A DNA stretch of 64,000 nt, from positions 372,001-436,000 of the forward strand of contig NYMS01000048.1 of NCBI GenBank assembly GCA_002529455.1, read 5' to 3'. Below, one piece after another: positions 1 to 64,000 of this stretch; within the stretch, counting starts at the first letter, position 1; each line of letters begins with the position of its first letter. The notes under the pieces are model-generated. The model did not search any database. It worked only from the letters and a program-made list of their open reading frames with translations, and had not been told where the DNA came from. This stretch comes from Glycomyces fuscus. Lineage in GTDB: Bacteria > Actinomycetota > Actinomycetes > Streptosporangiales > Streptosporangiaceae. Position numbers and translations under genes: made by a program.

Positions 1-147
1 GTCCCTGTGCCAGAGGGATGCGTGGGGGACACCGGTGCGCCCGGGGGTATCCGTCGCGTCGGAGCGGGGAAGGCCCCGTGCCTGGCGCGCTCGCGTCCAC
101 CAGGTGACGAGTCGATGTTCCGCACTCACATGATGAGGGAGGACGGA

Positions 148-471
148 GTGGAACAGGCCACACTCGTACGACGTACCGCTGAGGACCAGGGCACCCTGCA
201 GACGAGGGAGCACCGGGAGAACGTGGTCCCCCTGCAGGCCCGCCCGCGCGAGACGGCTGTGAGCAGCCCCTACGCGCCGGTGGAACTGAACCACGAGGAA
301 CTCGAACTGCTCGCCGAGATCGCCACCGGTGTCACCACGGAGGTGGCGGCCCGGCACCTCGAACTCAGCGCGCGCACCCTGCGCCGCCGCATCCGCAACA
401 TCTGCGACGTGCTCGGCGTGAACACACCCATCGAGGCGGTCGTCTGGGCCGCGCGGCGCCAGCTCATCTGA
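148..471 (+). CDS. Small LuxR-type helix-turn-helix protein
   Basis: A 107-residue protein whose C-terminal part (about residues 46-107) reads as a LuxR/GerE DNA-binding domain: a helix with ELLAEIATGVTTEVAARHL, then the recognition helix LSARTLRRRIRNICDVLGV, then EAVVWAARRQLI. The first 45 residues are polar and resemble no receiver or sensor domain, so it probably acts as a stand-alone DNA-binding regulator. The GTG at 148 is chosen because a GGGAGG ribosome-binding site lies six bases before it. In-frame ATG codons at 115, 130 and 133 are alternatives. The target genes cannot be read from the sequence. Confidence 0.75.
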   Translation: MEQATLVRRTAEDQGTLQTREHRENVVPLQARPRETAVSSPYAPVELNHEELELLAEIATGVTTEVAARHLELSARTLRRRIRNICDVLGVNTPIEAVVWAARRQLI

Positions 472-635
472 GCCGTCCGCGGCGCGGCGCCGCGGGCACA
501 CGGCGGCGCGGGGCGCCCTCCGGAGGAAGAGCGATCCGGTGGGCCCCACACACCCGCCACGGCACCCACCGGCACACCGGTGGGTGCCGACGCGTTTTCG
601 GACAGCGCGCGTCCGCCGGGCGCGGGACCCGGGCG

Positions 636-641
636 TAGTCT
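636..641 (+). promoter_or_regulatory. -10 box of a probable leaderless promoter
   Basis: TAGTCT lies nine bases before the ATG of the acetyltransferase gene. The same hexamer sits seven bases before the starts at 14993 and 42658. This spacing would place the transcript start at or next to the start codon. Confidence 0.5.
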
Positions 642-650
642 GGTCCGGCT

Positions 651-1340
651 ATGCCCGTTCGCCATGTTCACGTGCGCCGCGCCAGGACGCGCGACGTCGC
701 CGCCGTCCGGCGCCTCGTCGACACCTACACCGTCGACCGGCGCGTGCTCTCCAAGAGCACCGTCAACCTCTACGAGGACGTCCAGGAGTTCTGGGTGGCC
801 GAGGCCGAGGTGGTCCCCGACGCCCCGGGCCCCGCGGCCCCGGACCCCGTGTCCCCCCGCCCCGGTACCCAGCCCCCTCCCGGGGCGCCGGCCCCGCACC
901 CCTCCCCGCCCGAGGCGCCCCCGACCGGCACGCCCGCGCCGGGAGCGGTCCGCGTCGGTCCCCCCGAGGCCGGGGCCGAGTACCGCGTGGTGGGCTGCGG
1001 CGCGCTGCACGTGCTCTGGGAGGACCTGGCGGAGGTGCGCACCGTCGCCGTGGACCCCTCCCTGCGCGGGTTCGGCGTCGGACACCGCATCGTGTCCGCG
1101 CTGCTCGACACCGCTCGGGAGTTGGGCGTGCGCCGTGTGTTCTGCCTGACATTCGAGACCGGTTTCTTCGCCAAACACGGCTTTGCCCCGATCCAGGGCA
1201 CGCCCGTCTCCTCCCGCGTGTACGAGGAACTCCTGCGTTCCTATGACGAGGGCGTCGCCGAATTTCTCGACTTGGAGCGGGTTAAGCCCAACACCCTCGG
1301 GAACACCCGCATGCTTGTGCACCTCGACGCGGCAACGTGA
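651..1340 (+). CDS. Amino-acid N-acetyltransferase (arginine pathway, GNAT fold)
   Basis: A GNAT acetyltransferase of 229 residues resembling the short actinobacterial N-acetylglutamate synthases, which acetylate glutamate with acetyl-CoA as the first step of arginine synthesis. The acetyl-CoA loop is visible as VDPSLRGFGVGHRIV (about residues 134-148), with R139, G140, G142 and G144 forming the RxxGxG signature. The C-terminal FETGFFAKHGF is typical of the family. Odd: a proline-rich stretch of about 55 residues (roughly 54-108) is inserted between the two halves of the fold. A TAGTCT box ends only nine bases before the ATG and there is no ribosome-binding site, so the transcript may be leaderless. 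Placement near lsr2 and clpC follows the pattern of related actinomycetes. Confidence 0.8.
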   Translation: MPVRHVHVRRARTRDVAAVRRLVDTYTVDRRVLSKSTVNLYEDVQEFWVAEAEVVPDAPGPAAPDPVSPRPGTQPPPGAPAPHPSPPEAPPTGTPAPGAVRVGPPEAGAEYRVVGCGALHVLWEDLAEVRTVAVDPSLRGFGVGHRIVSALLDTARELGVRRVFCLTFETGFFAKHGFAPIQGTPVSSRVYEELLRSYDEGVAEFLDLERVKPNTLGNTRMLVHLDAAT

Positions 1341-1804
1341 ACCGCCCGCGTCTAAAGGTTTTCGCGCTCACTCGGGACCAAGTTCCCCATACGGGCCGCG
1401 GCCGGGCCAACAGCGCGCCCTCCCGCCTGTCCGCGCAGCTTATGCACAACCGGATGGCGGGGCCGGGGAAGGGTACGGGTAATGTGTACCCCGGGGGAGA
1501 GTCCCGCCCACACGTTGAAGGAAGTTCCGCGCAGCGGTGACGAAGGGTCGGGATTTGACGCCGACGGACACCGTGTTCCCCGAGGACACACCAGGACGCC
1601 GAACGCACGGCCGGACATTGACCCCCCACCGGGTTTGCCGGAGGCGTCTCGGGTACGTCCGGTGTCAAACCGGGGGCAAACGATGTCTATGATGTCCGGT
1701 ATGCGTTTGCCCGGGCGCCTGGCGAGCCATCCCCCAGGAGCAGCCCGACACTGAGTCGGGTATTTGCTGCAATAAGTAACAACCAGGAAGGGTGGACCGC
1801 TTCG
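1341..1804. other. 464-base intergenic stretch with alternative hairpins
   Basis: No convincing gene. Two overlapping pairings compete: GGTTTG 1632-1637 with CAAACC 1666-1671, or GTTTGCC 1633-1639 with GGCAAAC 1675-1681. Further on, CCCGAC 1744-1749 pairs with GTCGGG 1755-1760 and is followed by TATTT, like a weak terminator or attenuator 45 bases before the next gene. Confidence 0.4.
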
Positions 1805-2086
1805 ATGGGGAACTTTTTGTCGTCGGTGCTTCCCCCTGGACTGATCGACGTATTGTCGGCACTCATCCCGCCAGTGGTTGTCGGTGCGGTCTTCTGCACC
1901 TTCGTCATCCAGCTGCTGCGCAAGGAGATGGCACCCCGCCGGATGGACGGAAGCCTGGTCAGCAAGGACGGGGCGGCCAGGGGCGCGGGTGACGGCAGGG
2001 ACGGGTCCGGGGCCGCAGAGCCGGGATCCGCGGACGCGACGCCGATTGTCCAGGGTGGGGAACGCGCCGAATCCGACGGTCGTTGA
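1805..2086 (+). CDS. Small single-span membrane protein, unknown function
   Basis: A 93-residue protein with one membrane helix near the start (about residues 8-34, including VVVGAVFCTFVIQLL). A short basic stretch follows (RKEMAPRR), then a Gly/Ala/Asp-rich tail expected to be disordered and cytoplasmic if the N-terminus is outside. An AGGAAGG ribosome-binding site lies upstream of the ATG. I do not recognise a family. It sits upstream of lsr2 on the same strand but is separated by 217 bases containing a promoter, so the two need not be cotranscribed. Confidence 0.6.
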   Translation: MGNFLSSVLPPGLIDVLSALIPPVVVGAVFCTFVIQLLRKEMAPRRMDGSLVSKDGAARGAGDGRDGSGAAEPGSADATPIVQGGERAESDGR

Positions 2087-2229
2087 TACGGTACTCGACC
2101 GATCGCGCGCTCCTCGGGGAGCGAGGAACCGGCCTCACGCGTGCGCGGGCCATCTCGCCGCCCCCGCGCCCCTCGGGCGAACCCCCGAAACCGGAGGCGG
2201 AGTCCGGGTGATTTCAGGCACGCCGGGAA

Positions 2230-2258
2230 TTGTCTTCCGCGTTCTCCCGAGATAGCTT
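2230..2258 (+). promoter_or_regulatory. Probable vegetative promoter of lsr2
   Basis: TTGTCT at 2230-2235 and TAGCTT at 2253-2258 are separated by 17 bases, close to the actinobacterial housekeeping sigma consensus (TTGACN-17-TAGNNT). The expected start near 2264 gives a leader of about 40 bases. Confidence 0.55.
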
Positions 2259-2303
2259 TACATTCAGGTGTGGAGACACCGCTCTTCTGAAAGGTTTGAT
2301 TCC

Positions 2304-2645
2304 ATGGCACAGAAGGTCCAGGTTTTCCTGGTCGACGACCTCGACGGTGGCGAGGCCGAGGAGACGGTGACGTTCGGTCTGGACGGCTCCGTGTACGAAA
2401 TCGACCTCAGCGCGGGTAATGCCGCCAAGCTCCGTGAGGCGCTTACTCCGTTCGTGGACGCCGCCCGCAAGGCTCCGGCCAAGGCGTCCCGCAGCGCGGG
2501 CCGCCGGAGCGGCAGCCGGAATGCTCCCAGCCGTGAGCGCAGCGCCGAGATTCGCGCCTGGGCGAAGGCCGCGGGCAAGCCCGTCAATGAGCGCGGCCGT
2601 ATCCCCGCGGCGATCGTCGCCGAATATGAGGCCATCAAGGGCTAG
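2304..2645 (+). CDS. lsr2: Lsr2 nucleoid-associated protein (xenogeneic silencer)
   Basis: A 113-residue protein with both halves of Lsr2. The N-terminal dimerisation part starts MAQKVQVFLVDDLDGGEAEETVTFGLDG and carries the YEIDLS strand. The C-terminal DNA-binding part has SAEIRAWAKAAGKPVNERGRIPAAIVAEYEAI, with RGR as the AT-hook-like element that enters the minor groove (here within NERGRIP). Lsr2 binds AT-rich DNA and silences foreign genes, the actinobacterial counterpart of H-NS. The ATG at 2304 is preceded by GAAAGG. It lies directly before clpC, an order known in other actinomycetes. Confidence 0.97.
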   Translation: MAQKVQVFLVDDLDGGEAEETVTFGLDGSVYEIDLSAGNAAKLREALTPFVDAARKAPAKASRSAGRRSGSRNAPSRERSAEIRAWAKAAGKPVNERGRIPAAIVAEYEAIKG

Positions 2646-3475
2646 GTTTGCCGCCGACCCCCGGTTCGCCGAAATGTTGTCAGGTCTTGATCGAATTACG
2701 GTCGGTACCTGCCGGGGGAGGACACCCGAACCCGACCATCCCGGGCCGCGGAGCGGCCCAGTGACACGGGATGCCAGGGGATACACCGGGCCCGACGGGC
2801 CCTTCGGGCGGTACGGAGCACCGGACCGGGCTCCGCGCCGATGACAGCGGTCGTCCGGCCCCCGCGGCCCCAGGCCTCCGCCGCCACACCCACGGGTTGG
2901 GCCGGACGGCGAGGCGGGGCGGGGCAGTCCGCCGGAGCGCCGCGCCGCCGTGTCCGCGCGCGACCGCCCGCGGGCGTACGGGACCGCCATGAGCTTCCCG
3001 GCCCGGGGAGAAGGCACTCGCTTCCGGTCCCGCGACCCCGGTCGCGGGACCCGAGTCCCCCTCGCCGCGCCGGTCGACGACGCGTATTTCCCGCTTTCCC
3101 CGCCCGGCCGGATCCGGTCGGAAGAACAACGCGCGGCCTGTTCGCTCAGAGCCGATAACGCTTACACGTGCGCGGTCCGGGCACTCTTGTGACACAGGGA
3201 GAGCCGGAGCCGTTCGCCTTCGGCGTACAGGGAAATCTGACGGCGCAATTGGTAGTTGGATGTTGGGTGAACGCCCTATCGTCGGGGAAAGTCTCTGGCA
3301 CGGACGGCTCCGGCCGGTCGTACGGAGGCCCACGTCTGGTCGGCAGCCGGCCGACCGTTCGGACGGGTGCGAGAGCGCTCCCCGGGGCGGTTCATCCCTG
3401 TGGGGCCGATATGCGGAAGAGTTGGGTCGGAGTGAACCGTCCCTGCCTGACCGCTCTGTAGAGGAGCGACGAGAC
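2646..3475. other. 830-base lsr2-clpC intergenic stretch
   Basis: No credible gene was found. It contains a small hairpin after lsr2 (GGGCCGC 2743-2749 with GCGGCCC 2753-2759), a perfect 26-base palindrome at 3026-3051, and a ClgR-like box at 3212-3228. The length suggests a long regulatory leader for clpC. Confidence 0.5.
3212..3228. promoter_or_regulatory. ClgR-like operator upstream of clpC
   Basis: GTTCGCCTTCGGCGTAC contains the inverted CGCC/GGCG core. It fits the published corynebacterial ClgR pattern (WCGCYNANRGCGWW) except at the central A. ClgR is known to activate clpC and clpP genes in actinobacteria. The site is about 250 bases before the clpC start. Confidence 0.45.
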
Positions 3476-5986
3476 ATGTTCGAGAGGTTTACCGACCGCG
3501 CGCGGCGAGTCGTGGTTCTGGCCCAGGAAGAGGCCAGGATGCTCAACCACAACTACATCGGTACGGAGCACATCCTGCTCGGCCTCATCCACGAGGGTGA
3601 GGGCGTCGCCGCCAAGGCTCTGGAGAGCCTTGGTATCAGCCTCGAAGCGGTTCGGCAGCAGGTTGAGGAGATCATCGGCCAGGGCCAGCAGGCGCCGTCG
3701 GGGCACATCCCGTTCACCCCGCGCGCCAAGAAGGTCCTGGAGCTGTCGCTGCGCGAGGCGCTTCAGCTCGGCCACAACTACATCGGTACCGAGCACATAC
3801 TGCTGGGCCTGATCCGCGAGGGCGAGGGCGTGGCCGCCCAGGTCCTCGTCAAGCTGGGCGCGGACCTGAACCGCGTGCGCCAGCAGGTCATCCAGCTGCT
3901 GCACGGCTACCAGGGCAAGGAGCCGCAGGCCACCGGAGCCTCGTCGGAGTCCACCCCCTCCACCTCGCTGGTGCTGGACCAGTTCGGTCGCAACCTGACC
4001 CAGGCCGCCCGGGAGAGCAAGCTCGACCCGGTCATCGGCAGGGACAAGGAGATCGAGCGCGTCATGCAGGTCCTGTCCCGCAGGACCAAGAACAACCCGG
4101 TCCTGATCGGTGAGCCCGGTGTCGGCAAGACGGCCGTGGTCGAGGGCCTGGCCCAGAAGATCGTCAAGGGCGAGATCCCCGAGACGCTCAAGGACAAGCA
4201 GCTGTACACGCTGGACCTGGGCGCGCTGGTCGCGGGCAGCCGCTACCGCGGTGACTTCGAGGAGCGCCTCAAGAAGGTGCTCAAGGAGATCCGCACCCGC
4301 GGCGACATCATCCTGTTCATCGACGAGCTGCACACGCTGGTCGGCGCGGGCGCGGCGGAGGGTGCCATAGACGCCGCCTCCATCCTCAAGCCCATGCTGG
4401 CCCGGGGCGAGCTGCAGACCATCGGTGCGACCACGCTGGACGAGTACCGCAAGTACCTGGAGAAGGACGCCGCGCTGGAGCGCCGCTTCCAGCCCATCCA
4501 GGTGGACGAGCCGACGATCAAGCACGCCATCGAGATCCTCAAGGGCCTGCGCGACCGCTACGAGGCCCACCACCGGGTCTCCATCACCGACAGCGCGCTG
4601 GTGGCCGCCGCGCAGCTGGCCGACCGCTACATCAGCGACCGGTTCCTGCCGGACAAGGCGATCGACCTCATCGACGAGGCGGGCTCGCGGATGCGCATCC
4701 GCCGGATGACCGCCCCGCCGGACCTGCGCGAGTTCGACGAGAAGATCGCCGCGGTGCGCCGCGACAAGGAGTCGGCGATCGACGCGCAGGACTTCGAGAA
4801 GGCGGCGTCGCTGCGCGACGACGAGAAGCAGCTCCTGGGCAAGAAGGCGCAGCGGGAGAAGGAGTGGAAGGCCGGCGACATGGACGTCGTGGCCGAGGTG
4901 GACGAGGAGCTCATCGCCGAGGTCCTGGCCGCCTCCACCGGCATCCCGGTCTTCAAGCTCACCGAGGAGGAGTCCTCCCGGCTGCTGCGCATGGAGGACG
5001 AGCTGCACCGGCGCGTCATCGGCCAGGAGGACGCCATCAAGGCGCTCTCCCAGGCGATCCGCCGTACCCGCGCCGGGCTCAAGGACCCCAAGCGCCCGGG
5101 TGGTTCGTTCATCTTCGCCGGCCCGTCCGGTGTGGGTAAGACCGAGCTGTCCAAGACGCTGGCCGAGTTCCTGTTCGGGGACGAGGACGCGCTGATCCAG
5201 CTGGACATGTCCGAGTTCATGGAGAAGCACACCGTCTCGCGGCTGTTCGGCTCCCCGCCCGGGTACGTGGGCTACGAGGAGGGCGGCCAGCTCACCGAGA
5301 AGGTGCGCCGCAAGCCGTTCTCCGTGGTGCTCTTCGACGAGATCGAGAAGGCCCACAACGACATCTTCAACTCGCTCCTCCAGGTCCTGGAGGAGGGACG
5401 TCTCACCGACGCCCAGGGTCGCAACGTCGACTTCAAGAACACGGTCATCATCATGACGACCAACCTGGGCACCCGGGACATCTCCAAGGGCCAGGCCATG
5501 GGCTTCGCCAAGGAGGACGACGCCCAGACGAACTACGAGCGGATGAAGGCCAAGGTCAGCGAGGAGCTCAAGACCAACTTCCGGCCCGAGTTCCTCAACC
5601 GTGTGGACGACATCATCGTCTTCCACCAGCTGACGGAGAAGGAGATCTTCCAGATCGTGGATCTGATGATCACGAGCCTGGACGGCCGTCTCAAGGAACG
5701 GGACATGGGGATCGAGCTCCGCCCCCAGGCGAAGAAGATCCTGTCCGAGCGCGGGTTCGACCCGGTGCTGGGCGCCCGTCCGCTGCGCCGGACGATCCAG
5801 CGGGAGATCGAGGACCAGCTGTCCGAGAAGATCCTGTTCGGTGACCTCAAGGCGGGCCAGATCGTGGTGATCGACGCCGAGGGCGAGGGCACGGACGCCA
5901 AGTTCACCTTCAAGGGCGTGCCCAAGCCGGCCGCGGTGCCGGACACGCCCGAGGTCGAGGAGTCGGCCGCAGGCAAGCGGGAGTAG
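3476..5986 (+). CDS. clpC: ClpC, AAA+ unfoldase of the Clp protease
   Basis: An 836-residue class I Hsp100 ATPase that unfolds proteins and feeds them to ClpP. It has the double Clp_N repeat (about residues 1-145; each repeat shows [13 protein letters not shown]). The first AAA+ module has Walker A GEPGVGKT near residue 212 and Walker [13 protein letters not shown]-like coiled middle region (about 420-460) follows, then the second AAA+ module with GPSGVGKT near 548 and [11 protein letters not shown]. The GYVGYEEGG pore loop of module two is present. The ATG at 3476 ([20 protein letters not shown]) matches the family start and has a GAGGAG site; longer upstream starts lack similarity to ClpC. 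An intrinsic terminator follows at 6011. Confidence 0.98.
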
Positions 5987-6010
5987 TACCGCCCGACCGT
6001 GCGTGACAGC

Positions 6011-6036
6011 GGGGGCATCCCTTCGGGGGTGCCCCC
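6011..6036 (+). terminator. Intrinsic terminator after clpC
   Basis: GGGGGCA pairs with TGCCCCC around CCCTTCGGGG, giving a stable UUCG-type hairpin 25 bases after the clpC stop. It is followed by a short pyrimidine run. Confidence 0.6.
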
Positions 6037-6064
6037 TTCGCCATGGGAAGGCTAGGGTTCGAAC

Positions 6065-6967
6065 GTGACTCATCCAGATCCCCGACAGCACGATCCGTGG
6101 CAGGCGCAGCAGCGGCAACCGCAGCCCGGAGCCGGTCAGCACGGCCCCCGGCCGGGAGAGGCTCCCCCAGGGCACCACGGTGCGTTCCCACCCGGCGGCC
6201 CGCCTCCCCAGGGGCGGTTCCCCGCGGGCGGGATGCCGCCCGCCGGGCCGCAGGGCCCCCACGGGCCGCAGGGCCCCCACGGCGGTCCGCCCGGACCCCA
6301 CGGACCCCACGGTCCGTACCCGAACCAGCCCCAGCCGCGGGGGAGGGGCGGGACCGGCCTGATCGTCGGGGCCGTCCTCCTGGTGGCCGTCCTCATGGTG
6401 GGCGGCGGTGCTGTCGCGGTGTCGCTGTTCTCCGGCGGCGGTGGCGGCGGCGCCTCCGCGGAGGGCATCGGCGAGGTGCGCTACTACGAGGGCCTGTCCA
6501 GCGACCACGTCGACGAGGGCGAGACCGTCGACTACGGGATGTTCCCGCCCGCGGGCGGGCCGCACTACCCGGTCTGGCAGAACTGCGGCGTCTACGACCA
6601 GCCCCTGCGCGCGGAGTACGTCGTGCACGCCCAGGAGCACGGCGCCGTGTGGATCGCCTACGACCCCGGGCTCTCCGAGTCCCAGGTCCAGGCCCTGGCC
6701 GGTTACTACTCGCCCGGCGACTACCTGGTGGTCAGCCCCGTGGAGGGACTGCCCGCCCCGGTGGTGGCGTCGGCCTGGGGCTCCCAGATCCTCCTGGAGG
6801 ACCCCGAGGACCCCCGTCTGGCCGAGTACCTCGTCGAGTTCGTCCAGGGGGAGGACACCCCCGAGCCGGGCGCGCCGTGCAGCGACGGCCACTCCGGCAC
6901 CGAGGCCGACCCCGCGGGGGGCTCCTCCGGGACCGCCGCGTCGCAGTACGCCGACCCGCAGGGCTGA
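6065..6967 (+). CDS. DUF3105 membrane-anchored protein
   Basis: A 300-residue protein with a Gln/Pro/Gly/His-rich cytoplasmic region (residues 1-95, with repeated PHGPQG and GPHGP units), one membrane helix (about 98-120, LIVGAVLLVAVLMVGGGAVAVSLF), and an external domain. The external domain matches DUF3105: GETVDYGMFPPAGGPHYPVWQNCGVY and EYVVHAQEHGAVWIAYDP are the conserved blocks, with paired His and Cys residues. The biochemical role of DUF3105 is unknown. The GTG start at 6065 directly follows the clpC terminator, so it needs its own promoter. The tail is poorly conserved and acidic. Confidence 0.8.
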   Translation: MTHPDPRQHDPWQAQQRQPQPGAGQHGPRPGEAPPGHHGAFPPGGPPPQGRFPAGGMPPAGPQGPHGPQGPHGGPPGPHGPHGPYPNQPQPRGRGGTGLIVGAVLLVAVLMVGGGAVAVSLFSGGGGGGASAEGIGEVRYYEGLSSDHVDEGETVDYGMFPPAGGPHYPVWQNCGVYDQPLRAEYVVHAQEHGAVWIAYDPGLSESQVQALAGYYSPGDYLVVSPVEGLPAPVVASAWGSQILLEDPEDPRLAEYLVEFVQGEDTPEPGAPCSDGHSGTEADPAGGSSGTAASQYADPQG

Positions 6968-7060
6968 GGAACCCCGGCGGCCTCCTCCCGGCCGGCGTCC
7001 GGGGACGGCGCCGGACCGGGGCGCCGTGCGGCGACCGGTCCCGTCGGAGCCGGGACGCGC

Positions 7061-7936
7061 TCAGCCCGGCAGGGCGTACCGGCCGTCGTCCAGGGGGTCC
7101 ACCAGCCCGTCGGACACCAGGGCGTCCAGGGCCCGCTCGCGCTGGACGTGGTCGTCCCAGACGACGTCCAGCGCGTCCTTGGGCACCGGGTGGGCGGAGT
7201 CGCGCAGCACCGCCAGCAGCCGCCCGCGCACCTGCCGGTCGGTTCCCGCGTAGGTCTGGCCCCGCCGGGGCGGGCCGTCGTAGGCGGGCTTGCCCGCGAG
7301 CCGCCAGGCGCACTGGTGGGCGATCGGGCAGTCCGCGCACGCGGGTGCGCGCGCGGTGCACACCAGCGCGCCCAGCTCCATGACGGCCACGCCCCAGCGG
7401 GCGGCCACCGAGGGCTCGGACGGCAGCAGGGACTCGGCGAGGGCGGTCTCCGCCTTGGTCTGTGTTTTCGGCGGGTACTGGACCCCGGTTTCGGCTCTCG
7501 CCAGGACACGTCGAACGTTCGTGTCCAGAATGGCGTGCCGCTGACCGAAGGCGAAGCTCGCCACCGCGGCGGCGGTGTAGGCGCCGACGCCCGGCAGGGA
7601 CAGCAGCGTGGCGTGGTCGTCGGGGACCCGCCCGCCGTGCTCCTCGGTGATGGCCACCGCGCACGCGTGCAGGCGCAGCGCCCGGCGCGGGTAGCCGAGC
7701 CGGTTCCACATGCGCACCGCCTCCCCGGAGGGCTCCCGGGCCAGGTCGGCCGGGGTGGGCCAGCGCTCCATCCAGGCGCGCCAGGCGGGCAGCACGCGCA
7801 CCACGGGGGTCTGCTGGAGCATGATCTCGCTGACCAGGATCGACCACGGGGAGGCGTCGGGCCGACGCCAGGGGAGGTCGCGGGCGTGGCTCTCGTACCA
7901 CGCCAGAACCGGGGTGCTGTAAGGGTTATCGCTCAT
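7061..7936 (-). CDS. mutY: A/G-specific adenine DNA glycosylase MutY
   Basis: A 291-residue base-excision repair enzyme that removes adenine mispaired with 8-oxoguanine. The catalytic Glu is E37 in SEIMLQQT. The helix-hairpin-helix is LLSLPGVGAYTAAAV, followed by the catalytic Asp D138 in AILDTNVRRVLAR; both numbers match the bacterial enzyme. The iron-sulfur loop is C193-X6-C200-X2-C203-X5-C209. After the cluster only about 80 residues remain, so the C-terminal 8-oxoG recognition domain is shorter than in the 350-residue E. coli protein, as is usual in actinomycetes. It is divergent from the 8000 gene. Confidence 0.95.
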   Translation of the reverse strand: MSDNPYSTPVLAWYESHARDLPWRRPDASPWSILVSEIMLQQTPVVRVLPAWRAWMERWPTPADLAREPSGEAVRMWNRLGYPRRALRLHACAVAITEEHGGRVPDDHATLLSLPGVGAYTAAAVASFAFGQRHAILDTNVRRVLARAETGVQYPPKTQTKAETALAESLLPSEPSVAARWGVAVMELGALVCTARAPACADCPIAHQCAWRLAGKPAYDGPPRRGQTYAGTDRQVRGRLLAVLRDSAHPVPKDALDVVWDDHVQRERALDALVSDGLVDPLDDGRYALPG

Positions 7937-7999
7937 CTTTAACTGGGAATCGGCGGGTTGAGTAGGTGAGGTACACGCAAAACCGCAATACTACGGCGC

Positions 8000-8764
8000 A
8001 TGGCGTCAAGTACCGGACAACCAGGAGCCGTCAGCCGCGAGACCTACTGGAAGCGGCGTGCCTTCGTGCTGGCCGTGGCCCTCCTGGCGCTCGCGCTCAT
8101 CGCGTACGCCTGCCGCCCCAACGGTGAGGAGAGCGGCGAGCCGACCCGCTCGGACGCGGGTGTCGAGGCCTCTCCCAGTGTCCCACCCGCCGAGCCCTCC
8201 GCGGACGGGGACAAGGAACCCGAGGCCGATCCCTCCGAGGGGGCGCAGGAGAGCGCCGACCCCTCCGGGGACGCCGAGGACGCCGAGGACTCCGGCGGCG
8301 CCGCGGCCGGCGGCGACTCCGCCGGCGGCGGTGGCGGTGGCGAGGTGCCCGCTCCGGAGCGCCCCGAGGACGCCTGCCGCCCGCAGGACATCGTGGTGAC
8401 CTTCGAGTACGCGGAGGAGGACCAGGAGGTCTACGGCGCCGGTGCCAACCCGGCCTTCCGGATCACCGTGGTCAACACCGCCGAGCAGACCTGCACCGTG
8501 GACGTGGGCGGCGAGGCCCTGGAGGTCCGCATCCACTCGGGCGACGACCGGATCTTCTCCACCGCCGACTGCGCGGAGGGCGAGGAGAAGCGCCAGATCA
8601 GCAGGGGCGTGCCGCACGAGTACACGTTCACCTGGGAGCGGCTGCGCTCCTTCGAGGACTGCCGCGACACCGACACCTCGGCCCGGCCCGGCTGGTACCG
8701 GGCCAACCTGCACGGGGACTACGCCGGGGACCAGCCCGAGCTGCCGTTCCAGCTCAAGGCCTGA
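8000..8764 (+). CDS. Membrane-anchored acidic secreted protein, unknown function
   Basis: A 254-residue protein with a short basic start, one hydrophobic anchor (about residues 20-38, AFVLAVALLALALIAYAC), a low-complexity acidic linker (about 45-120, rich in Glu, Asp, Ser, Gly), and a compact external domain with regularly placed cysteines. The external part (DIVVTFEYAEEDQEVYGAGANPAFRITVVNTAEQTC) looks like an Ig-like beta sandwich; this is inference from strand pattern. No function is recognised. There is no ribosome-binding site, and an AATACT box ends seven bases before the ATG, so the message may be leaderless. A strong hairpin follows directly. Confidence 0.65.
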   Translation: MASSTGQPGAVSRETYWKRRAFVLAVALLALALIAYACRPNGEESGEPTRSDAGVEASPSVPPAEPSADGDKEPEADPSEGAQESADPSGDAEDAEDSGGAAAGGDSAGGGGGGEVPAPERPEDACRPQDIVVTFEYAEEDQEVYGAGANPAFRITVVNTAEQTCTVDVGGEALEVRIHSGDDRIFSTADCAEGEEKRQISRGVPHEYTFTWERLRSFEDCRDTDTSARPGWYRANLHGDYAGDQPELPFQLKA

Positions 8765-8769
8765 GCCGC

Positions 8770-8819
8770 CGCACGACACGGGGCCGGGGGCGCGAGAGCC
8801 CCCGGCCCCGTGTCGTGCG
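8770..8819. terminator. Perfect 22-bp hairpin
   Basis: Bases 8770-8791 and 8798-8819 are perfect reverse complements (22 pairs) around a six-base GCGAGA loop, starting five bases after the stop codon at 8764. There is no T tract on either side, so it may act as a transcript-stabilising or factor-dependent terminator. Confidence 0.65.
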
Positions 8820-9018
8820 CCCAGTCGTCGCGGGCCTCCCCGCCCAGGCCCCGGGCGGTCACGGCCGCCTGGCGGGTGTCGGTGACCGCGCCCCGCAGCA
8901 CCGTGTCGGGCGGTCGCGCGCAAGCGCGGACACGGCTCCGGAGGGCTTCGGGGGTGACAGTCCTGTGGCGCGGGGAGCCCCTTTACGGCATCGGGGTTCG
9001 GGGATACGCTTCCTGCGG

Positions 9019-9034
9019 TTGGGAGCGCTCCCAA
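9019..9034. promoter_or_regulatory. CebR-type operator before the CE3 esterase
   Basis: TTGGGAGCGCTCCCAA is a perfect 16-base palindrome whose 14-base core, TGGGAGCGCTCCCA, equals the published operator of CebR. CebR is the LacI-family repressor of cellulose and cello-oligosaccharide use in Streptomyces. It lies about 50 bases before the esterase start. Confidence 0.8.
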
Positions 9035-9084
9035 GCGGGCGCTCCTCCGGGGGTGCCCGCTCTCTTCTCCCAAGGAGTTCCCTC

Positions 9085-9825
9085 ATGGACACACTCGTGC
9101 GGACCGCGATGCGACTCGCCGCCGGAATCGGACTGGCCGCGGCCCTGACCGCGGCGCCCACGGCCCCCGCCTGGGCCGACGGAGGCCCGGCCGCGGAAGC
9201 GGTGCGGGACGCGGTGCGGATCATGCCGCTGGGCGACTCGATCACCGGTTCCCCGGGATGCTGGCGCGCGCTGCTGTGGGCCGACCTGAGGGAGGCGGGG
9301 CACACGGACGCGGACTTCGTGGGGACCCGCCCCGGGGACGGCTGCGGCTTCGCCTACGACGGTGACAACGAGGGCCACGGGGGCCTCCTCGTCACCGACG
9401 TCGCCCGGCGCGGGCTGCTCGTGGACTGGCTGGACCGGACCGACCCGGACGTGGTGCTGATGCACTTCGGCACCAACGACGTCTGGAGCGCCGTCCCCAC
9501 CGCGACCGTCCTGGACGCCTACAGTACGCTCGTCGCCCAGATGCGGGAGCACAACCCCCGGACGCGGATCCTGGTCGCGCAGATCATCCCCATGGACTCC
9601 GAGCGCAGCTGCGCCGAGTGCGGCCAGCGCGTGCGGGACCTGAACGCCGCGATCCCGGCCTGGGCGGAGTCGCTGGACACGAGGAGGTCGCCGGTCGAGG
9701 TCGTCGACCAGTGGGCCGGCTTCGACACCGACGCCGACACCTACGACGGGGTCCACCCCTCCGACAGCGGGAACCGCAAGATCGCCGACCACTGGCTGGA
9801 GGCGCTCCTGCCGCTGCTCGGCTGA
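9085..9825 (+). CDS. Secreted SGNH esterase, CE3-like (acetyl xylan esterase type)
   Basis: A 246-residue protein with a Sec signal peptide (about residues 1-32, ending APAWA) and an SGNH hydrolase domain. Block I is MPLGDSITGSPGCWRALLW with the nucleophile Ser, block III is MHFGTNDVW, and block V is DGVHPSDSG with the Asp-x-x-His pair. The order of motifs and the YDGDNEGHGG block resemble carbohydrate esterase family 3, which removes acetyl groups from xylan. The CebR-type operator just upstream supports a role in plant cell wall breakdown. The ATG at 9085 has an AAGGAG site. The next gene follows after 30 bases. Confidence 0.85.
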   Translation: MDTLVRTAMRLAAGIGLAAALTAAPTAPAWADGGPAAEAVRDAVRIMPLGDSITGSPGCWRALLWADLREAGHTDADFVGTRPGDGCGFAYDGDNEGHGGLLVTDVARRGLLVDWLDRTDPDVVLMHFGTNDVWSAVPTATVLDAYSTLVAQMREHNPRTRILVAQIIPMDSERSCAECGQRVRDLNAAIPAWAESLDTRRSPVEVVDQWAGFDTDADTYDGVHPSDSGNRKIADHWLEALLPLLG

Positions 9826-9855
9826 CCCCGGCACGGAACGGAGGAGGACGCGACG

Positions 9856-10569
9856 GTGCGCTACCGCGGACCGGCGGAACTGACGGTCGTCCGCCACGGA
9901 CAGAGCGCGCTCAACGCCGCCCTGACCGCGACGCCCGAGGGCGGGGCCCTGGACGCGGCGGCCCTGCCCGCCCGCAACGCCGACGTGGACCTCACCCCGC
10001 TGGGCGAGCGCCAGGCCCGCGCCGTGGGCACGGGCTGGCTGGCGGCCCTGCCCGGCGACCGGCGGCCCGGGGTCGTGTTCTCCTCCACCTACCTGCGTGC
10101 CCGCCGCACCGCCGGGCTGGCGCTGGAGGCGGCGGGGCTGGACCTGCCCGTGCAGCTGGACGAGCGGCTGCGCGACCACGACAGCGGCCCCTTCGCCCTC
10201 ATGAGCCCGGCCATGGTCCGCGGGTACGACCCCGGCGAGGCGTCCCGGCGCCGGGACGACCCGATGCACCACCGCCCCGAGCGCGGCGAGTCCCTGGCCG
10301 ACGTCCTGCTGCGGCTGCGCTCGTTCCTGCGGGACCTGTGCGCGGAGTACCCGGGCGAGCGGGTGCTGCTGTTCGCCCACGAGCCGGTCGTGGTCCTGCT
10401 CCGGGGGATCCTGGAGGGACTGGACGAGGCCGGGGTGTGGCGGGTGAGCGGGGAGGAGCCCGCGGCGGCGGCCTCGGTCAGCCGCTGGACGGCCGACGCC
10501 GGGGGAGAGCTGCGGCCCGACGGCTACGGGGCGGTGGGGCACCTGGCGGGGGTGACGGCGGAGGAGTGA
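9856..10569 (+). CDS. Histidine phosphatase family protein
   Basis: A 237-residue member of the phosphoglycerate-mutase/acid-phosphatase superfamily. The catalytic RHG triplet is in ELTVVRHGQSALN; the acid residues are in DERLRDHDSG; the second catalytic His is in VLLFAHEPVVVLLRG, where AHE replaces the more common SHG. Such enzymes form a phosphohistidine and hydrolyse phosphomonoesters; the substrate cannot be told. The GTG at 9856 follows a GGAGGAGGA site, 30 bases after the esterase stop, so the two genes may share a transcript although their functions look unrelated. Confidence 0.85.
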   Translation: MRYRGPAELTVVRHGQSALNAALTATPEGGALDAAALPARNADVDLTPLGERQARAVGTGWLAALPGDRRPGVVFSSTYLRARRTAGLALEAAGLDLPVQLDERLRDHDSGPFALMSPAMVRGYDPGEASRRRDDPMHHRPERGESLADVLLRLRSFLRDLCAEYPGERVLLFAHEPVVVLLRGILEGLDEAGVWRVSGEEPAAAASVSRWTADAGGELRPDGYGAVGHLAGVTAEE

Positions 10570-10739
10570 AGGAAGGTTTCCGACATAACCCCGCATCCTT
10601 CGTTTTTCGCCCGGCATTCGGGTAGGGCCGGAACCCGGGGCGGGGAAATTCCGGCGACCTCGCGGAAAAGCGGCAGCTTCGCGTAATGGTTCGATTACCA
10701 TCCGTGTTGACTGGAATCCGCACGTCCCTGGAGGCTGTC

Positions 10740-11117
10740 GTGAATCGCATCGTCCCGGCCCTGGTCGCCGCTCCCGTCCTCGCGCTGGCGCTCGCCGTGC
10801 CCGCGCACGCCGCCGAGGCCGCGCAGGCCGGCGAGAACGGCTACATCCTGCGCGTCCACGGCCTCGCCAGCGCCGAGACGCGGGAGGCCACGCTGGTGTG
10901 CGAACCCGTCGTCGCGGGCACGCACCCCAGAGCCGAGGAGGCCTGCGAGGCCATCGCCGAGGCCGGTTCGATCGCAAAGGTCGAGAGCGAGGAGCAGGCC
11001 TGCCCCTTCGTCTACGACCCGGTGGTCGCCGTGGCCTACGGCACCGAGAACTACCGGGAGGAGTTCTCCAACGAGTGCGTGCTCATGAGCGAGAAGGGCG
11101 CGGTCTTCGACTTCTAG
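10740..11117 (+). CDS. Secreted subtilisin-inhibitor-like protein (SSI family)
   Basis: A 125-residue protein with a signal peptide (about residues 1-24, ending AHA) and the Streptomyces subtilisin inhibitor fold. The four conserved cysteines are C54, C69, C88 and C113, expected to pair C54-C69 and C88-C113. The reactive loop is ACPFVYDPVV: by alignment with SSI (CPMVYDP), the scissile bond is F90-V91, so P1 is Phe rather than Met or Lys. That fits inhibition of subtilisin- or chymotrypsin-like proteases. FSNEC and the final AVFDF are family signatures. The GTG start at 10740 has a GGAGG site. A repeat hairpin lies 50 bases downstream. Confidence 0.9.
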   Translation: MNRIVPALVAAPVLALALAVPAHAAEAAQAGENGYILRVHGLASAETREATLVCEPVVAGTHPRAEEACEAIAEAGSIAKVESEEQACPFVYDPVVAVAYGTENYREEFSNECVLMSEKGAVFDF

Positions 11118-11168
11118 CGGCCCGGCCAGAAATGTCGCTGGTGTGTCGCCAGGGTTCTGACCTGCGGT

Positions 11169-11223
11169 GATCTTGTACTTGTAGCGAGGTTGGACGGTCG
11201 AGACGCGCTATAAGTACAAGATC
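11169..11223. repeat. 55-base hairpin repeat, copy 1
   Basis: GATCTTGTACTT (11169-11180) and AAGTACAAGATC (11212-11223) are perfect inverted arms. The stem extends inward with TAGCG/CGCTA, leaving a 19-base loop. A second copy with the same 12-base arms and the same total length is at 43420-43474. The left flank (from ACCTGCGGT at about 11160) is also shared by both copies. It lies between the convergent inhibitor gene and radA. Confidence 0.8.
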
Positions 11224-11309
11224 GCGGGGGAGGGGGCGGCCCCGGTGAACCCTTCCGGTCAACCCACCAGGCGGTGCCCGCCCCGGGCTCCGCCCCGCGT
11301 CCGGAGGCC

Positions 11310-12692
11310 TCAGTCGGCGTCCCGGGGGGCGCGGGCCCGCCGGGACCGCCGGGACACCCGGCTCAGCGCCTCGCTCAGCTCCTCCACCTCGTGGACGCGG
11401 ATGCCCGGGACGGGGTCGCCGAAGTGCTTGGGCACGACCGCCTCGGTGAAGCCGAGCCGCTGCGCCTCCGACACCCGGCGGCGCACGCCGCTCACGGTGC
11501 GCACGTCGCCCGCCAGGCCCACCTCGCCGATCGCGATGAAGCCCACGGGCAGGGCGACGTCGTTGTTGGAGCTGGCCGCCGCCATGGCCAGTGCCAGGTC
11601 CACGGCGGGCTCGGTCAGCTTCACGCCGCCCACGGTGGAGGCGTACACGTCCATGTTGGCCAGCTTCATGCCCGTGCGCTTCTCCAGCACGGCGAGGATC
11701 ATGTTCACCCGCGAGGTGTCCAGGCCCGAGGTGGCCCGACGCGGCGCGGGCAGCGGGGTCGGCGCGACCAGGGCCTGGACCTCGGTGATGAGCGGGCGCC
11801 GCCCCTCCAGGGCGACGGTGACGCACGTGCCCGGCACCGGGTCGGTGCGCTCGGTGAGGAACAGCCCGCTGGGGTCGGGCAGGCCGACGATGCCGGACTC
11901 GGTCAGCTCGAAGCAGCCGATCTCGTCGGTGGGCCCGTAGCGGTTCTTGACCGCGCGCAGCAGGCGCAGCTGGGAGTGGCGCTCGCCCTCGAAGTGCAGC
12001 ACCACGTCCACCAGGTGCTCCAACATCCGCGGACCGGCGATGGAACCGTCCTTGGTGACGTGGCCGACGAGCACGGTGGCGATCCCGCGCTCCTTGGCGA
12101 TCTGGATCAGCGCGCCGGTCACCTGCCGGATCTGGGTGACGCCGCCCGGGACGCCGGTGGCGTCGGGGGAGACCATGGTCTGCACCGAGTCCACGATGAG
12201 CAGCCGGGGGCCGACCGCCTCCACGTGGCTGGCCAGGGAGGCGATGGAGGTCTCGGCGGCCAGGTAGAGCTTGTCGGAGAGCGCGCCGAGCCGCTCGGCG
12301 CGCAGCCGCACCTGCCCGGCGGACTCCTCGCCGGTCACGTACAGCACGGGGCCCTCGGCCGCGCGCATCGCGGCGACCTCCAGCAGGAGGGTGGACTTGC
12401 CCACGCCGGGCTCACCGGCGAGCAGCACCACGCCGCCCGGGACCGCGCCGCCGCCCAGGACCCGGTCGAGCTCGTCGACGCCGGTGGGGACGGCCTCGGC
12501 GCTCTCCACGCTGATCTCGGTGATGGGCCGGGCCCGGGAGGTGACGGGCGCGGGCGCGACGGCGGCGGGTGAGGGTGCGCCGGCCTCCTCGACCGTGCCC
12601 CAGGCCTGGCACTCGCCGCAGCGGCCCACCCACTTGAGGGTGCTCCATCCGCACTCCGCGCACCGGAACGTGGTCTTCGCTGCCTTCGCCAT
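11310..12692 (-). CDS. radA: DNA repair ATPase RadA (Sms)
   Basis: A 460-residue RecA-like protein that drives branch migration in recombinational repair. It begins with a four-cysteine zinc finger (C11, C14, C25, C28). Walker A is GEPGVGKST at 93-101, and Walker B is in RLLIVDSVQTM. The RadA signature motif reads KNRYG at 249-253, where most bacteria have KNRFG. The C-terminal third is the Lon-protease-like domain (VGGVKLTEPAVDLALAMAAASS). The ATG at 12692 gives the standard MAKAAKTTFRC start. The disA gene often found next to radA in actinomycetes is not adjacent here. Confidence 0.96.
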   Translation of the reverse strand: MAKAAKTTFRCAECGWSTLKWVGRCGECQAWGTVEEAGAPSPAAVAPAPVTSRARPITEISVESAEAVPTGVDELDRVLGGGAVPGGVVLLAGEPGVGKSTLLLEVAAMRAAEGPVLYVTGEESAGQVRLRAERLGALSDKLYLAAETSIASLASHVEAVGPRLLIVDSVQTMVSPDATGVPGGVTQIRQVTGALIQIAKERGIATVLVGHVTKDGSIAGPRMLEHLVDVVLHFEGERHSQLRLLRAVKNRYGPTDEIGCFELTESGIVGLPDPSGLFLTERTDPVPGTCVTVALEGRRPLITEVQALVAPTPLPAPRRATSGLDTSRVNMILAVLEKRTGMKLANMDVYASTVGGVKLTEPAVDLALAMAAASSNNDVALPVGFIAIGEVGLAGDVRTVSGVRRRVSEAQRLGFTEAVVPKHFGDPVPGIRVHEVEELSEALSRVSRRSRRARAPRDAD

Positions 12693-12768
12693 GGTGGCAA
12701 CGCTAGCCGCTCCCGGGGACAACCCCGCCGCGAGGAGTGAAGGGACCTTTCGAAGACACATGAAAGTT

Positions 12769-12799
12769 ACCTACGAGTTAGGGGCCTTGTCCCGTAGGT
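12769..12799. promoter_or_regulatory. Inverted repeat in the promoter region of the SGNH hydrolase
   Basis: ACCTACG (12769-12775) and CGTAGGT (12793-12799) form a 7-base inverted repeat with 17 bases between, about 65 bases before the GTG of the secreted hydrolase. It could be an operator; no regulator is assigned. Confidence 0.3.
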
Positions 12800-12863
12800 C
12801 GTGTTAAAGAATTCCTAGGGTCCGACAACTCCAACGCCCCCGCTCCATGGAGAGGAAACCCGC

Positions 12864-13778
12864 GTGCCCCGTACATCCACCACCGCCGCGTCCCGAGCCC
12901 TGCGCCGTGCCCTGGTCCCCGTGGCCACCGCCGTGCTGGGAGCCTCCCTGGTCGCCGCGCCCGCCGCCGCCGAAACCGCGCAGGCCCCCGCCTTCGACAG
13001 CTATGTCTCCCTCGGCGACTCCTTCGTCGCCGGTCCGCTCATCCGGGAGGAGCGGGTCAGCAGCAGCATGCCGCTGCTGGGCTGCCTGCGCACGTCCAAC
13101 AACTACCCCACCATGCTCGCCGACCGGCTCGGCGTCACCGAGTTCACGGACGCCAGCTGCTCGGGGGCGGTCGTCAACGACCTCTACGAGCCGCAGTTCG
13201 ACGACACGCCGCCCCAGTTCGACGCCCTCACGCCGGAGACCGACCTGGTCACGGTCGGGATCGCGGGCAACGACTTCGGCTTCTCCGAGGTGCTCATCGA
13301 GTGCGCGAAGCGGAGCCTGGGCAACCCGCTGGGCGACCCGTGCGCCGACCACTACGGCGACGAGCTCGACCAGCGCGTCGAGGACCTGCGCCCGGAGGTC
13401 GCGCAGGTCTACGCCGACATCGCCGAGCGCAGCCCCGACGCCACGGTCCTGGCCGTGGGCTACCTCCAGATCCTGCCCGAGAGCAGGGGCTGCTGGCCGA
13501 GCACGCCCATCGCGTGGGGCGACGTGCCCTTCCTGGACCGGGCGCAGACCGCGCTGAACGCGATGATCGCCGAGGAGGCCGAGGCCCAGGGCGCGGTCTT
13601 CGTGGACGTCTTCGAGCGCGGACACGACGTCTGCAAGTCCTCCGACACCCGCTGGGTGGAGGGTCTGATCCCCGAGAACGGGGCCCCGGTGCACCCGAAC
13701 TACCTCGGGATGCGGGCCACGGCCGACTTCGTGGGCGCTGAACTCGGGCTGCCCGCCCCCGTGGACGACGCCGCGTAG
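12864..13778 (+). CDS. Secreted SGNH/GDSL hydrolase (lipase-esterase type)
   Basis: A 304-residue protein with a signal peptide (about residues 1-36, ending APAAA) and an SGNH domain. Block I is YVSLGDSFVAGP with the nucleophile Ser, block III is GIAGNDFGF, and the catalytic His is in GAPVHPNYLGM. Six or more cysteines suggest disulfides, as in the secreted Streptomyces lipases and esterases of this branch. It differs clearly from the CE3-like esterase at 9085. The GTG start at 12864 follows a GGAGAGG site. A long inverted repeat after the stop may end transcription. Confidence 0.85.
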   Translation: MPRTSTTAASRALRRALVPVATAVLGASLVAAPAAAETAQAPAFDSYVSLGDSFVAGPLIREERVSSSMPLLGCLRTSNNYPTMLADRLGVTEFTDASCSGAVVNDLYEPQFDDTPPQFDALTPETDLVTVGIAGNDFGFSEVLIECAKRSLGNPLGDPCADHYGDELDQRVEDLRPEVAQVYADIAERSPDATVLAVGYLQILPESRGCWPSTPIAWGDVPFLDRAQTALNAMIAEEAEAQGAVFVDVFERGHDVCKSSDTRWVEGLIPENGAPVHPNYLGMRATADFVGAELGLPAPVDDAA

Positions 13779-13792
13779 CCCAGGGTGACCGG

Positions 13793-13848
13793 CCTTCGGG
13801 GAGGGGAGTCCGTTCGATGGTGAACTGACCGCTTTCGCCCCCCGAAGG
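13793..13848. terminator. Long-loop inverted repeat after the SGNH hydrolase
   Basis: CCTTCGGGG (13793-13801) and CCCCGAAGG (13840-13848) are complementary and separated by 38 bases, starting 14 bases after the stop codon. It is a possible terminator, weak because of the loop length. Confidence 0.35.
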
Positions 13849-14007
13849 TCAAGGACTCTTTACCTTCTTTGACAGCCGATCACGCTACGGAGAGTGACAT
13901 ATCACGCGGTCTGTGTGACGAATGGTGAGGACGTCGCGAAGGGGAGATCCGCGTCACAGTGGCGCGGGCGTCGCGGCGTTCCGAGCGAAAGCGGGAGAAC
14001 CACCGTC

Positions 14008-14625
14008 ATGCGAATACCGCGACACCACGAGCAAACGCGGGCCTGTCGTTCCACGGACCCGGGGCGGCAGGCCTCGCCCGTTCCTCCTCGCCGGAGCGGG
14101 CCGCGCGCGCTCGCCGTCGCCGCGTTCACCGCGGCCGCGCTGACCTCCGGTGCGGCGCCCGCGCCCGCGCAGTCGGTCCAGCCGCCGCAGCCGGTGCCGC
14201 CGGCGCAGCAGGCCGAGGCCACCGCGCAGGACTCCGCCGAACCTCGCCGTGTCCACCTGTCACTGCCCAGGTCGACCGTGGAGCGGGCCATCAACGCCGC
14301 CGAGTCGCAGAAGGGCACCCCCTACCGCTGGGGAGGCACCGGCCCGAACGGCTTCGACTGCTCCGGGCTCGTGCAGTGGTCCTACAAGCAGGCCGGGGTG
14401 GAGCTGCCCCGCATCGCCCACGACCAGGCCGGCTCCGGAACCCGGGTCCCCTACTCCAACGCCCGCCGGGGGGACCTGCTGTACTGGGCCGACAGCGGCG
14501 GCTACGCCTACCACGTCGCCATCTACCTCGGCGACGGGCGCATGATCGACGCGCCGCGCTCGGGGGACCACGTCCGCGAGCGGGACGTCCACCACCAGAA
14601 TCTCGCAGGTGCCGTACGGCTGTGA
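14008..14625 (+). CDS. Secreted NlpC/P60 cell-wall peptidase
   Basis: A 205-residue C40 peptidase that would cleave peptidoglycan stem peptides. It has an N-terminal signal or anchor (about residues 32-55), a Pro/Gln-rich linker (56-80) and the NlpC/P60 domain (about 90-205). The catalytic Cys is C118 in FDCSGLVQWSY and the His is H169 in YHVAIYLGDG. RWGGTGPNGFDCSG is the family signature. There is no separate wall-binding domain. The ATG at 14008 has a GGGAG site. I looked for a ydaO-type c-di-AMP riboswitch, which often precedes such genes in actinomycetes, and found no convincing match. Confidence 0.88.
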   Translation: MRIPRHHEQTRACRSTDPGRQASPVPPRRSGPRALAVAAFTAAALTSGAAPAPAQSVQPPQPVPPAQQAEATAQDSAEPRRVHLSLPRSTVERAINAAESQKGTPYRWGGTGPNGFDCSGLVQWSYKQAGVELPRIAHDQAGSGTRVPYSNARRGDLLYWADSGGYAYHVAIYLGDGRMIDAPRSGDHVRERDVHHQNLAGAVRL

Positions 14626-14992
14626 GACAGGCAGGCCTCGCGCGGTGCGCTGACGGCCGCCCCACACGCCCCGGGGAGTGAACCCGGCCAGTCCCGGACG
14701 GCACCCCTGCACCAGGTGCCCCGCCTCCACCGCGAACGACCGCGTGGTCCGCGCACGGACCCGGCAGCGGCGCGGCAGGCGCGGAGGACGACACGATCCG
14801 CACGACCGCCCCGACGACGTGGCGGTCGCAAACCACGACACCAGGGCTCCGCGGGTGCACCCGCGGGCCCGCCCACCACCGGCGCACGGCCGGGAGGCAC
14901 ACCCTCCGCGGGGGAGGGCGTGGGGAGAACGGCACGCCGCGTTCACGTGGACGGTACGCACAGGAGGCGCGGTAGCGCATAGTCTGGGTTCC
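14626..14992. other. 367-base intergenic stretch
   Basis: No gene or strong structure was found apart from the TAGTCT box at 14980-14985, which probably starts a leaderless message for the next gene. Confidence 0.4.
14980..14985 (+). promoter_or_regulatory. -10 box of a probable leaderless promoter
   Basis: TAGTCT ends seven bases before the GTG start at 14993, with no ribosome-binding site between. The sequence is identical to the boxes at 636 and 42645. Confidence 0.5.
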
Positions 14993-15931
14993 GTGAGCCC
15001 TATCCAGGTCCCAGACGCGCCCGTCGTCCTGTCGTCGGCGTCGGTCTACCCGGAGAAGACCCCGGCCGCCTTCGAGATCGCCGCGAAGCTGGGGTACGAC
15101 GGCGTGGAGGTGCTCGTCTCCTCCGACCCGGCAAGCCAGGACATCGACCTCCTGCGGCGCCTCTCGGACTACCACCAGATCCCCGTCACCGCGGTCCACT
15201 CGCCCTGCCTGGTCCTGACCCAGCGCGTGTGGGGCAGGGAGCCCTGGGGCAAACTCGTCCGCTCCAAGGAGATGGCCGAGGCCCTGGGCGCCAAGACGAT
15301 CGTGGTGCATCCCGCCTTCCGCTGGCAGCGCGACTACGCCCGCGAGTTCGAGACCGGCATCTCCCGGATGCAGGACGAGACCGACGTCGTCTTCGCGGTG
15401 GAGAACATGTACCCGGTGCGCGTGCGCGACCGCGAGGTCGTCCCCTACGCGCCGAGCTGGAACCCGCTCGACCGGGACTACCCCGACGTCACGCTCGACC
15501 TGTCGCACACCGCCATGTCCGGTTCCGACGCCATGGACATGGCCAAGCGCCTGGGCGACCGCCTCTCCCACATCCACGTGGCCGACGGCTTCGGCGGCCA
15601 GAACCTCGACGAACACCTCATCCCCGGGCGCGGGCGCCAGCCGGTGGGCGAGCTCCTGGAGTACCTGGCCGGGAACGGCTTCGAGGGCCAGCTGGTCCTG
15701 GAGGTCAGCACCCGCAAGGCCCCCGACCGCCAGGCGCGCATGCGCGAGCTGGCCGAGGCCCTGGCCTTCACCCGGCTGCACTTCGCCCGGACCGCGGGCC
15801 CCGGCGACCGGCCGCGCGACCGCCGTGAGCGCATCGCGCTGCTGCGCCGCGCCCCCGCGGACCCGCCCCGCCGCTTCGCGGTCGACCAGGGCGGCACCGT
15901 GGACGACGAGGGCACCGTCGACCCCGGGTGA
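14993..15931 (+). CDS. TIM-barrel protein (sugar isomerase/AP endonuclease 2 fold)
   Basis: A 312-residue protein with the xylose-isomerase-like TIM-barrel fold. Barrel strands end in typical metal-ligand residues: [51 protein letters not shown] and LVLEVSTR. His, Asp and Glu at these strand ends suggest a divalent-metal isomerase, epimerase or endonuclease. The exact reaction cannot be told. The C-terminal 50 residues are Arg/Asp-rich and probably disordered. GTG at 14993 is chosen because TAGTCT ends seven bases before it, giving a leaderless message. proC follows on the same strand after 111 bases. Confidence 0.8.
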
Positions 15932-16042
15932 GACCCGCCCGCCGCCGGGCGGGGGCGCACCGGAGTCCACGGAGTGGGATCCGGTGTCCACGCGGGGCCA
16001 CCGGTGCCGTTAGCGTGGAGGTATCCGCAGGAAGGATCCTTC

Positions 16043-16837
16043 ATGATCGCCATCATCGGTGCCGGGAAGATGGGCGAGGCGCTGCTCGCCGGAATGCTGG
16101 CCAAGGGCCACGCGCCGGAGGACGTCCTCGTCACCGAGCCGCGCGAGGAGCACGCCGGGGAGCTGCGCGCGCGCTACGGGGTCGAGGTGGTCCCGGCCGC
16201 GGACGCGGCCAAGCGCGCCGACACCCTCCTGCTCGCGCTCAAGCCCCAGGACATGGTGGCGCTGCTGGACGACCTGGCGCCGCGCCTGTCCTCCGGCTGC
16301 CTCGTGATCTCGGTCGCGGCCGGGATCACCACCGCCGTGCTGGAGAAGCACCTGCCCGCCGGTACCCCCGTCGTCCGGGCGATGCCCAACACGCCCGCCC
16401 TGATGGGGCAGGGGATGACCGCCGTCGCGGGCGGCGCCCACACCGGCGACGCCCACCTGGACCGCGCCGAGGCGCTGCTGGGCACGGTGGGCGAGGTCAT
16501 CCGCGTGGGTGAGCAGCACATGGACACGGTCACCGCCATCTCCGGCAGCGGCCCCGCCTACTTCTACTTCATCGCCGAGACCATGATCGAGGCCGGTGTG
16601 GCGATGGGGATGCCGCGCGCCACCGCGCAGAAGCTGGTCGGCCAGACCATCACGGGCGCCGCCGCCATGCTCAACGACTCGGGTGAGCACCCGGTCGTGC
16701 TGCGCGAGGCCGTCACCTCGCCGGGCGGCACCACCGCCGCCGCGCTGCGCGAGCTGGAACGGCACGGCGTGCGCACGGCCTTCACGGACGCCATCGAGGC
16801 GGCCCGGGACCGCAGTGGCGCGCTCTCGGGCAGCTAG
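16043..16837 (+). CDS. proC: Pyrroline-5-carboxylate reductase
   Basis: A 264-residue enzyme that reduces pyrroline-5-carboxylate with NAD(P)H in the last step of proline synthesis. The N-terminal nucleotide-binding motif is IIGAGKMGEALLAGM (about residues 4-18). RAMPNTPALMGQGM, AISGSGPAYFYFIAE and REAVTSPGGTTAAALR are the conserved P5CR blocks, the last two being in the dimerising C-terminal domain. The ATG at 16043 has a GGAAGGA site. A strong hairpin follows the stop. Confidence 0.96.
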   Translation: MIAIIGAGKMGEALLAGMLAKGHAPEDVLVTEPREEHAGELRARYGVEVVPAADAAKRADTLLLALKPQDMVALLDDLAPRLSSGCLVISVAAGITTAVLEKHLPAGTPVVRAMPNTPALMGQGMTAVAGGAHTGDAHLDRAEALLGTVGEVIRVGEQHMDTVTAISGSGPAYFYFIAETMIEAGVAMGMPRATAQKLVGQTITGAAAMLNDSGEHPVVLREAVTSPGGTTAAALRELERHGVRTAFTDAIEAARDRSGALSGS

Positions 16838-16855
16838 GCCCGCCGAGGACCACGG

Positions 16856-16896
16856 GGGCGTCGGGGCCGGTCGTCGCACACCGGTCCCCGACGCCC
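16856..16896 (+). terminator. Terminator hairpin after proC
   Basis: GGGCGTCGGGG (16856-16866) pairs with CCCCGACGCCC (ending 16896), with inner CCGG/CCGG pairing. It starts 19 bases after the proC stop. Confidence 0.6.
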
Positions 16897-17122
16897 TCCG
16901 CCATGTCCGCTGGAGCTCCGCAGCGCCCCCCGCCGGCGGTCCGGCGCCCCGGAACGGCGGGCGCATCCCGGAGCGGACCCGCCGGGAGTGAGATGGCCGG
17001 AAGCGGCCTGCCCTGCGGGATCCGATGTCAGGGGGCCTGGGTAGTGTCTTGGAGAAGGGTGTACACGGCCCCCTCGGTCCCGTACGCGGGATCTCCCCCA
17101 TCTCCCGATTCCAGGGTCCTCC

Positions 17123-19051
17123 ATGACTTCTTCCCCTCCCCCGCCCGACCCTTCCCAGCCTCCCGGCGGAGGCTTCCCGCCTCCGGGACCGACGCCCCCC
17201 GGCGGTGCCCCGGCCGGTGGAACGCCCGCAGGCGGTGCGCCCTCCGGCCCGACCGGCGGCAACCCGGCGGGAGGGGCCTTCCACGGGGGCGCGCCCGCAG
17301 GTGGCCCGCCCACCGGGGGCACGCCCGCGGGAGGGATGTACTCGGGCGGTGTGCCCGGGCCTCCCCCGGGCGGAACGCCGACCGGAGGCAGGCCCGCCAT
17401 GGGGCCGCCTCCCGGTGGCAGGCCCCCCGGCATGATGCCGCCTCCGGGCGGGATGCCTCCCGGCGGAGCGCCTCCCGGGGGAATGCCTCCGGGCGGGATG
17501 CCTCCCGGGGGAATGCCTCCCGGCGGGATGCCGCCGGGGCAGTTCGGCCCGCCGCCGCCCCCGAAGCCGCCCAGGCTCGGACTGTTCTCCTCCCCGTCCG
17601 CGCTGCGCGCCTCGCTGCTCAACGCCTCGGGCATGGGGGCCGGGTACGTCTACCTGCGCCAGTGGCCGTTCTTCGCCGCCGCGCTCGTCATCACCCTCGG
17701 CCTGCTGGTCACCGCCGCCGTCACCGGCGCCGCCGACAACGTCCTGCTGTGGGCGTCGATCCTCGTGGCCTGGTTCGTCGCCGCGGCCGTGCACGGCCTG
17801 TTCGCCGGGCGCTCCCGCGACGAGCGCGTGCTCGGCCGGGGCGAGCAGCCGTCCAGGCGGGCGGCGCCCCTCCTCACCGCCGCCGGGCTGGCGGTCGCCC
17901 TGCTGGTGACCCTCACCGGCGTGTGGCAGGCGGGGGAGTGGCGGCTGCGCGTCGCCGACGCCGCCCACGCCCGCGGCGAGTGCGGCGGATCCGAGGCCGT
18001 CGCCGCCTACGGGAGCGTGGAGGACCTCTTCCAGCTCTCCTTCTCCCCGTCGCTCATGTCGCGCGCCCGCGCGGGCGCCGAGGCCTGCGTGCTCCTGGAG
18101 CGCGCCCAGTCCGACGTCGCCTCCGAGGAGTACGGGCAGGCCCTGGACTCCTACGCCGCCTACTTCGAGCACCCCGCCGCCCGCTGGCAGGACACCGACG
18201 GCGAGGTCGCCGACATCCACCTCTCCTACGCCGCCGACCTGGTGGCCTCCGCCGAGGAGTCCTTCGACGGAGAGGTCACCGACGAGTACCGCGAGAACAT
18301 GCGGCGGGCGCACGAGATCTACACCGTGATCCTCGCGGACTACGAGGGCACCGAGGCCGCGGGGCAGGTCCCCACCGCGCTCACCGAGCTCTACGAGACG
18401 GGCACCACCGAGTACGCCGCCGAGTACTGGTGCGCGGGCTTCAGCCAGATCGACCTGCTCTCCGACCTGTCCTGGGACGCCGCCCCCGAGATCGCCGAGC
18501 GCATCGCCACCGAGCGCCCCGACGCCGCGTTCAACTGCGGCTGGGAGAGCGTCGACGGGGGCTCGCTCGACACCGCCGACGAGATGGTCGCCCTCCTGGA
18601 GGAGGAGTACCCCGACCACGAGGCCGACGAGGTCGAGCGGATGGTCACCCACATCGGCGCGGGGCGTATCGAGGAGAGGATGGACGCCATGACCTCGATC
18701 GGCGAGGTCGAGTTCGACCCCGCCCCCACCGGCGGCTCCGGCAGCGGCAAGAGCGTCCTGGAGATCACCAACAACACCCCGTACGAGATGCAGTTCCTCT
18801 ACGTCGGGCCGGACGCCGTCCACGACGAGATCATCACCCCCGCGTGCGAGGACTGCGAGGTCTACAGCTCGCCGCCCGCGGGCAACTCCTGCTTCGAGGA
18901 CGGCGAGGTCATGCGCCTCGAACTCGAACCGGGGGAGTACCGGGTGCTGCTCACCTCGAAGGACTCCTTCTTCGGGGCGGCGCCCCTGCACGGCACCGTC
19001 GACCTCTCCGGAGGCGACCTGCACGAGTCCTGCTACTACGTCACCGAGTAG
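17123..19051 (+). CDS. Pro/Gly-rich membrane protein with a large external domain
   Basis: A 642-residue protein of unknown function. Residues 1-150 are a disordered Pro/Gly tail that ends in a run of about seven five-residue repeats of the form MPPGG (nearly identical 15-base units at about 17448-17540). Two or three membrane helices follow (about 180-225 and 250-272). The rest (about 275-642) is acidic, faces outside, and contains helical Tyr/Glu-rich repeats resembling TPR-like arrays (YGSVEDLFQLSF, YGQALDSYAAYFEHP) and a C-terminal beta-rich part with paired cysteines (CEDCEVYSSPPAGNSC). The external part may bind proteins or wall components; this is inference. A good terminator follows at 19059. 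Confidence 0.75.
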   Translation: MTSSPPPPDPSQPPGGGFPPPGPTPPGGAPAGGTPAGGAPSGPTGGNPAGGAFHGGAPAGGPPTGGTPAGGMYSGGVPGPPPGGTPTGGRPAMGPPPGGRPPGMMPPPGGMPPGGAPPGGMPPGGMPPGGMPPGGMPPGQFGPPPPPKPPRLGLFSSPSALRASLLNASGMGAGYVYLRQWPFFAAALVITLGLLVTAAVTGAADNVLLWASILVAWFVAAAVHGLFAGRSRDERVLGRGEQPSRRAAPLLTAAGLAVALLVTLTGVWQAGEWRLRVADAAHARGECGGSEAVAAYGSVEDLFQLSFSPSLMSRARAGAEACVLLERAQSDVASEEYGQALDSYAAYFEHPAARWQDTDGEVADIHLSYAADLVASAEESFDGEVTDEYRENMRRAHEIYTVILADYEGTEAAGQVPTALTELYETGTTEYAAEYWCAGFSQIDLLSDLSWDAAPEIAERIATERPDAAFNCGWESVDGGSLDTADEMVALLEEEYPDHEADEVERMVTHIGAGRIEERMDAMTSIGEVEFDPAPTGGSGSGKSVLEITNNTPYEMQFLYVGPDAVHDEIITPACEDCEVYSSPPAGNSCFEDGEVMRLELEPGEYRVLLTSKDSFFGAAPLHGTVDLSGGDLHESCYYVTE

Positions 19052-19058
19052 TCCGGTC

Positions 19059-19099
19059 CCCGGCCCGGTGCGAGGGGGCGGACCCCGCGCCGGGCCGGG
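19059..19099 (+). terminator. Terminator hairpin
   Basis: CCCGGCCCGG (19059-19068) and CCGGGCCGGG (19090-19099) are perfect complements, eight bases after the stop at 19051. Confidence 0.5.
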
Positions 19100-19122
19100 C
19101 CACCCGGACCCCCGGGGTTCGT

Positions 19123-19134
19123 CCGCACGTGCGG
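19123..19134. promoter_or_regulatory. Palindrome upstream of acuC
   Basis: CCGCACGTGCGG is a perfect 12-base palindrome 52 bases before the acuC start. A small hairpin (GTGC/GCAC around TTCGGA) lies between them. It is a candidate operator; no regulator is assigned. Confidence 0.35.
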
Positions 19135-19186
19135 TTGTGCGTACTGTGTGCTTCGGAGCACGCACACCTGAAACGGGGGTCACCAC

Positions 19187-20377
19187 ATGGGAGGGCGCAC
19201 GTCCTGCTCGCTTCGGGTGGCATGGGACGACGGACTCACGGCCTACGACTTCGGCCCGCAGCACCCGATGGCGCCGATACGCGTCGAGCTGACCATGGCG
19301 CTCAGCCGCGAGCTCGGCGTCCTGGACGCGCCGGGGGTCGGGCTCCTGGACGTCGAACCCGCCTCGGACGAACTCCTGTCCCTCGTGCACGACCCCGCCT
19401 ACATCGAGGCGGTCAAGCGCGCGGGCCGCACACTGGAGCCCGACGACGCCCACATGCTGGGCACCCCCGACAACCCCGTCTTCAAGGACATGCACGACGC
19501 CGCCGCGCTCATCTCCGGCGCGTCCGTGGCCGCCGCGCGGGCCGTGTGGAGCGGGGAGACCGCGCACGCGGCCAACATCGCGGGCGGCCTGCACCACGCC
19601 ATGCGCGGCAACGCCTGGGGCTTTTGCGTCTACAACGACCCCGCCCTGGCCATCGCCTGGCTGCTGGAGCAGGGCGCCAAGCGCATCGCCTACGTGGACG
19701 TGGACGTCCACCACGGCGACGGCGTCCAGAACGCCTTCTACAACGACCCGCGCGTGCTCACCATCAGCCTCCACGAGTCCCCGGCGACCCTGTTCCCCGG
19801 CACCGGCCAGGCCTCCGAGACCGGCGGCCCGGACGCCGAGGGGTACGCGGTCAACGTGGCCCTCCCCGCGGGCACCGGCGACAACGGCTGGCACCGCGCC
19901 TTCGACGCCGTCGTACCGCCGCTGCTGCACGAGTTCCAGCCGGAGATCCTGGTGACCCAGCAGGGCTGTGACACCCACGCCCTGGACCCGCTCGCCAACC
20001 TCACCCTGAGCGTGGACGGCCAGCGCCGCGCCTACGCCGAGCTGCACCGGCTCGCCCAGAAGACCGCGGGCGGCCGCTGGCTGCTGTTCGGCGGCGGCGG
20101 GTACGGGCTCGTACAGGTCGTCCCCCGCGCCTGGACCCACCTGCTGGGCGAGGCCGCGGGCCGCCCCATCGACCCCGACACCGAGACCCCGCAGCGCTGG
20201 CGCGACTTCGTGCGCCAGCGCACGGGGGAGCTGGCGCCGCTGTACATGACCGACGGGCGCGAGGTCGTCTTCGACCACTTCGTGGACGGCTACGACCCGG
20301 GCGACCCGGTGGACCGGGCCATCCACGCGACCCGGACCGCAGTCTTCCCCAGCCACGGGATCGACCCCAGCCTCTAG
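19187..20377 (+). CDS. acuC: AcuC-type deacetylase (histone deacetylase superfamily)
   Basis: A 396-residue zinc amidohydrolase of the class I histone-deacetylase fold. In bacteria, AcuC removes acetyl groups from lysines of acetyl-CoA synthetase and so turns it on. The tandem active-site histidines are in GGLHHAM (about residues 133-139). The zinc site is in YVDVDVHHGDGVQNAFY (about 167-183), with the Asp-x-His pair, and the later QQGCDTHALDPL supplies the second Asp. GGGGYGL carries the usual Gly-rich loop with the catalytic Tyr. The start MGGRTSCSLRVAWDDG with a GGGGG site fits the family. There is no acetyl-CoA synthetase nearby. Confidence 0.9.
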   Translation: MGGRTSCSLRVAWDDGLTAYDFGPQHPMAPIRVELTMALSRELGVLDAPGVGLLDVEPASDELLSLVHDPAYIEAVKRAGRTLEPDDAHMLGTPDNPVFKDMHDAAALISGASVAAARAVWSGETAHAANIAGGLHHAMRGNAWGFCVYNDPALAIAWLLEQGAKRIAYVDVDVHHGDGVQNAFYNDPRVLTISLHESPATLFPGTGQASETGGPDAEGYAVNVALPAGTGDNGWHRAFDAVVPPLLHEFQPEILVTQQGCDTHALDPLANLTLSVDGQRRAYAELHRLAQKTAGGRWLLFGGGGYGLVQVVPRAWTHLLGEAAGRPIDPDTETPQRWRDFVRQRTGELAPLYMTDGREVVFDHFVDGYDPGDPVDRAIHATRTAVFPSHGIDPSL

Positions 20378-20726
20378 GGCGTGTTTCTGCGTGAACCCCC
20401 TCCCCGCCCCGGTCCGTGTCCGGGTGCCCGGACCGAGCCCTCCCGAGCCGGGGCCGGTTCGGGGGAGAGGATTGCGGGGCACCTCCGAGCCGGGCGCCGG
20501 GGCGCACGGATCCCGTGTCAGCAGGGGCTCATGAGGCTGCGGACGGCTCGGGGGACGGCTCCCATAACACCCCGGTGTCGACCGGCGTGAATTCCGGAGG
20601 AGCCGCGCGTGTCGCGCCCGAAGCGGGTAGGACAGAGGTTGAATACCGGGCGAACAGGAGCAGGCGCCATGGTGGCCGCCCAGCGTGGCGCACGCTCGCT
20701 GCGCAGACGAGGAAGGGGAGCGCCAG
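20378..20726. other. 349-base intergenic stretch
   Basis: No gene seen. CGGTCCG (20410-20416) pairs with CGGACCG (20429-20435), a plausible acuC terminator. A second imperfect repeat (CCCTCCCGA with TCGGGGGAG) follows. Confidence 0.4.
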
Positions 20727-21524
20727 GTGACGCCGCCGACACGCGCTGAACTGATCACCTATCTGGTGCGCACGGGAATCGCCGGGCACGTCGACACCCC
20801 GCGTCAGAACAACCTTCGGCACTACCGGCGGCTCGTCCAGAAGGACCCCTACCACCAGTTCGGCCTCACCTTCTCCCACGACTGGTCCTTCTCCGAGGTC
20901 CTGGCGCTGATGAGCAAGCGCTGCGGCGTGGTGGCCGACGAGGAGTACGTGTGGGGGATCGACACCATCGACCCCGACCTGACCATCGACGCCCTGGAGG
21001 CCCTCGCCGACCGGCTGGCCCTGGCCGCCGAGCGCCGGGAACGGGTCATGTTCGCCACCGGCCACCCCCGCAACCTCCGTGAGACCTACCGCGCCTGGAA
21101 GGACGCCCTCGCCGAGCGCGGGTGCCCGGTCATCACCGCCGGGGGCGGATACTCCTACGAAGTGACCACGGAGCGTCCCCCGAACCGGCGGATCGTGGTG
21201 TGGGAGGACGAAATCGCGATCGTCACGGACGGTCGCCTCGCGCGCCACAGCCACCACCCCTTCGCCATGCGTGCCATCCTCGGGGACCTCACGGACCGCG
21301 GTGAGGCATGGCCGCAGTTGGTCATCGCCGACCACGGGTTCGCGGGTGCGGCGGGGGAGGCGGGAGTGCCCGCGATGGGCTTCGCCGACTGCAACGACCC
21401 CGCCCTCTTCCTCGCCGAGGCCGAGGGGAAACTACTGGTCACGGTGCCTTTGGACGACGGTTACCTGACCGAGGACTACGCCCCGCTCCGCGAATACGTT
21501 CTCGCCCGAGCCGGTCTCCTGTGA
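20727..21524 (+). CDS. Conserved actinobacterial phosphatase-like protein
   Basis: A 265-residue protein resembling the conserved actinobacterial proteins annotated as phosphatases. Visible blocks are LTFSHDWSF, GIDTIDPDLTIDALEALADRL, VMFATGHPRNL, RRIVVWEDEIAIVTDGRLARHSHHP and QLVIADHGFAGAAGEAG. The His and Asp residues in SHD, TGHP and ADHG would suit metal or phosphate chemistry, but no family catalytic motif can be fixed. The GTG at 20727 with an upstream GGAAGGGGAG is chosen. The next gene, a small HTH protein, is its usual neighbour in other actinomycetes (from memory, not checked). Confidence 0.7.
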   Translation: MTPPTRAELITYLVRTGIAGHVDTPRQNNLRHYRRLVQKDPYHQFGLTFSHDWSFSEVLALMSKRCGVVADEEYVWGIDTIDPDLTIDALEALADRLALAAERRERVMFATGHPRNLRETYRAWKDALAERGCPVITAGGGYSYEVTTERPPNRRIVVWEDEIAIVTDGRLARHSHHPFAMRAILGDLTDRGEAWPQLVIADHGFAGAAGEAGVPAMGFADCNDPALFLAEAEGKLLVTVPLDDGYLTEDYAPLREYVLARAGLL

Positions 21525-21647
21525 GCAGGGGGAGACCATTTATACCCACCGTTAAACCTCATCCGACCCGCCATCAACACATAGCGCCGAAGACAGCCCC
21601 AACGGCCTTTCGCTGAGGGGAACTCGGCTCTACTCTGAAAACGGACG

Positions 21648-21670
21648 TGTCAGTAGTGACAGCGTGACAC
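21648..21670. promoter_or_regulatory. Cluster of TGACA half-sites upstream of the HTH gene
   Basis: TGTCAGTAGTGACA (21648-21661) is an inverted repeat, and TGACAC (21665-21670) adds a further half-site. It lies about 100 bases before the small HTH gene, so autoregulation is possible. Confidence 0.35.
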
Positions 21671-21770
21671 GCTGGCGTGGTTTGGGGCGGATACACCGGG
21701 GTCGCCGCCGCACACCGCGCCGGTCCCAAGGGTAGACAATGCTCACGTCCGGGAATGAGGGCGTCGGAAG

Positions 21771-21974
21771 ATGAACGGGAGCAAGCCGCCTCTCGAAGAG
21801 GTCAGGTTCTTGACCGTGGCGGAAGTCGCTACGATCATGCGTGTGTCCAAGATGACCGTTTACCGAATGGTGCACTCGGGAGTTCTCCCCGCGATTCGCG
21901 TGGGGCGTTCCTACCGGGTCCCCGAGCGGGCCGTGCACGACTACCTCCGCGAGGCCTTCGTCGAGGCTGGTTGA
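21771..21974 (+). CDS. Excisionase-family (MerR-like) HTH protein
   Basis: A 67-residue protein that is almost wholly one winged helix-turn-helix of the excisionase/MerR type: FLTVAEVATIMRVSKMTVYRMVHSG is the helix-turn-helix, and VLPAIRVGRSYRVPERAVHDYL is the wing and final helix. It has the same architecture as BldC (29782) but a different sequence. Proteins of this type are conserved single-copy regulators in actinomycetes, and there is no integrase or att site here, so I do not read it as phage-derived. A GAGGGCG site lies upstream of the ATG. Confidence 0.85.
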   Translation: MNGSKPPLEEVRFLTVAEVATIMRVSKMTVYRMVHSGVLPAIRVGRSYRVPERAVHDYLREAFVEAG

Positions 21975-22170
21975 TCCATGGCCCGGCCGACCGGGGCCGC
22001 CCCCGGCCCCCGGTCAGCCGACACACCCGGGGGGCGGTGTCTGACGGCCATCGCCCCCACCGGGGTCCTCACCCCCTCGCCGCGTGCCACCCCGCGCACG
22101 GGGCGGCCGTCCCCCCACCGGTCGCACTCCCCCCTTGTGCCGGGGCGGCCGAACGGGCTCCAGGGCATCT

Positions 22171-22194
22171 ACTACACTTTGTCGTTGTTGTAGT
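22171..22194. promoter_or_regulatory. Inverted repeat before the cytochrome c maturation operon
   Basis: ACTACA (22171-22176) and TGTAGT (22189-22194) are complementary with 12 bases between, 36 bases before the resA-like start. The arms recall BlaI-type operators (TACTACA/TGTAGTA), but the spacing is unusual. It could also be a small attenuator hairpin. Confidence 0.3.
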
Positions 22195-22230
22195 CCGCCC
22201 TGTTCACACCCCGTTCGCGAGGTCCCCTCG

Positions 22231-23010
22231 ATGCCCAGCACCAGCACCGGTACGCGCCGAAGCCGTGCCGTGCCGCGCCTGGCGGCGGCCGCCCTGGCCG
22301 CCGTACTCGCCCTGACCGGCTGCGCCGGGGGCAACGAGATCCAGGCCAGCGACGAGGACAACCGCTTCATCTCCGGGGACGGCAGCGCCACCGCCTTCGA
22401 GACCGCCGAGCGCACCGAGGCGCCCGAGGTCACCGGCACCACCCTCGACGACGAGGAGGTCTCCCTCGGCGACTACGAGGGCGGCATCCTCGTCCTCAAC
22501 GTCTGGGCGAGCTGGTGCGGCCCCTGCCGTACCGAGCAGCCGGTCCTGGACGAGGTCCACACCGAGTACGCGGACCTGGGCGTGGACTTCCTCGGTGTGA
22601 ACATCAAGGACGACGAGACGGCCGCACGCTCCTACCAGGAGAGCCAGGACGTCCCCTACCCGAGCCTGTACGACCAGCCCGGCGCGGTGCCCCAGGCCTT
22701 CCGCGACACCGTGCCCCCGCGCTCCATCCCCAGCACGCTCGTCATCGACCCCGAGGGCCGCATCGCCGCCCGCGTCATCGGCCCGACCACCTACGGCCAG
22801 CTGACCGAGCTGCTCAACCCGCTGGTGGTCGAGTTCGGCTTCGGGGATCCGGAGGAGCGCCCCCGGGTGGCGGAACAGGAGGCCGAGGAGGCCCGGGCGT
22901 CGCAGGAGGAGGCCGACCCCTCGGACGCGCCCTCCGAGACGGACGCGCCCTCCGGCGACCCGGGCCCCGGCGACGCGGAGGCCGACGGCCGGTCCGGGGA
23001 CGAGGACTGA
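22231..23010 (+). CDS. Thioredoxin-like lipoprotein of cytochrome c maturation (ResA-like)
   Basis: A 259-residue membrane-attached thiol-disulfide oxidoreductase that would reduce apocytochrome c cysteines before heme attachment. Residues 1-31 are a lipoprotein signal with the lipobox LTGC (C31 lipidated). The thioredoxin domain (about 63-200) holds the active site WASWCGPC, with C96 and C99. The cis-Pro is in [12 protein letters not shown]. The last 50 residues are an acidic Asp/Glu/Pro tail not found in Bacillus ResA. The stop overlaps the ccdA start by one base (TGATG), so translation is coupled. It is the first gene of the resA-ccdA-resB-ccsB operon. Confidence 0.9.
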
Positions 23011-23822
23011 TGGACCCCATCGGCACCACCGTCCTGACCGGCTCCCTGCTCGCCGCGATCCCCCTGGCCCTGGCCGCGGGACTGGTCTCCTTCCTCTCGC
23101 CCTGCGTGCTCCCGCTCGTGCCCGGTTACCTGTCCTACGTGACCGGGATGAGCGGCACCCAGGTCCGCGAGCGCACCGCCCCGACCGCGTCGGGCGGCAC
23201 GGCCACCGCCACCGTCGCCGACATCGACGCCGAACTGGCGTCCCGCCGCTGGACCATGGTGACGGGCAGCGTCCTGTTCATCGCCGGGTTCACCCTGGTC
23301 TTCGTCGCCGTCGGGGGCTTCATCGGCTGGCTCGGCGAGATCCTCATGGACCACACCGAACCCATCACCCGGGTCCTGGGGGTCCTCACCGTCGTCCTGG
23401 GCCTGGCCTTCATGGGCCTCATGCCGGGCTTCGGGCGCGAGTTCCGCTTCCACCGCCTGCCGCGCGCCGGGCTGGCGGGCGCGCCGCTGCTCGGCGTCCT
23501 GTTCGGCCTGGGCTGGACCCCCTGCATCGGGCCGACCCTGGCCGCCGTGCAGACCCTGGCCTTCGTCGAGGGCGGGGCCGGGCGCGGCATGATGCTGTCC
23601 CTGGTCTACTGCGTCGGCCTCGGACTGCCGTTCGTCCTGGCCGCCCTCCTCTACCGGCGTGCGCTGGGCACCTTCGACTGGCTCAAGCGCCGCACCCGCG
23701 CGGTCACCGTGATCGGCGGGGCCATGCTCGTCCTGGTCGGCCTGGCGATGGTGACCGGGCTGTGGACGCAGCTGACCATCGCCATGCAGGGCTGGGCCGC
23801 CGACTTCCAGACGGTGATCTGA
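23010..23822 (+). CDS. ccdA: CcdA, membrane thiol-disulfide transporter
   Basis: A 270-residue polytopic membrane protein of the DsbD/CcdA family that carries reducing power from cytoplasmic thioredoxin across the membrane to the ResA-like protein. About six helices are visible. The redox cysteines are C32 in [16 protein letters not shown] and the one in [15 protein letters not shown] hydrophilic loop of about 35 residues (roughly 50-85) separates helices one and two. The start and stop overlap the neighbouring genes by one and one bases (TGATG on both sides), showing tight translational coupling. Confidence 0.93.
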
Positions 23823-25483
23823 TGAGCACGACCACGAACGACCGGGGGACCGGCACCGGTTCCCGGAACGGCGACCAGGGCCGGGCCGGCCCCGGGGGCC
23901 TGGGGCCGGCCGGCTGGCTGCGCTGGGTCTGGCGCACCCTCACCTCGATGCGCACCGCCCTGATCCTGCTGTTCCTGCTGGCGGTCGGGGCCATCCCGGG
24001 CTCGATCCTGCCGCAGAACGTGGTGAGCGTCGACGAGGTCAACGCCTACGTCCAGGAGCACCCCGACCTGGCGCCCTGGCTGGACCGGTTCTACCTCTTC
24101 GACGTGTTCTCCTCGCCCTGGTACGCGGCGATCTACCTGCTGCTGTTCGTCTCCCTGGCGGGCTGCGTGCTCCCCCGCGCGCTGGCGCACGCCCGCGCGG
24201 TGCGGGCCCGGCCGGTGAGCACGCCCCGGAACCTGGGCCGGATGCCGTACGCGGCCGCCTTCACCACGGACGCCGACCCCGAGACGGTGCTGGAGCAGGC
24301 CCGCAAGGTCCTCCGGCGCTACCGGACCGAGCGCTACGGCGACTCCCTCTCCACCGAGACCGGCTACCTGCGCGAGGCCGGGAACGTCCTGTTCCACCTC
24401 GCCCTGCTGGGCCTGCTGCTGGCGCTGGCCGCCGGGTCCTTCTTCGGCTACCGCGGCAACATGCTCCTGGTGGAGGACGACGGTTTCGCCAACACCCTGA
24501 CCTCCTACGACGCCATCTACCCCGGGCACTGGACCGACACCGACTCCCTGGAGCCCTTCTCCATCCACCTGGACGACTTCGAGGCCTCCTTCATCGAGGA
24601 GGGCGACCTGCGCGGGCAGGCCGAGTCCTACGTCGCCGACCTCACCTACAAGGAGGCGCCCGACGCGCAGGAGGAGCGGCACCGGCTGGAGGTCAACCAC
24701 CCGCTGAGCGTGGCCGGGGTGCAGGTCTATCTGCTCGGCCACGGGTACGCCCCGGAGTTCGAGGTGCGCAACGGCGAGGGCGACGTGGTCTTCGACCAGG
24801 CGGTCCCCTTCCTGCACCGGGACACGGCCTCCTACACCTCCGACGGCGTGGTCAAGGTGCCCGACACCGGGGGCGAGCAGCTCGGCTTCGTCGGCGTGTT
24901 CCTGCCCAGCGCGGTGGAGACGCCCGAGGGAGAGCTGGTCTCGAACTTCCCGGGGGCACAGAACCCCCGCGTCACGCTGGAGGGCTACCAGGGCGACCTG
25001 GGACTGGTCGACCCGCAGTCGGTCTACCAGCTGCGCACCAGCGGCATGGAGTCGGTCGGCAGCTCCCCCGTGATGGAGATCGGCGACACCTGGGAGCTGC
25101 CCGACGGCGCCGGGTCGATCACCTTCTCCGGCTACAAGGAGTACGTCAGCCTCCAGATGAACCGGGACGGTGCCCGGCTGCCCGCCCTGACCGCGGCCTC
25201 CCTGGCCGTCGCCGGACTGATCATCACCCTGTTCGTCCGTCCGCGCCGCGTGTGGGTACGCGCGACCAGGGGAGGGGACGGCCGCACCCGGGTGGAGCTG
25301 GCCGCCCTCGGCAAGACCGAGGCGGCGGGCAACAACGTGGAGTTCCACGAACTCACCACGGAGCTCGCAGGACGGCTCCGGAGCCTGTCCGACGAGGACC
25401 CCGGACCGGACGCCCGTCCGGACTCCGACCCCCATCCGCCATCCGACCCGCCAGAGTCGACGACACAAGGGAGTGACCGGTGA
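23822..25483 (+). CDS. resB: ResB, cytochrome c biogenesis protein
   Basis: A 553-residue protein, the system II heme-handling partner of CcsB. It has three closely spaced N-terminal membrane helices (LTSMRTALILLFLLAVGAIPG; AAIYLLLFVSLAGCVLP; LFHLALLGLLLALAAGSFFGYRG) and a large external domain (about 220-455, with NHPLSVAGVQVYLLGHGYAP). A fourth helix follows near 460-480 (LTAASLAVAGLIITLFV), then a cytoplasmic tail. The layout matches ResB. The ATG overlaps the ccdA stop, and its TGA overlaps the ccsB GTG by four bases. Confidence 0.93.
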   Translation: MSTTTNDRGTGTGSRNGDQGRAGPGGLGPAGWLRWVWRTLTSMRTALILLFLLAVGAIPGSILPQNVVSVDEVNAYVQEHPDLAPWLDRFYLFDVFSSPWYAAIYLLLFVSLAGCVLPRALAHARAVRARPVSTPRNLGRMPYAAAFTTDADPETVLEQARKVLRRYRTERYGDSLSTETGYLREAGNVLFHLALLGLLLALAAGSFFGYRGNMLLVEDDGFANTLTSYDAIYPGHWTDTDSLEPFSIHLDDFEASFIEEGDLRGQAESYVADLTYKEAPDAQEERHRLEVNHPLSVAGVQVYLLGHGYAPEFEVRNGEGDVVFDQAVPFLHRDTASYTSDGVVKVPDTGGEQLGFVGVFLPSAVETPEGELVSNFPGAQNPRVTLEGYQGDLGLVDPQSVYQLRTSGMESVGSSPVMEIGDTWELPDGAGSITFSGYKEYVSLQMNRDGARLPALTAASLAVAGLIITLFVRPRRVWVRATRGGDGRTRVELAALGKTEAAGNNVEFHELTTELAGRLRSLSDEDPGPDARPDSDPHPPSDPPESTTQGSDR

Positions 25484-26472
25484 CGTACACACTCGCCGCA
25501 CCGGTGGACGAGGTGATGACGTCAGTCAGTGACTCGTTGATCATCGCGATGATCGTCACGTACGCGGCTGCGCTGTTCCTCTTCGCCATCGAGGCCGCCT
25601 ACGGTCAACGCACCAAGCTCGGTGCCGGTCGGCTCATGCCGGTCAACGCCGGCGCCGGATCCGGCGCCGACGACGGCATCGAGGTCAACGTCCGCAGCAC
25701 CGAGACGGAGGTCAGGGCCTCCCAGAGCGTCCTGGGCAAGATCGCCCTGGGCGTGACGACCTTCGGCTTCGTGATGGGCCTCGCCCAGATCGTCGCCCGC
25801 GGCCTGGCCGCCGGGCGCTGGCCGTGGGGCAACATGTTCGAGTTCGTGGTGGCACTGTGCCTGGTCGCGGTGGGCGGCCTGCTCTTCGCGTCCTTCCGGT
25901 ACCAGGCGCGCTTCCTGGGCGCGTTCGTGCTGGTCCCGGTGCTCATCCTGCTGGGTGTCGGCGTCCGATGGCTGTACGTGGACCCGGGCCCGCTCATCCC
26001 CGCCCTGCACTCGTACTGGGTGCCCATCCACGTGACCGCGGCGATCATCGCGGGCGGCGCCTTCATGGTCTCCGGCGCGGCCGGTGTCACCTACCTCGTG
26101 TCCCACCGGGCCGAGGCCAGGCGCGCGCTGGGCGAGAAGGTGGCCGGTGTCGCGGGCCGCCTGCCCAGCCCCGAGCTGCTGGACCGGATCTCCCACCGGT
26201 TCATCCTCTTCGCCTTCCCGCTGTGGACCTTCGGCATCATCGCCGGCTCCATCTGGGCCGACGAGGCCTGGGGCCGCTTCTGGGGCTGGGACCCCAAGGA
26301 GGTCTGGTCGTTCATCTCCTGGGTGATCTACGCGGCCTACCTGCACGCCCGCGCCACCGGAGGCTGGCGCGGCCCCAAGGCCACGTGGATCAACGTGGTG
26401 GGCTTCGCGACCATCCTGTTCAACTTCTTCGCGGTGAACTACATGTTCAGCGGTCTGCACTCCTACGCCTGA
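25480..26472 (+). CDS. ccsB: CcsB/ResC, cytochrome c heme-lyase subunit
   Basis: A 330-residue polytopic membrane protein of the heme-handling family. The Trp-rich heme-binding signature AWGRFWGWDPKEVWSF is at about residues 263-278, inside an external loop between helices. Conserved histidines flank it (HSYWVPIHVT and the HSYA end). With ResB it moves heme out and attaches it to apocytochrome c. The GTG overlaps the resB stop (GTGA). It ends the operon; an intrinsic terminator and then a 135-base repeat unit follow. Confidence 0.94.
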   Translation: MTYTLAAPVDEVMTSVSDSLIIAMIVTYAAALFLFAIEAAYGQRTKLGAGRLMPVNAGAGSGADDGIEVNVRSTETEVRASQSVLGKIALGVTTFGFVMGLAQIVARGLAAGRWPWGNMFEFVVALCLVAVGGLLFASFRYQARFLGAFVLVPVLILLGVGVRWLYVDPGPLIPALHSYWVPIHVTAAIIAGGAFMVSGAAGVTYLVSHRAEARRALGEKVAGVAGRLPSPELLDRISHRFILFAFPLWTFGIIAGSIWADEAWGRFWGWDPKEVWSFISWVIYAAYLHARATGGWRGPKATWINVVGFATILFNFFAVNYMFSGLHSYA

Positions 26473-26491
26473 CCCCGGACAGCGCAGCGCA

Positions 26492-26518
26492 GGGCCCCGC
26501 CACGGCGGGGTCCTGTTT
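26492..26518 (+). terminator. Intrinsic terminator of the ccs operon
   Basis: GGGCCCCG and CGGGGTCC form a hairpin around CCACGG, followed by TGTTTG, 20 bases after the ccsB stop. Confidence 0.65.
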
Positions 26519-26653
26519 GCTTTGGGGCTCCGCTTCGCCCCGTGTTCGGGCGCCCTTCGGCGCGGGAACCTTCGGCGCCTGAGGCGGGTTCACTCGTTCC
26601 TCGCGAACCCGTCTCCGGCACCTCCAGAACCCCGCGGGCGCCCGAACGTGCTT
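26519..26653. repeat. 135-base structured repeat unit (ccsB side)
   Basis: This single unit is related to the three tandem units at 45980-46384 and has the same length. Shared blocks are CTTTGGGGCTCCGCT, TTCGCCCCG, GCGGGAACCTTCGGCG, CTCGTTCCTCGC and CCTCCAGAACCCCGC. Outer arms GTTCGGGCGCCC (26544-26555) and GGGCGCCCGAAC (26636-26647) are perfect complements. Inner arms CGGGTTC (26585-26591) and GAACCCG (26605-26611) enclose the CTCGTTCCTCGC loop. The head of a second unit follows from 26654 at exactly 135 bases. Confidence 0.8.
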
Positions 26654-26682
26654 GCTTCGGGGCTCAGCCCCGGGTTCGGGCG
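26654..26682. repeat. Truncated second repeat unit overlapping the lacI-type gene end
   Basis: GCTTCGGGGCTC and the following CCCCGGGTTCGGGC repeat the head of the unit starting at 26519. The regulator gene stops at 26664, so its last residues (ARTRG) are encoded inside this repeat, suggesting the element has altered the gene's 3' end. Confidence 0.6.
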
Positions 26683-27665
26683 GTCGGGGGAGCGGTGGAC
26701 CCGCGCACCACCAGGTGCGTGTCCAGGGTGACCGTGCCGGGGGACTCCTCGCTGGTGATGCGGTGCAGCAAAAGGTCGATGGCGGAGCGCCCTGCGGCGG
26801 CGGTGGGCATGTCGACGCTGGTCAGGTCGCAGTGGCGGGCGGTGTGGGTGTTGTCGACGCCGACGACGCTGAGGTCGCCGGGGACGGAGGCGCCCCGCGA
26901 CCGGAGCTCCTGGACCAGGCCGAGGGCGACCAGGTCGTTGTAGGCCAGGACGGCGGTGGCGCCGAGGGCGAGCACGCCGGGGGCCGCGGCGGCGCCGCCC
27001 TCCTCGGTGGGCTGGTTGGGGCCCGCGCGGTGCAGGACGAGGCCGCGGCGCAGGGCGGCCTCCTCCGCCGCGCGCTCCAGGCGCTGGTTGGTCCACGACG
27101 CGCGCGGACCGGTGAGGAGGACCACCTCGCGGTGGCCGAGGGAGGCGAGGTGGTCCACGGCCTGCCCGACGCCCGAGGCCACGTCCATGAGGACGGCGGG
27201 CAGCCCGGCGGGCTGGCGGTTGACCACGACGAAGGGCACGTCGGCGCTGAGCTCGGCGATCAGGCGGTTGCTCAGGCGCGGTGCCACCAGGAGCGCGCCG
27301 TCCACCTGGGTGGCCATGGAGCGGATCAGCTCCTCCTCCACGCGGGCCTGCTCGTCGGTGTCGGCGACGAACACGTGGTGGTCGCTGCGGCGGGCGTGGG
27401 CCTGGGCGGCCTTGATCAGGGGCGGGAAGAAGGGGTTGGCGATGTCGGCGACGATCAGCCCCAGGTTGCCGGTGCGGCGGGTGGACAGGGCGCGCGCGGC
27501 GCGGTTGGGCCGGTAGCCCAGGGAACTGGCGGCGGCGAGCACACGGGCCCGGGTCGCGGGGTTGACCAGGTGCGCGGCGGAGAAGGTCCGGGAGACGGTG
27601 GAGACGTGCACCCCGCTCGCCAGGGCGACGTCCTTGATGGTCACGGCCACCCGGGCCTCCTTCAC
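26664..27665 (-). CDS. LacI-family transcriptional regulator of the pectate lyase region
   Basis: A 333-residue repressor with an N-terminal LacI HTH (TIKDVALASGVHVSTVSRTFS, hinge GYRPNRAARAL) and a periplasmic-binding-like effector domain (about residues 65-330). In that domain NLGLIVADIANPFFPPLI, GALLVAPR and LSVVGVDNTHTARHCDLTSVDMP are standard blocks. The effector is probably a sugar, perhaps a pectin oligomer, judging only from the divergent pectate lyase. Three inverted repeats in the shared intergenic region are candidate operators. A GTG six codons in (27647, MTIKDVAL-like start) is an alternative start. Confidence 0.9.
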   Translation of the reverse strand: MKEARVAVTIKDVALASGVHVSTVSRTFSAAHLVNPATRARVLAAASSLGYRPNRAARALSTRRTGNLGLIVADIANPFFPPLIKAAQAHARRSDHHVFVADTDEQARVEEELIRSMATQVDGALLVAPRLSNRLIAELSADVPFVVVNRQPAGLPAVLMDVASGVGQAVDHLASLGHREVVLLTGPRASWTNQRLERAAEEAALRRGLVLHRAGPNQPTEEGGAAAAPGVLALGATAVLAYNDLVALGLVQELRSRGASVPGDLSVVGVDNTHTARHCDLTSVDMPTAAAGRSAIDLLLHRITSEESPGTVTLDTHLVVRGSTAPPTARTRG

Positions 27666-27668
27666 TGG

Positions 27669-27700
27669 GGAACGGTTCCGAGGTTAGTGGCAACCGGTTG
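27669..27700. promoter_or_regulatory. Two inverted repeats before the LacI-type gene
   Basis: GGAAC-G-GTTCC (27669-27679) lies just upstream of the regulator start, and CAACCGGTTG (27691-27700) is a perfect palindrome. Both have the CG-centred form of LacI-family operators, suggesting autoregulation. Confidence 0.5.
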
Positions 27701-27798
27701 TGGTTGACCAGTGCGTGCTTTGGGGTTCGTTGCCTGGTTTTCCATGGTTTTCCCGGGTGGGAGGGGTTGACGCGGATCCGGCTCCTGGGAGATGTTCA

Positions 27799-27812
27799 TG
27801 CAACCGTTTGCA
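27799..27812. promoter_or_regulatory. LacI-type operator before the pectate lyase gene
   Basis: TGCAACCGTTTGCA fits the LacI-family pattern TGCAANCGNTTGCA. It lies 24 bases before the pectate lyase start, where a bound repressor would block transcription or early elongation. Confidence 0.65.
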
Positions 27813-27836
27813 GTTTCCCCCCTGAGGAGCAGGACC

Positions 27837-29120
27837 ATGCGCAGGCTCGTACTCCCTCTGACCACGGTGTTGGTGATGACCGCGGTCGCGCCCGTCCAGG
27901 CGGCGCCCGACGTGGGCAGGCAGGTCCTGCCCGAGGGCGACGGCTGGGCCTCGGCCGAAGGCGGGACGACAGGAGGCGCGGACGCCTCCCCGGACAACGT
28001 CTTCCGCGTCTCCACGGCACAGGAGTTCCGCGAGGCGGTGAGCGGCGACGAGCCCAAGATCGTCTACGTCGAGGGTCTCATCGACGCGAACACGGCGCCG
28101 GACGGCACGCCCCTGTCGTGCGAGGACTACGCCGTGGACGGCTACACGCTGGAGGACTACCTGGCCGCCTACGACCCCGAGGTGTGGGGCTGGCAGGACC
28201 CCAGCGGCCCGCTGGAGGAGGCCCGCGAGGCCTCTGCCGACGCCCAGGCGGAGCGGATCCGGGTGGTGGTCGGGTCCAACACGACCGTGGTGGGGGCCGG
28301 GGACGGCGCCGAGATCACCGGGATGAGCATCCGGGTGATCGGCGCGCACAACGTCATCCTGCGCAACCTCACCCTCTCCGACACGCACGACTGCTTCCCC
28401 GGCTGGGACCCCGGGGACGGCGGCGAGGGCAACTGGAACTCCGAGTACGACCACCTGGAGGTCTCCGGCTCCACGAACGTGTGGATCGACCACAACACCT
28501 TCGACGACGGCGACAACCCGGGCTCGGAGCTGCCGGAGTACTTCGGGCGCAGGTACGAGGTGCACGACGGCCTGCTCGACGTCGTGCGCGCCAGCGACCT
28601 GGTGACGGTGTCGTACAACCACTTCGACGGCCGTGACAAGGCCATCCTGGTGGGCAACAGCGACGGCCGCACCACCGACCGCGGGCACCTGCGGACCACC
28701 TGGCACCACAACCACTTCGACAGCCTGGGCCAGCGCGCGCCCCGCGTGCGCTACGGGCAGGTGCACGTCTACAACAACTACTACACGGTGGCCACGGACC
28801 TGTACCAGTACAGCCTGGGCGCGGGCTTCGAGTCGCAGCTGTACGCGGAGAACAACCTGTTCGACATGCGCGACGGCATCGAGGCCGGGGAGATCGTCGC
28901 CAACTGGGGCGGCACCGACATCGTGGAGCACGGGAACGCGGTGATGGAGAACGGCCGCGGGCGCCTCACGGAGGTCGACCTGGTGGAGGCGCACAACGAC
29001 GCCTACCCCGACCAGGCGCTGGGCACCGAAGCGACCTGGGTGCCGCAGTTCTCCACGCGGGTGGAGCCGGTGCACGCGGTCCGCGGGGTGCCGCGCGAGG
29101 CGGGTGCCGGACTGCTCTGA
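27837..29120 (+). CDS. Secreted pectate lyase, polysaccharide lyase family 1
   Basis: A 427-residue secreted enzyme that would cleave polygalacturonate by beta-elimination with calcium. It has a signal peptide (about residues 1-22, ending VQA) and a parallel beta-helix. The PL1 signature NVWIDHNTFDDG (about residue 213) provides calcium-binding Asp residues, VSYNHFDGRDKAILVGNSD follows, and the catalytic Arg region is RAPRVRYGQVHVYNNYY (about 299-315). No carbohydrate-binding module is present. The ATG at 27837 with a GAGGAG site is chosen. A LacI-type operator just upstream and the divergent regulator suggest substrate induction. Confidence 0.93.
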   Translation: MRRLVLPLTTVLVMTAVAPVQAAPDVGRQVLPEGDGWASAEGGTTGGADASPDNVFRVSTAQEFREAVSGDEPKIVYVEGLIDANTAPDGTPLSCEDYAVDGYTLEDYLAAYDPEVWGWQDPSGPLEEAREASADAQAERIRVVVGSNTTVVGAGDGAEITGMSIRVIGAHNVILRNLTLSDTHDCFPGWDPGDGGEGNWNSEYDHLEVSGSTNVWIDHNTFDDGDNPGSELPEYFGRRYEVHDGLLDVVRASDLVTVSYNHFDGRDKAILVGNSDGRTTDRGHLRTTWHHNHFDSLGQRAPRVRYGQVHVYNNYYTVATDLYQYSLGAGFESQLYAENNLFDMRDGIEAGEIVANWGGTDIVEHGNAVMENGRGRLTEVDLVEAHNDAYPDQALGTEATWVPQFSTRVEPVHAVRGVPREAGAGLL

Positions 29121-29187
29121 GGAGGGCCTGCTTCGGGGGCTCCGAGCTCCGGGTCCGGGCTTCCGCGGGCGGGACGGCCCGACACAG

Positions 29188-29225
29188 CGGTGGGGGCCGC
29201 GTCCTCTCGGGCGCGGCCCCCACCG
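29188..29225. terminator. Convergent terminator between pectate lyase and PLDc_N gene
   Basis: CGGTGGGGGCCGC (29188-29200) and GCGGCCCCCACCG (29213-29225) are perfect 13-base complements around a 12-base loop. They sit between two convergent genes and could end both. Confidence 0.65.
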
Positions 29226-29260
29226 TCGTCATGCGCTGGTCCGGGTCGGTCGTGTCCGGA

Positions 29261-29617
29261 TCAGTCCTCCGGGTCGATGCGCCGGTTGAGTCTTCGCAGG
29301 AACTCGGGGTCGTCGTCCGGGCCGAGCGGGTGCGGGCTGCCCGAGGGCTTGGTGAAGTCGGACGGGTCGAGGTCGTCGGCCGAGGCCGTGGTCTGTGCCG
29401 GGGAGGGCGTGCTCCCGCGGGGTGCGGCCTCCTGGCGCGGGCGGCCGAGGAAGAGCCACAGGATGGAGCCGACGGGCATGAACAGCACGATGACGACCAC
29501 CCACAGGACCTTCGGCAGAGTACGCACCTCAGAGGAAGGGGTGGTGAGCGCGTCGAAGAACGCGTACACCCAGAGAACGATCGATACGAGCGTGATCAGG
29601 CCACCAAGCCACACCAT
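29261..29617 (-). CDS. PLDc_N-domain small membrane protein
   Basis: A 118-residue protein with two membrane helices (about residues 3-22 and 36-58) separated by a short loop (TTPSSEVRTLPKVLW). It matches the phospholipase-D-nuclease N-terminal domain, with the closing motif FMPVGSILWLFLGRP. The rest is a polar tail ending DPEFLRRLNRRIDPED. No nuclease domain is present. It lies beside the DUF4229 and cytochrome c maturation genes, an association known in actinomycetes. Function unknown. Confidence 0.8.
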   Translation of the reverse strand: MVWLGGLITLVSIVLWVYAFFDALTTPSSEVRTLPKVLWVVVIVLFMPVGSILWLFLGRPRQEAAPRGSTPSPAQTTASADDLDPSDFTKPSGSPHPLGPDDDPEFLRRLNRRIDPED

Positions 29618-29781
29618 GGTTCCAGCCTAACTCTTGCTGTCGACTCCTCACGGTCGGGACACCGGGCCGGAGGGCAGGAGGAGACCGCGGGGCTGCTGAC
29701 CGGCCGACGGGGCGGCCGGAAAACCCCGTGGCTCCGGGAGTTCTGACTCCCGCCGGATGGGCTGTCTCGGGGCGCTCGGAC

Positions 29782-29982
29782 TCAGGGCGTGCTCTCGCTC
29801 GGCTCCCCGAGCAGGAGGGCGCGCACCTCCGACTCGCGGAAGCGGCGGTGCCCGCCCGGAGTCCGGATGCTGCTGATCCGCCCGGAGGCGGCCCAGCGCG
29901 TGACGGTCTTGGGATCAACCCGGAAGAGTGAGGCCACTTCCCCGGGGGTCAACAGGCGTTCGCTTGCTCGTTCCACCTTCAC
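29782..29982 (-). CDS. bldC: BldC developmental regulator
   Basis: A 66-residue protein that is one MerR-like winged HTH: ERLLTPGEVASLFRVDPKTVTRWAASGRISSIRTPGGHRRFRESEVRALL closely matches Streptomyces BldC. BldC binds DNA directly repeats and sets the timing of aerial growth and sporulation, acting as repressor and activator. The GTG at 29982 (VKVERASERLL) is chosen because GGGGGA precedes it; longer upstream starts would add sequence unlike BldC. The 421 bases to the next gene upstream probably hold its promoter. Confidence 0.93.
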   Translation of the reverse strand: MKVERASERLLTPGEVASLFRVDPKTVTRWAASGRISSIRTPGGHRRFRESEVRALLLGEPSESTP

Positions 29983-30403
29983 ATTCCCCCAATCGTGCCC
30001 GCCTCGGACTGCGGGGGCGGCGGGCGTTTGATCCCCTAGTGTGCACGAGTTGGACCGTTTCCTCCCTAGTTTTCGGAGAAATTGCGGTGTTGGGGGGAGG
30101 AGTACCGGATATGTGACCGGAACGTGATGTTCGGACCCTGCTGTCGGGATTGGAAACATCCCATGACTATGCGAATCGTGTTCGCCTATGTCCTGTTCCC
30201 CTGTGCCGCAGGCGACACACGACCCGATGCCCGCCTCAGCGGGCACGCCCTTAACCTGGAGATAAGGACGTGTGGGACGCCGTCGGTCCGACCCGTGCCG
30301 GGTATGGGAACGTCCGGACACGGGTGTGGACCGGGCGTTCCGCGCCGCCGATGGGCGTAGCGACCAATCTAGTCCAGGTAATCGTCTGTTGTGAGGCTTT
30401 TGG
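29983..30403. other. 421-base divergent promoter region of bldC and the DUF4229 gene
   Basis: No gene seen. It includes GGGAT/ATCCC around TGGAAAC (near 30146-30162) and CCCGTG/CACGGG near 30293-30320. Neither can be assigned to a regulator. Confidence 0.35.
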
Positions 30404-30766
30404 ATGCGTAGCTTGCTGACCTATACCGCCGCCCGCCTGGGACTGTTCGCGGCGGCCTTCGGAGTGGTCTACCTTTTCGGCGCCCGTGCGTGGATCGCAC
30501 TCATCCTCGCCTGGCTGGTCAGCGGACTGGCCTCCTACGTCCTGTTGTCCGGCATGCGGGACAGGATCTCGGCGAGCGCGGTGGAGCGGATGGAGCGCCG
30601 CAAGGCGGGCAGCGTGTCCGAGCGCCTGTCGGCCGCCTCCGCCCGCGAGGACGGGTTCGGGGAGGAGCCGGACCGCGAGACGGCCGACGCCGGCTCCGGC
30701 ACCGAAGCCGGCACCGGCGCGGGGAAGAGGGACGAGGACGCGCCGACCGCGGCCAAGGAGTCCTGA
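30404..30766 (+). CDS. DUF4229 small membrane protein
   Basis: A 120-residue protein with two membrane helices (about residues 4-24, TYTAARLGLFAAAFGVVYLFG, and 26-46, WIALILAWLVSGLASYVLL) followed by the conserved SGMRDRISASAVERM segment and an acidic low-complexity tail. This matches DUF4229, a short actinobacterial family of unknown function often found near menaquinone and cytochrome c maturation genes. The ATG has a GAGG site nine bases upstream. Confidence 0.8.
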   Translation: MRSLLTYTAARLGLFAAAFGVVYLFGARAWIALILAWLVSGLASYVLLSGMRDRISASAVERMERRKAGSVSERLSAASAREDGFGEEPDRETADAGSGTEAGTGAGKRDEDAPTAAKES

Positions 30767-30841
30767 CCGGCACCGCGCCCCGTACACCCCGACCCGGACC
30801 CGTGCCCGGTACGCCTCAGCCGGGTCCGCGTCCGGTGCGCC

Positions 30842-31225
30842 TCAGCCGGGGCCCGCGCCCGCCCCGTCCGGCGACCGGCCCGTCCTCGGCCCCCGCGCGT
30901 CGAGGCCCTCGGCGGCGCGGCCCACGAGCGGCGCCAGGACCGCGGCCAGGTAGACGGCCGCGCACGCCAGCAGAACCGGCGCCGCTCCGAGCAGTCCGGC
31001 CGCCGCACCCGCCACGGGCGCGCCCAGCGGCGCCGCCGCGCGGGCCGGCGCGCCGATCACCGCCGTCCCGCGACCCACGGCGTGGCGGGGCAGGCGCTCG
31101 AACAGGACCGCGCCCAGGATCGGGTTGAGCACCCCTCCCGCGAGACCGCACAGGCCCCACACCGCCAGGACCGCCCACAGCGGCGTGTCCGGACGTCCAG
31201 CAGTCGCCCAAGGGCGTGGACGCAT
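30842..31225 (-). pseudogene. C-terminal remnant of an MFS transporter
   Basis: About 105 residues read as the last three or four helices of a drug-export-type major facilitator: WAVLAVWGLCGLAGG, NPILGAVLFERLPRHAVGRGTAV, then LGAPVAGAAAGLLGAAPVLL and AVYLAAVLAPLV. The first eight or so helices are missing: upstream is the end of the beta-propeller gene on the same strand. An ATG at 31225 could start a 127-residue product, but it has no visible ribosome-binding site and such a fragment could not transport. I read it as the remains of a deletion. Confidence 0.75.
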
Positions 31226-31284
31226 CGGCGCACGGCGGGCGCCGGGGGCGCCGCGGGGGCGCCCCCGTGCCCCGGACCCCCGGT

Positions 31285-32571
31285 TCAGGAGAGCGGGAAC
31301 ATCCCCAGCCGGGCGTGGTACTCGCCGGCGAGGCGCTCGGTGTCGCTGCCCACGTACAGCCCGTCGGGGGTGGCGAGCATCGCCTCCACGCCGTGGCCGC
31401 GCGTCCGGCCGGGGTTCCACGGCAGGGCCCTGCCGGTCCTGGGGTCCACGGCCCCGATGCCCTCGCGCGCCACCGATCCGGGGCCGGGGTTGAGCGCGCC
31501 CTCGGCGTTGTCCATCCAGCGCTGGTGACCGCCCACGTACACCGCCGCCGAGGTGATCTCCACCGAGTACAGCGAGTCGCCGCCGGTCTTGTTGCTCCAG
31601 GTGGGCTCGGCGCCGGGGGTGTCGGTGTTCTCGAAGCGCGCGATGGACTTGCACAGGCCCGGCTTGACCTCCGGGCCGCCCGCCGTCACCACCGCGAAGT
31701 AGGAGCCGTCGGGGGAGAAGGCCATCCGCCGCATGTAGGTGTGCAGCCTCAGGTCCTCGCAGGGGGCCTCGTAGGCCGACGTCGACCACGGGGCGAGCGA
31801 ACCGCCCGCGGTGTCGATCATGGCGATCTGGTAGCGGTCCTCGCCGTCGACCTTGGTGAAGGACCCGTTGACGACCAGCCGCCGCCCGTTCGGGCTCAGC
31901 GCCAGCTCCTGCACCTTCAGCACGCCGTGGCGCTCATCGGTCACGCTGGGCGTGAAACCGGTGTCCACCTTGCCGGTCCGGGAGTCGAGGCGGGCCAGCA
32001 CGGGCTGCTCCACGCCGTTCACGCCGGGGAAGCTGCCGCCCACGTACAGGCGTCCGCCGTCGCTGGCGATGCGGTGGACGCGGCCCCCGTCGAGGGCGGC
32101 GCGGAACTCCGGCACCTCGTCGCCGTCGTCGAGCGACAGCCGGGCCAGTCCGGTGGAGGGCCTGCCGTCGACGGAGCGGAAGTCCCCGCCGGCGATCACC
32201 GTGCCGCCGGGTCCGGGCGCCAGCGTGGTGACGGTGCCGTCGAGTTCCGGTTCGAACCGGTGGAGGATCCGCCCGGTGCCGTGCTCGAACGCGAACAGGT
32301 GGGGCAGGTCGTGGGCGCGGCCCCCCTCGGTCGCGCTGACCTGCGTGAAGCTTCCGGCGACGAGGACGGTGTCGCCGACGCGCAGGATGTCCTTGACCGC
32401 CCCGTCCAGCACGTGCGGCGTCCACTGCACGGGCTGTTCGCTGACCACGCGGGAGTGGTCCGCCTCGGCGGGCGGCGCGGCGGGGGCGGCGGGCGCCGCG
32501 GTCGCGGCCCCGGCGGGGAGGAGGAGCAGCGCGCCCATCGTCAGGGCGAGCAGCGGTCGGCTGGGTTTCAC
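31285..32571 (-). CDS. Secreted beta-propeller protein
   Basis: A 428-residue protein with a signal peptide (about residues 1-26, ending AATAAP) and six or seven repeated blades. The repeating pattern is V-GG-F--V-G---LARL----G, for example VIAGGDFRSVDGRPSTGLARL, YVGGSFPGVNGVEQPVLARL and VNGSFTKVDGEDRYQIAMI. This is the delta-60/YncE-like propeller style. There is no catalytic motif; it may bind a ligand or surface. The GTG at 32571 follows a GGAGAG site. Two AAAGAGT direct repeats 21 bases apart lie about 90-115 bases upstream. Confidence 0.8.
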   Translation of the reverse strand: MKPSRPLLALTMGALLLLPAGAATAAPAAPAAPPAEADHSRVVSEQPVQWTPHVLDGAVKDILRVGDTVLVAGSFTQVSATEGGRAHDLPHLFAFEHGTGRILHRFEPELDGTVTTLAPGPGGTVIAGGDFRSVDGRPSTGLARLSLDDGDEVPEFRAALDGGRVHRIASDGGRLYVGGSFPGVNGVEQPVLARLDSRTGKVDTGFTPSVTDERHGVLKVQELALSPNGRRLVVNGSFTKVDGEDRYQIAMIDTAGGSLAPWSTSAYEAPCEDLRLHTYMRRMAFSPDGSYFAVVTAGGPEVKPGLCKSIARFENTDTPGAEPTWSNKTGGDSLYSVEITSAAVYVGGHQRWMDNAEGALNPGPGSVAREGIGAVDPRTGRALPWNPGRTRGHGVEAMLATPDGLYVGSDTERLAGEYHARLGMFPLS

Positions 32572-32656
32572 GGAGGACTCTCCTTGGTCGTGCGGGTCGT
32601 GTGAGACGTGTGCGGGTCGGTGTGGTGACCGGCGGGAGGGCTGCCCGCATTCTCGC

Positions 32657-32684
32657 AAAGAGTTGCTGCAAAATCACAAAGAGT
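32657..32684. promoter_or_regulatory. Direct repeats upstream of the propeller gene
   Basis: AAAGAGT occurs at 32657-32663 and 32678-32684, 21 bases apart (two helix turns). Read on the minus strand they are ACTCTTT repeats about 90 bases before the propeller start. Candidate activator or repressor sites. Confidence 0.35.
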
Positions 32685-32741
32685 AACCAGAGTGGCGTGG
32701 CCGACCCCGGCTCCCCTGTGGGGAGGGCCGGGAGCGGTGGG

Positions 32742-32767
32742 AAGGCCCTCCAGGGAGGGGGCTTTTC
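32742..32767 (+). terminator. Orphan intrinsic terminator-like hairpin
   Basis: GGCCCTCC and GGAGGGGGC form a stem followed by TTTT at about 32763-32766. CTCCCC/GGGGAG forms another hairpin just before (32711-32725). No plus-strand gene lies upstream, so it may end an unannotated transcript from the divergent promoter region. Confidence 0.45.
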
Positions 32768-32907
32768 GTGGGGGGTAGGAAGTCCGGTTCAGGCGGACGG
32801 CGCCGCCGCCAGGTGCCGCGTCTGCGCGGCCACGGCCCTGGTCCGCCCGACGCCGGGGCTCCCGGACCCCGTGGCGTTTCCCGGTCCCGGTCAGGGCTTC
32901 CGCAAGA

Positions 32908-32927
32908 CATACCAACCAGACGGTATG
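32908..32927. promoter_or_regulatory. TetR-style operator before the DUF1330 gene
   Basis: CATACC (32908-32913) and GGTATG (32922-32927) are complementary with eight bases between, 94 bases before the start. The size and form suit a TetR-family repressor; no such gene is in the window. Confidence 0.45.
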
Positions 32928-33020
32928 CAAGAGCGGTGCGGCGTGCCTAGACTTCTGGCACTTCCGTGCCGCGCCGGGTGCCGATGGCCCGGAGCGGCGG
33001 ACGACCACAAGGAGGCACCG

Positions 33021-33386
33021 ATGGCAGTCGACCCCTCGGGAACGGATCTCGCGCGACTGGTGGACGAGGACCCGGGCGGCCCGGTCGTCATGCTCAACCT
33101 GCTGCGGTTCAAGCCGGGGGGCCGCCCCTCGTACGAGGAGTACTCGCGGCAGGCGGGCAGGTTCCTCAAGCGCTACGGGGCCGAGCTGGTCTACGCCGGT
33201 GACGGTGCCACGCCCCTGGTGGCGGAGGAGGGCCAGGCCTGGGACGCGGTGCTGCTCGTGCGCTACCCCAGCCGGGAGGCGTTCAGCCGCATGGTCTCCG
33301 ACCCCGAGTACCAGCGGTTCACCCACCTGCGCACCGAGGCCCTGAGCGAGGCCGTGCTCCAGCCGACCGTTCCCTGGACCTCCTAG
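33021..33386 (+). CDS. DUF1330-like ferredoxin-fold protein
   Basis: A 121-residue protein of the alpha-beta barrel (dimeric ferredoxin-like) type. PVVMLNLLRFKPGGRPSYEEYSRQAGRFLKRYGAELVYAGDGAT and WDAVLLVRYPSREAFSRMVSDPEYQ match DUF1330. Members act as small monooxygenase- or isomerase-like enzymes or have no known role. The ATG at 33021 follows a strong AAGGAGG site. A TetR-style palindrome upstream suggests induction by a small molecule. Confidence 0.8.
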   Translation: MAVDPSGTDLARLVDEDPGGPVVMLNLLRFKPGGRPSYEEYSRQAGRFLKRYGAELVYAGDGATPLVAEEGQAWDAVLLVRYPSREAFSRMVSDPEYQRFTHLRTEALSEAVLQPTVPWTS

Positions 33387-33394
33387 GCCCACCG

Positions 33395-33478
33395 GTCCGC
33401 CCCGTTCGGCCGCCGACTGCCGACCGGCCGAACGGGGCGGACCGGGCGGGCGGGGCCCGTGCCCCGCCCGCCCGGTCC
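33395..33478. terminator. Two adjacent perfect 18-bp hairpins (convergent terminator)
   Basis: Bases 33395-33412 pair perfectly with 33425-33442, and 33439-33456 pair perfectly with 33461-33478. The two stems share GGAC at 33439-33442, so the outer pairs of one exclude those of the other. They fill the gap between the convergent DUF1330 and HATPase genes. Confidence 0.7.
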
Positions 33479-33480
33479 GG

Positions 33481-33987
33481 TCACCGGGTGAACACGAAGG
33501 GGCGCAGGCCGGGAGGCGCCTTCGCGGGGTCCACGGGGAAGGTCGCCCACACGTGGGTGCCCAGGTCGGCCCAGGGCGCGAGGCGGTAGTGGCCCCAGGC
33601 GGCGGACAGGTTCTCGACCAGGAGCAGGCCGCGCTGCCCCTCGGCCCAGTCCCACTCCTGGGCCGTGCGCTGGTGCGGGACGGCCGGAACGCCGCCCCCG
33701 CCGCCGGAGTCGGTCAGGCCCACGCGCAGGGTGGCCGGGTCGGGCATCGACAGCGCGCGCAGTACCTCGCCTCCGGAGCGGCCAGAATCGGTGTACTTGC
33801 AGCAGTTGGCGAACAGTTCGCTGGTGACCAGGGTGAGCGTGTCGACCAGGTCGGCGTCGAAGCCGGACAGGTCGCGGGCCAGGTCGGCGCGGACCTCGGC
33901 GAGCCGGGAGAGGGAACCGGGGTAGAACCGGTGCTCCCAGTGGACGTGGGCGCGGCGGACGGCGGTGTCGAGGCCGGGGCTGTTCAT
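33481..33987 (-). CDS. HATPase-domain regulator (anti-sigma-factor-kinase type)
   Basis: A 168-residue protein with a GHKL ATP-binding fold like that of the RsbW/SpoIIAB anti-sigma kinases. The N box is in LTLVTSELFANCCKYTDSG, the D/G1 region is LRVGLTDSGGGGG and the G2-like region is GQRGLLLVENLSAAWGHY. Actinomycetes have many such stand-alone proteins, commonly beside XRE/DUF397 regulators. The ATG overlaps the stop of the 174-residue upstream gene by four bases, so the two are coupled. Confidence 0.82.
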   Translation of the reverse strand: MNSPGLDTAVRRAHVHWEHRFYPGSLSRLAEVRADLARDLSGFDADLVDTLTLVTSELFANCCKYTDSGRSGGEVLRALSMPDPATLRVGLTDSGGGGGVPAVPHQRTAQEWDWAEGQRGLLLVENLSAAWGHYRLAPWADLGTHVWATFPVDPAKAPPGLRPFVFTR

Positions 33988-34508
33988 GCCGGAACCCCCT
34001 GACGCTGGTCGAGCCAGGTACGGGTGGGGGAGGTCAGTTCGTCCCACTCGCAGGAGCGGGCGGACACGGCGGGGGTGAGGGGGCGGACGACTCCGAAGCG
34101 GGGCGCGGGTTCGCCGAGCAGGTCGCCGCCGGGGTCGTCGGCCCACTGCCGGACCAGGGCGGCGGCGCGTTCCTGGACGAGGGTGAAGGCGCGCCGGACC
34201 TCGTCCGCCTCGCAGGCGGGTTCGGGGCTCCGGGGCGTGGGAACCGGGGACTCGGAGGCGCGCAGGCGCTCGTGCGCGGCGAGGTAGGGGCGGACCAGGG
34301 CCACGTCCTCGGCCGGGAGGGTCTGGCCGGGCGGATCCAGACGGGGAGCCGGGAGCCGGGCGGGAGCGGGCGCGGGGGCGTAGCGGCGGACGCGGGTGGA
34401 GCGGCGGCGGCGACCGGCCACCGCGCAGTGGCGTCCGCAGGGGGCGGAGAGGAGGGCGATCAGCGGGCCGAGGGCACGGCTGAGAAGGGCAGCGCTAAAC
34501 TGGCGCAT
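33984..34508 (-). CDS. Hypothetical protein coupled to the HATPase gene
   Basis: A 174-residue protein I do not recognise. The N-terminus has a weak hydrophobic stretch (about residues 5-22, SAALLSRALGPLIALLSA), followed by a basic Arg/Pro/Ala-rich region and a mostly helical C-terminal half (EVRRAFTLVQERAAALVRQWADDP). Coupling to the HATPase gene by a 4-base overlap is the best clue that they work together. Confidence 0.6.
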   Translation of the reverse strand: MRQFSAALLSRALGPLIALLSAPCGRHCAVAGRRRRSTRVRRYAPAPAPARLPAPRLDPPGQTLPAEDVALVRPYLAAHERLRASESPVPTPRSPEPACEADEVRRAFTLVQERAAALVRQWADDPGGDLLGEPAPRFGVVRPLTPAVSARSCEWDELTSPTRTWLDQRQGVPA

Positions 34509-34672
34509 GCTGGCAATCCTTCTGGCTTAGAGGGATGGGGTTGCTGGCCACGGCCCCGGACGGTATTCAGTCGTCGCGGGGTCATTTGGGTTGTGTGTTC
34601 GAGAGAGAGATTAAGGGGTGGTGGGGGTGGATTGCCAAAATACTGGGGAGTAATGTGGGGTGAAATGAGAAA

Positions 34673-34707
34673 ACGGCCGACCAGAATGCTGGTCGGCCGT
34701 CTTTATG
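34673..34707 (-). terminator. Strong intrinsic terminator of the XRE-DUF397 operon
   Basis: ACGGCCGACCAG (34673-34684) pairs perfectly with CTGGTCGGCCGT (34689-34700) around a four-base loop. On the minus strand the stem is followed by TTTTCTCATTT, 15 bases after the DUF397 stop. Confidence 0.85.
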
Positions 34708-34714
34708 TCCGAAT

Positions 34715-34900
34715 TCAGGGGTTTGTGAGGGTGGTGCAGCGCAGGAACGCCGCCCACGCCTCGGGGGTGTAGTCGATGTGCCCGAGTTCGCGGTTCTGGG
34801 TGTCGCGGACCAGGACCGCCCGTCCCTCGGCCACCTCCACGCAGCTGCCCGATCCGCCGCTGTAGCTGCTCTTGTGCCAGTGGGTCTCATGCTTCGTCAT
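34715..34900 (-). CDS. DUF397 regulatory protein
   Basis: A 61-residue protein matching DUF397: HKSSYSGGSGSCVEVAEG at the start, VLVRDTQNRELG in the middle and PEAWAAFLRCT at the end are the family signatures. DUF397 proteins are encoded next to XRE/DUF5753 regulators and act with them in actinomycete development and antibiotic control. Its start overlaps the XRE gene's end by 14 bases, so the two are cotranscribed. Confidence 0.92.
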   Translation of the reverse strand: MTKHETHWHKSSYSGGSGSCVEVAEGRAVLVRDTQNRELGHIDYTPEAWAAFLRCTTLTNP

Positions 34901-35723
34901 CGAGTTCTTCCTTGACCTTCCTGATCAGATCCCGACTCGCCCGGGGCGACATGGCCTCGGCCTGGAGAACGCCGAAGAGCGTCGCGCAGTGCTGCACCCG
35001 CATCATGTCATCCATGAGTTGCTCGCCCTCCATGTGCTCCGCGGAGGCGACCGTGTGCCTGTCGGGGAACGTGTAGAGCCGGAACGGGCCCGAACCGCCC
35101 GCGTGGCACTCGGTGTCGGCGGGGATGACCTGCAAGCGGATCCTCTCCTCACCGATCAGGTCCAGGACACGGGCGATCTGCTCGCCCAGGACCCTCCTGC
35201 CGCCCCTGACGCTGCGGCGGAGCACCGCCTCCTCCACCACGACCGACACCAGCGGTGCGTCCTCGCCCTTCAGGACCTCCTGGCGCCCCATCCGCAGGGC
35301 GACCATCCGTCCGATCTCCTTCGCGGAGAACCAGGGAACGGTGTCGGCGAGGAGGCCCCTGGTGTAGGACTCGCACTGCACCAGGCCGGGGAAGATCACC
35401 GGCTGGTACTCGCGCAGTTCGATCGCCTCGCGCTCCAGCTGGCCGACCTCGGTGTACCAGGGCGGTAGTGCGTCGGGCGCGTTCGCGGTGTTCCAGGCCT
35501 GCTTTATCGCGCCGGAGGAGCCGAACAGCTCGTCCAGCCTCTCGGCCTGTTCGGCGGGCAGTCTGCGCTTCCCCTGTTCCCAGGAGGACACGGTGGACTG
35601 CACCACCCTCAACGCCTGGGACACCTGCTCCTGCGTCATCCCCACCGAGTTGCGCACGCTGCTGATCCTCTTGCCCAGTTGTCTGCGCCTGGGGTCCACC
35701 CTGCGGCCCACCACGACTCCCAT
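34887..35723 (-). CDS. XRE-family regulator with DUF5753 domain (WhiJ-like)
   Basis: A 278-residue regulator. The N-terminal helix-turn-helix (about residues 17-70) shows LGKRISSVRNSVGMTQEQVSQALRVVQSTVSSWEQGKRRLP. The remainder is DUF5753 (about 95-270) with LREYQPVIFPGLVQCESYTRGLL, VVVEEAVLRR and LQVIPADTECHAGGSGPFRLYTFPD. This is the architecture of WhiJ and its many paralogues, which pair with DUF397 proteins. Either ATG 35723 or ATG 35750 could start it; neither has a strong ribosome-binding site. Confidence 0.9.
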   Translation of the reverse strand: MGVVVGRRVDPRRRQLGKRISSVRNSVGMTQEQVSQALRVVQSTVSSWEQGKRRLPAEQAERLDELFGSSGAIKQAWNTANAPDALPPWYTEVGQLEREAIELREYQPVIFPGLVQCESYTRGLLADTVPWFSAKEIGRMVALRMGRQEVLKGEDAPLVSVVVEEAVLRRSVRGGRRVLGEQIARVLDLIGEERIRLQVIPADTECHAGGSGPFRLYTFPDRHTVASAEHMEGEQLMDDMMRVQHCATLFGVLQAEAMSPRASRDLIRKVKEELDDEA

Positions 35724-35891
35724 GTCCGGGTTATCACCGACAACGCCCATGCAAGCCCAGAGCGCGACCCGATAGAGCGCGCAATGACGAAGTGTGACCC
35801 TTCGGTGATATCCCTGGCGCGCCCGCACTGCCGTTGTCCATGGTGGTGCCACGCGCCACGGAGGGTGCGGCGGTGGGGAAAGGGAATTCAG

Positions 35892-36455
35892 GTGGGATCA
35901 TTGATTCGTATCAACCCCGGTAAAAGCGGTAACAATCGTCATTTCGGCCCTCTGCCCCGACGGGTCACCGACCCCGACGCGCGGGCGCCGATCACGCTGG
36001 GCCGGGTATCGCAACACCACCTGAACCACGCGCTGAGGGTCCCGGGGCGTCCCGAGCAGGCCCGCGTGCTGCGCGGGCGCCTGGGCGCGGTGCTGCCGGG
36101 CCCGCTCGCGGACACGGCCCTGGCCCTGGCCAGCGAGCTGTTCAACAACGCCGTCGCCCACTCGCGCAGCGGGGAGGCGGGCGGCGAGGTCACCGTGGTC
36201 GTGAACCGGTTCCCCGGCCGGGTCCAGATCAAGGTGATCGACCAGGGGCCGCGCGACGCGGACGTCTCCTCGCCGCACCTGCGCCCGGTCGTGCCGGACG
36301 GGATGGTCGGGACGGGTGGGATGGATGTGACAGGCGGGGTGGGCGGGTGGGGCCTGCGCATGGTGGACACCGAGGCCAGCCGGTGGGGCACCCTCCACGA
36401 CGGGGGCCGCACCACGGTGTGGTTCGAGCTGGACCGGCCGCGCGCACGGTCGTGA
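35892..36455 (+). CDS. Second HATPase-domain regulator
   Basis: A GHKL-fold protein of about 187 residues, divergent from the XRE gene. The N box is ALALASELFNNAVAHSRSG, the G1 region is IKVIDQGPRDAD and the G2 region is GGWGLRMVDTEASRWG, all better conserved than in the 33481 protein. HATPase genes beside XRE/DUF397 pairs form a recurrent actinobacterial regulatory set. The GTG at 35892 is a guess; the conserved domain begins near residue 40, so a later start is possible. It overlaps the next gene by four bases. Confidence 0.78.
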   Translation: MGSLIRINPGKSGNNRHFGPLPRRVTDPDARAPITLGRVSQHHLNHALRVPGRPEQARVLRGRLGAVLPGPLADTALALASELFNNAVAHSRSGEAGGEVTVVVNRFPGRVQIKVIDQGPRDADVSSPHLRPVVPDGMVGTGGMDVTGGVGGWGLRMVDTEASRWGTLHDGGRTTVWFELDRPRARS

Positions 36456-36964
36456 GGGGTGCGGCGGTGGGCTGGAACCATGCCGACGACCTGGACCGGT
36501 ACGGGGCCGCGCGCGTGCTCGACCGGTGGTGCGGGCGGCTGTGGACGGTCCTGTGGAGTCCGTCGATGCGGGCCTACGCGGCCTTCCAGCCGGGGCCGGA
36601 GGCGGTGCCGTGGCAGGGCGCGCCCTCCTCGGTGGGGACGGTGGAGCGGTTGCGCCAGGTGGAGCGCGAGGCGGTGGTCGCGGCGGCCGGCGGGTACTGG
36701 AGCTGCCCGGTCGCCGGGTGCGCGTGGTCCTCGATCCACCCGATGCACCACCCGTGCCCGGTGCCCTCCGACGGGGGAGGAGGAACCAGGGTCCCCCGGC
36801 CGCGCCCCGCGAGCGCGGCCGGAGATGAGTACGGAGGGGTCACTCCATCGCGCGGCCCTCGGCCTCTTCCCGGAGCTTCTCGCGGAGCCAGTCGGGGACG
36901 TACTCCTCGTCGCACGGGAAGCAAACCAGGTCGTTGGTGTAGCCGAAGGCGGTGGGGAAGGTGA
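36452..36964 (+). CDS. Hypothetical Cys/His protein coupled to the HATPase gene
   Basis: Up to 170 residues. The N-terminal 115 residues look genuine: Trp-rich (ARVLDRWCGRLWTVLWSP), then a possible zinc site in CPVAGCAWSSIHPMHHPC. GTG at 36452 overlaps the HATPase stop (GTGA), the usual coupling. The last 50 residues are Arg/Pro/Gly-rich and run antisense to the immunity gene remnant, so the natural end may be different. I know no function. Confidence 0.5.
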   Translation: MRGAAVGWNHADDLDRYGAARVLDRWCGRLWTVLWSPSMRAYAAFQPGPEAVPWQGAPSSVGTVERLRQVEREAVVAAAGGYWSCPVAGCAWSSIHPMHHPCPVPSDGGGGTRVPRPRPASAAGDEYGGVTPSRGPRPLPGASRGASRGRTPRRTGSKPGRWCSRRRWGR

Positions 36965-37307
36965 TACCGGGGTCCTCGTCGTAGTTGTAGGTGACGTCGA
37001 ACCTGCCGGGCGGGGTGATGACGTACTCGAAGGAGAACCAGGTGCCCCTGCCCTCCTGGTACATCCCCGCCCTGAGGCCGTCGATCATCAGCCCCATGCC
37101 GACGGGAGGGAATCCCCGGCGACTGGTACCGTCCCCGAACTCGACGATGAGTTCGCTGCTTCCGTGCTCGATGAGGGTCTGAACCCGGTAGGTCAGGCTC
37201 TTCCACCCTTCGGGGGCCTCGTCGAGGACGCGCATGCCGATCTGCGTGAGGATTCCCTGCTGCTACTCCGGGGTGAGACCACCCTTCCTGGTATAGGGGC
37301 TGAGCAT
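36840..37307 (-). pseudogene. YezG/DUF600-type immunity gene interrupted by an amber codon
   Basis: An intact-looking 131-residue frame starts at ATG 37235, but the same frame continues 24 codons upstream to ATG 37307, which has a GAGG site. The added residues (MLSPYTRKGGLTPE, stop, QQGILTQIG) run smoothly into MRVLDEAPEGWKSLTYRV, as an N-terminal helix of the YezG immunity family should. The only interruption is TAG at 37265-37263. The rest (VEFGDGTSRRGFPP, WFSFEYVITPPGRFDVTYNYDEDP, CDEEYVPDWLREKL) is complete. Either the gene is disabled, or a truncated protein is made from 37235. It lies downstream of a toxin and Imm49 gene on the same strand. Confidence 0.75.
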
Positions 37308-37405
37308 CGGGGCCTCGATTCCGTGGTTGTCATGACGTCGGTGTGTGAGGGCAACGCCGAGATCCGGACACCGGATGTGTCACCACGCTTCCGCCGCGAC
37401 GCGCA

Positions 37406-37450
37406 CCGGTGGCGAGGCCGGTAACCCCAGAGGGCTGGCATCGCCACCGG
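37406..37450 (-). terminator. Inverted repeat after the Imm49 gene
   Basis: CCGGTGGCGA (37406-37415) and TCGCCACCGG (37441-37450) are perfect complements separated by 25 bases, just past the Imm49 stop on the minus strand. Confidence 0.4.
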
Positions 37451-37493
37451 CACGGAGGAGGTGTCGCGGCGCCCCGGGCCCTGCCGTAGGGCA

Positions 37494-38375
37494 CTAGACG
37501 GGGAACTCGCCGTACCAGGAGCGCTGTACGAGGTGCTTGGGCAGGTACTCCGACTCCACGTCGAGGGAGAAGTCGCCTCGCTGGGACTTGTCGTAGGCCA
37601 GGCAGGCCCACGCCAGCAGACTCAGCGGGACGATGCCCCGTACCCCGGGCGGGGCGTCCTCCCTGGTGTGGTAGTGCTTGAAGCTCTTCAGGCCGAAGAC
37701 GAGGGCCTCGTTGAACTTGGTGGAGTCGCCCATCAGCAGACGGCGGAAGACCTCCATCTTCGGGAAGACCAGCAGATCGAGGCTCTCACCCCCGAAGGCG
37801 CCGCTTCGGGGAGAGGACTGTTCCATGGCCGATCGCAGCTCACCCACCAGGTTGTCGGTGCCGTTGACGTAGGCCTGGAGAGCGGCGATCCAGTGGTAGG
37901 TGTACTCGTTGTACCGCACCTTCCCGCCCGCGGCCGCGCGGCGCAGGTGTTCCACGGGAACGCGGCACAGGGCGTCGGCGCGGGCGTTGTCGCGGCAGAC
38001 GACCGCCAGGTAGAAGGCCGTCTCCCAGGTGGAGGGATCGGCGCAGTGGAGCATCCCGGGGGCTTTCAGGGTGTGGGTCTGCTGGTCGATCAGATACTCG
38101 ACCTGCGTCCCCTTCTCCGCCTCGGAGACGGCGAACACCGCGTTGTAGTACTGCATGGCGGTGGTCCACGCCTCCCAGGTCTCCAGCTTCGCGGCCTCGG
38201 TGTCCAGCAGAAGGCCCAGTTCCGCGCCGGAGTAGATCGGCGACAGATAGACGTCCGCGTTGACGGGCTCCATCACCAGGGTGCGGACCATTTTCTTCCG
38301 CCGTTCGGCCTGGTAGTCGAGCTCCTCCTGATCGACGCCGTGGTTCATGTCGTGGCGGGGCACGTAGGTGGTCAT
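37494..38375 (-). CDS. Imm49-family immunity protein
   Basis: A 293-residue, mostly helical cytoplasmic protein resembling the Imm49 immunity family of polymorphic-toxin systems. Visible blocks are ETAFYLAVVCRDNARADALCRVPVEHLR, YHWIAALQAYVNG and the C-terminal GIVPLSLLAWACLAYDKSQRGDFSLDVESEYLPKHLVQ. Its ATG overlaps the toxin stop by four bases (ATGA), which is the strongest evidence that it is the cognate immunity protein: it would bind and neutralise the toxin's C-terminal nuclease domain in the producing cell and its kin. Confidence 0.85.
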   Translation of the reverse strand: MTTYVPRHDMNHGVDQEELDYQAERRKKMVRTLVMEPVNADVYLSPIYSGAELGLLLDTEAAKLETWEAWTTAMQYYNAVFAVSEAEKGTQVEYLIDQQTHTLKAPGMLHCADPSTWETAFYLAVVCRDNARADALCRVPVEHLRRAAAGGKVRYNEYTYHWIAALQAYVNGTDNLVGELRSAMEQSSPRSGAFGGESLDLLVFPKMEVFRRLLMGDSTKFNEALVFGLKSFKHYHTREDAPPGVRGIVPLSLLAWACLAYDKSQRGDFSLDVESEYLPKHLVQRSWYGEFPV

Positions 38376-41300
38376 GAGGCCTTCTCTGACAGGTCGAAGA
38401 TCCGGTGGTCGTATCCGTTGGCAGTGGACTCCCCGGTCCACTCACGCTCGCCTTTCTCATTTTGCTGGTAGGAGTCCACTGGGTCGCCCTTGAAGACCGA
38501 GTAGACCACCCGTCCCTGGAGGAGCTTGTCCCGGATTTCTTCCGCGAGACGTGCCTCCGCGCGGTTCCCCTGGATCTGCCCCCGTTCCTCCATCTTCTTG
38601 AGGATGTCCTCCAGGTAGGCTCGCGTGCCCTGGCTTACCAGACGGGGGTCCTCGCCGGGCACCTTGATCTCGCGCTCGCCGAGTTCGGTTCTGGTGCTGC
38701 TCTTGGCCTCGACGATGACGAAGTCGCCGTCCACGGTGCGGTAGATCTGGTCGAACTGGTGGTTCCCGTTCCCCGGGGCGAACGGCGAGGGGGCGATTTC
38801 CGTCGCGCCCTCGAGGTTCGGCCTCAGCTCGACCAGCTTGGGCTCACCGTTCTCGTAGATGGTGTTGCCGCTGGAGTCGACATCGTGCGCCATCACCGGG
38901 TTGCCGTCGTTATCCCTGATGACGTCGCCGTTGAACTCGAACCTCGCGCCGATACGGGCGGTCTCCTCACCGAAGGTCTCGGAGAGCGTGGTGGCCTCGG
39001 TGTGCGTGTTCCGGTAGTCCGCCTTGGCCTGTTCCACCAGAGGGTGGTTGGGGCCGCCCTCCTTGAACTTGCCGTGCAGCTTCTCCATCGCGTCCAGGTG
39101 CTTCTTGGCCTCGATGTCCTTGATGATGGCCGCCCGGCGATCTTCCGCCAGGCCGTCGAGCCCGCCCAGTTCGGTCCTGAGACGCTCGCGCCGAGCGATC
39201 TCCGTCTCGGTCCTCGCCGCCTCGTCGGCCGAGAGGTTGTCCGCCCTCTCCGGCATGAAGTCGGGGTCGTCGAGGCGGATCTCGGTCCTGTCACCCAAGT
39301 AGTCCGGGGCCTCTGCGGGCTTCAGCGGAACCCAGTCACCGTTGTCGGCCCGACTGATCCTGGGGAGTTCCCAGTTCTCCGTGCCGACCACGGTGTCAGC
39401 GCGCTTCCGGTGGCCGTTGTTCTCCTTGTAGAACTCCCGGTAGAAGTCGTTGTACTTCCGGTCGCCCTGACGCTCGTTGAGGAGTCGCCGGAGGTCGTCG
39501 AAGAACCGCTGCTGGTTGGCGGGATCGTTCCTGTCCCCCCACGAGTGGTTCCTGAACTCCTCGGCGTTCGTCGGGCCGTTGCCCTCCCCGCCGTCGTCGC
39601 CGCCCCGGCCGCCGGAGGCCCCGTCCCCGTTGGGCACGGGGGTTCCCGGGACGCCCGGCCGGTCGCCTCCGCCCTCACCGCCCGTACCGGTGCCGCCGTC
39701 GCCGGGCCGGTCCAGGACGTCCGTGCCGCCACGGGAGTTCCCGTCGATGTCCAGCGGGTCACCGCCGTCACCGCTCCGGTTGGTGGCCTCCGGCATGGTG
39801 TTGCTCATCTGCGGGCCATCGGCGTCGAACCGGTCGCCGAAGTCCACGTCGAACCCGTTGCCGAGGTCGTCGAGGCCCGCGACGTCGATGACGCTGTGGT
39901 CGCCGATGACCGTGTCGGGGCGGGGACGGGGCGCATCGGCCTGGGCGTCCAACGTGTCGTTGTTCCCCCCGCCGACGAGGGCGGGCACCCTCCCCGAGTC
40001 CGGGCCGTCCGGGGACTGGCCGGCCTCCCACGCCGGGTAGTCCGAGGCGTGCGCGTTCATGTCGTTGAACACCGCCTCCAGGGACGGGTCCAGGTCCTCC
40101 AGCCCGGTCTGCCCGGGACGGTTCGGCCGCGGCGCGCCGGCGTCGCCGCCCTGCTCGCCGAGGACCCTGCGCCCGAGGTCGCCCAGCTCGGCGGCGTCCG
40201 GGCGGGAGGCCAGCAGCTCCAGGAGCTCCTGGGCGTCGTCGAGCTGCCGCGTGGTCGGGTTCACCGCGGGACGGCCGTCGGCGGGGTCGTCCCCGTCGCC
40301 GTGGTGGTTGGCGGCGCGCTGGGCGTTGGAGCCCTCGGTGTCGTTCCCGCCGCTCCCGGAGCCGTTGCCGGACCCGCCCGTGTCGCCCCCGCCGCCGAAG
40401 AGGCCCCCGCCCGTGAACCTGCTCAGCAGGTTCTGCATCTGCGACAGCTGGGAGGAGCTGAAGGAGCCCTCGCGGAACCGGCCCAGGTCGATGTTCAGGT
40501 CGGCCAGGGAGACGTTGCCGAACCGGGGCAGGCTCAGGTTGATCCTGCTCATGTCCGGCACGTCCACGTCGGGGACGCTCGGCCCGTCCCCGCCCATCCT
40601 GTTGAGCATGGCCGAACCGCGCCAGGCCATCAGCGGCACGCCCACGACGGCGCCCACGCCGGTCGCGGTCAGGAGGGCGCCGCCGACGGTCGCGCCGATG
40701 TTGAGCAGGGCGGTCCCGATGACGTAGCCGGGCCGCTCGCTCCACTCCTCCCAGGGCACCACCGCGTGCGCGGCGTCCTTCCAGGCGTTGCCGACGGTGT
40801 CCCAGCCCGACCAGCCCCAGCTGTCGTTCTCGGAGTCGTACATGCCCGCCAGAGACGCCAGCGACTGGAGGTTGCCCTCGTGGTACTCCCACATGGCGTC
40901 GCCCCAGGACATCTCGAACCAGCCCTCGGAGCTGTACATGCCGGTGATCCCGCCGACGTCCTCGGCGATCCCCACGAAGAAGTCGCCCACCGCGGCCCCA
41001 GCGTCGACCCACCAGCCGTGGTCGGTCTCCATGGGACCGCCCCAGGCCATGGCGACGTCGCCGAGGTAGCCGTCGTAGCCGTGCTCGAACTCGCCAGGCG
41101 CGGACTGTCCGTCGCCGTCGCCCGCGACGAAGTTGGTGCGCCTGGGGATGTCGGCGTTGATGGCGTTGGCGCAGGCGCGCTCGGCCTCCTCGTACTCCCG
41201 CCGCAGCGCGTCCGCGCGGTCGAGCAGCGCCTGGTGCTCCCCGACCTTGTCGCTCTCGCGGCCCAGCAGGCTGTCGATGAACCCGTCGGCCTCGCGCCAG

Positions 41301-41674
41301 TCCTCGTCTCCCTCGATGGAGTTGAGGAAGGCGTAGGAGTCGCTCTTGAGCGTGGTCCACTTGCCCTTGATGTCCCGGACCGCCTCGGCGAAGGTCTCCA
41401 GGGCGGTCGCGGCCTTGTCGAAGGAGGTCTCCACCTTGTCGCCGTCGGTCGCGACCGGGTCGACCACCGCGTACAGGGTCTCGGCCTCGGGAGCGGAGTA
41501 GCAGGAGGACAGGCCGGCCCAGGCGCCCTTGATGTCGCTTCCGAGCCCGGCCACCGTGGCCCCCGCGCGCCGCAGGTCCCCCGCCTGCCTCTCCAGGGTG
41601 GCGGGGCTGGCGGTGGGGATCGGGAATGCTCCGGGGTTGATCAGGCCGCCCGTGGGCGTGCACATCTCGGTCAA
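38372..41674 (-). CDS. Large polymorphic toxin: WXG-type N-terminus, restriction-endonuclease-fold C-terminus
   Basis: An 1100-residue protein. Residues 1-175 are helical with a WxG turn (WAG, 52-54), as in ESX/type VII secretion substrates. Residues 317-350 are hydrophobic and may insert in a membrane. Residues 400-740 are a long Gly/Asp/Asn/Pro-rich disordered stalk. Residues 740-930 are charged coiled helices. The C-terminal 140 residues show a PD-(D/E)xK nuclease pattern: D975 in HQFDQIYR, E989 and K991 in VIVEAKSS, and Q1015 in SQGTRAYLEDIL. It is therefore a likely secreted DNase. The TTG start at 41674 follows GGAGG by seven bases. Its stop overlaps the Imm49 gene. Confidence 0.88.
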   Translation of the reverse strand: MTEMCTPTGGLINPGAFPIPTASPATLERQAGDLRRAGATVAGLGSDIKGAWAGLSSCYSAPEAETLYAVVDPVATDGDKVETSFDKAATALETFAEAVRDIKGKWTTLKSDSYAFLNSIEGDEDWREADGFIDSLLGRESDKVGEHQALLDRADALRREYEEAERACANAINADIPRRTNFVAGDGDGQSAPGEFEHGYDGYLGDVAMAWGGPMETDHGWWVDAGAAVGDFFVGIAEDVGGITGMYSSEGWFEMSWGDAMWEYHEGNLQSLASLAGMYDSENDSWGWSGWDTVGNAWKDAAHAVVPWEEWSERPGYVIGTALLNIGATVGGALLTATGVGAVVGVPLMAWRGSAMLNRMGGDGPSVPDVDVPDMSRINLSLPRFGNVSLADLNIDLGRFREGSFSSSQLSQMQNLLSRFTGGGLFGGGGDTGGSGNGSGSGGNDTEGSNAQRAANHHGDGDDPADGRPAVNPTTRQLDDAQELLELLASRPDAAELGDLGRRVLGEQGGDAGAPRPNRPGQTGLEDLDPSLEAVFNDMNAHASDYPAWEAGQSPDGPDSGRVPALVGGGNNDTLDAQADAPRPRPDTVIGDHSVIDVAGLDDLGNGFDVDFGDRFDADGPQMSNTMPEATNRSGDGGDPLDIDGNSRGGTDVLDRPGDGGTGTGGEGGGDRPGVPGTPVPNGDGASGGRGGDDGGEGNGPTNAEEFRNHSWGDRNDPANQQRFFDDLRRLLNERQGDRKYNDFYREFYKENNGHRKRADTVVGTENWELPRISRADNGDWVPLKPAEAPDYLGDRTEIRLDDPDFMPERADNLSADEAARTETEIARRERLRTELGGLDGLAEDRRAAIIKDIEAKKHLDAMEKLHGKFKEGGPNHPLVEQAKADYRNTHTEATTLSETFGEETARIGARFEFNGDVIRDNDGNPVMAHDVDSSGNTIYENGEPKLVELRPNLEGATEIAPSPFAPGNGNHQFDQIYRTVDGDFVIVEAKSSTRTELGEREIKVPGEDPRLVSQGTRAYLEDILKKMEERGQIQGNRAEARLAEEIRDKLLQGRVVYSVFKGDPVDSYQQNEKGEREWTGESTANGYDHRIFDLSEKAS

Positions 41675-41792
41675 GGGGGTGCCTCCGTCTGTGAGCTGAG
41701 GGAAGGAACGCGGCGGAGGTCCTCGGGGGCTCGGGGGACCGCGGTCAGGAGGGAGGGGGAACGGGGCCGGAGGAGGAGTCCGGCGGGGGCCG

Positions 41793-42164
41793 CTACACGG
41801 GCACGTAGGGCCCGTACTGCTGGGGAGGCTCGGGCTCGGGGACCACGCCCGCGTTCGCCTGCGCCTCGGCCGCCATGTCCAGGTTGCCGTTGAAGTAGTG
41901 CGTGGTGGCCTCGCTGGCCCCGGTGATGGCGCTCACGGTCAGTCCGGCCATGTCGCCCATGAGGCCGAAGTTGTGCTCGGCGAACTCGCCCAGCGCGACG
42001 CTGACGGGAGTGCTGTTCGCCTCCGTGCTGATCGCCGTGATCAGGTTCTCGGCGGAGGTCATGGAGCCGACGAGGCCCTCGCTGCCGCCCTCCTCGCCGA
42101 TGTAGCCGGCGACGCTGGTCAGCACGGCGCCCACATCGGCGGGCTGGATGTTCCACTTGGACAT
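41793..42164 (-). CDS. DUF6507-like small helical protein (WXG100-style partner)
   Basis: A 123-residue protein starting MSKWNIQPADVGAVLTSVAGYIGEE, which resembles DUF6507 proteins encoded beside WXG100-type toxins. It is predicted to be two long helices with a short loop, ending in a Pro-rich tail (PEPEPPQQYGPYVPV). Such partners are thought to pair with the toxin's N-terminal helical domain for type VII secretion; that is inference here. The ATG has a GAGGAG site. It is second of five genes on the minus strand. Confidence 0.75.
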   Translation of the reverse strand: MSKWNIQPADVGAVLTSVAGYIGEEGGSEGLVGSMTSAENLITAISTEANSTPVSVALGEFAEHNFGLMGDMAGLTVSAITGASEATTHYFNGNLDMAAEAQANAGVVPEPEPPQQYGPYVPV

Positions 42165-42178
42165 CGGACACTCTCCTC

Positions 42179-42478
42179 TCAGGGGGCTTCAGGAGTCGCT
42201 GGGGCGGGGCGCGAGAAGGCGCCCGCGCGGAAGTTCGCGGGCGGCACCGCGTCCGGGGTCGCGGAGCACTCCCGGTGCTGGACGGCCTGGATCTGCTCGT
42301 TGAGCATGCCCAGGGACGCGTGCAGGGTGGCGAGGTCGTCCCGGACCCGGGAGCGCATCCGGGCGGAGGCCAGGAGGAGCCTGGGGTGGACGCCGCGCAC
42401 GGTCCCCTCCGCGGGGGCCGGGGGGCCGCCGTCGGCGACGGCCTGCTCGTCGCTCGGTTCCACCAGGTCGAACTTCAC
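42179..42478 (-). CDS. Small hypothetical protein, first gene of the toxin locus
   Basis: A 99-residue protein of unknown function. It has a central helix ([34 protein letters not shown]) typical of small helical secretion partners or chaperones, and Pro/Ala-rich ends. The GTG at 42478 is chosen for its very strong GAGGAGGAG site. Only 14 bases separate it from the DUF6507-like gene, so they are cotranscribed. Confidence 0.65.
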
Positions 42479-42644
42479 GTACTCCTCCTCTCGGCCGGGC
42501 CTGTCCGTCCGTTGTGACGTCCGGAGGCCCTCGGTGGTTCGGGAAACCTCGTGCACACCTTATTCTCGCGCGCGGGGGGCGGTCTGCCCAGGGGTTATCC
42601 GCCCCGCGACGGCACGCGGGGTCGGGGTGCTCGGGGCGCACCCT

Positions 42645-42650
42645 TAGTCT
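42645..42650 (+). promoter_or_regulatory. -10 box of a probable leaderless promoter for menG
   Basis: TAGTCT ends seven bases before the menG ATG with no ribosome-binding site between; identical to the boxes at 636 and 14980. Confidence 0.55.
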
Positions 42651-42657
42651 TGTGCCC

Positions 42658-43368
42658 ATGACCCGCGCCAAACTCGACAAGAAGCCCCAGGACGTCGCGG
42701 CGATGTTCGACGGCATCGCCGACAGGTACGACCTCGTCAACGACGTCATCTCGCTGGGCCAGGACCGCATCTGGCGCAAGGCCGTGGTCAACGCGGTCGA
42801 GGCCTACAGCGGTGAGCTGGTCCTGGACCTGGCGGCGGGCACGGGCACATCCTCGGAGTCCTTCGTGACGAAGGGCGCCCGCGTGGTGGCCTGCGACTTC
42901 TCCCTCGGGATGCTCCGCACCGGCGTGCGGCGGCGCGGGGGAGCCTCCCGGGGCGGCGTGACCTTCGTGGCGGGCGACGCCCTGCACCTGCCCTTCGCCG
43001 ACGAGACCTTCGACGCGGTCACGATCTCCTTCGGCCTGCGCAACGTCAACGACGTCGACCAGGCGCTGCGCGAGCTGCGGCGGGTCACCAAGGTCGGCGG
43101 GCGGCTGGTCATCTGCGAGTTCAGCCACATCCCGGTCGAGTTCGTGGACCGGCTCTACGCCACCTACCTCATGGGCGCCCTGCCCAGGATCGCGGGCGCG
43201 GTGTCCGGCCGCAGCGAGTCCTACGACTACCTGTCCGAGTCGATCATGGCCTGGCCCAAGCAGCCCGAGCTGGCGCGCCGCCTCCAGGGCGCGGGCTGGT
43301 CGCGGGTGGCCTGGCGCAACCTGTCGACGGGGATCGTCGCCCTGCACCGCGGCTTCCGCGACGCGTAG
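42658..43368 (+). CDS. menG: Demethylmenaquinone methyltransferase
   Basis: A 236-residue SAM-dependent methyltransferase of the UbiE/MenG family that methylates demethylmenaquinone in the last step of menaquinone synthesis. The family start [26 protein letters not shown] is intact. SAM motif I is [12 protein letters not shown], and [36 protein letters not shown] holds motifs II and III. The product feeds the NADH dehydrogenase encoded downstream. The transcript is probably leaderless. A 55-base repeat hairpin begins 51 bases after the stop. Confidence 0.95.
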
Positions 43369-43419
43369 CGGCCCGACCGCAAGTGTGACCGGTGGGAAAC
43401 GCGAGGCCCCACCTGCGGT

Positions 43420-43474
43420 GATCTTGTACTTGTAGCGAGTCTCGACCGCCGAACCTCGCCATAAGTACAAGATC
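43420..43474. repeat. 55-base hairpin repeat, copy 2
   Basis: The arms GATCTTGTACTT (43420-43431) and AAGTACAAGATC (43463-43474) are identical to copy 1 at 11169. The inner stem pairs GCGAG with CTCGC; these bases differ from copy 1 yet still pair, which indicates selection for structure. The left flank ACCTGCGGT is shared. Confidence 0.8.
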
Positions 43475-43655
43475 ACGCCGAGAAGGCCGTCCCTTCCTCG
43501 CGCCGCCGAAACCCCTGCGGGCCCCGGGGCACTGCGGACCCCCCTGTGGGACCCCCGGGCCCTGCGGACCCCCGGGGCCGTCCCAGGGGCCCGCCCCGGG
43601 GCCCGCCCCACGGGCCGCACACGGCCAGAGCACATCCGGCATAAGAATTCCGTAA

Positions 43656-43687
43656 TCCCGAGGAGCACTCCGCTCCTCGGGACTTTT
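43656..43687 (+). terminator. Strong orphan intrinsic terminator
   Basis: TCCCGAGGAG (43656-43665) and CTCCTCGGGA (43673-43682) are perfect complements around seven bases, followed by CTTTTGTG. It lies 288 bases past menG, so it ends either a long menG transcript or a separate small RNA. Confidence 0.8.
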
Positions 43688-43872
43688 GTGTTGCCCGTGT
43701 GACGCCTGAGGTGGCGCTCACCGTGGTGATCTGGGCCTCTGACGGAGGGTGACGGCGTTCAGGGGCGTGTGAAGCCCTCTGGGGGCCTATGTCCCCTTTG
43801 ATAGCGGGCCGTCTGGATACCCCCGAGGACTCGCCTCGGGCACCGGGAGGGTCTAGACTGCCGAAAAGAGCC

Positions 43873-43890
43873 TTGTGAAGTGCTTCACAA
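43873..43890. promoter_or_regulatory. Rex operator before the menaquinone reductase-like gene
   Basis: TTGTGAAGTGCTTCACAA is an exact match to the Rex operator consensus TTGTGAANNNNTTCACAA, and the palindrome extends one base pair further on each side. Rex is the NADH/NAD+-sensing repressor known to control respiratory genes in Streptomyces. It lies about 140 bases before the GTG at 44032. Confidence 0.92.
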
Positions 43891-43896
43891 GTCTAG

Positions 43897-43930
43897 GAGG
43901 TATAGGACACATACCTCTATGTCGGACATA
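43897..43930. promoter_or_regulatory. Two further palindromes at the same promoter
   Basis: GAGGTAT (43897-43903) pairs with ATACCTC (43911-43917), and TATGTC-G-GACATA (43918-43930) is a palindrome directly after it. They may be a leader hairpin or sites for a second regulator. Confidence 0.45.
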
Positions 43931-44031
43931 ACGGACTCCCCACAGCACCCATACAACTCCCCCCGTGAGCGGGTCCATCCCGCAGGCAGGCCCGCCACGG
44001 TGCATCCGCGCGAGCAGTCGAGGACCCACCC

Positions 44032-45336
44032 GTGAGCGAGACAGCCACCTCCTCTCCCCGAGGCCGGGAGCGGACCGAGTACGACGCCGACGTGATCGTG
44101 GTCGGCGCAGGTCCCTCCGGCTCCACCACCGCCTACTACCTCGCCCAGGCAGGACTGGACGTCCTGCTCCTGGAGAAGACCTCCTTCCCGAGGGAGAAGG
44201 TCTGCGGCGACGGACTGACGCCCCGGGCGGTGAAGCAGCTCACCGCCATGGGCATCACCTTCGAGGACGAGGGGTGGATCAGGAACCACGGGCTGCGCAT
44301 CGTCGGCGCGGGCGTGCGCCTGGAACTGCCCTGGCCCGACCTGGCCGCCTACCCGGGTTTCGGCCTCGTGCGCACCCGTTACGACTTCGACCAGATCCTG
44401 GCCAACCGCGCGGTGGCCGCCGGGGCCAAGCTCCTGGAGCGCACCACCGTCACCGGCCCCCTCATGGACGAGCGCAGCAACCGCATCGTCGGGGTCCTGG
44501 CCAAGAACGCCGACCGCGAGCCCGTCACCTTCCGGGCGCCGCTGGTCGTGGCCGCCGACGGCAACTCCTCCCGGCTGTCCGTGGCCATGGGCATCCGCAA
44601 GCGCGACGACCGCCCCATGGGCGTGGCCGTGCGCACCTACTTCGAGAGCCCCCGCCACGAGGACGACTACCTGGAGTCCTGGCTGGAGCTGTGGGACCGC
44701 AGCGGCGACAAGGACGTCCTCCTTCCCGGCTACGGCTGGGTCTTCGGCGTCGGCGACGGCACCAGCAACGTCGGCCTGGGCATCCTCAACTCCACCGCCT
44801 CCTTCCAGGACGTGGACTACCGCAAGCTCCTGCGCCGCTGGACCGACTCCATGCCGAAGGAGTGGGGCTTCACCGAGGAGAACCAGAAGGGCGCCATCCG
44901 CGGCGCCGCGCTGCCCATGGGCTTCAACCGGGTGCCGCACTACTCCCGCGGCCTCATGCTCGTCGGCGACGCGGGCGGCATGGTCAACCCCTTCAACGGC
45001 GAGGGCATCGCCTACGCCATGGAGGCCGGGAACATCGCCGCCGACGTGATCGTGCAGGCGCACGGCAGACCCACCCAGCAGACCCGCGAGCGGACCCTGC
45101 TGCGCTACCCGGACGTGCTCGCCGACACCTACGGCGGCTACTACACGCTCGGCCGCTACTTCGTGAAGGTCATCGGCCAGCCCGAGTTCATGAAGTACGC
45201 GACCAGGTACGGGCTGCGCCAGCGCACCCTCATGAAGTTCGCGCTGAAGATGCTGGCCAACCTCACCGAGCCCACGCAGGGAGACGCCATGGACAGGGTC
45301 ATCAACGGCCTGTCCCGCATCGCACCCGCGGCCTGA
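44032..45336 (+). CDS. Geranylgeranyl reductase family flavoprotein (menaquinone side-chain reductase type)
   Basis: A 434-residue FAD-dependent reductase. The dinucleotide fold is DVIVVGAGPSGSTTAYYLAQAGLDVLLLEK. FPREKVCGDGLTPRAVKQL is the family signature with its conserved Cys, and GDAGGMVNPFNGEGIAYAMEAG is the second FAD motif. Relatives next to nuo operons in actinobacteria, such as mycobacterial MenJ, saturate one isoprene unit of menaquinone; I infer that role. The GTG start at 44032 has only a weak GAGG-like site. A Rex operator upstream and the nuo genes downstream support a respiratory role. Confidence 0.88.
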   Translation: MSETATSSPRGRERTEYDADVIVVGAGPSGSTTAYYLAQAGLDVLLLEKTSFPREKVCGDGLTPRAVKQLTAMGITFEDEGWIRNHGLRIVGAGVRLELPWPDLAAYPGFGLVRTRYDFDQILANRAVAAGAKLLERTTVTGPLMDERSNRIVGVLAKNADREPVTFRAPLVVAADGNSSRLSVAMGIRKRDDRPMGVAVRTYFESPRHEDDYLESWLELWDRSGDKDVLLPGYGWVFGVGDGTSNVGLGILNSTASFQDVDYRKLLRRWTDSMPKEWGFTEENQKGAIRGAALPMGFNRVPHYSRGLMLVGDAGGMVNPFNGEGIAYAMEAGNIAADVIVQAHGRPTQQTRERTLLRYPDVLADTYGGYYTLGRYFVKVIGQPEFMKYATRYGLRQRTLMKFALKMLANLTEPTQGDAMDRVINGLSRIAPAA

Positions 45337-45343
45337 CGGGCCG

Positions 45344-45371
45344 GGGTCCGGACGCCCGCGCGCCCGGACCC
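45344..45371 (+). terminator. Hairpin after the reductase gene
   Basis: GGGTCCGG (45344-45351) pairs with CCGGACCC (45364-45371), eight bases after the stop. Together with the Rex-like site at 45543, it suggests nuoA has its own promoter. Confidence 0.45.
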
Positions 45372-45542
45372 ACCGGGCGGGGAGCCGCCCCGGGGACAGC
45401 CGGATCCGCCCGAGGCGCCGCCAGCCAGGCGCCGCGGTCCGGTCCCCGGGACACGGGGCGGCCCGCCGGGACAAGAACACACCGGGCGGTCGAGCCCGGC
45501 TCCACAACAGGACACACGGGACGACCGGAGATGAGCCCGCAC

Positions 45543-45560
45543 AAGTGAAAGCAATCACAA
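45543..45560. promoter_or_regulatory. Degenerate Rex operator before nuoA
   Basis: Read on the minus strand, TTGTGATTGCTTTCACTT matches the Rex consensus at 11 of 14 fixed positions. It lies 52 bases before the nuoA start, where the nuo Rex site is found in Streptomyces. Confidence 0.6.
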
Positions 45561-45612
45561 GCGCTCCCGGCACGCCGCGCGGGCGTGCCCAGCAGCCAGG
45601 AGGAGGGTGACC

Positions 45613-45972
45613 GTGGAGCTGTACACACCGATCTTCGTGCTCGGCGGGATCGGCGCCGCGTTCGTCGTGGTGTCGATGGTCGCCGGGGCGCTCCTGGGGC
45701 CCAAGCGCTACAACCGCGCCAAGATGCAGGCCTACGAGTGCGGCATCGAGCCCACGCCGCAGCCCGCGGGCGGCGGCCGATTCACCGTCAAGTACTACAT
45801 GACGGCCATGATGTTCATCGTCTTCGACATCGAGATCATCTTCCTCATCCCCTGGGCCGTGCACTTCGACGCACTGGGCTGGTTCGGACTGGTCGCGATC
45901 GTCCTCTTCCTGGTGAACGTCTCCATCGCCTACGCCTACGAGTGGCGCCGCGGAGGCCTCGAATGGGACTGA
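45613..45972 (+). CDS. nuoA: NADH-quinone oxidoreductase subunit A
   Basis: A 119-residue membrane subunit of complex I with three helices (about residues 6-28, 60-82 and 87-107). [43 protein letters not shown] holds the conserved Cys loop and the acidic helix-two residues of the quinone-site region. The GTG at 45613 is preferred over the GTG at 45607 because the AGGAGGAG site is correctly spaced for the former. It is separated from nuoB by 520 bases of tandem repeat, unlike all later nuo genes, which overlap or nearly touch. Confidence 0.95.
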
Positions 45973-45979
45973 ACAGTAT

Positions 45980-46384
45980 TTCTTTGGGGCTCCGCTCCGC
46001 TTCGCCCCGGGGCCGGGCGCCTCAGGGGCGGGAACCTTCGGCGTCTGCCGTGCCTGGCTCGTTCCTCGCTGGCGGCACGTCCGACCGCCTCCAGAACCCC
46101 GCCGGCGCCCGGGCTTCTTTGGGGCTCCGCTCCGCTTCGCCCCGGGTCCGGGCGCCTCAGGGGCGGGAACCTTCGGCGTCTGCCGTGCCTGGCTCGTTCC
46201 TCGCTGGCGGCACGTCCGACCGCCTCCAGAACCCCGCCGGCGCCCGGGCTTCTTTGGGGCTCCGCTCCGCTTCGCCCCGGGTCCGGGCGCCTCAGGGGCG
46301 GGAACCTTCGGCGTCTCCCGTGCCTGGCTCGTTCCTCGCTGGCGGCACGTCCGACCGCCTCCAGAACCCCGCCGGCGCCCGGGC
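45980..46384. repeat. Three tandem 135-base repeats between nuoA and nuoB
   Basis: Units 45980-46114, 46115-46249 and 46250-46384 are nearly identical; differences seen are GG/GT at the GGGCCGGG site of unit 1 and CTG/CTC in unit 3. Each holds outer arms CCGGGCGCC and GGCGCCCGG and inner arms CGTGCC and GGCACG around the conserved CTCGTTCCTCGC. A degenerate head of a fourth unit follows to about 46420. Since 135 is a multiple of three, long open frames run through the array; they are not genes. Confidence 0.92.
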
Positions 46385-46492
46385 TCCCTCGGGGCCTCCG
46401 CTTCGCTTCGGCCCGTGTGCGGCAGACCACCGCGACGAGGCGCCGACCGCAGGACACACCCCGCAGCCCAGCCCGGAGGAGGACCACAGCTG

Positions 46493-47038
46493 ATGGGACT
46501 CGAGGAGAAACTGCCCAGCGGCATCCTGCTCACGACCGTCGAGCAGGTCGTGGGCATGGCACGCAAGAGCTCCATGTGGCCCGCCACGTTCGGCCTGGCC
46601 TGCTGCGCCATCGAGATGATGTCCGTCGGCGGCCCGCACTACGACCTGGCCCGGTTCGGCATGGAGAAGTTCGGCGCCACCCCGCGCCAGGCCGACCTGA
46701 TGATCGTCGCCGGGCGCGTGAGCCAGAAGATGGCCCCCGTCCTGCGTCAGATCTACGACCAGATGCCCGAGCCCAAGTGGGTCATCGCGATGGGCGTGTG
46801 CGCCTCCAGCGGCGGCATGTTCAACAACTACGCGATCGTCCAGGGCGTGGACCACATCGTCCCCGTCGACATGTACCTGCCCGGCTGCCCGCCGCGGCCG
46901 GAGATGCTCCTGGACGCCGTGCTCAAGCTGCACGACAAGGTGCAGAACACCAAGCTCGGCGCCCACCGGGAGCAGGAGATCACCGAGAACGAGGAGCGGA
47001 TGCTCCGCCGTTCGCTGCCGCTGGTGAGCAAGGACTGA
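46493..47038 (+). CDS. nuoB: NADH-quinone oxidoreductase subunit B
   Basis: A 181-residue peripheral-arm subunit carrying the last iron-sulfur cluster, N2. The ligands are in [10 protein letters not shown] (paired cysteines), [10 protein letters not shown] and [16 protein letters not shown]. The ATG at 46493 has a GGAGGAGG site. It begins a compact run in which each following gene starts within a few bases of the previous stop. Confidence 0.97.
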
Positions 47039-47039
47039 C

Positions 47040-47780
47040 ATGAGCACCGAGAACGAACGCGAACGCGACGAGGAAGCGGCGAACCTCCCCGACAAGCTGG
47101 GCCGCGAGCGGCTGGCCGCGCCGATCCGGCGCACCGGGATGTTCGGCGCCACGACCACCGGGGACACCTCCGGCTTCGGCGGCCTCCGGGTGCGGGGGAG
47201 CGCTCCCGCGCACAGCCAGCGCCCCTTCACCGACCCCGAGGACCCGCGCACCGCCGACTTCGACCGGGTGGCCGACGACCTGGAGGCCGCCCTGGGCGAG
47301 GACGCGGACGCGGTCGAGCGGATCGAGGTCGCGCACGGCGAGATCACCTTCCACACGCGCCGCGAGGCGCTCCCGAAGCTGGCCCGCCTGCTGCGCGACG
47401 ACCCGGCCCTGCGCTACGAGCTGTGCACGGGCGTGACGGGGGTGCACTTCCCCGACGACACCGGGCGGGAGCTGCACGCGGTCTACCACTTCCGCTCGCT
47501 CACCCACAACAGCGAGATCCGCGTCGCCACCACCTGCCCCGACGCCGACCCGCACGTGCCCTCGATCGTGTCGGTCTACCCGACCAACGACTGGCACGAG
47601 CGCGAGGCCTGGGACTTCTTCGGGATCGTCTTCGACGGCCACCCGGCGCTGACCCGGATCCAGATGCCCGACGACTGGCACGGCCACCCCCAGCGCAAGG
47701 ACTACCCGCTGGGCGGCATCCCGGTCGAGTACCGGGGAGCCACCGTGCCCCCGCCGGACGAGCGGAGGTCCTACAAGTGA
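47040..47780 (+). CDS. nuoC: NADH-quinone oxidoreductase subunit C
   Basis: A 246-residue peripheral subunit. The family signature is [45 protein letters not shown], ending [11 protein letters not shown]. The N-terminal 65 residues are a charged extension common in actinobacteria. It starts two bases after the nuoB stop; NuoC and NuoD are separate proteins here, not fused as in E. coli. Confidence 0.95.
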
Positions 47781-47823
47781 GCCCCGCCACACCCACGCAC
47801 TCCGCCACGAAGGGAGGCCCGGC

Positions 47824-49119
47824 ATGACCGTCACCGAGGACTACATCGACGCCTCCGGCGGGGACTGGGACGACGTCATCGAGAAGGCGCAGGCCACCAG
47901 CGCCGAACGCCTCGTCGTCAACATGGGACCCCAGCACCCGTCCACGCACGGCGTGCTCAGGCTGATCCTCACCCTCGACGGCGAGACCTGCACCGAGGCG
48001 CGCGTCGGTATCGGCTACCTGCACACCGGTATCGAGAAGAACATGGAGTACCGGACGTGGACGCAGGGCACCACGTTCGTGACCCGCATGGACTACCTGA
48101 CGCCGCTGTTCAACGAGACGGCGTACTGCCTGGCGGTCGAGAAGCTGCTCGGCATCACCGACCGCGTCCCCGACCGGGCCAACGTCATCCGCGTGATGAT
48201 GATGGAGCTCAACCGGATGGCCTCGCACTTCGTGGCGATGGCGACCTTCGGCATGGAGCTGGGCGCGACCACGGTCATGACCAACGGCTTCCGTGAGCGC
48301 GAGATGATCCTGGACATCTTCGAGCTGGTCACCGGCCTGAGGATGAACCACGCCTACGTCCGCCCCGGCGGCGTGGCCCAGGACCTTCCGCCCGGCGCGG
48401 TCGGCAAGGTCCGGGAGCTGCTCAAGGAGATGCCCAAGCGCATCGCCATCATGCGCAAGCTCCTGGACGAGAACCCCGTCTACCTCGCCCGCACCCAGGA
48501 CGTGGCCTACCTCAACCTGCCCGGCTGCATGGCGCTCGGCGTCACCGGCCCGCTCCTGCGGGCCTCCGGCCTGGCCTGGGACCTGCGCAAGGCCAAGCCC
48601 TACTGCGGCTACGAGGGCTACGAGTTCGACGTCCCGGTCTCCGACGGCGGCGACGTCTACGCCCGCTACCGCGTGCGCATGGCCGAGATGGAGGAGAGCC
48701 TGAAGATCATCGAGCAGTGCCTGGACAAGCTCCAGCCCGGCCCGGTGATGATCCAGGACGCCAAGATCGGCTGGCCCGCCAAGCTGGCGCTGGGGCCCGA
48801 CGGCCTGGGCAACTCGCCCGACCACATCGCGCACATCATGACCAGTTCCATGGAAGCGCTCATCCACCACTTCAAGCTGGTCACCGAGGGCTTCCGGGTC
48901 CCCGCGGGCCAGGCCTACGCGGCCGTCGAGAGCGCCAAGGGCGAGCTCGGCTGCTACGCGGTCAGCGACGGGAGCACCCGTCCCCACCGCGTGCACTTCC
49001 GCGACCCCTCGTTCACCCACCTTCAGGCCGTCGCGGCCATGTGCGAGGGCGGCACGGTGGCGGACGTCATCGCGGCCGTGGCCAGTATCGACCCGGTGAT
49101 GGGAGGCGTGGACCGGTGA
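47824..49119 (+). CDS. nuoD: NADH-quinone oxidoreductase subunit D
   Basis: A 431-residue subunit forming part of the quinone pocket. [22 protein letters not shown] carries the conserved His of the quinone site; [13 protein letters not shown] and the C-terminal [18 protein letters not shown] are family signatures. The conserved Tyr of the pocket lies in the region [15 protein letters not shown]. It lies 43 bases after nuoC and its stop overlaps nuoE by four bases. Confidence 0.97.
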
Positions 49120-49868
49120 GCGAACACGAGACCACAGGGACCGGGGGGACGGCCGAGCCGCGCGAGGCCCTGCCCGCCGACGTCGTCGCCCGGCTGGAGC
49201 CGGACGCCAAGGAGATCATCGGCCGCTACCCGCGGCCGAGGTCGGCGCTGCTGCCGCTGCTGCACCTGGTGCAGGCCGAGGAGGGGTACGTCAGCAAGGC
49301 CGGGATGCGCTTCTGCGCCGACCAGCTCGACATCACCCTCGCCGAGGTCAACGCGGTCGCCACGTTCTACACCATGTACCGCCGCCGCCCCGGCGGCGAC
49401 TACCAGGTGGGCGTGTGCACCAACACCCTGTGCGCGGTGATGGGCGGCGACGAGATCTTCCAGAGCCTCAAGGACCACCTGGGGGTCGGCAACAACGAGA
49501 CCACCGGGGACGGCAGGGTCACGCTGGAGCACGTCGAGTGCAACGCGGCCTGCGACTTCGCGCCGGTCGTGATGGTCAACTGGGAGTTCTTCGACAACCA
49601 GACCCCCGAGACCGCCAGGAAGCTGGTCGACGACCTGCGCCTGGGCAACGACGTCGCGCCCACGCGCGGCCCCGCCAGCCTGTGCACCTGGAAGCAGGCC
49701 TCCCGGGTGCTGGCCGGGTTCGAGGACGGCCGCGCGGGCGAGGGCGTCCAGGCCGCCGCGCCCTCCCTGGCCGGACTCCGGCTGGCCCGGGAGCGCGGCT
49801 GGACCGCGCCCGACCCGGACAACCTCCCCGCCAAACCCGCCGACCAGGGTGAGGAGGACGCCAAGTGA
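49116..49868 (+). CDS. nuoE: NADH-quinone oxidoreductase subunit E
   Basis: A 250-residue subunit of the NADH-oxidising module with a [2Fe-2S] cluster. The ligands are the Cys pair in [12 protein letters not shown] and the pair in [12 protein letters not shown]. The helical N-terminal domain ([24 protein letters not shown]) is standard. The C-terminal 80 residues are an actinobacterial extension rich in Ala, Asp and Pro. GTG at 49116 overlaps the nuoD stop (GTGA). Confidence 0.96.
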
Positions 49869-51184
49869 CCACCCTGACCCCGATCCTGTCGCGCGACTGG
49901 GACCGCCCCGACTCCTTCACCCTGGAGGGCTACCGCGCCACCGGCGGCTACGGCGCGCTGCGCAAGGCGCTGGCCATGGAGCCCGACGCCATCGTGGACC
50001 TGGTCAAGAAGTCCGGCCTGCGCGGCCGCGGCGGCGCCGGGTTCCCCACGGGGATGAAGTGGGGCTTCCTGCCCGCGGACAACCCCAACCCGCGCTACCT
50101 CGTCGTCAACGCCGACGAGTCCGAGCCGGGCACCTGCAAGGACATCCCGCTCATGCTCGCCAACCCGCACGCGCTGGTGGAGGGGGTGGCGATCGCCTCG
50201 TACGCGATCAGGTCCAGCCAGGCCTTCATCTACGTGCGCGGCGAGGTCGTGCACGTCATCCGCCGCCTGCGCCGGGCCGTCGCCGAGGCCTACGAGGCCG
50301 GGCTGCTCGGCAGGGACGTCCTGGGCACCGGCTTCGACCTCGACGTCGTCGTCCACGCCGGGGCGGGCGCCTACATCTGCGGCGAGGAGACCGCGCTGCT
50401 GGACTCGCTGGAGGGCTACCGGGGCCAGCCCCGGCTCAAGCCGCCCTTCCCCGCGGTCGCCGGGCTCTACGCCTCGCCGACCGTGGTCAACAACGTCGAG
50501 TCCATCGCCAGCGTGCCGAGCATCGTGGCCAACGGCGCCGACTGGTTCACGTCCATGGGCACCGAGAAGTCCGCCGGGTTCGGCTTCTTCTCCCTGTCCG
50601 GGCACGTGGTCAACCCCGGCCAGTACGAGGCCCCGCTGGGCGTGACCCTGCGCGAGCTGCTCGACATGTCGGGCGGGATCCGCCCCGGGCACCGGCTCAA
50701 GTTCTGGACGCCCGGCGGCTCCTCCACGCCGATCTTCACCGAGGAGCACCTGGACACCCCGCTCGACTTCGAGTCCGTGGGCGCCGCCGGGTCCATGCTC
50801 GGCACCCGCGCCCTCCAGATCTTCGACGAGACCACCTGCGTGGTGCGCGCCGTCGGCCGCTGGATCGCCTTCTACGCCCACGAGTCCTGCGGCAAGTGCA
50901 CGCCCTGCCGCGAGGGCAACTTCTGGATGGTCCAGGTCCTGGACCGGCTGGAGAACGGGCAGGGCACCGAGGCCGACCTCGACAAGCTCCTGGACATCTG
51001 CGACAACCTGCTCGGCCGCTCCTTCTGCGCCCTCGGCGACGGCGCGACCAGCCCGGTCACCTCCTCGATCAAGTACTTCCGCCAGGAGTACATCGACCAC
51101 GTGGAGCGGGGCGGCTGCCCCTTCGACCACTCCCGGGCCACCCTCTGGGGCGACCGGCCGACCACGACGGGAGGACACCAGTGA
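49865..51184 (+). CDS. nuoF: NADH-quinone oxidoreductase subunit F (NADH/FMN site)
   Basis: A 439-residue subunit that binds NADH and [19 protein letters not shown] is the NADH-binding Gly loop; [14 protein letters not shown] and [15 protein letters not shown] are FMN-site blocks. The [4Fe-4S] N3 cluster is in [12 protein letters not shown] plus the Cys in [11 protein letters not shown] at 49865 overlaps the nuoE stop, and its own stop overlaps nuoG by four bases. Confidence 0.97.
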
Positions 51185-53643
51185 CCGTCACCTCCAACTC
51201 CTCCGGCGGAGCGGCGCCCGCGCCGCCCCCCGAGGACCTCGTCACCGTCACCATCGACGGCTTCCAGATCCAGGTGCCCAAGGGGACCCTCCTGATCCGG
51301 GCCGCCGAACTCCTCGGCATCCAGATCCCGAGGTTCTGCGACCACCCGCTGCTGGACCCGGTCGGGGCCTGCCGCCAGTGCCTGGTCGAGATCCCCGACA
51401 TGGGCAACGGGCGCGGCATGCCCAAGCCGCAGGCCTCCTGCACCATCACCGTCATGGAGGGGATGGTGGTCAACACCCACCTGACCTCCCCGGTGGCGGA
51501 GAAGGCCCAGCGCGGGATCATGGAGTTCCTGCTCATCAACCACCCGCTGGACTGCCCGGTCTGCGACAAGGGCGGCGAGTGCCCCCTGCAGAACCAGGCC
51601 ATGTCCACCGGGCGGGGCGAGACCCGCTTCACCGACGTCAAGCGGACCTTCCCCAAGCCGATCGCGCTGTCCACCGAGGTGCTGCTGGACCGGGAGCGCT
51701 GCGTGCAGTGCGCCCGCTGCACCCGCTTCGCCGCGCAGATCGCGGGCGACCCGCTCATCGAGCTGATGGAGCGCGGCGCCGACGAGCAGGTCGGCATCGC
51801 CGAGGGCGAGCCCTTCCAGTCCTACTTCTCCGGCAACACCGTGCAGATCTGCCCGGTCGGCGCGCTCACCGGCTCCGCCTACCGGTTCCGGTCGCGCCCC
51901 TTCGACCTGGTGTCCACGCCCAGCGTGTGCGAGCACTGCGCCGACGGGTGCGCCCAGCGCACCGACCACCGGCGCGGCAAGGTCATGCGCCGCCTGGCCG
52001 GGGACGACCCGCAGGTCAACGAGGAGTGGAACTGCGACAAGGGCCGGTGGGCGTTCAGCTACACCACCCAGTCCGACCGCCTGTCCCGCCCGCTGGTGCG
52101 CGACGAGGAGTCCCGGGCCCTGGAGTTCGCCTCCTGGTCCGAGGCGGTCGGCGTCGCCGCACGGGGCCTGGCCGCCGCGCGCGGCCGGGTCGGCGTCCTG
52201 ACCGGGGGCCGCCTCACCTACGAGGACGCCTACGCCTACGCCAAGTTCGCCCGCGTGGCCCTGCACACCAACGACGTGGACGCCCGGGCCCGCGCGCACT
52301 CGCCCGAGGAGGCCGACTTCCTGGCCGCCCACGTGGCCGGGACCCCGGTCGGCGTGGACTTCACCGCCCTGGAGAAGGCGCCCGCGGTCCTGCTGGCCGG
52401 TTTCGAGCCCGAGGACGAGTCGCCCCTGGTCTTCCTGCGGCTGCGCAAGGGCGTGCGCAAGCGCGGCCTCAAGGTCTACTCGGTCGGCTCCCACGCCAGC
52501 CTGGGCCTGACCAAGACCCGGGGAACCCTGGTCAGGGCCGTGCCCGGCGACGAGGCCCGCGTCCTCAACGCCCTGGACACCGAGGACCCGGGAGTCGTGG
52601 CCGCCCTGAACGAGGAGGGCTCGGTCATCCTGGCGGGCGAGCGCCTGGCCGCCGTGCCCGGCGCCCTGACCGCCGCCGCGGCCCTGGCCGAGCGGACCGG
52701 CGCCCGCCTGGTGTGGGTGCCGCGCCGCGCCGGGGAGCGCGGGGCCGTCGACGCCGGCGCACTGCCGGGCCTGCTGCCCGGCGGACGCCCGGTCACCGAC
52801 CCCTCCGCCCGCGCCGAGGTCGCCCGGGTCTGGAACGTGGGCTCCCTGCCCGAGGCCCCCGGCCGCGACACCGCCGCCATCCTGGAGGCGGCCGCGGCCG
52901 GAGACCTGGACGCCCTGGTCATCGCCGGGGTGGAGCTGGACGACCTGCCCGACCCCGACGCCGCGCGCGCGGCCCTGGCCCGGGTGCCGTTCGTCGTCAG
53001 CCTCGAACTGCGCGCCAGCGACGTCACCGACCGCGCCGACGTGGTGCTGCCGGTGGCCGCCGTCGCCGAGAAGTCCGGCACCTTCGTCAACTGGGAGGGC
53101 CGCCACCGGCCCTTCGGTGACGCGCTCAGGGTGCCCGGCGCCCTGTCCGACCTGCGGGTGCTCTCCGCGATCGCCGACCAGATGGACGTGCACCTGGGCC
53201 TGCCCGACGCCGCGTCCGCCTACGGCGAGCTGATGGAGCTGGGCCTGTGGACCGGCGAGCGCGCCCCCGGACCCCGGGTGCGGCCCGTCGAGGTGGTCCG
53301 GCCCGAGCCCGGCCAGGCCCTGCTGTCCACCTGGCGACAGCTGCTCGGCACCGGCCGCATGGAGGACGGCGAGCCCTACCTCGCCGGGACCGCCCGGCAG
53401 GCGCGCGCCTACCTGTCCCAGGCCACGGCCGACGAGGTCGGCGTCCCCGACGGCGGGACGCTCCACGTCACCGGCGCCCGCGGATCGGTGACCGTGCCCG
53501 TGATCGTCACCGACATCGCCGACCGGGTCGTCTGGCTCCCGGCCAACGCCGACGGCTGCGACGTGCCCCGCGACCTGGGCGGCGGCGCCGGGCAGACCGT
53601 CCTGCTGGCCGCGTCCACCACCACATCCGGGAGGCAGCAGTGA
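51181..53643 (+). CDS. nuoG: NADH-quinone oxidoreductase subunit G
   Basis: An 820-residue subunit carrying several iron-sulfur clusters. The [2Fe-2S] ligands are in [16 protein letters not shown], the His-Cys3 cluster is in [17 protein letters not shown], and a [4Fe-4S] site is in [11 protein letters not shown] with CPVGAL. It also keeps the ligands for the extra N7 cluster: CEHCADGC followed 27 residues later by Cys (C-X2-C-X3-C-X27-C), a feature of only some bacterial groups. The remainder is the vestigial molybdopterin-oxidoreductase domain. It overlaps nuoF and nuoH by four bases each. Confidence 0.97.
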
Positions 53644-55013
53644 CCCCCGCGGCTCTCGACCCGCGCGTAACCGCCCACCTGGCCTCCGAGGAGACGCTGA
53701 GCGCCTTCGGCGGCGACCCCTGGTGGATCACCGCCATCAAGGCGCTGGCGATCTTCGTCTTCCTCATGCTCTGCGTGCTGATGATGATCATGGCCGACCG
53801 CAAGGTCATGGGCCGGATGCAGCAGCGCCACGGGCCGAACCGGATGGGCCCCTTCGGCCTGCTCCAGTCGCTCTTCGACGGCATCAAGCTCTCCCTCAAG
53901 GAGGACCTGATCCCGCGCGGGGTGGACCGGTTCGTCTACATCGCCGCGCCGGTGATCGCGGCCGTGCCCGCCTTCATCGCCTTCTCGGTCATCCCGATCG
54001 GGCCCGAGGTGAACATGTTCGGGGTCACCACCCCGCTCCAGCTCACCGACCTGCCCGTCGCGGCCCTGGTGGTCCTGGCCACCGCCGCGCTGGGCGTCTA
54101 CGGGTTCGTGCTCGGCGGCTGGGCCTCCCAGTCGCCCTACGCCCTGCTCGGCGGCCTGCGCGCCTCCGCGCAGGTGATCAGCTACGAGATCGCGATGGGC
54201 CTGTCCTTCGTCGCGGTCTTCATCATGTCCGGGACCCTCACCACCTCGGGGATCGTCGAGTCCCAGCGCGGGCTGTGGTTCGCCGTGCTGCTCCTGCCGT
54301 CCTTCCTCATCTACCTGGTGACGATGGTCGGCGAGACCAACCGGCTGCCCTTCGACCTGGCCGAGGGCGAGGGCGAGATCGTCGGCGGCTTCATGACCGA
54401 GTACGGGTCCATGAAGTTCACGATGTTCTTCCTCGCGGAGTACGTGAACATGTGCACGGTCGCCGCCGTGTCCGTCACGCTCTTCCTCGGCGGCTGGCTC
54501 GCCCCGCCCGGGATCACGGCGATCCTGCCGGGCGCCAACGAGGGCTGGTGGCCCGCCCTGTGGTGGCTGCTCAAGTTCGTCTGCGTGATGTTCCTGTTCA
54601 TCTGGGCACGCGGCAGCCTGCCCCGGGTGCGCTACGACCAGCTCATGAAGCTGGGCTGGAAGGTGCTCATCCCGATCCAGCTGGTGTGGATCACCGCCGT
54701 GGCCGTCGTGCGGATGCTCGTCCTGGAGGGCGCCTCCCCGCTGGTCGTCGGCGTGGTCGTCGCCGCCTTCACCGCCGCGACCGTGGCCGCCTTCGCCGCC
54801 TGGCTGCGCCACGTGCGCCGCGAGCGGGCCGAGAACGCCCGCCAGCGCGCCGAGAACGCCCGACGGGCGCACCGGGACCCCGCCTTCGGCGGCTTCCCGG
54901 TTCCGCCGAGCGCCGCCCCGCACTACGGCAGCAGCGTGCTCGCCGAACCGCCGCGGACGGCCCCGGCCGCCGCCGACCGCAACAAGAAGGGTGAGGAGGT
55001 TACCGGTGCTTGA
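53640..55013 (+). CDS. nuoH: NADH-quinone oxidoreductase subunit H
   Basis: A 457-residue membrane subunit linking the quinone site to the proton channels, with eight or nine helices. [28 protein letters not shown]-type blocks, [23 protein letters not shown] and [25 protein letters not shown] (the acidic quinone-entry loop) are present. The C-terminal 70 residues are a charged cytoplasmic extension typical of actinobacteria. GTG at 53640 overlaps the nuoG stop; its end overlaps nuoI by eight bases. Confidence 0.96.
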
Positions 55014-55557
55014 GTGGCTCAACCCCGTCAAGGGTTTCGGTGTCACCTTCCACACGATGTTCAAGAAGGTGCCGACCGTCGAGTACCCGGAGGTCAAGCG
55101 CCCCACGGCGCCGCGCTTCCACGGACGGCACCAGCTGAACAGGTGGGCCGACGGCCTGGAGAAGTGCATCGGGTGCGAACTGTGCGCCTGGGCCTGCCCC
55201 GCCGACGCCATCTACGTGGAGGCCGGTGACAACACCGAGGACGACAGGTACTCGCCCGGCGAGCGCTACGGCCGGGTCTACCAGATCAACTACCTGCGGT
55301 GCATCCTGTGCGGGCTGTGCGTGGAGGCCTGCCCCACGCGCGCCCTGACGATGACCAACGAGTACGAGCTGGCCGACGACAGCAGGCAGAGCCTGATCTG
55401 GACCAAGGAGCAGCTGCTGGCCCCGCTGCGCGAGGGGATGGAGCAGCCGCCCCACCCCATGCGCCTGGGCGAGACCGACCTGGACTACTACGCCACCGGC
55501 CGCGGCCAGCACGGTTCGCAGGACGAGGCGCCCGAGGCTCCGGAGGCGGTCCGTTGA
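55006..55557 (+). CDS. nuoI: NADH-quinone oxidoreductase subunit I
   Basis: A 183-residue subunit with two [4Fe-4S] clusters (N6a and N6b) in [15 protein letters not shown] and [15 protein letters not shown]. It is the electron relay into NuoB. The GTG at 55006 ([15 protein letters not shown] when initiated) has a GAGGAGG site, inside the end of nuoH. The C-terminal 25 residues are polar and variable. Confidence 0.96.
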
Positions 55558-56612
55558 ACCCGCTCACCAGCGTCTCCCACGCCGCGCCCTCCGACCAGCC
55601 GCTGCACCTGGCCGCGCCGATCGGCGGCGGCGAGGCGGCCGCGTTCTGGATCCTGGGCGCCGTGGTCCTCCTCGGCGCCCTGGGCGTGGTCTTCTCCCGC
55701 AAGGCCGTGCACTCGGCGATGTCCATGGCGCTGACCATGGTCGGCCTGGCCGTCTTCTACGGCATCAACGCGGCGCCCTTCCTCATGGTCGTGCAGATCG
55801 TCGTCTACACCGGCGCCGTCCTCATGCTGTTCCTGTTCGTGCTGATGCTCATCGGTGTCAGCTCGGCCGACTCCCTGGTGGAGACGATCAGCGGACAGCG
55901 CCTCATGACGGCCGTCGTCGCCCTGGCCTTCGTCGGCGCCCTGGCCACCGGCATCACCCGCATCGCGGTGGGCGACCCGGTCGGCCTCACCGAGGGCGCC
56001 GCGGCGGCCGGCGGCACCATCCCGTGGATCGCGGGCGAACTGCTCCTGCGCTACGTGGTCGCCTTCGAGGCCACCGGCGCGCTGCTCATCACCGCGGTCC
56101 TGGGCGCCATGGTCCTGGCGCACACCGCCCGCACCAAGAAGCGCCGCACCCAGCGGGAGATCTCCGAGGACCGCATCCGCGGCGACCACCCGACCCCGCT
56201 GCCGGGACCGGGCACCTACGCCCGGCACAACGCGATCGACATGCCCGCGCTGCTGCCGGACGGCACGGTCTCCCAGCTCTCGCTCAACCCGGTCCTGACC
56301 GCGCGCGACCCCGAGTACCAGTCCCGGGTGCCCGGGACCGTGCGCACGGGCCAGGCGGCGCTGCCCGGCGGGGCGTCGGACTCGGCCGGGTCCAAGACGG
56401 CCGAGCCCGCCACCGACGACGGCGGCCGGCCCGCGGCGCGGACGCCCGGCAGCCCTGCGGAGACCGGCACCCGTGTCGGGGACAACACCGGCGACGCGGG
56501 CGAGGCGGACGGATCCGGCGGGGTCGGGGGCCCGGGCGGCTCCGACGACGCGGACGGACCGCGCAACGGCAACGGCAACGGGCAGGAGGTCGAGTCCTCG
56601 TGGACCCGATGA
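55554..56612 (+). CDS. nuoJ: NADH-quinone oxidoreductase subunit J
   Basis: A 352-residue protein. The first 185 residues are the five-helix NuoJ domain ([71 protein letters not shown]). The remaining 165 residues are a long hydrophilic Gly/Asp/Thr-rich tail, larger than in most bacteria and probably disordered. It starts with TTG at 55554, overlapping the nuoI stop (TTGA), an uncommon start. Confidence 0.93.
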
Positions 56613-56899
56613 ACTACATCGTCCTCGCGGCGCTGCTGTTCACCATCGGCGCCGTCGGCGTCCTGGTCCGGCGCAACGCGATCATCGTCTTCATGTGCGT
56701 CGAGCTGATGCTCAACGCCTGCAACCTGGCGTTCGTCGCGTTCGCCCGGATGCACGGGGACATCGAGGGGCAGGTCATCGCCTTCTTCGTGATGGTCGTC
56801 GCCGCCGCCGAGGTGGTCGTGGGCCTCGCGATCATCATGCAGATCTTCCGAACCCGCAGGTCGGCGTCGCTGGATGACGCCAACCTGCTCAAGCACTAG
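56600..56899 (+). CDS. nuoK: NADH-quinone oxidoreductase subunit K
   Basis: A 99-residue three-helix subunit with the conserved membrane Glu residues in [22 protein letters not shown] and [13 protein letters not shown]. The GTG at 56600 ([14 protein letters not shown]) is preferred: it has a GGAGG site ten bases before it, and the actinobacterial family starts at this point. ATG 56609, overlapping the nuoJ stop, is the alternative. Confidence 0.95.
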
Positions 56900-56907
56900 A
56901 AGGCGAC

Positions 56908-58857
56908 GTGGCTGTGACATCTCACGCGTACCTCGCCGCCGAACCCGCGGTGGCGACCGCGGCCGACAGCGCCGTGCTGTCGGGCGCATGGCTGCTCATC
57001 GCCCTGCCGCTCGCGGGCGCGGCGATCCTGCTGCTCGGCGGCAGGCGCACCGACAAGTGGGGGCACTGGCTGGCCACGGCCCTGCCGGTCGCCTCCTTCG
57101 CCTGGGCGCTGCTCGTCCTGTTCGACCTTCTCGGCAGGGCGGCCGACGCGCGCAGCGTCTCCGTCCCCGTCTACGAGTGGTTCTCCGCCGGCGAGTTCTC
57201 CGCCGGGGTGGACCTGCTCGTCGACCCCCTCTCGATCAGCTTCGTGCTGCTGATCACCTTCGTGGGGTCGCTCATCCACATCTACTCCGTCGGCTACATG
57301 GCCGAGGACCCGGGCAGGCGGCGCTTCTTCGCCTACCTCAACCTGTTCGTGGCCGCCATGCTCGTGCTGGTGCTCGCGGACAACTTCGTGCTGCTCTTCC
57401 TCGGCTGGGAGGGCGTGGGCCTGGCGTCCTACCTGCTCATCGGGTTCTGGCAGTACAAGCCCTCCGCCGCGGTGGCCGCCAAGAAGGCGTTCATCATCAA
57501 CCGCGTCGGCGACATGGGCCTGCTCATCGCGATCATGATCATGTTCGCGGTGCTGGGCGCGGTCAGCTTCAGCGACGTGTTCGCGGCCGTCCCGGGCGCG
57601 GGCGACGGCGTGCTGCTCGCGATCGGGCTGCTGCTGCTCCTGGGCGCCTGCGGCAAGTCCGCGCAGCTGCCGCTCCAGGCGTGGCTGCTCGACGCCATGG
57701 AGGGCCCGACCCCGGTGTCCGCGCTCATCCACGCGGCCACCATGGTCACCGCGGGCGTGTACCTCATCGTGCGCGCCGGGCCGATCTTCGAGGGCGCCCC
57801 GGTGGCCCAGACCGTGGTCACCGTGGTGGGCGCCGCGACCATGCTGGCGGGCGGGATCATCGCCTCGGCCAAGGACGACATCAAGAAGTCCCTGGCCGGG
57901 TCCACGATGAGCCAGATCGGCATGATGGTCCTGGCCGCCGGGCTCGGCCCGGTCGGCTACGTGGCCGCCATCGCCCACCTGGTCACCCACGGCTTCTTCA
58001 AGGCCGGGCTGTTCCTGGGCGCCGGATCGGTCATGCACGCCATGAACGACGGCGTGGACATGCGCCGCTACGGCGGGCTGGCCCGGGTCATGCCGATCAC
58101 CTTCGCCACCTTCGGGCTCGGCTACCTGGCCATCATCGGCTTCCCGCTGCTGTCGGGCTGGTGGACGAAGGAGAGCATCATCTCCGCGGCCTTCGGCGTG
58201 GGCGGCACCCAGGGCATGGTGCTCGGGACCGCCGTCATCGTCGGCGCGGGGCTCACCGCCTTCTACATGTCGCGGATGGTCTTCATGACCTTCCTCGGCG
58301 GGAAGCGGTGGGACGAGGGCGTGCACCCGCACGAGTCGCCGGTCAGCATGACCGCCCCCATGGTGGTGCTGGCCGTGGGGTCGGTGGCGCTCGGCGCCCT
58401 CCTCACCCTCGGCGACCGGTTCGCGGGCTTCCTGACCCCGGCCACCGGGGCCCACCCGCACCACTTCGACGTCGTGCACGCGTTCACCGCGCCCTACGGA
58501 CTGGCCGCCCTGGGCGTCATGGTCCTGGGCGTGGCCGCCGCCTGGGCGGTCTACCTGCGCAGGCCGGTGGAGCGCACCGCGCCCCGGGGCAACCCCGTCA
58601 CCGTCGCCGCCAGCCGCGAGCTGTACGGCAACGAGATCAACGAGGGCCTGCTCATGCGACCCGGCCAGCAGCTGACCCGGGCCCTGCTCGTCATCGAGGA
58701 CAAGGTCATCGACGGGGCGGTCAACGGGCTGGGCGCCGGGGTGCGCGACTCCTCCAGCGGGCTGGGCCGGGTCCAGACCGGGTTCGCCCGCACGTACGCG
58801 CTCACCATGCTCTTCGGCGCCGTCATCGTCGCCGCGACGCTGGCTGTGAGGTTCTGA
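56908..58857 (+). CDS. nuoL: NADH-quinone oxidoreductase subunit L
   Basis: A 649-residue antiporter-like proton-pumping subunit with about 15 helices. The signature [36 protein letters not shown] and the channel motif [34 protein letters not shown] are intact, including the Lys, His and Glu residues of the half channels. The GTG at 56908 follows AGAAGG; a second GTG lies two codons later. nuoM begins one base after its stop. Confidence 0.96.
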
Positions 58858-58858
58858 C

Positions 58859-60529
58859 ATGATCCCCTGGCTCACCATCGCGATCGCGCTCCCCGCGGTC
58901 GGCGCGGTCCTGGTCTGGGCGCTGCCGCGCACCGCCAAGGCCGCCCCGGGGCGGGCGGCGGCCTCGGCCGCCTCGTCCGCCTCCGCCGCCTCCGAGGGAG
59001 GCGCCACCGCCACGGCGACGGCCGTGCGGCCCGCCGCCGCGGCGCGGGGCGGGGCCCCGGCCGAGACCGCCAAGCGGCTCACGCTGGGCTTCTCGCTCGC
59101 CACCCTGCTCGTGCTCGGGGCCATGGCCCTGCAGTTCGACACCTCCCGGGCCGGCGCCCTGCAGTTCGAGGAGGTCTATCCCTGGATCCCGCGCTTCGGC
59201 GTCAGCTACGCCGTGGGCGTGGACGGCATCGCCCTGGCCCTGATCCTGATGTCGGCCGTCCTGGTGCCGCTGGTGGTCCTGGCCGCCTGGCGCGAGCACG
59301 ACGACCGCGAGGACGGGGGGCGCGGGTACTTCGCGCTCATCCTGGTCCTGGAAGCGATGATGATCGGCGTCTTCGCCGCCACCGACGTCTTCCTGTTCTA
59401 CGTGTTCTTCGAGGCCATGCTCATCCCGGTCTACTTCATGATCGGGCGCTACGGGCGCGGCGACGACCGGGCGAGGGCCGCGGTCAAGTTCCTGCTCTAC
59501 AGCCTCGCGGGCGGCCTGGTCATGCTGGTCGCGGTGATCGGCGTGTACGTCTTCGGCGGCACCTTCCTGTGGAGCGACCTGGTCGGTGAGGGCAGCGCCC
59601 TGGCCGCCGTGGACCCGGCCACGGCCCGCTGGCTGTTCCTCGGCTTCTTCGTCGCCTTCGCGATCAAGGCGCCGATGTGGCCCGTGCACACCTGGCTGCC
59701 CTCGGCGGCGGGCGCCTCGCGCCCGGGCACCGCCGTGCTGCTGGTGGGCGTGCTGGACAAGGTCGGCACCTACGGGATGCTGCGCTACTGCCTGGAGCTG
59801 TTCCCGGCGGCCGTGTCCTGGTTCGTGTGGCCGGTGGTGGCGCTGAGCCTGGTGAGCATCATCTACGGCGCGATCCTGGCCATCGGGCAGAACGACATGA
59901 TGCGCCTGGTGGCGTACACGTCGGTCTCCCACTTCGGCTTCATCACCCTGGGCATCTTCGCCCTGACCGCGCAGGGGCAGGCCGGGGCCGCCCTGTACAT
60001 GGTCAACCACGGGTTCGCGACCGGGGCGCTGTTCCTGGTCGTGGGCTTCCTCGTCGCCCGCCGCGGTTCCGCGCTCATCAGCGACTACGGCGGCGTGCAG
60101 CGGATCGCGCCCAGGCTGGCCGGGGTGTTCCTGGTGACGGGCCTGGCCGGTCTGGCGCTGCCGGGCCTGGCGCCGTTCGTCAGCGAGTTCCTGGTGTTCG
60201 TCGGCGTGTACGCCTTCAGCCCGGCCCCCGCGATCGTCGCGGCGGTCGGCGTGGTCCTGGCCGCGCTCTACATCCTGTGGATGTACCAGCGCACCATGAA
60301 CGGACCCACCAGGGAGGACCTGACCGGCCTGCGCGACCTGTCCGCGCGGGAGACGTGGGCGGTGGCCCCGCTGCTCGCGCTCATCCTCCTGCTCGGCCTG
60401 TACCCGCAGCCGGTGCTGGACGCGATCAACCCCGCGGTGGAGCGCACCGTGGAGGTCGGCGCGGCGGGCCCTGACAGCGGGACCGGAGGCGCCGCGGGCG
60501 CCCAGGAAGAGGAAGGAGACGCGGAGTGA
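58859..60529 (+). CDS. nuoM: NADH-quinone oxidoreductase subunit M
   Basis: A 556-residue antiporter-like proton-pumping subunit. FFEAMLIPVYFMIGRYGRG holds the conserved helix-5 Glu, and KAPMWPVHTWLPSAAGASRPGTAVLL the channel Lys/His. An Ala-rich insertion of about 40 residues (roughly 25-65, AASAASSASAASEGG) lies between the first two helices, which is unusual and probably a flexible external loop. ATG at 58859; the stop overlaps nuoN by four bases. Confidence 0.95.
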   Translation: MIPWLTIAIALPAVGAVLVWALPRTAKAAPGRAAASAASSASAASEGGATATATAVRPAAAARGGAPAETAKRLTLGFSLATLLVLGAMALQFDTSRAGALQFEEVYPWIPRFGVSYAVGVDGIALALILMSAVLVPLVVLAAWREHDDREDGGRGYFALILVLEAMMIGVFAATDVFLFYVFFEAMLIPVYFMIGRYGRGDDRARAAVKFLLYSLAGGLVMLVAVIGVYVFGGTFLWSDLVGEGSALAAVDPATARWLFLGFFVAFAIKAPMWPVHTWLPSAAGASRPGTAVLLVGVLDKVGTYGMLRYCLELFPAAVSWFVWPVVALSLVSIIYGAILAIGQNDMMRLVAYTSVSHFGFITLGIFALTAQGQAGAALYMVNHGFATGALFLVVGFLVARRGSALISDYGGVQRIAPRLAGVFLVTGLAGLALPGLAPFVSEFLVFVGVYAFSPAPAIVAAVGVVLAALYILWMYQRTMNGPTREDLTGLRDLSARETWAVAPLLALILLLGLYPQPVLDAINPAVERTVEVGAAGPDSGTGGAAGAQEEEGDAE

Positions 60530-62211
60530 TCCCCCACATGGACCTTCCCGTCATCACCGAGGCGGCGCCGCAGATGGACTGGTGGCTGCTCGCGCCGCTG
60601 CTCACGGTGTTCGCCGCCGGTGTGCTGGGCGTGCTGTTCGAGGCGTTCGTCCCCCAGGGGCGGCGCCGCGGCATCCAGATCGGGCTCGCGGTGCTCGCAC
60701 TGCTGGCCGTGTTCGTCCTGCTGGTGCTCCAGGTGGGCTCGCTGCCCGACGACGCGCCGGGGGTGACGGTCGCCGCCGGGGCGCTGGCGGTGGACCGGAC
60801 GGTGATCTTCTTCCAGGGCACCATCACCGTGCTGGCCCTGGTGAGCCTGATGCTGATCTCCGAGCGCCGGGACGGGCGCGACGCGTTCGCCGCGCAGGCG
60901 GCGACGGTGCCCGGGAGCGAGGAGGAGCGCGCGCACATCCTGGCGGGCTCCCAGCACACCGAGGTGTACCCGCTGGTGATGTTCGCGGTGCTGGGGATGC
61001 TGATGTTCCCGGCCTCGAACGACTTCCTGACGATGTTCATCGCCCTGGAGGTCATGAGCCTGCCGCTGTACCTGCTGTGCGGGCTGGCCCGGCGCCGCCG
61101 CCTGTTCTCGCAGGAGGCCGCGGTCAAGTACTTCCTGCTGGGCGCGTTCTCGTCGGCGTTCTTCCTGTTCGGCGCCGCCATGGTCTACGGCTACGCGGGC
61201 TCGGTGAACTTCGGCGACATCCGCGTGGCCGTCGAGGCGGGCGGCGCGGACATCTTCCAGGGCGGCGACGGCGAGCCGCTGCTGCTCATGGGCATCGGCC
61301 TGGTGGCGATCGGCCTGCTGTTCAAGGTCGGCGCGGTGCCCTTCCACAACTGGAAGCCGGACGTGTACCAGGGCGCCCCGACCCCGATCACGGCGCTGAT
61401 GGCCTCCTGCACGCTGGTCGCCGCGTTCGGCGCCCTGCTGCGGGTGTTCTTCGTGCCCTTCGGGGGCTCGGCCCAGAGCTGGGAGCCGATGCTGTGGGCG
61501 GTGGCCGTCCTGACGATGGTCGTGGCCGCGGTCATCGCGGTCTCCCAGCGCGACGTCAAGCGGCTGCTGGCCTACTCGTCGGTGGTGCACGCCGGGTTCA
61601 TCCTGACCGCGGTCGTGGCGGGCAGCACGGACGGGCTCGCGGGCGCCATGTTCTACCTGGCGGCCTACGGGTTCACCACGCTGGGCGCGTTCGCCGTGGT
61701 GACGCTGGTGCGGACCAAGGACGGCGGACAGGAGCTGGGCGACCTGGACCGGTGGGCGGGGCTGGGCCGCCGCTCCCCGGTGCTGGCCGGGGCGCTGGCG
61801 CTGTTCCTGCTGGCGTTCGCCGGGATCCCGCTCACGAGCGGCTTCATCGGCAAGTTCGCGGTGTTCGAGGCGGCGGTGGCGGCCGGTGCCGTTCCGCTGG
61901 TCGTGGTGGGTGTGCTGAGCAGCGCGGTGACCGCGTTCTTCTACGTGCGGATCATCGTGGTGATGTTCTTCCGGGACCCCGAGGGCGAGGGCCCCACGGT
62001 GGTGCGCGCGGGCGCGGCCACGGGCGGGGTCATCGCGATCGGCGTGGCGGCGACGCTGCTGCTGGGCGTGTACCCGGGAGCGGTGCTCGACAACCTGCTG
62101 CCCCCGCCCGACGCCGACCAGGCGCCGACCGCGGTGATGGTGGACCAGGCGTCGACGGACGCCGGATCCGCCGCGGGGCCCGCCGGGGCACGGAGTGACC
62201 GGCGGCCGTGA
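60526..62211 (+). CDS. nuoN: NADH-quinone oxidoreductase subunit N
   Basis: A 561-residue antiporter-like subunit, last of the operon. The signatures VMFAVLGMLMFPASNDFLTMFIALEVMSLPLYLLCGL and FKVGAVPFHNWKPDVYQGAPTPITALMASC are present with the channel Glu and Lys. The GTG at 60526 overlaps the nuoM stop (GTGA). The full 14-subunit set (A-N) is therefore present and, apart from the nuoA-nuoB gap, tightly packed. Confidence 0.96.
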   Translation: MIPHMDLPVITEAAPQMDWWLLAPLLTVFAAGVLGVLFEAFVPQGRRRGIQIGLAVLALLAVFVLLVLQVGSLPDDAPGVTVAAGALAVDRTVIFFQGTITVLALVSLMLISERRDGRDAFAAQAATVPGSEEERAHILAGSQHTEVYPLVMFAVLGMLMFPASNDFLTMFIALEVMSLPLYLLCGLARRRRLFSQEAAVKYFLLGAFSSAFFLFGAAMVYGYAGSVNFGDIRVAVEAGGADIFQGGDGEPLLLMGIGLVAIGLLFKVGAVPFHNWKPDVYQGAPTPITALMASCTLVAAFGALLRVFFVPFGGSAQSWEPMLWAVAVLTMVVAAVIAVSQRDVKRLLAYSSVVHAGFILTAVVAGSTDGLAGAMFYLAAYGFTTLGAFAVVTLVRTKDGGQELGDLDRWAGLGRRSPVLAGALALFLLAFAGIPLTSGFIGKFAVFEAAVAAGAVPLVVVGVLSSAVTAFFYVRIIVVMFFRDPEGEGPTVVRAGAATGGVIAIGVAATLLLGVYPGAVLDNLLPPPDADQAPTAVMVDQASTDAGSAAGPAGARSDRRP

Positions 62212-62464
62212 ACGCGCAGTGACCGGCGGGTACGGGTGCGGCGCCCACAGCGGGCGCGGACACTGACGCGCGGTGACCGGCAGAGTGACCAATTACCTGG
62301 TCTGACCTGGGATTCGTCACCTGCCGGTTCCGTACCCGGGTGTGGCTTTGGCTGTTCATTCCGGGTCGGATACCGTGGCAAGTCGGATCATGTTCATGTG
62401 CTGAGCACGCGGTGGCCCCTCACCCGGGGTCACCGCCGTGCCGTTCGACAGGTGGAGCTGTACG

Positions 62465-63469
62465 GTGAGCGGTGCTGTCCCGAGCGGGTTTCTCGCTCTG
62501 CCGAGAGTCGACGATGCCCTTGCCCGGGAGGTCCAGGACAACCTGGCGAAGGTCGAGGACCTGCTGAGGGAGTCGGTCGCGTCGAGCGACCCCCTGCTGA
62601 CCGAGGCCGCGTCCCACCTGCTGGCCGCAGGGGGCAAGCGCTTCCGCGCGACCCTGGTGCTGCTGGCCGCCCACTTCGGCGATCCCTCCGTGCCCGACCT
62701 CATCCCGGCCGCGGCCGTGGTGGAGCTCACCCACGTGGCCACGCTCTACCACGACGACGTCATGGACGAGGCGGAGCTGCGGCGCGGCGAGCCCAGCGCC
62801 AACCAGCGCTGGGGCAACAGCGTCGCCATCCTGACCGGCGACTACGTGTTCGCCCGCGCCTCGGAGATGCTCGCCGACCTGGGCACCGAGGCGGTCCGGC
62901 TCCAGGCGACCACGTTCGGGCGCCTGGTGCAGGGGCAGATCCTGGAGACCTCCGGTCCGCAGGAGGGCACCGACCCGCTGGACCACTACCTGCGGGTGAT
63001 CAGCGACAAGACGGCGTCCCTGATCGCGTCGTCGGCGGAGTTCGGCGGGATGTTCGGCAAGGTCGACCCCGAGACGATCGGGACGGTCACCCGGGCGTGC
63101 GACGCGTTGGGAATGGCCTTCCAGCTGGCCGACGACCTGCTGGACGTGGCGAGCGAGAGCACGGACTCGGGCAAGACCCCGGGGACCGACCTGCGGGAGG
63201 GCGTGCTGACCCTGCCGATGTTCTACGCGCTGCGGTCCCAGGACGCGGCGGACGAGCGGCTCAAGTCGCTGCTGGGCCGCCCGCTGGGGGACGAGGAGGC
63301 CGAGGAGGCGCTGGCGCTGCTGCGGGTGCACCCGGCGATGGCCGAGGCCGAGGCCACCCTGCGCAGCTGGGCCGACAAGGCACGCGCGGAGCTGGCGACC
63401 CTGCCCGAGAGCCCGGCGAGGGGCGCCTTCGAGGCGCTGTGCGACTACGTGGTCGAGCGCTCGGGCTGA
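62465..63469 (+). CDS. Long-chain polyprenyl diphosphate synthase (quinone side chain)
   Basis: A 334-residue trans-isoprenyl diphosphate synthase that extends farnesyl or geranylgeranyl diphosphate with isopentenyl diphosphate. The first aspartate-rich motif is LYHDDVMDEAELRRG and the second is FQLADDLLDVASE; GGKRFRATLVLL binds substrate. Small residues before the first DDxxD suggest a long product, consistent with the menaquinone side chain (heptaprenyl to nonaprenyl). GTG at 62465 is preferred; GTG 62438 is possible. It lies 253 bases after nuoN and probably has its own promoter. Confidence 0.9.
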   Translation: MSGAVPSGFLALPRVDDALAREVQDNLAKVEDLLRESVASSDPLLTEAASHLLAAGGKRFRATLVLLAAHFGDPSVPDLIPAAAVVELTHVATLYHDDVMDEAELRRGEPSANQRWGNSVAILTGDYVFARASEMLADLGTEAVRLQATTFGRLVQGQILETSGPQEGTDPLDHYLRVISDKTASLIASSAEFGGMFGKVDPETIGTVTRACDALGMAFQLADDLLDVASESTDSGKTPGTDLREGVLTLPMFYALRSQDAADERLKSLLGRPLGDEEAEEALALLRVHPAMAEAEATLRSWADKARAELATLPESPARGAFEALCDYVVERSG

Positions 63470-63530
63470 GTTCCGCCGGGGCTCCGCGGGCTGTGGAGGC
63501 CCGGCGGGGCCGAGGGACACGAGGATCGGG

Positions 63531-63560
63531 GACGGCGCCGCCCGAGGGGGCGGCGCCGTC
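63531..63560. terminator. Convergent terminator after the polyprenyl synthase
   Basis: GACGGCGCCGCCC (63531-63543) and GGGCGGCGCCGTC (63548-63560) are perfect 13-base complements around a GAGG loop, between convergent genes. Confidence 0.7.
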
Positions 63561-63702
63561 GCCGTTCTCCCGGTCCCGCAGTGCGGGGAGGCCGGTCCGG
63601 TGCCGCGGTGGGATTCCGTTCAGGTGCTCCGGCGGACCGTCCCCGGGACCGGCGGACGCGGCGGGGGAGAGCCGTCGCGCCCGCCGGCGGTGCGGGATCC
63701 TC

Positions 63703-64000
63703 CTAGCTCACGACGGGCAGGGCCTCGAAGCCCGGCATGTCCATGAAGGTCGGGTGCTGGGTCATGCCCGAGGGGGTCTCCTGCGGGACGGTGCCGCCCT
63801 CGATGGACACCAGGTCGCTGGTGTCCACGTCGTTCAGCAGGTCCGTGCCCCGGCTCAGCGCGGCCACCAGGTCCTCGGCGGTCTGGGTGTTCACACCCTC
63901 GGCGACCCCGGGCACCCCCGCGTCGGCGAGCTGCGGCACGGCGGAGTCCACCGTGTCGTCGACCACGGGCACGCCGGTGCCGGAGAGGCGGGGCAGCCCG
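63703..64000 (-). CDS. C-terminal part of a secreted-type protein (cut by the window edge)
   Basis: The open frame enters from beyond the window (GLPRLSGTGVPVVDDTVDSAVPQLADAGVPG visible at the edge) and ends at 63703. The visible 98 residues are rich in Val, Asp, Pro, Gly and Thr, without Cys or Trp, and resemble the repetitive tails of small secreted actinobacterial proteins. No domain is recognised. The start lies outside, so the GTG at 63972 is probably internal. Confidence 0.55.
   Translation of the reverse strand, partial: GLPRLSGTGVPVVDDTVDSAVPQLADAGVPGVAEGVNTQTAEDLVAALSRGTDLLNDVDTSDLVSIEGGTVPQETPSGMTQHPTFMDMPGFEALPVVS

Follow-up and report, generated by a model that had tools for sequence, protein, structure and literature searches.

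Three nearly identical units of 135 nt lie between nuoA and nuoB in the stretch of 64,000 nt analysed here, which we call the window. What are these units, and how did they come to lie there? An initial annotation, made from the sequence, had described them as a structured element and had offered three guesses: a non-autonomous mobile element, an RNA element for processing or attenuation, or an array of DNA-binding sites.

Repeat units between nuoA and nuoB

As annotated, the three units follow each other head-to-tail at a spacing of 135/135, with 97-100% identity to the reference copy (Table 1). The array starts with the remnant of a left end, which is preceded by CTGA and not by CTAG, and a right end with CTAG is absent behind it. 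The GGAGGAGG-type ribosome-binding stretch of nuoB is intact. The covariance model also recovered the diverged unit that had been noticed behind a gene called ccsB. Slightly overstated was the remark that all other nuo junctions overlap or nearly touch: the gap between nuoC and nuoD is 43 nt by the ORF list.

Table 1. Positions of the array, its neighbouring genes and a further copy within the window
Feature	Position	Strand	Basis and remarks
nuoA	45607..45972	+	ORF list; TGA stop (45970-45972) directly 5' of the element
Left-end remnant ACAGTATTTC	45973..45982	+	Sequence, alignment with other copies; complete copies have GCAGTGTTTC
Unit 1	45980..46114	+	Repeat search, fold, covariance model
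Unit 1, P1 hairpin	45986-45990/46004-46008	+	
Unit 1, closing stem P2	46013-46021/46104-46112	+	
Unit 1, inner stems P3-P5 with loop CTCGTTCCTCGC	inside 45980..46114	+	
Unit 2	46115..46249	+	Repeat search, covariance model
Unit 3	46250..46384	+	Repeat search, covariance model
Partial fourth copy, first hairpin only	46391..46414	+	Sequence, repeat search
nuoB	46493..47038	+	Sequence, ORF list, tblastn of nuoB in relatives
Diverged single copy near putative ccsB (name from the initial annotation)	26522..26650 (approx.)	+	Model match C43:398522-398650, alignment

Further copies had been predicted and were found in large number. A BLAST search with one unit found 51 matches, including fragments, in the source genome, and 67 were recovered with a covariance model based on 71 copies, with no more than 84 candidates scored in any genome. 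Matches to the model were present in 37 of 40 genomes of the genus (Nocardiopsis), two of which carry at least 81 and at least 82. Beyond the genus, samples of the order and the class were searched with stricter filters, so that the following counts are lower bounds: at least 38 of 150 genomes of the order sample had matches (30 from the genus itself and 8 from five other genera within its GTDB family), as did at least 11 of 296 genomes of the class sample, one of them outside the family (E 4e-5). The exact core pattern was found in named records of Nocardiopsis, of a Nocardiopsaceae strain and of one MAG labelled Proteobacteria (57 stretches).

A fold with compensating changes

The fold was assessed on an alignment of copies from several species. 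From 97 full copies, 73 remained at less than 95% similarity, and two with an internal insertion were excluded, leaving 71. One copy served to draw a structure of 39 pairs (stems P1-P5 plus three loop pairs), which was then counted on all 71. The pairs form in 90.1% of the cells, a figure that leans towards the drawn structure, as the comparisons with slid and shuffled alignments do to a lesser degree. Changes on both sides were observed in 30 of the 39 pairs. The covariation score was 0.302 compared with 0.125 after shuffling (reached by 0 of 500 shuffles), and the slid controls did not exceed 0.067, so that the covariation expected in the initial annotation is borne out, as is its observation that the arms of the two kinds of unit differ and still pair. 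RNAalifold alone returned 18 pairs. The folding energy of one unit is unremarkable (z -1.46 as DNA and -0.45 as RNA), and folding with DNA parameters recovers the covarying structure of unit 1.

Outside the genus, 46 distinct copies from 36 loci were compared. These copies were aligned by the covariance model and thus lean towards its structure; 88.2% of their cells pair, 35 of the 39 pairs have changed on both sides, and the covariation score is 0.508 versus 0.141. In the other genera the letters of the stems differ, yet most of the copies shown still have the loop CTCGTTCCTCGC. In the alignment of the 71 copies, the internal loops and the terminal loop do not pair and are conserved, with at least 90% agreement at many positions. 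The interior is a multi-stem fold whose shape and loop motif have been kept while the letters of its stems changed.

The complete element and its insertion site

The 135-nt unit had been taken for the element itself. It is a real unit of repetition, but not the whole element: a complete copy comprises 179 bp between two CTAG. Complete copies read CTAG-GCAGTGTTTC...CC-CTAG and carry short inverted repeats at their termini; many others are truncated or lack one end. In the flanks of copies outside arrays, the left end reads (C)TAG-RC-R-GTGTTTC and the right end, in many copies, AACAG-RCC-CTAG, so that both fit the single pattern CTAGRSNSTGTTTC. At 0-1 mismatch this pattern has 36 listed sites in the source genome, all of them with an intact CTAG. 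At two mismatches it was not commoner than its reversed control (289 vs 340), and the analysis of the ends was confined to the 36 sites. An exact element-like end, CTAGGGCGTGTTTC, also lies over a TAG stop codon at 20374-20387 of the window; behind it no folded core was recognised.

Insertion can be seen directly at atpC, which is the single clean pair of filled and empty sites, other comparisons being too diverged. The source genome has CTAG-179 bp-CTAG at this site, whereas two relatives (G017 and G029) have a single CTAG with both flanks matching; in three more (G019, G002 and G024) the match is on the side of atpC. The TAG stop of atpC is kept in all five. One CTAG in the empty site and two in the filled site indicate a target-site duplication, compatible with 4-bp CTAG or with 2-bp TA. 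The element is short (179 bp inside), dispersed (67 matches in the genome) and without coding capacity for a transposase, as are MITEs. We therefore consider it probable that it is a MITE-like, non-autonomous element and that the nuo unit is its interior, which agrees with the guess of a non-autonomous mobile element in the initial annotation.

Three side observations concern related sequences. A second MITE-like family of ~167 bp has related ends, CTAGGCCGTGTTCCCTGGATC...GGAACACTCCCCAG, and a different interior; it occurs in the source genome at L160, L163, L164, L165, L166, L174 and L175 (contigs C21, C8, C11, C2, C38, C61 and C32), and its ends resemble those of other IS5-family elements (L183, L184, L187). 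A repeated module of about 50-90 nt, CGTCGCCCGCCACC...CTCAACGGACGC...GCGCAG, lies within the first hairpin or the terminal loop of element copies (L013, L047, L050, L169, L170 and L171, as well as L122, the nuo junction of G004). Finally, a diverged copy near 7354 of L113 starts, as judged by eye, beside an apparent tRNA gene 3' end.

Ends in common with IS5-family insertion sequences

In the source genome, two inward-facing ends enclose a 938-bp insertion sequence (IS) with DUF4096 and DDE domains. Its transposase belongs to the IS5 family (NCBIfam); the reading frame is split in two, and the second frame scores below the cut-off. The IS is flanked by CTAG and lies at the TAG stop of a gene. 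Related ISs in other genomes end in CTAG-GCACTGTTTTTTGG and CTAG-GCGGTGTTTTTTGA. When 15 left ends of the element, hand-picked and in part from truncated copies, were compared with the ends of the ISs, 13 were more similar than shuffled sequences (p <0.05) and two did not resemble the IS ends (p 0.09 and 0.10). In the best case, 13 of 13 letters after CTAG are identical to the end of an IS. Judging from the common ends and the common target, the element would most probably be mobilised in trans by an IS5-family transposase. The co-occurrence of the two is no argument here: IS5-like matches were found in 38 of the 40 genomes of the genus, G033 and G005 have such matches without the element, and G004 has 10 matches to the element without an IS5-like one.

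Copies behind stop codons

An in-frame stop codon lies 11-21 nt upstream of 50 of 72 full copies that are first in their array, in several genomes, and is lacking in the other 22. These stops are TAG in 33 cases (25 as CTAG) and TGA in 17. The share of TAG is higher than among the ORFs of the window (33 of 50 vs 11 of 46, p 4e-5). In an earlier, overlapping count, the upstream gene was in sense orientation in 64 of 70 first copies and in antisense in 4. Outside the genus, a sense stop was found within 120 nt in 19 of 36 copies and within 30 nt in 11. The tetranucleotide CTAG is depleted tenfold in the 64-kb window, with 17 occurrences observed and 165 expected. By heuristic ORF calls, five of these are at stops, 11 are intergenic and one is coding. 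Copies are found directly behind stop codons because their CTAG target is rare and nearly confined to stops and intergenic DNA. The TGA cases may be due to a relaxed target or to later change. Together with the 22 first copies that lack such a stop and the low share of near stops outside the genus, they speak against the CTAG reading, as does the nuo array itself, with CTGA on its left and without a right end.

The nuo junction in relatives and the origin of the array

Orthologues of nuoA are present in all 40 genomes of the genus with a nuoA match, and 30 loci were examined. A plain junction of 55-82 nt, including the stop codon, is found in 23 of them, so that the gap between nuoA and nuoB as such is normal in the genus. 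The copy number at this site differs between relatives: one copy is present in G029 and three in the source genome. In G004 the copy carries an insert, in G017 there is a single diverged copy, and G024 and G002 have remnants of the element. In G034 (L144), an inverted remnant starts precisely at the stop of nuoA, which is TAG there, and suggests that the nuo site has been hit more than once. Probably the stop codon of nuoA was the insertion site of one copy, whose interior later multiplied in tandem to three units, presumably by slippage or unequal exchange. Arrays at other loci have other periods, 173 nt in L028 and 134 nt in the five copies of L091, and these differing periods point to repeated and independent tandem duplication. 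As a side observation, one genome of another genus (G106) contains 87 model matches, many of them in tandem at roughly 130-145 nt (L215, L235, L241).

Taken as a whole, it is likely that we are dealing with a MITE-like element of Nocardiopsis and related genera that has a CTAG target, IS5-family-like ends and a folded interior. Such an element explains dozens of 3' ends of genes across many genomes of Nocardiopsis, and its CTAG target explains why the copies lie directly behind stops.

Alternative explanations

Strong covariation, and a hairpin close behind a stop codon, could also stem from a cis-acting RNA in the 3' UTR that is selected at nuoA-nuoB and elsewhere. As folded mRNA it would influence the upstream gene through attenuation, processing, stability or translation. 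The excess of sense over antisense upstream genes (64 vs 4) fits this explanation, and E. coli REPs at most 15 nt from a stop codon stall ribosomes, according to the accessible text of PMC12306157; by analogy, an effect on translation at nuoA-nuoB is possible. The mismatches within the helices argue against an RNA. Over the 39 pairs of the 71 copies there are 57 G-T and 111 A-C mismatches and hence no preference for G-U on either strand, whereas 24 distinct tRNAs of the same genome, taken from 30 loci and counted over their acceptor and T stems, have 16 G-T and 0 A-C (p 1e-7 on the sense strand, 0.003 on the antisense strand; since the copies are related, these values serve as guides only). 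This control supersedes a smaller one of 10 tRNAs with 11 odd cells (2 G-T, 3 A-C). Outside the genus, 47 G-T and 40 A-C were counted over all pairs; restricting the count to the 32 best pairs gives 23 and 38. In addition, no terminator-like site lies in 45900-46600, a search of the window against Rfam at gathering thresholds found nothing, and the 23 nuo loci with a plain junction lack the array. We regard an RNA element, including the processing or attenuation element guessed at first, as very improbable. From the mismatch pattern, it looks as if the fold matters as DNA rather than as RNA. This is a caution for RNA discovery, where very strong covariation can arise from a mobile DNA element; the count of G-T against A-C can separate the two cases. 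As for the fold alone, the covariation might reflect not selection but arm-by-arm correction by template switching in near-palindromes, with the core as passive filler. Compensated pairs far exceed intermediates (GC 37, AU 31 and GU 0 in one pair), and both kinds of mismatch are below the numbers under independence of the columns (57 vs 169 for G-T and 111 vs 201 for A-C). On the other hand, correction should erase mismatched loops, whereas the internal and terminal loops stay unpaired and conserved and CTCGTTCCTCGC recurs in other genera next to different stems; correction as the sole cause is rather doubtful. It is tentatively proposed that this is an ancient, IS5-like non-autonomous family whose interior may be a selected single-strand or cruciform DNA fold, presumably a protein-binding site for spread or tandem amplification. 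If so, the helices keep Watson-Crick pairing across genera, and the fixed loop CTCGTTCCTCGC and the internal-loop motifs form a putative site read by a protein. A fold with such a cross-genus loop poses the question which protein reads it.

The hairpin beside each end, the conserved loops and the DNA-like complementarity would also suit a single-strand element of the IS200/IS605 or REP/RAYT type, in which a Y1 transposase recognises subterminal hairpins, insertion takes place 3' of CTAG and the right CTAG is borne by the element. CTAG on both sides is likewise possible through such an insertion if the element ended in CTAG, and REP termini with GTAG often supply a TAG stop to flanking genes, as stated in the accessible part of PMC3733652. 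The subterminal hairpins had suggested Y1 as the conserved mobiliser, a candidate that was dropped: PF01797 was detected in 13 of 40 genomes of the genus but not in the source genome (the E. coli control being positive), nor in the copy-rich genomes G031, G060, G011, G018, G028 and G017. Moreover, each end is the inverted repeat of the other, and both match those of the IS5 family. Mobilisation of this type is therefore improbable, and the MITE-like element with IS5-family-like ends is preferred. An integron attC-like reading, with structure behind stop codons, was also considered.

Comparison with known systems

The accessible text of a small open-access sample of the literature on Nocardiopsis repeats and MITEs, IS5 MITEs with CTAG, REPs, the letters of the loop and covarying MITEs contained nothing on this element. 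Among described systems, MITEAba12, with its co-resident ISAba12, is similar in being ~0.1-0.2 kb long, without a transposase and dispersed in many copies, and in having terminal inverted repeats that are common to the co-resident IS only at the ends (PMC6382973, accessible part). It differs in its 9-bp duplications, in contrast to the CTAG target found here, and in that no interior fold of this kind is noted in that part of the paper, whereas here covariation of the core extends over several genera and tandem repetition occurs. Tandem repetition inside a MITE is known, by description only, from a Porphyromonas gingivalis MITE with an internal minisatellite (accessible text of PMC4596501). REPs are likewise palindromic and dispersed, some lie close behind stops and some supply TAG; according to the accessible parts of PMC12306157 and PMC3733652, however, they are 20-40 bp long and read by Y1, whereas the present element has ~179 bp, inverted-repeat ends and a source genome without Y1. 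The IS5-family ISs of Nocardiopsis (NF033580, PF13340, PF01609) have the ends and the CTAG target in common with the element, but carry a transposase and lack the folded core.
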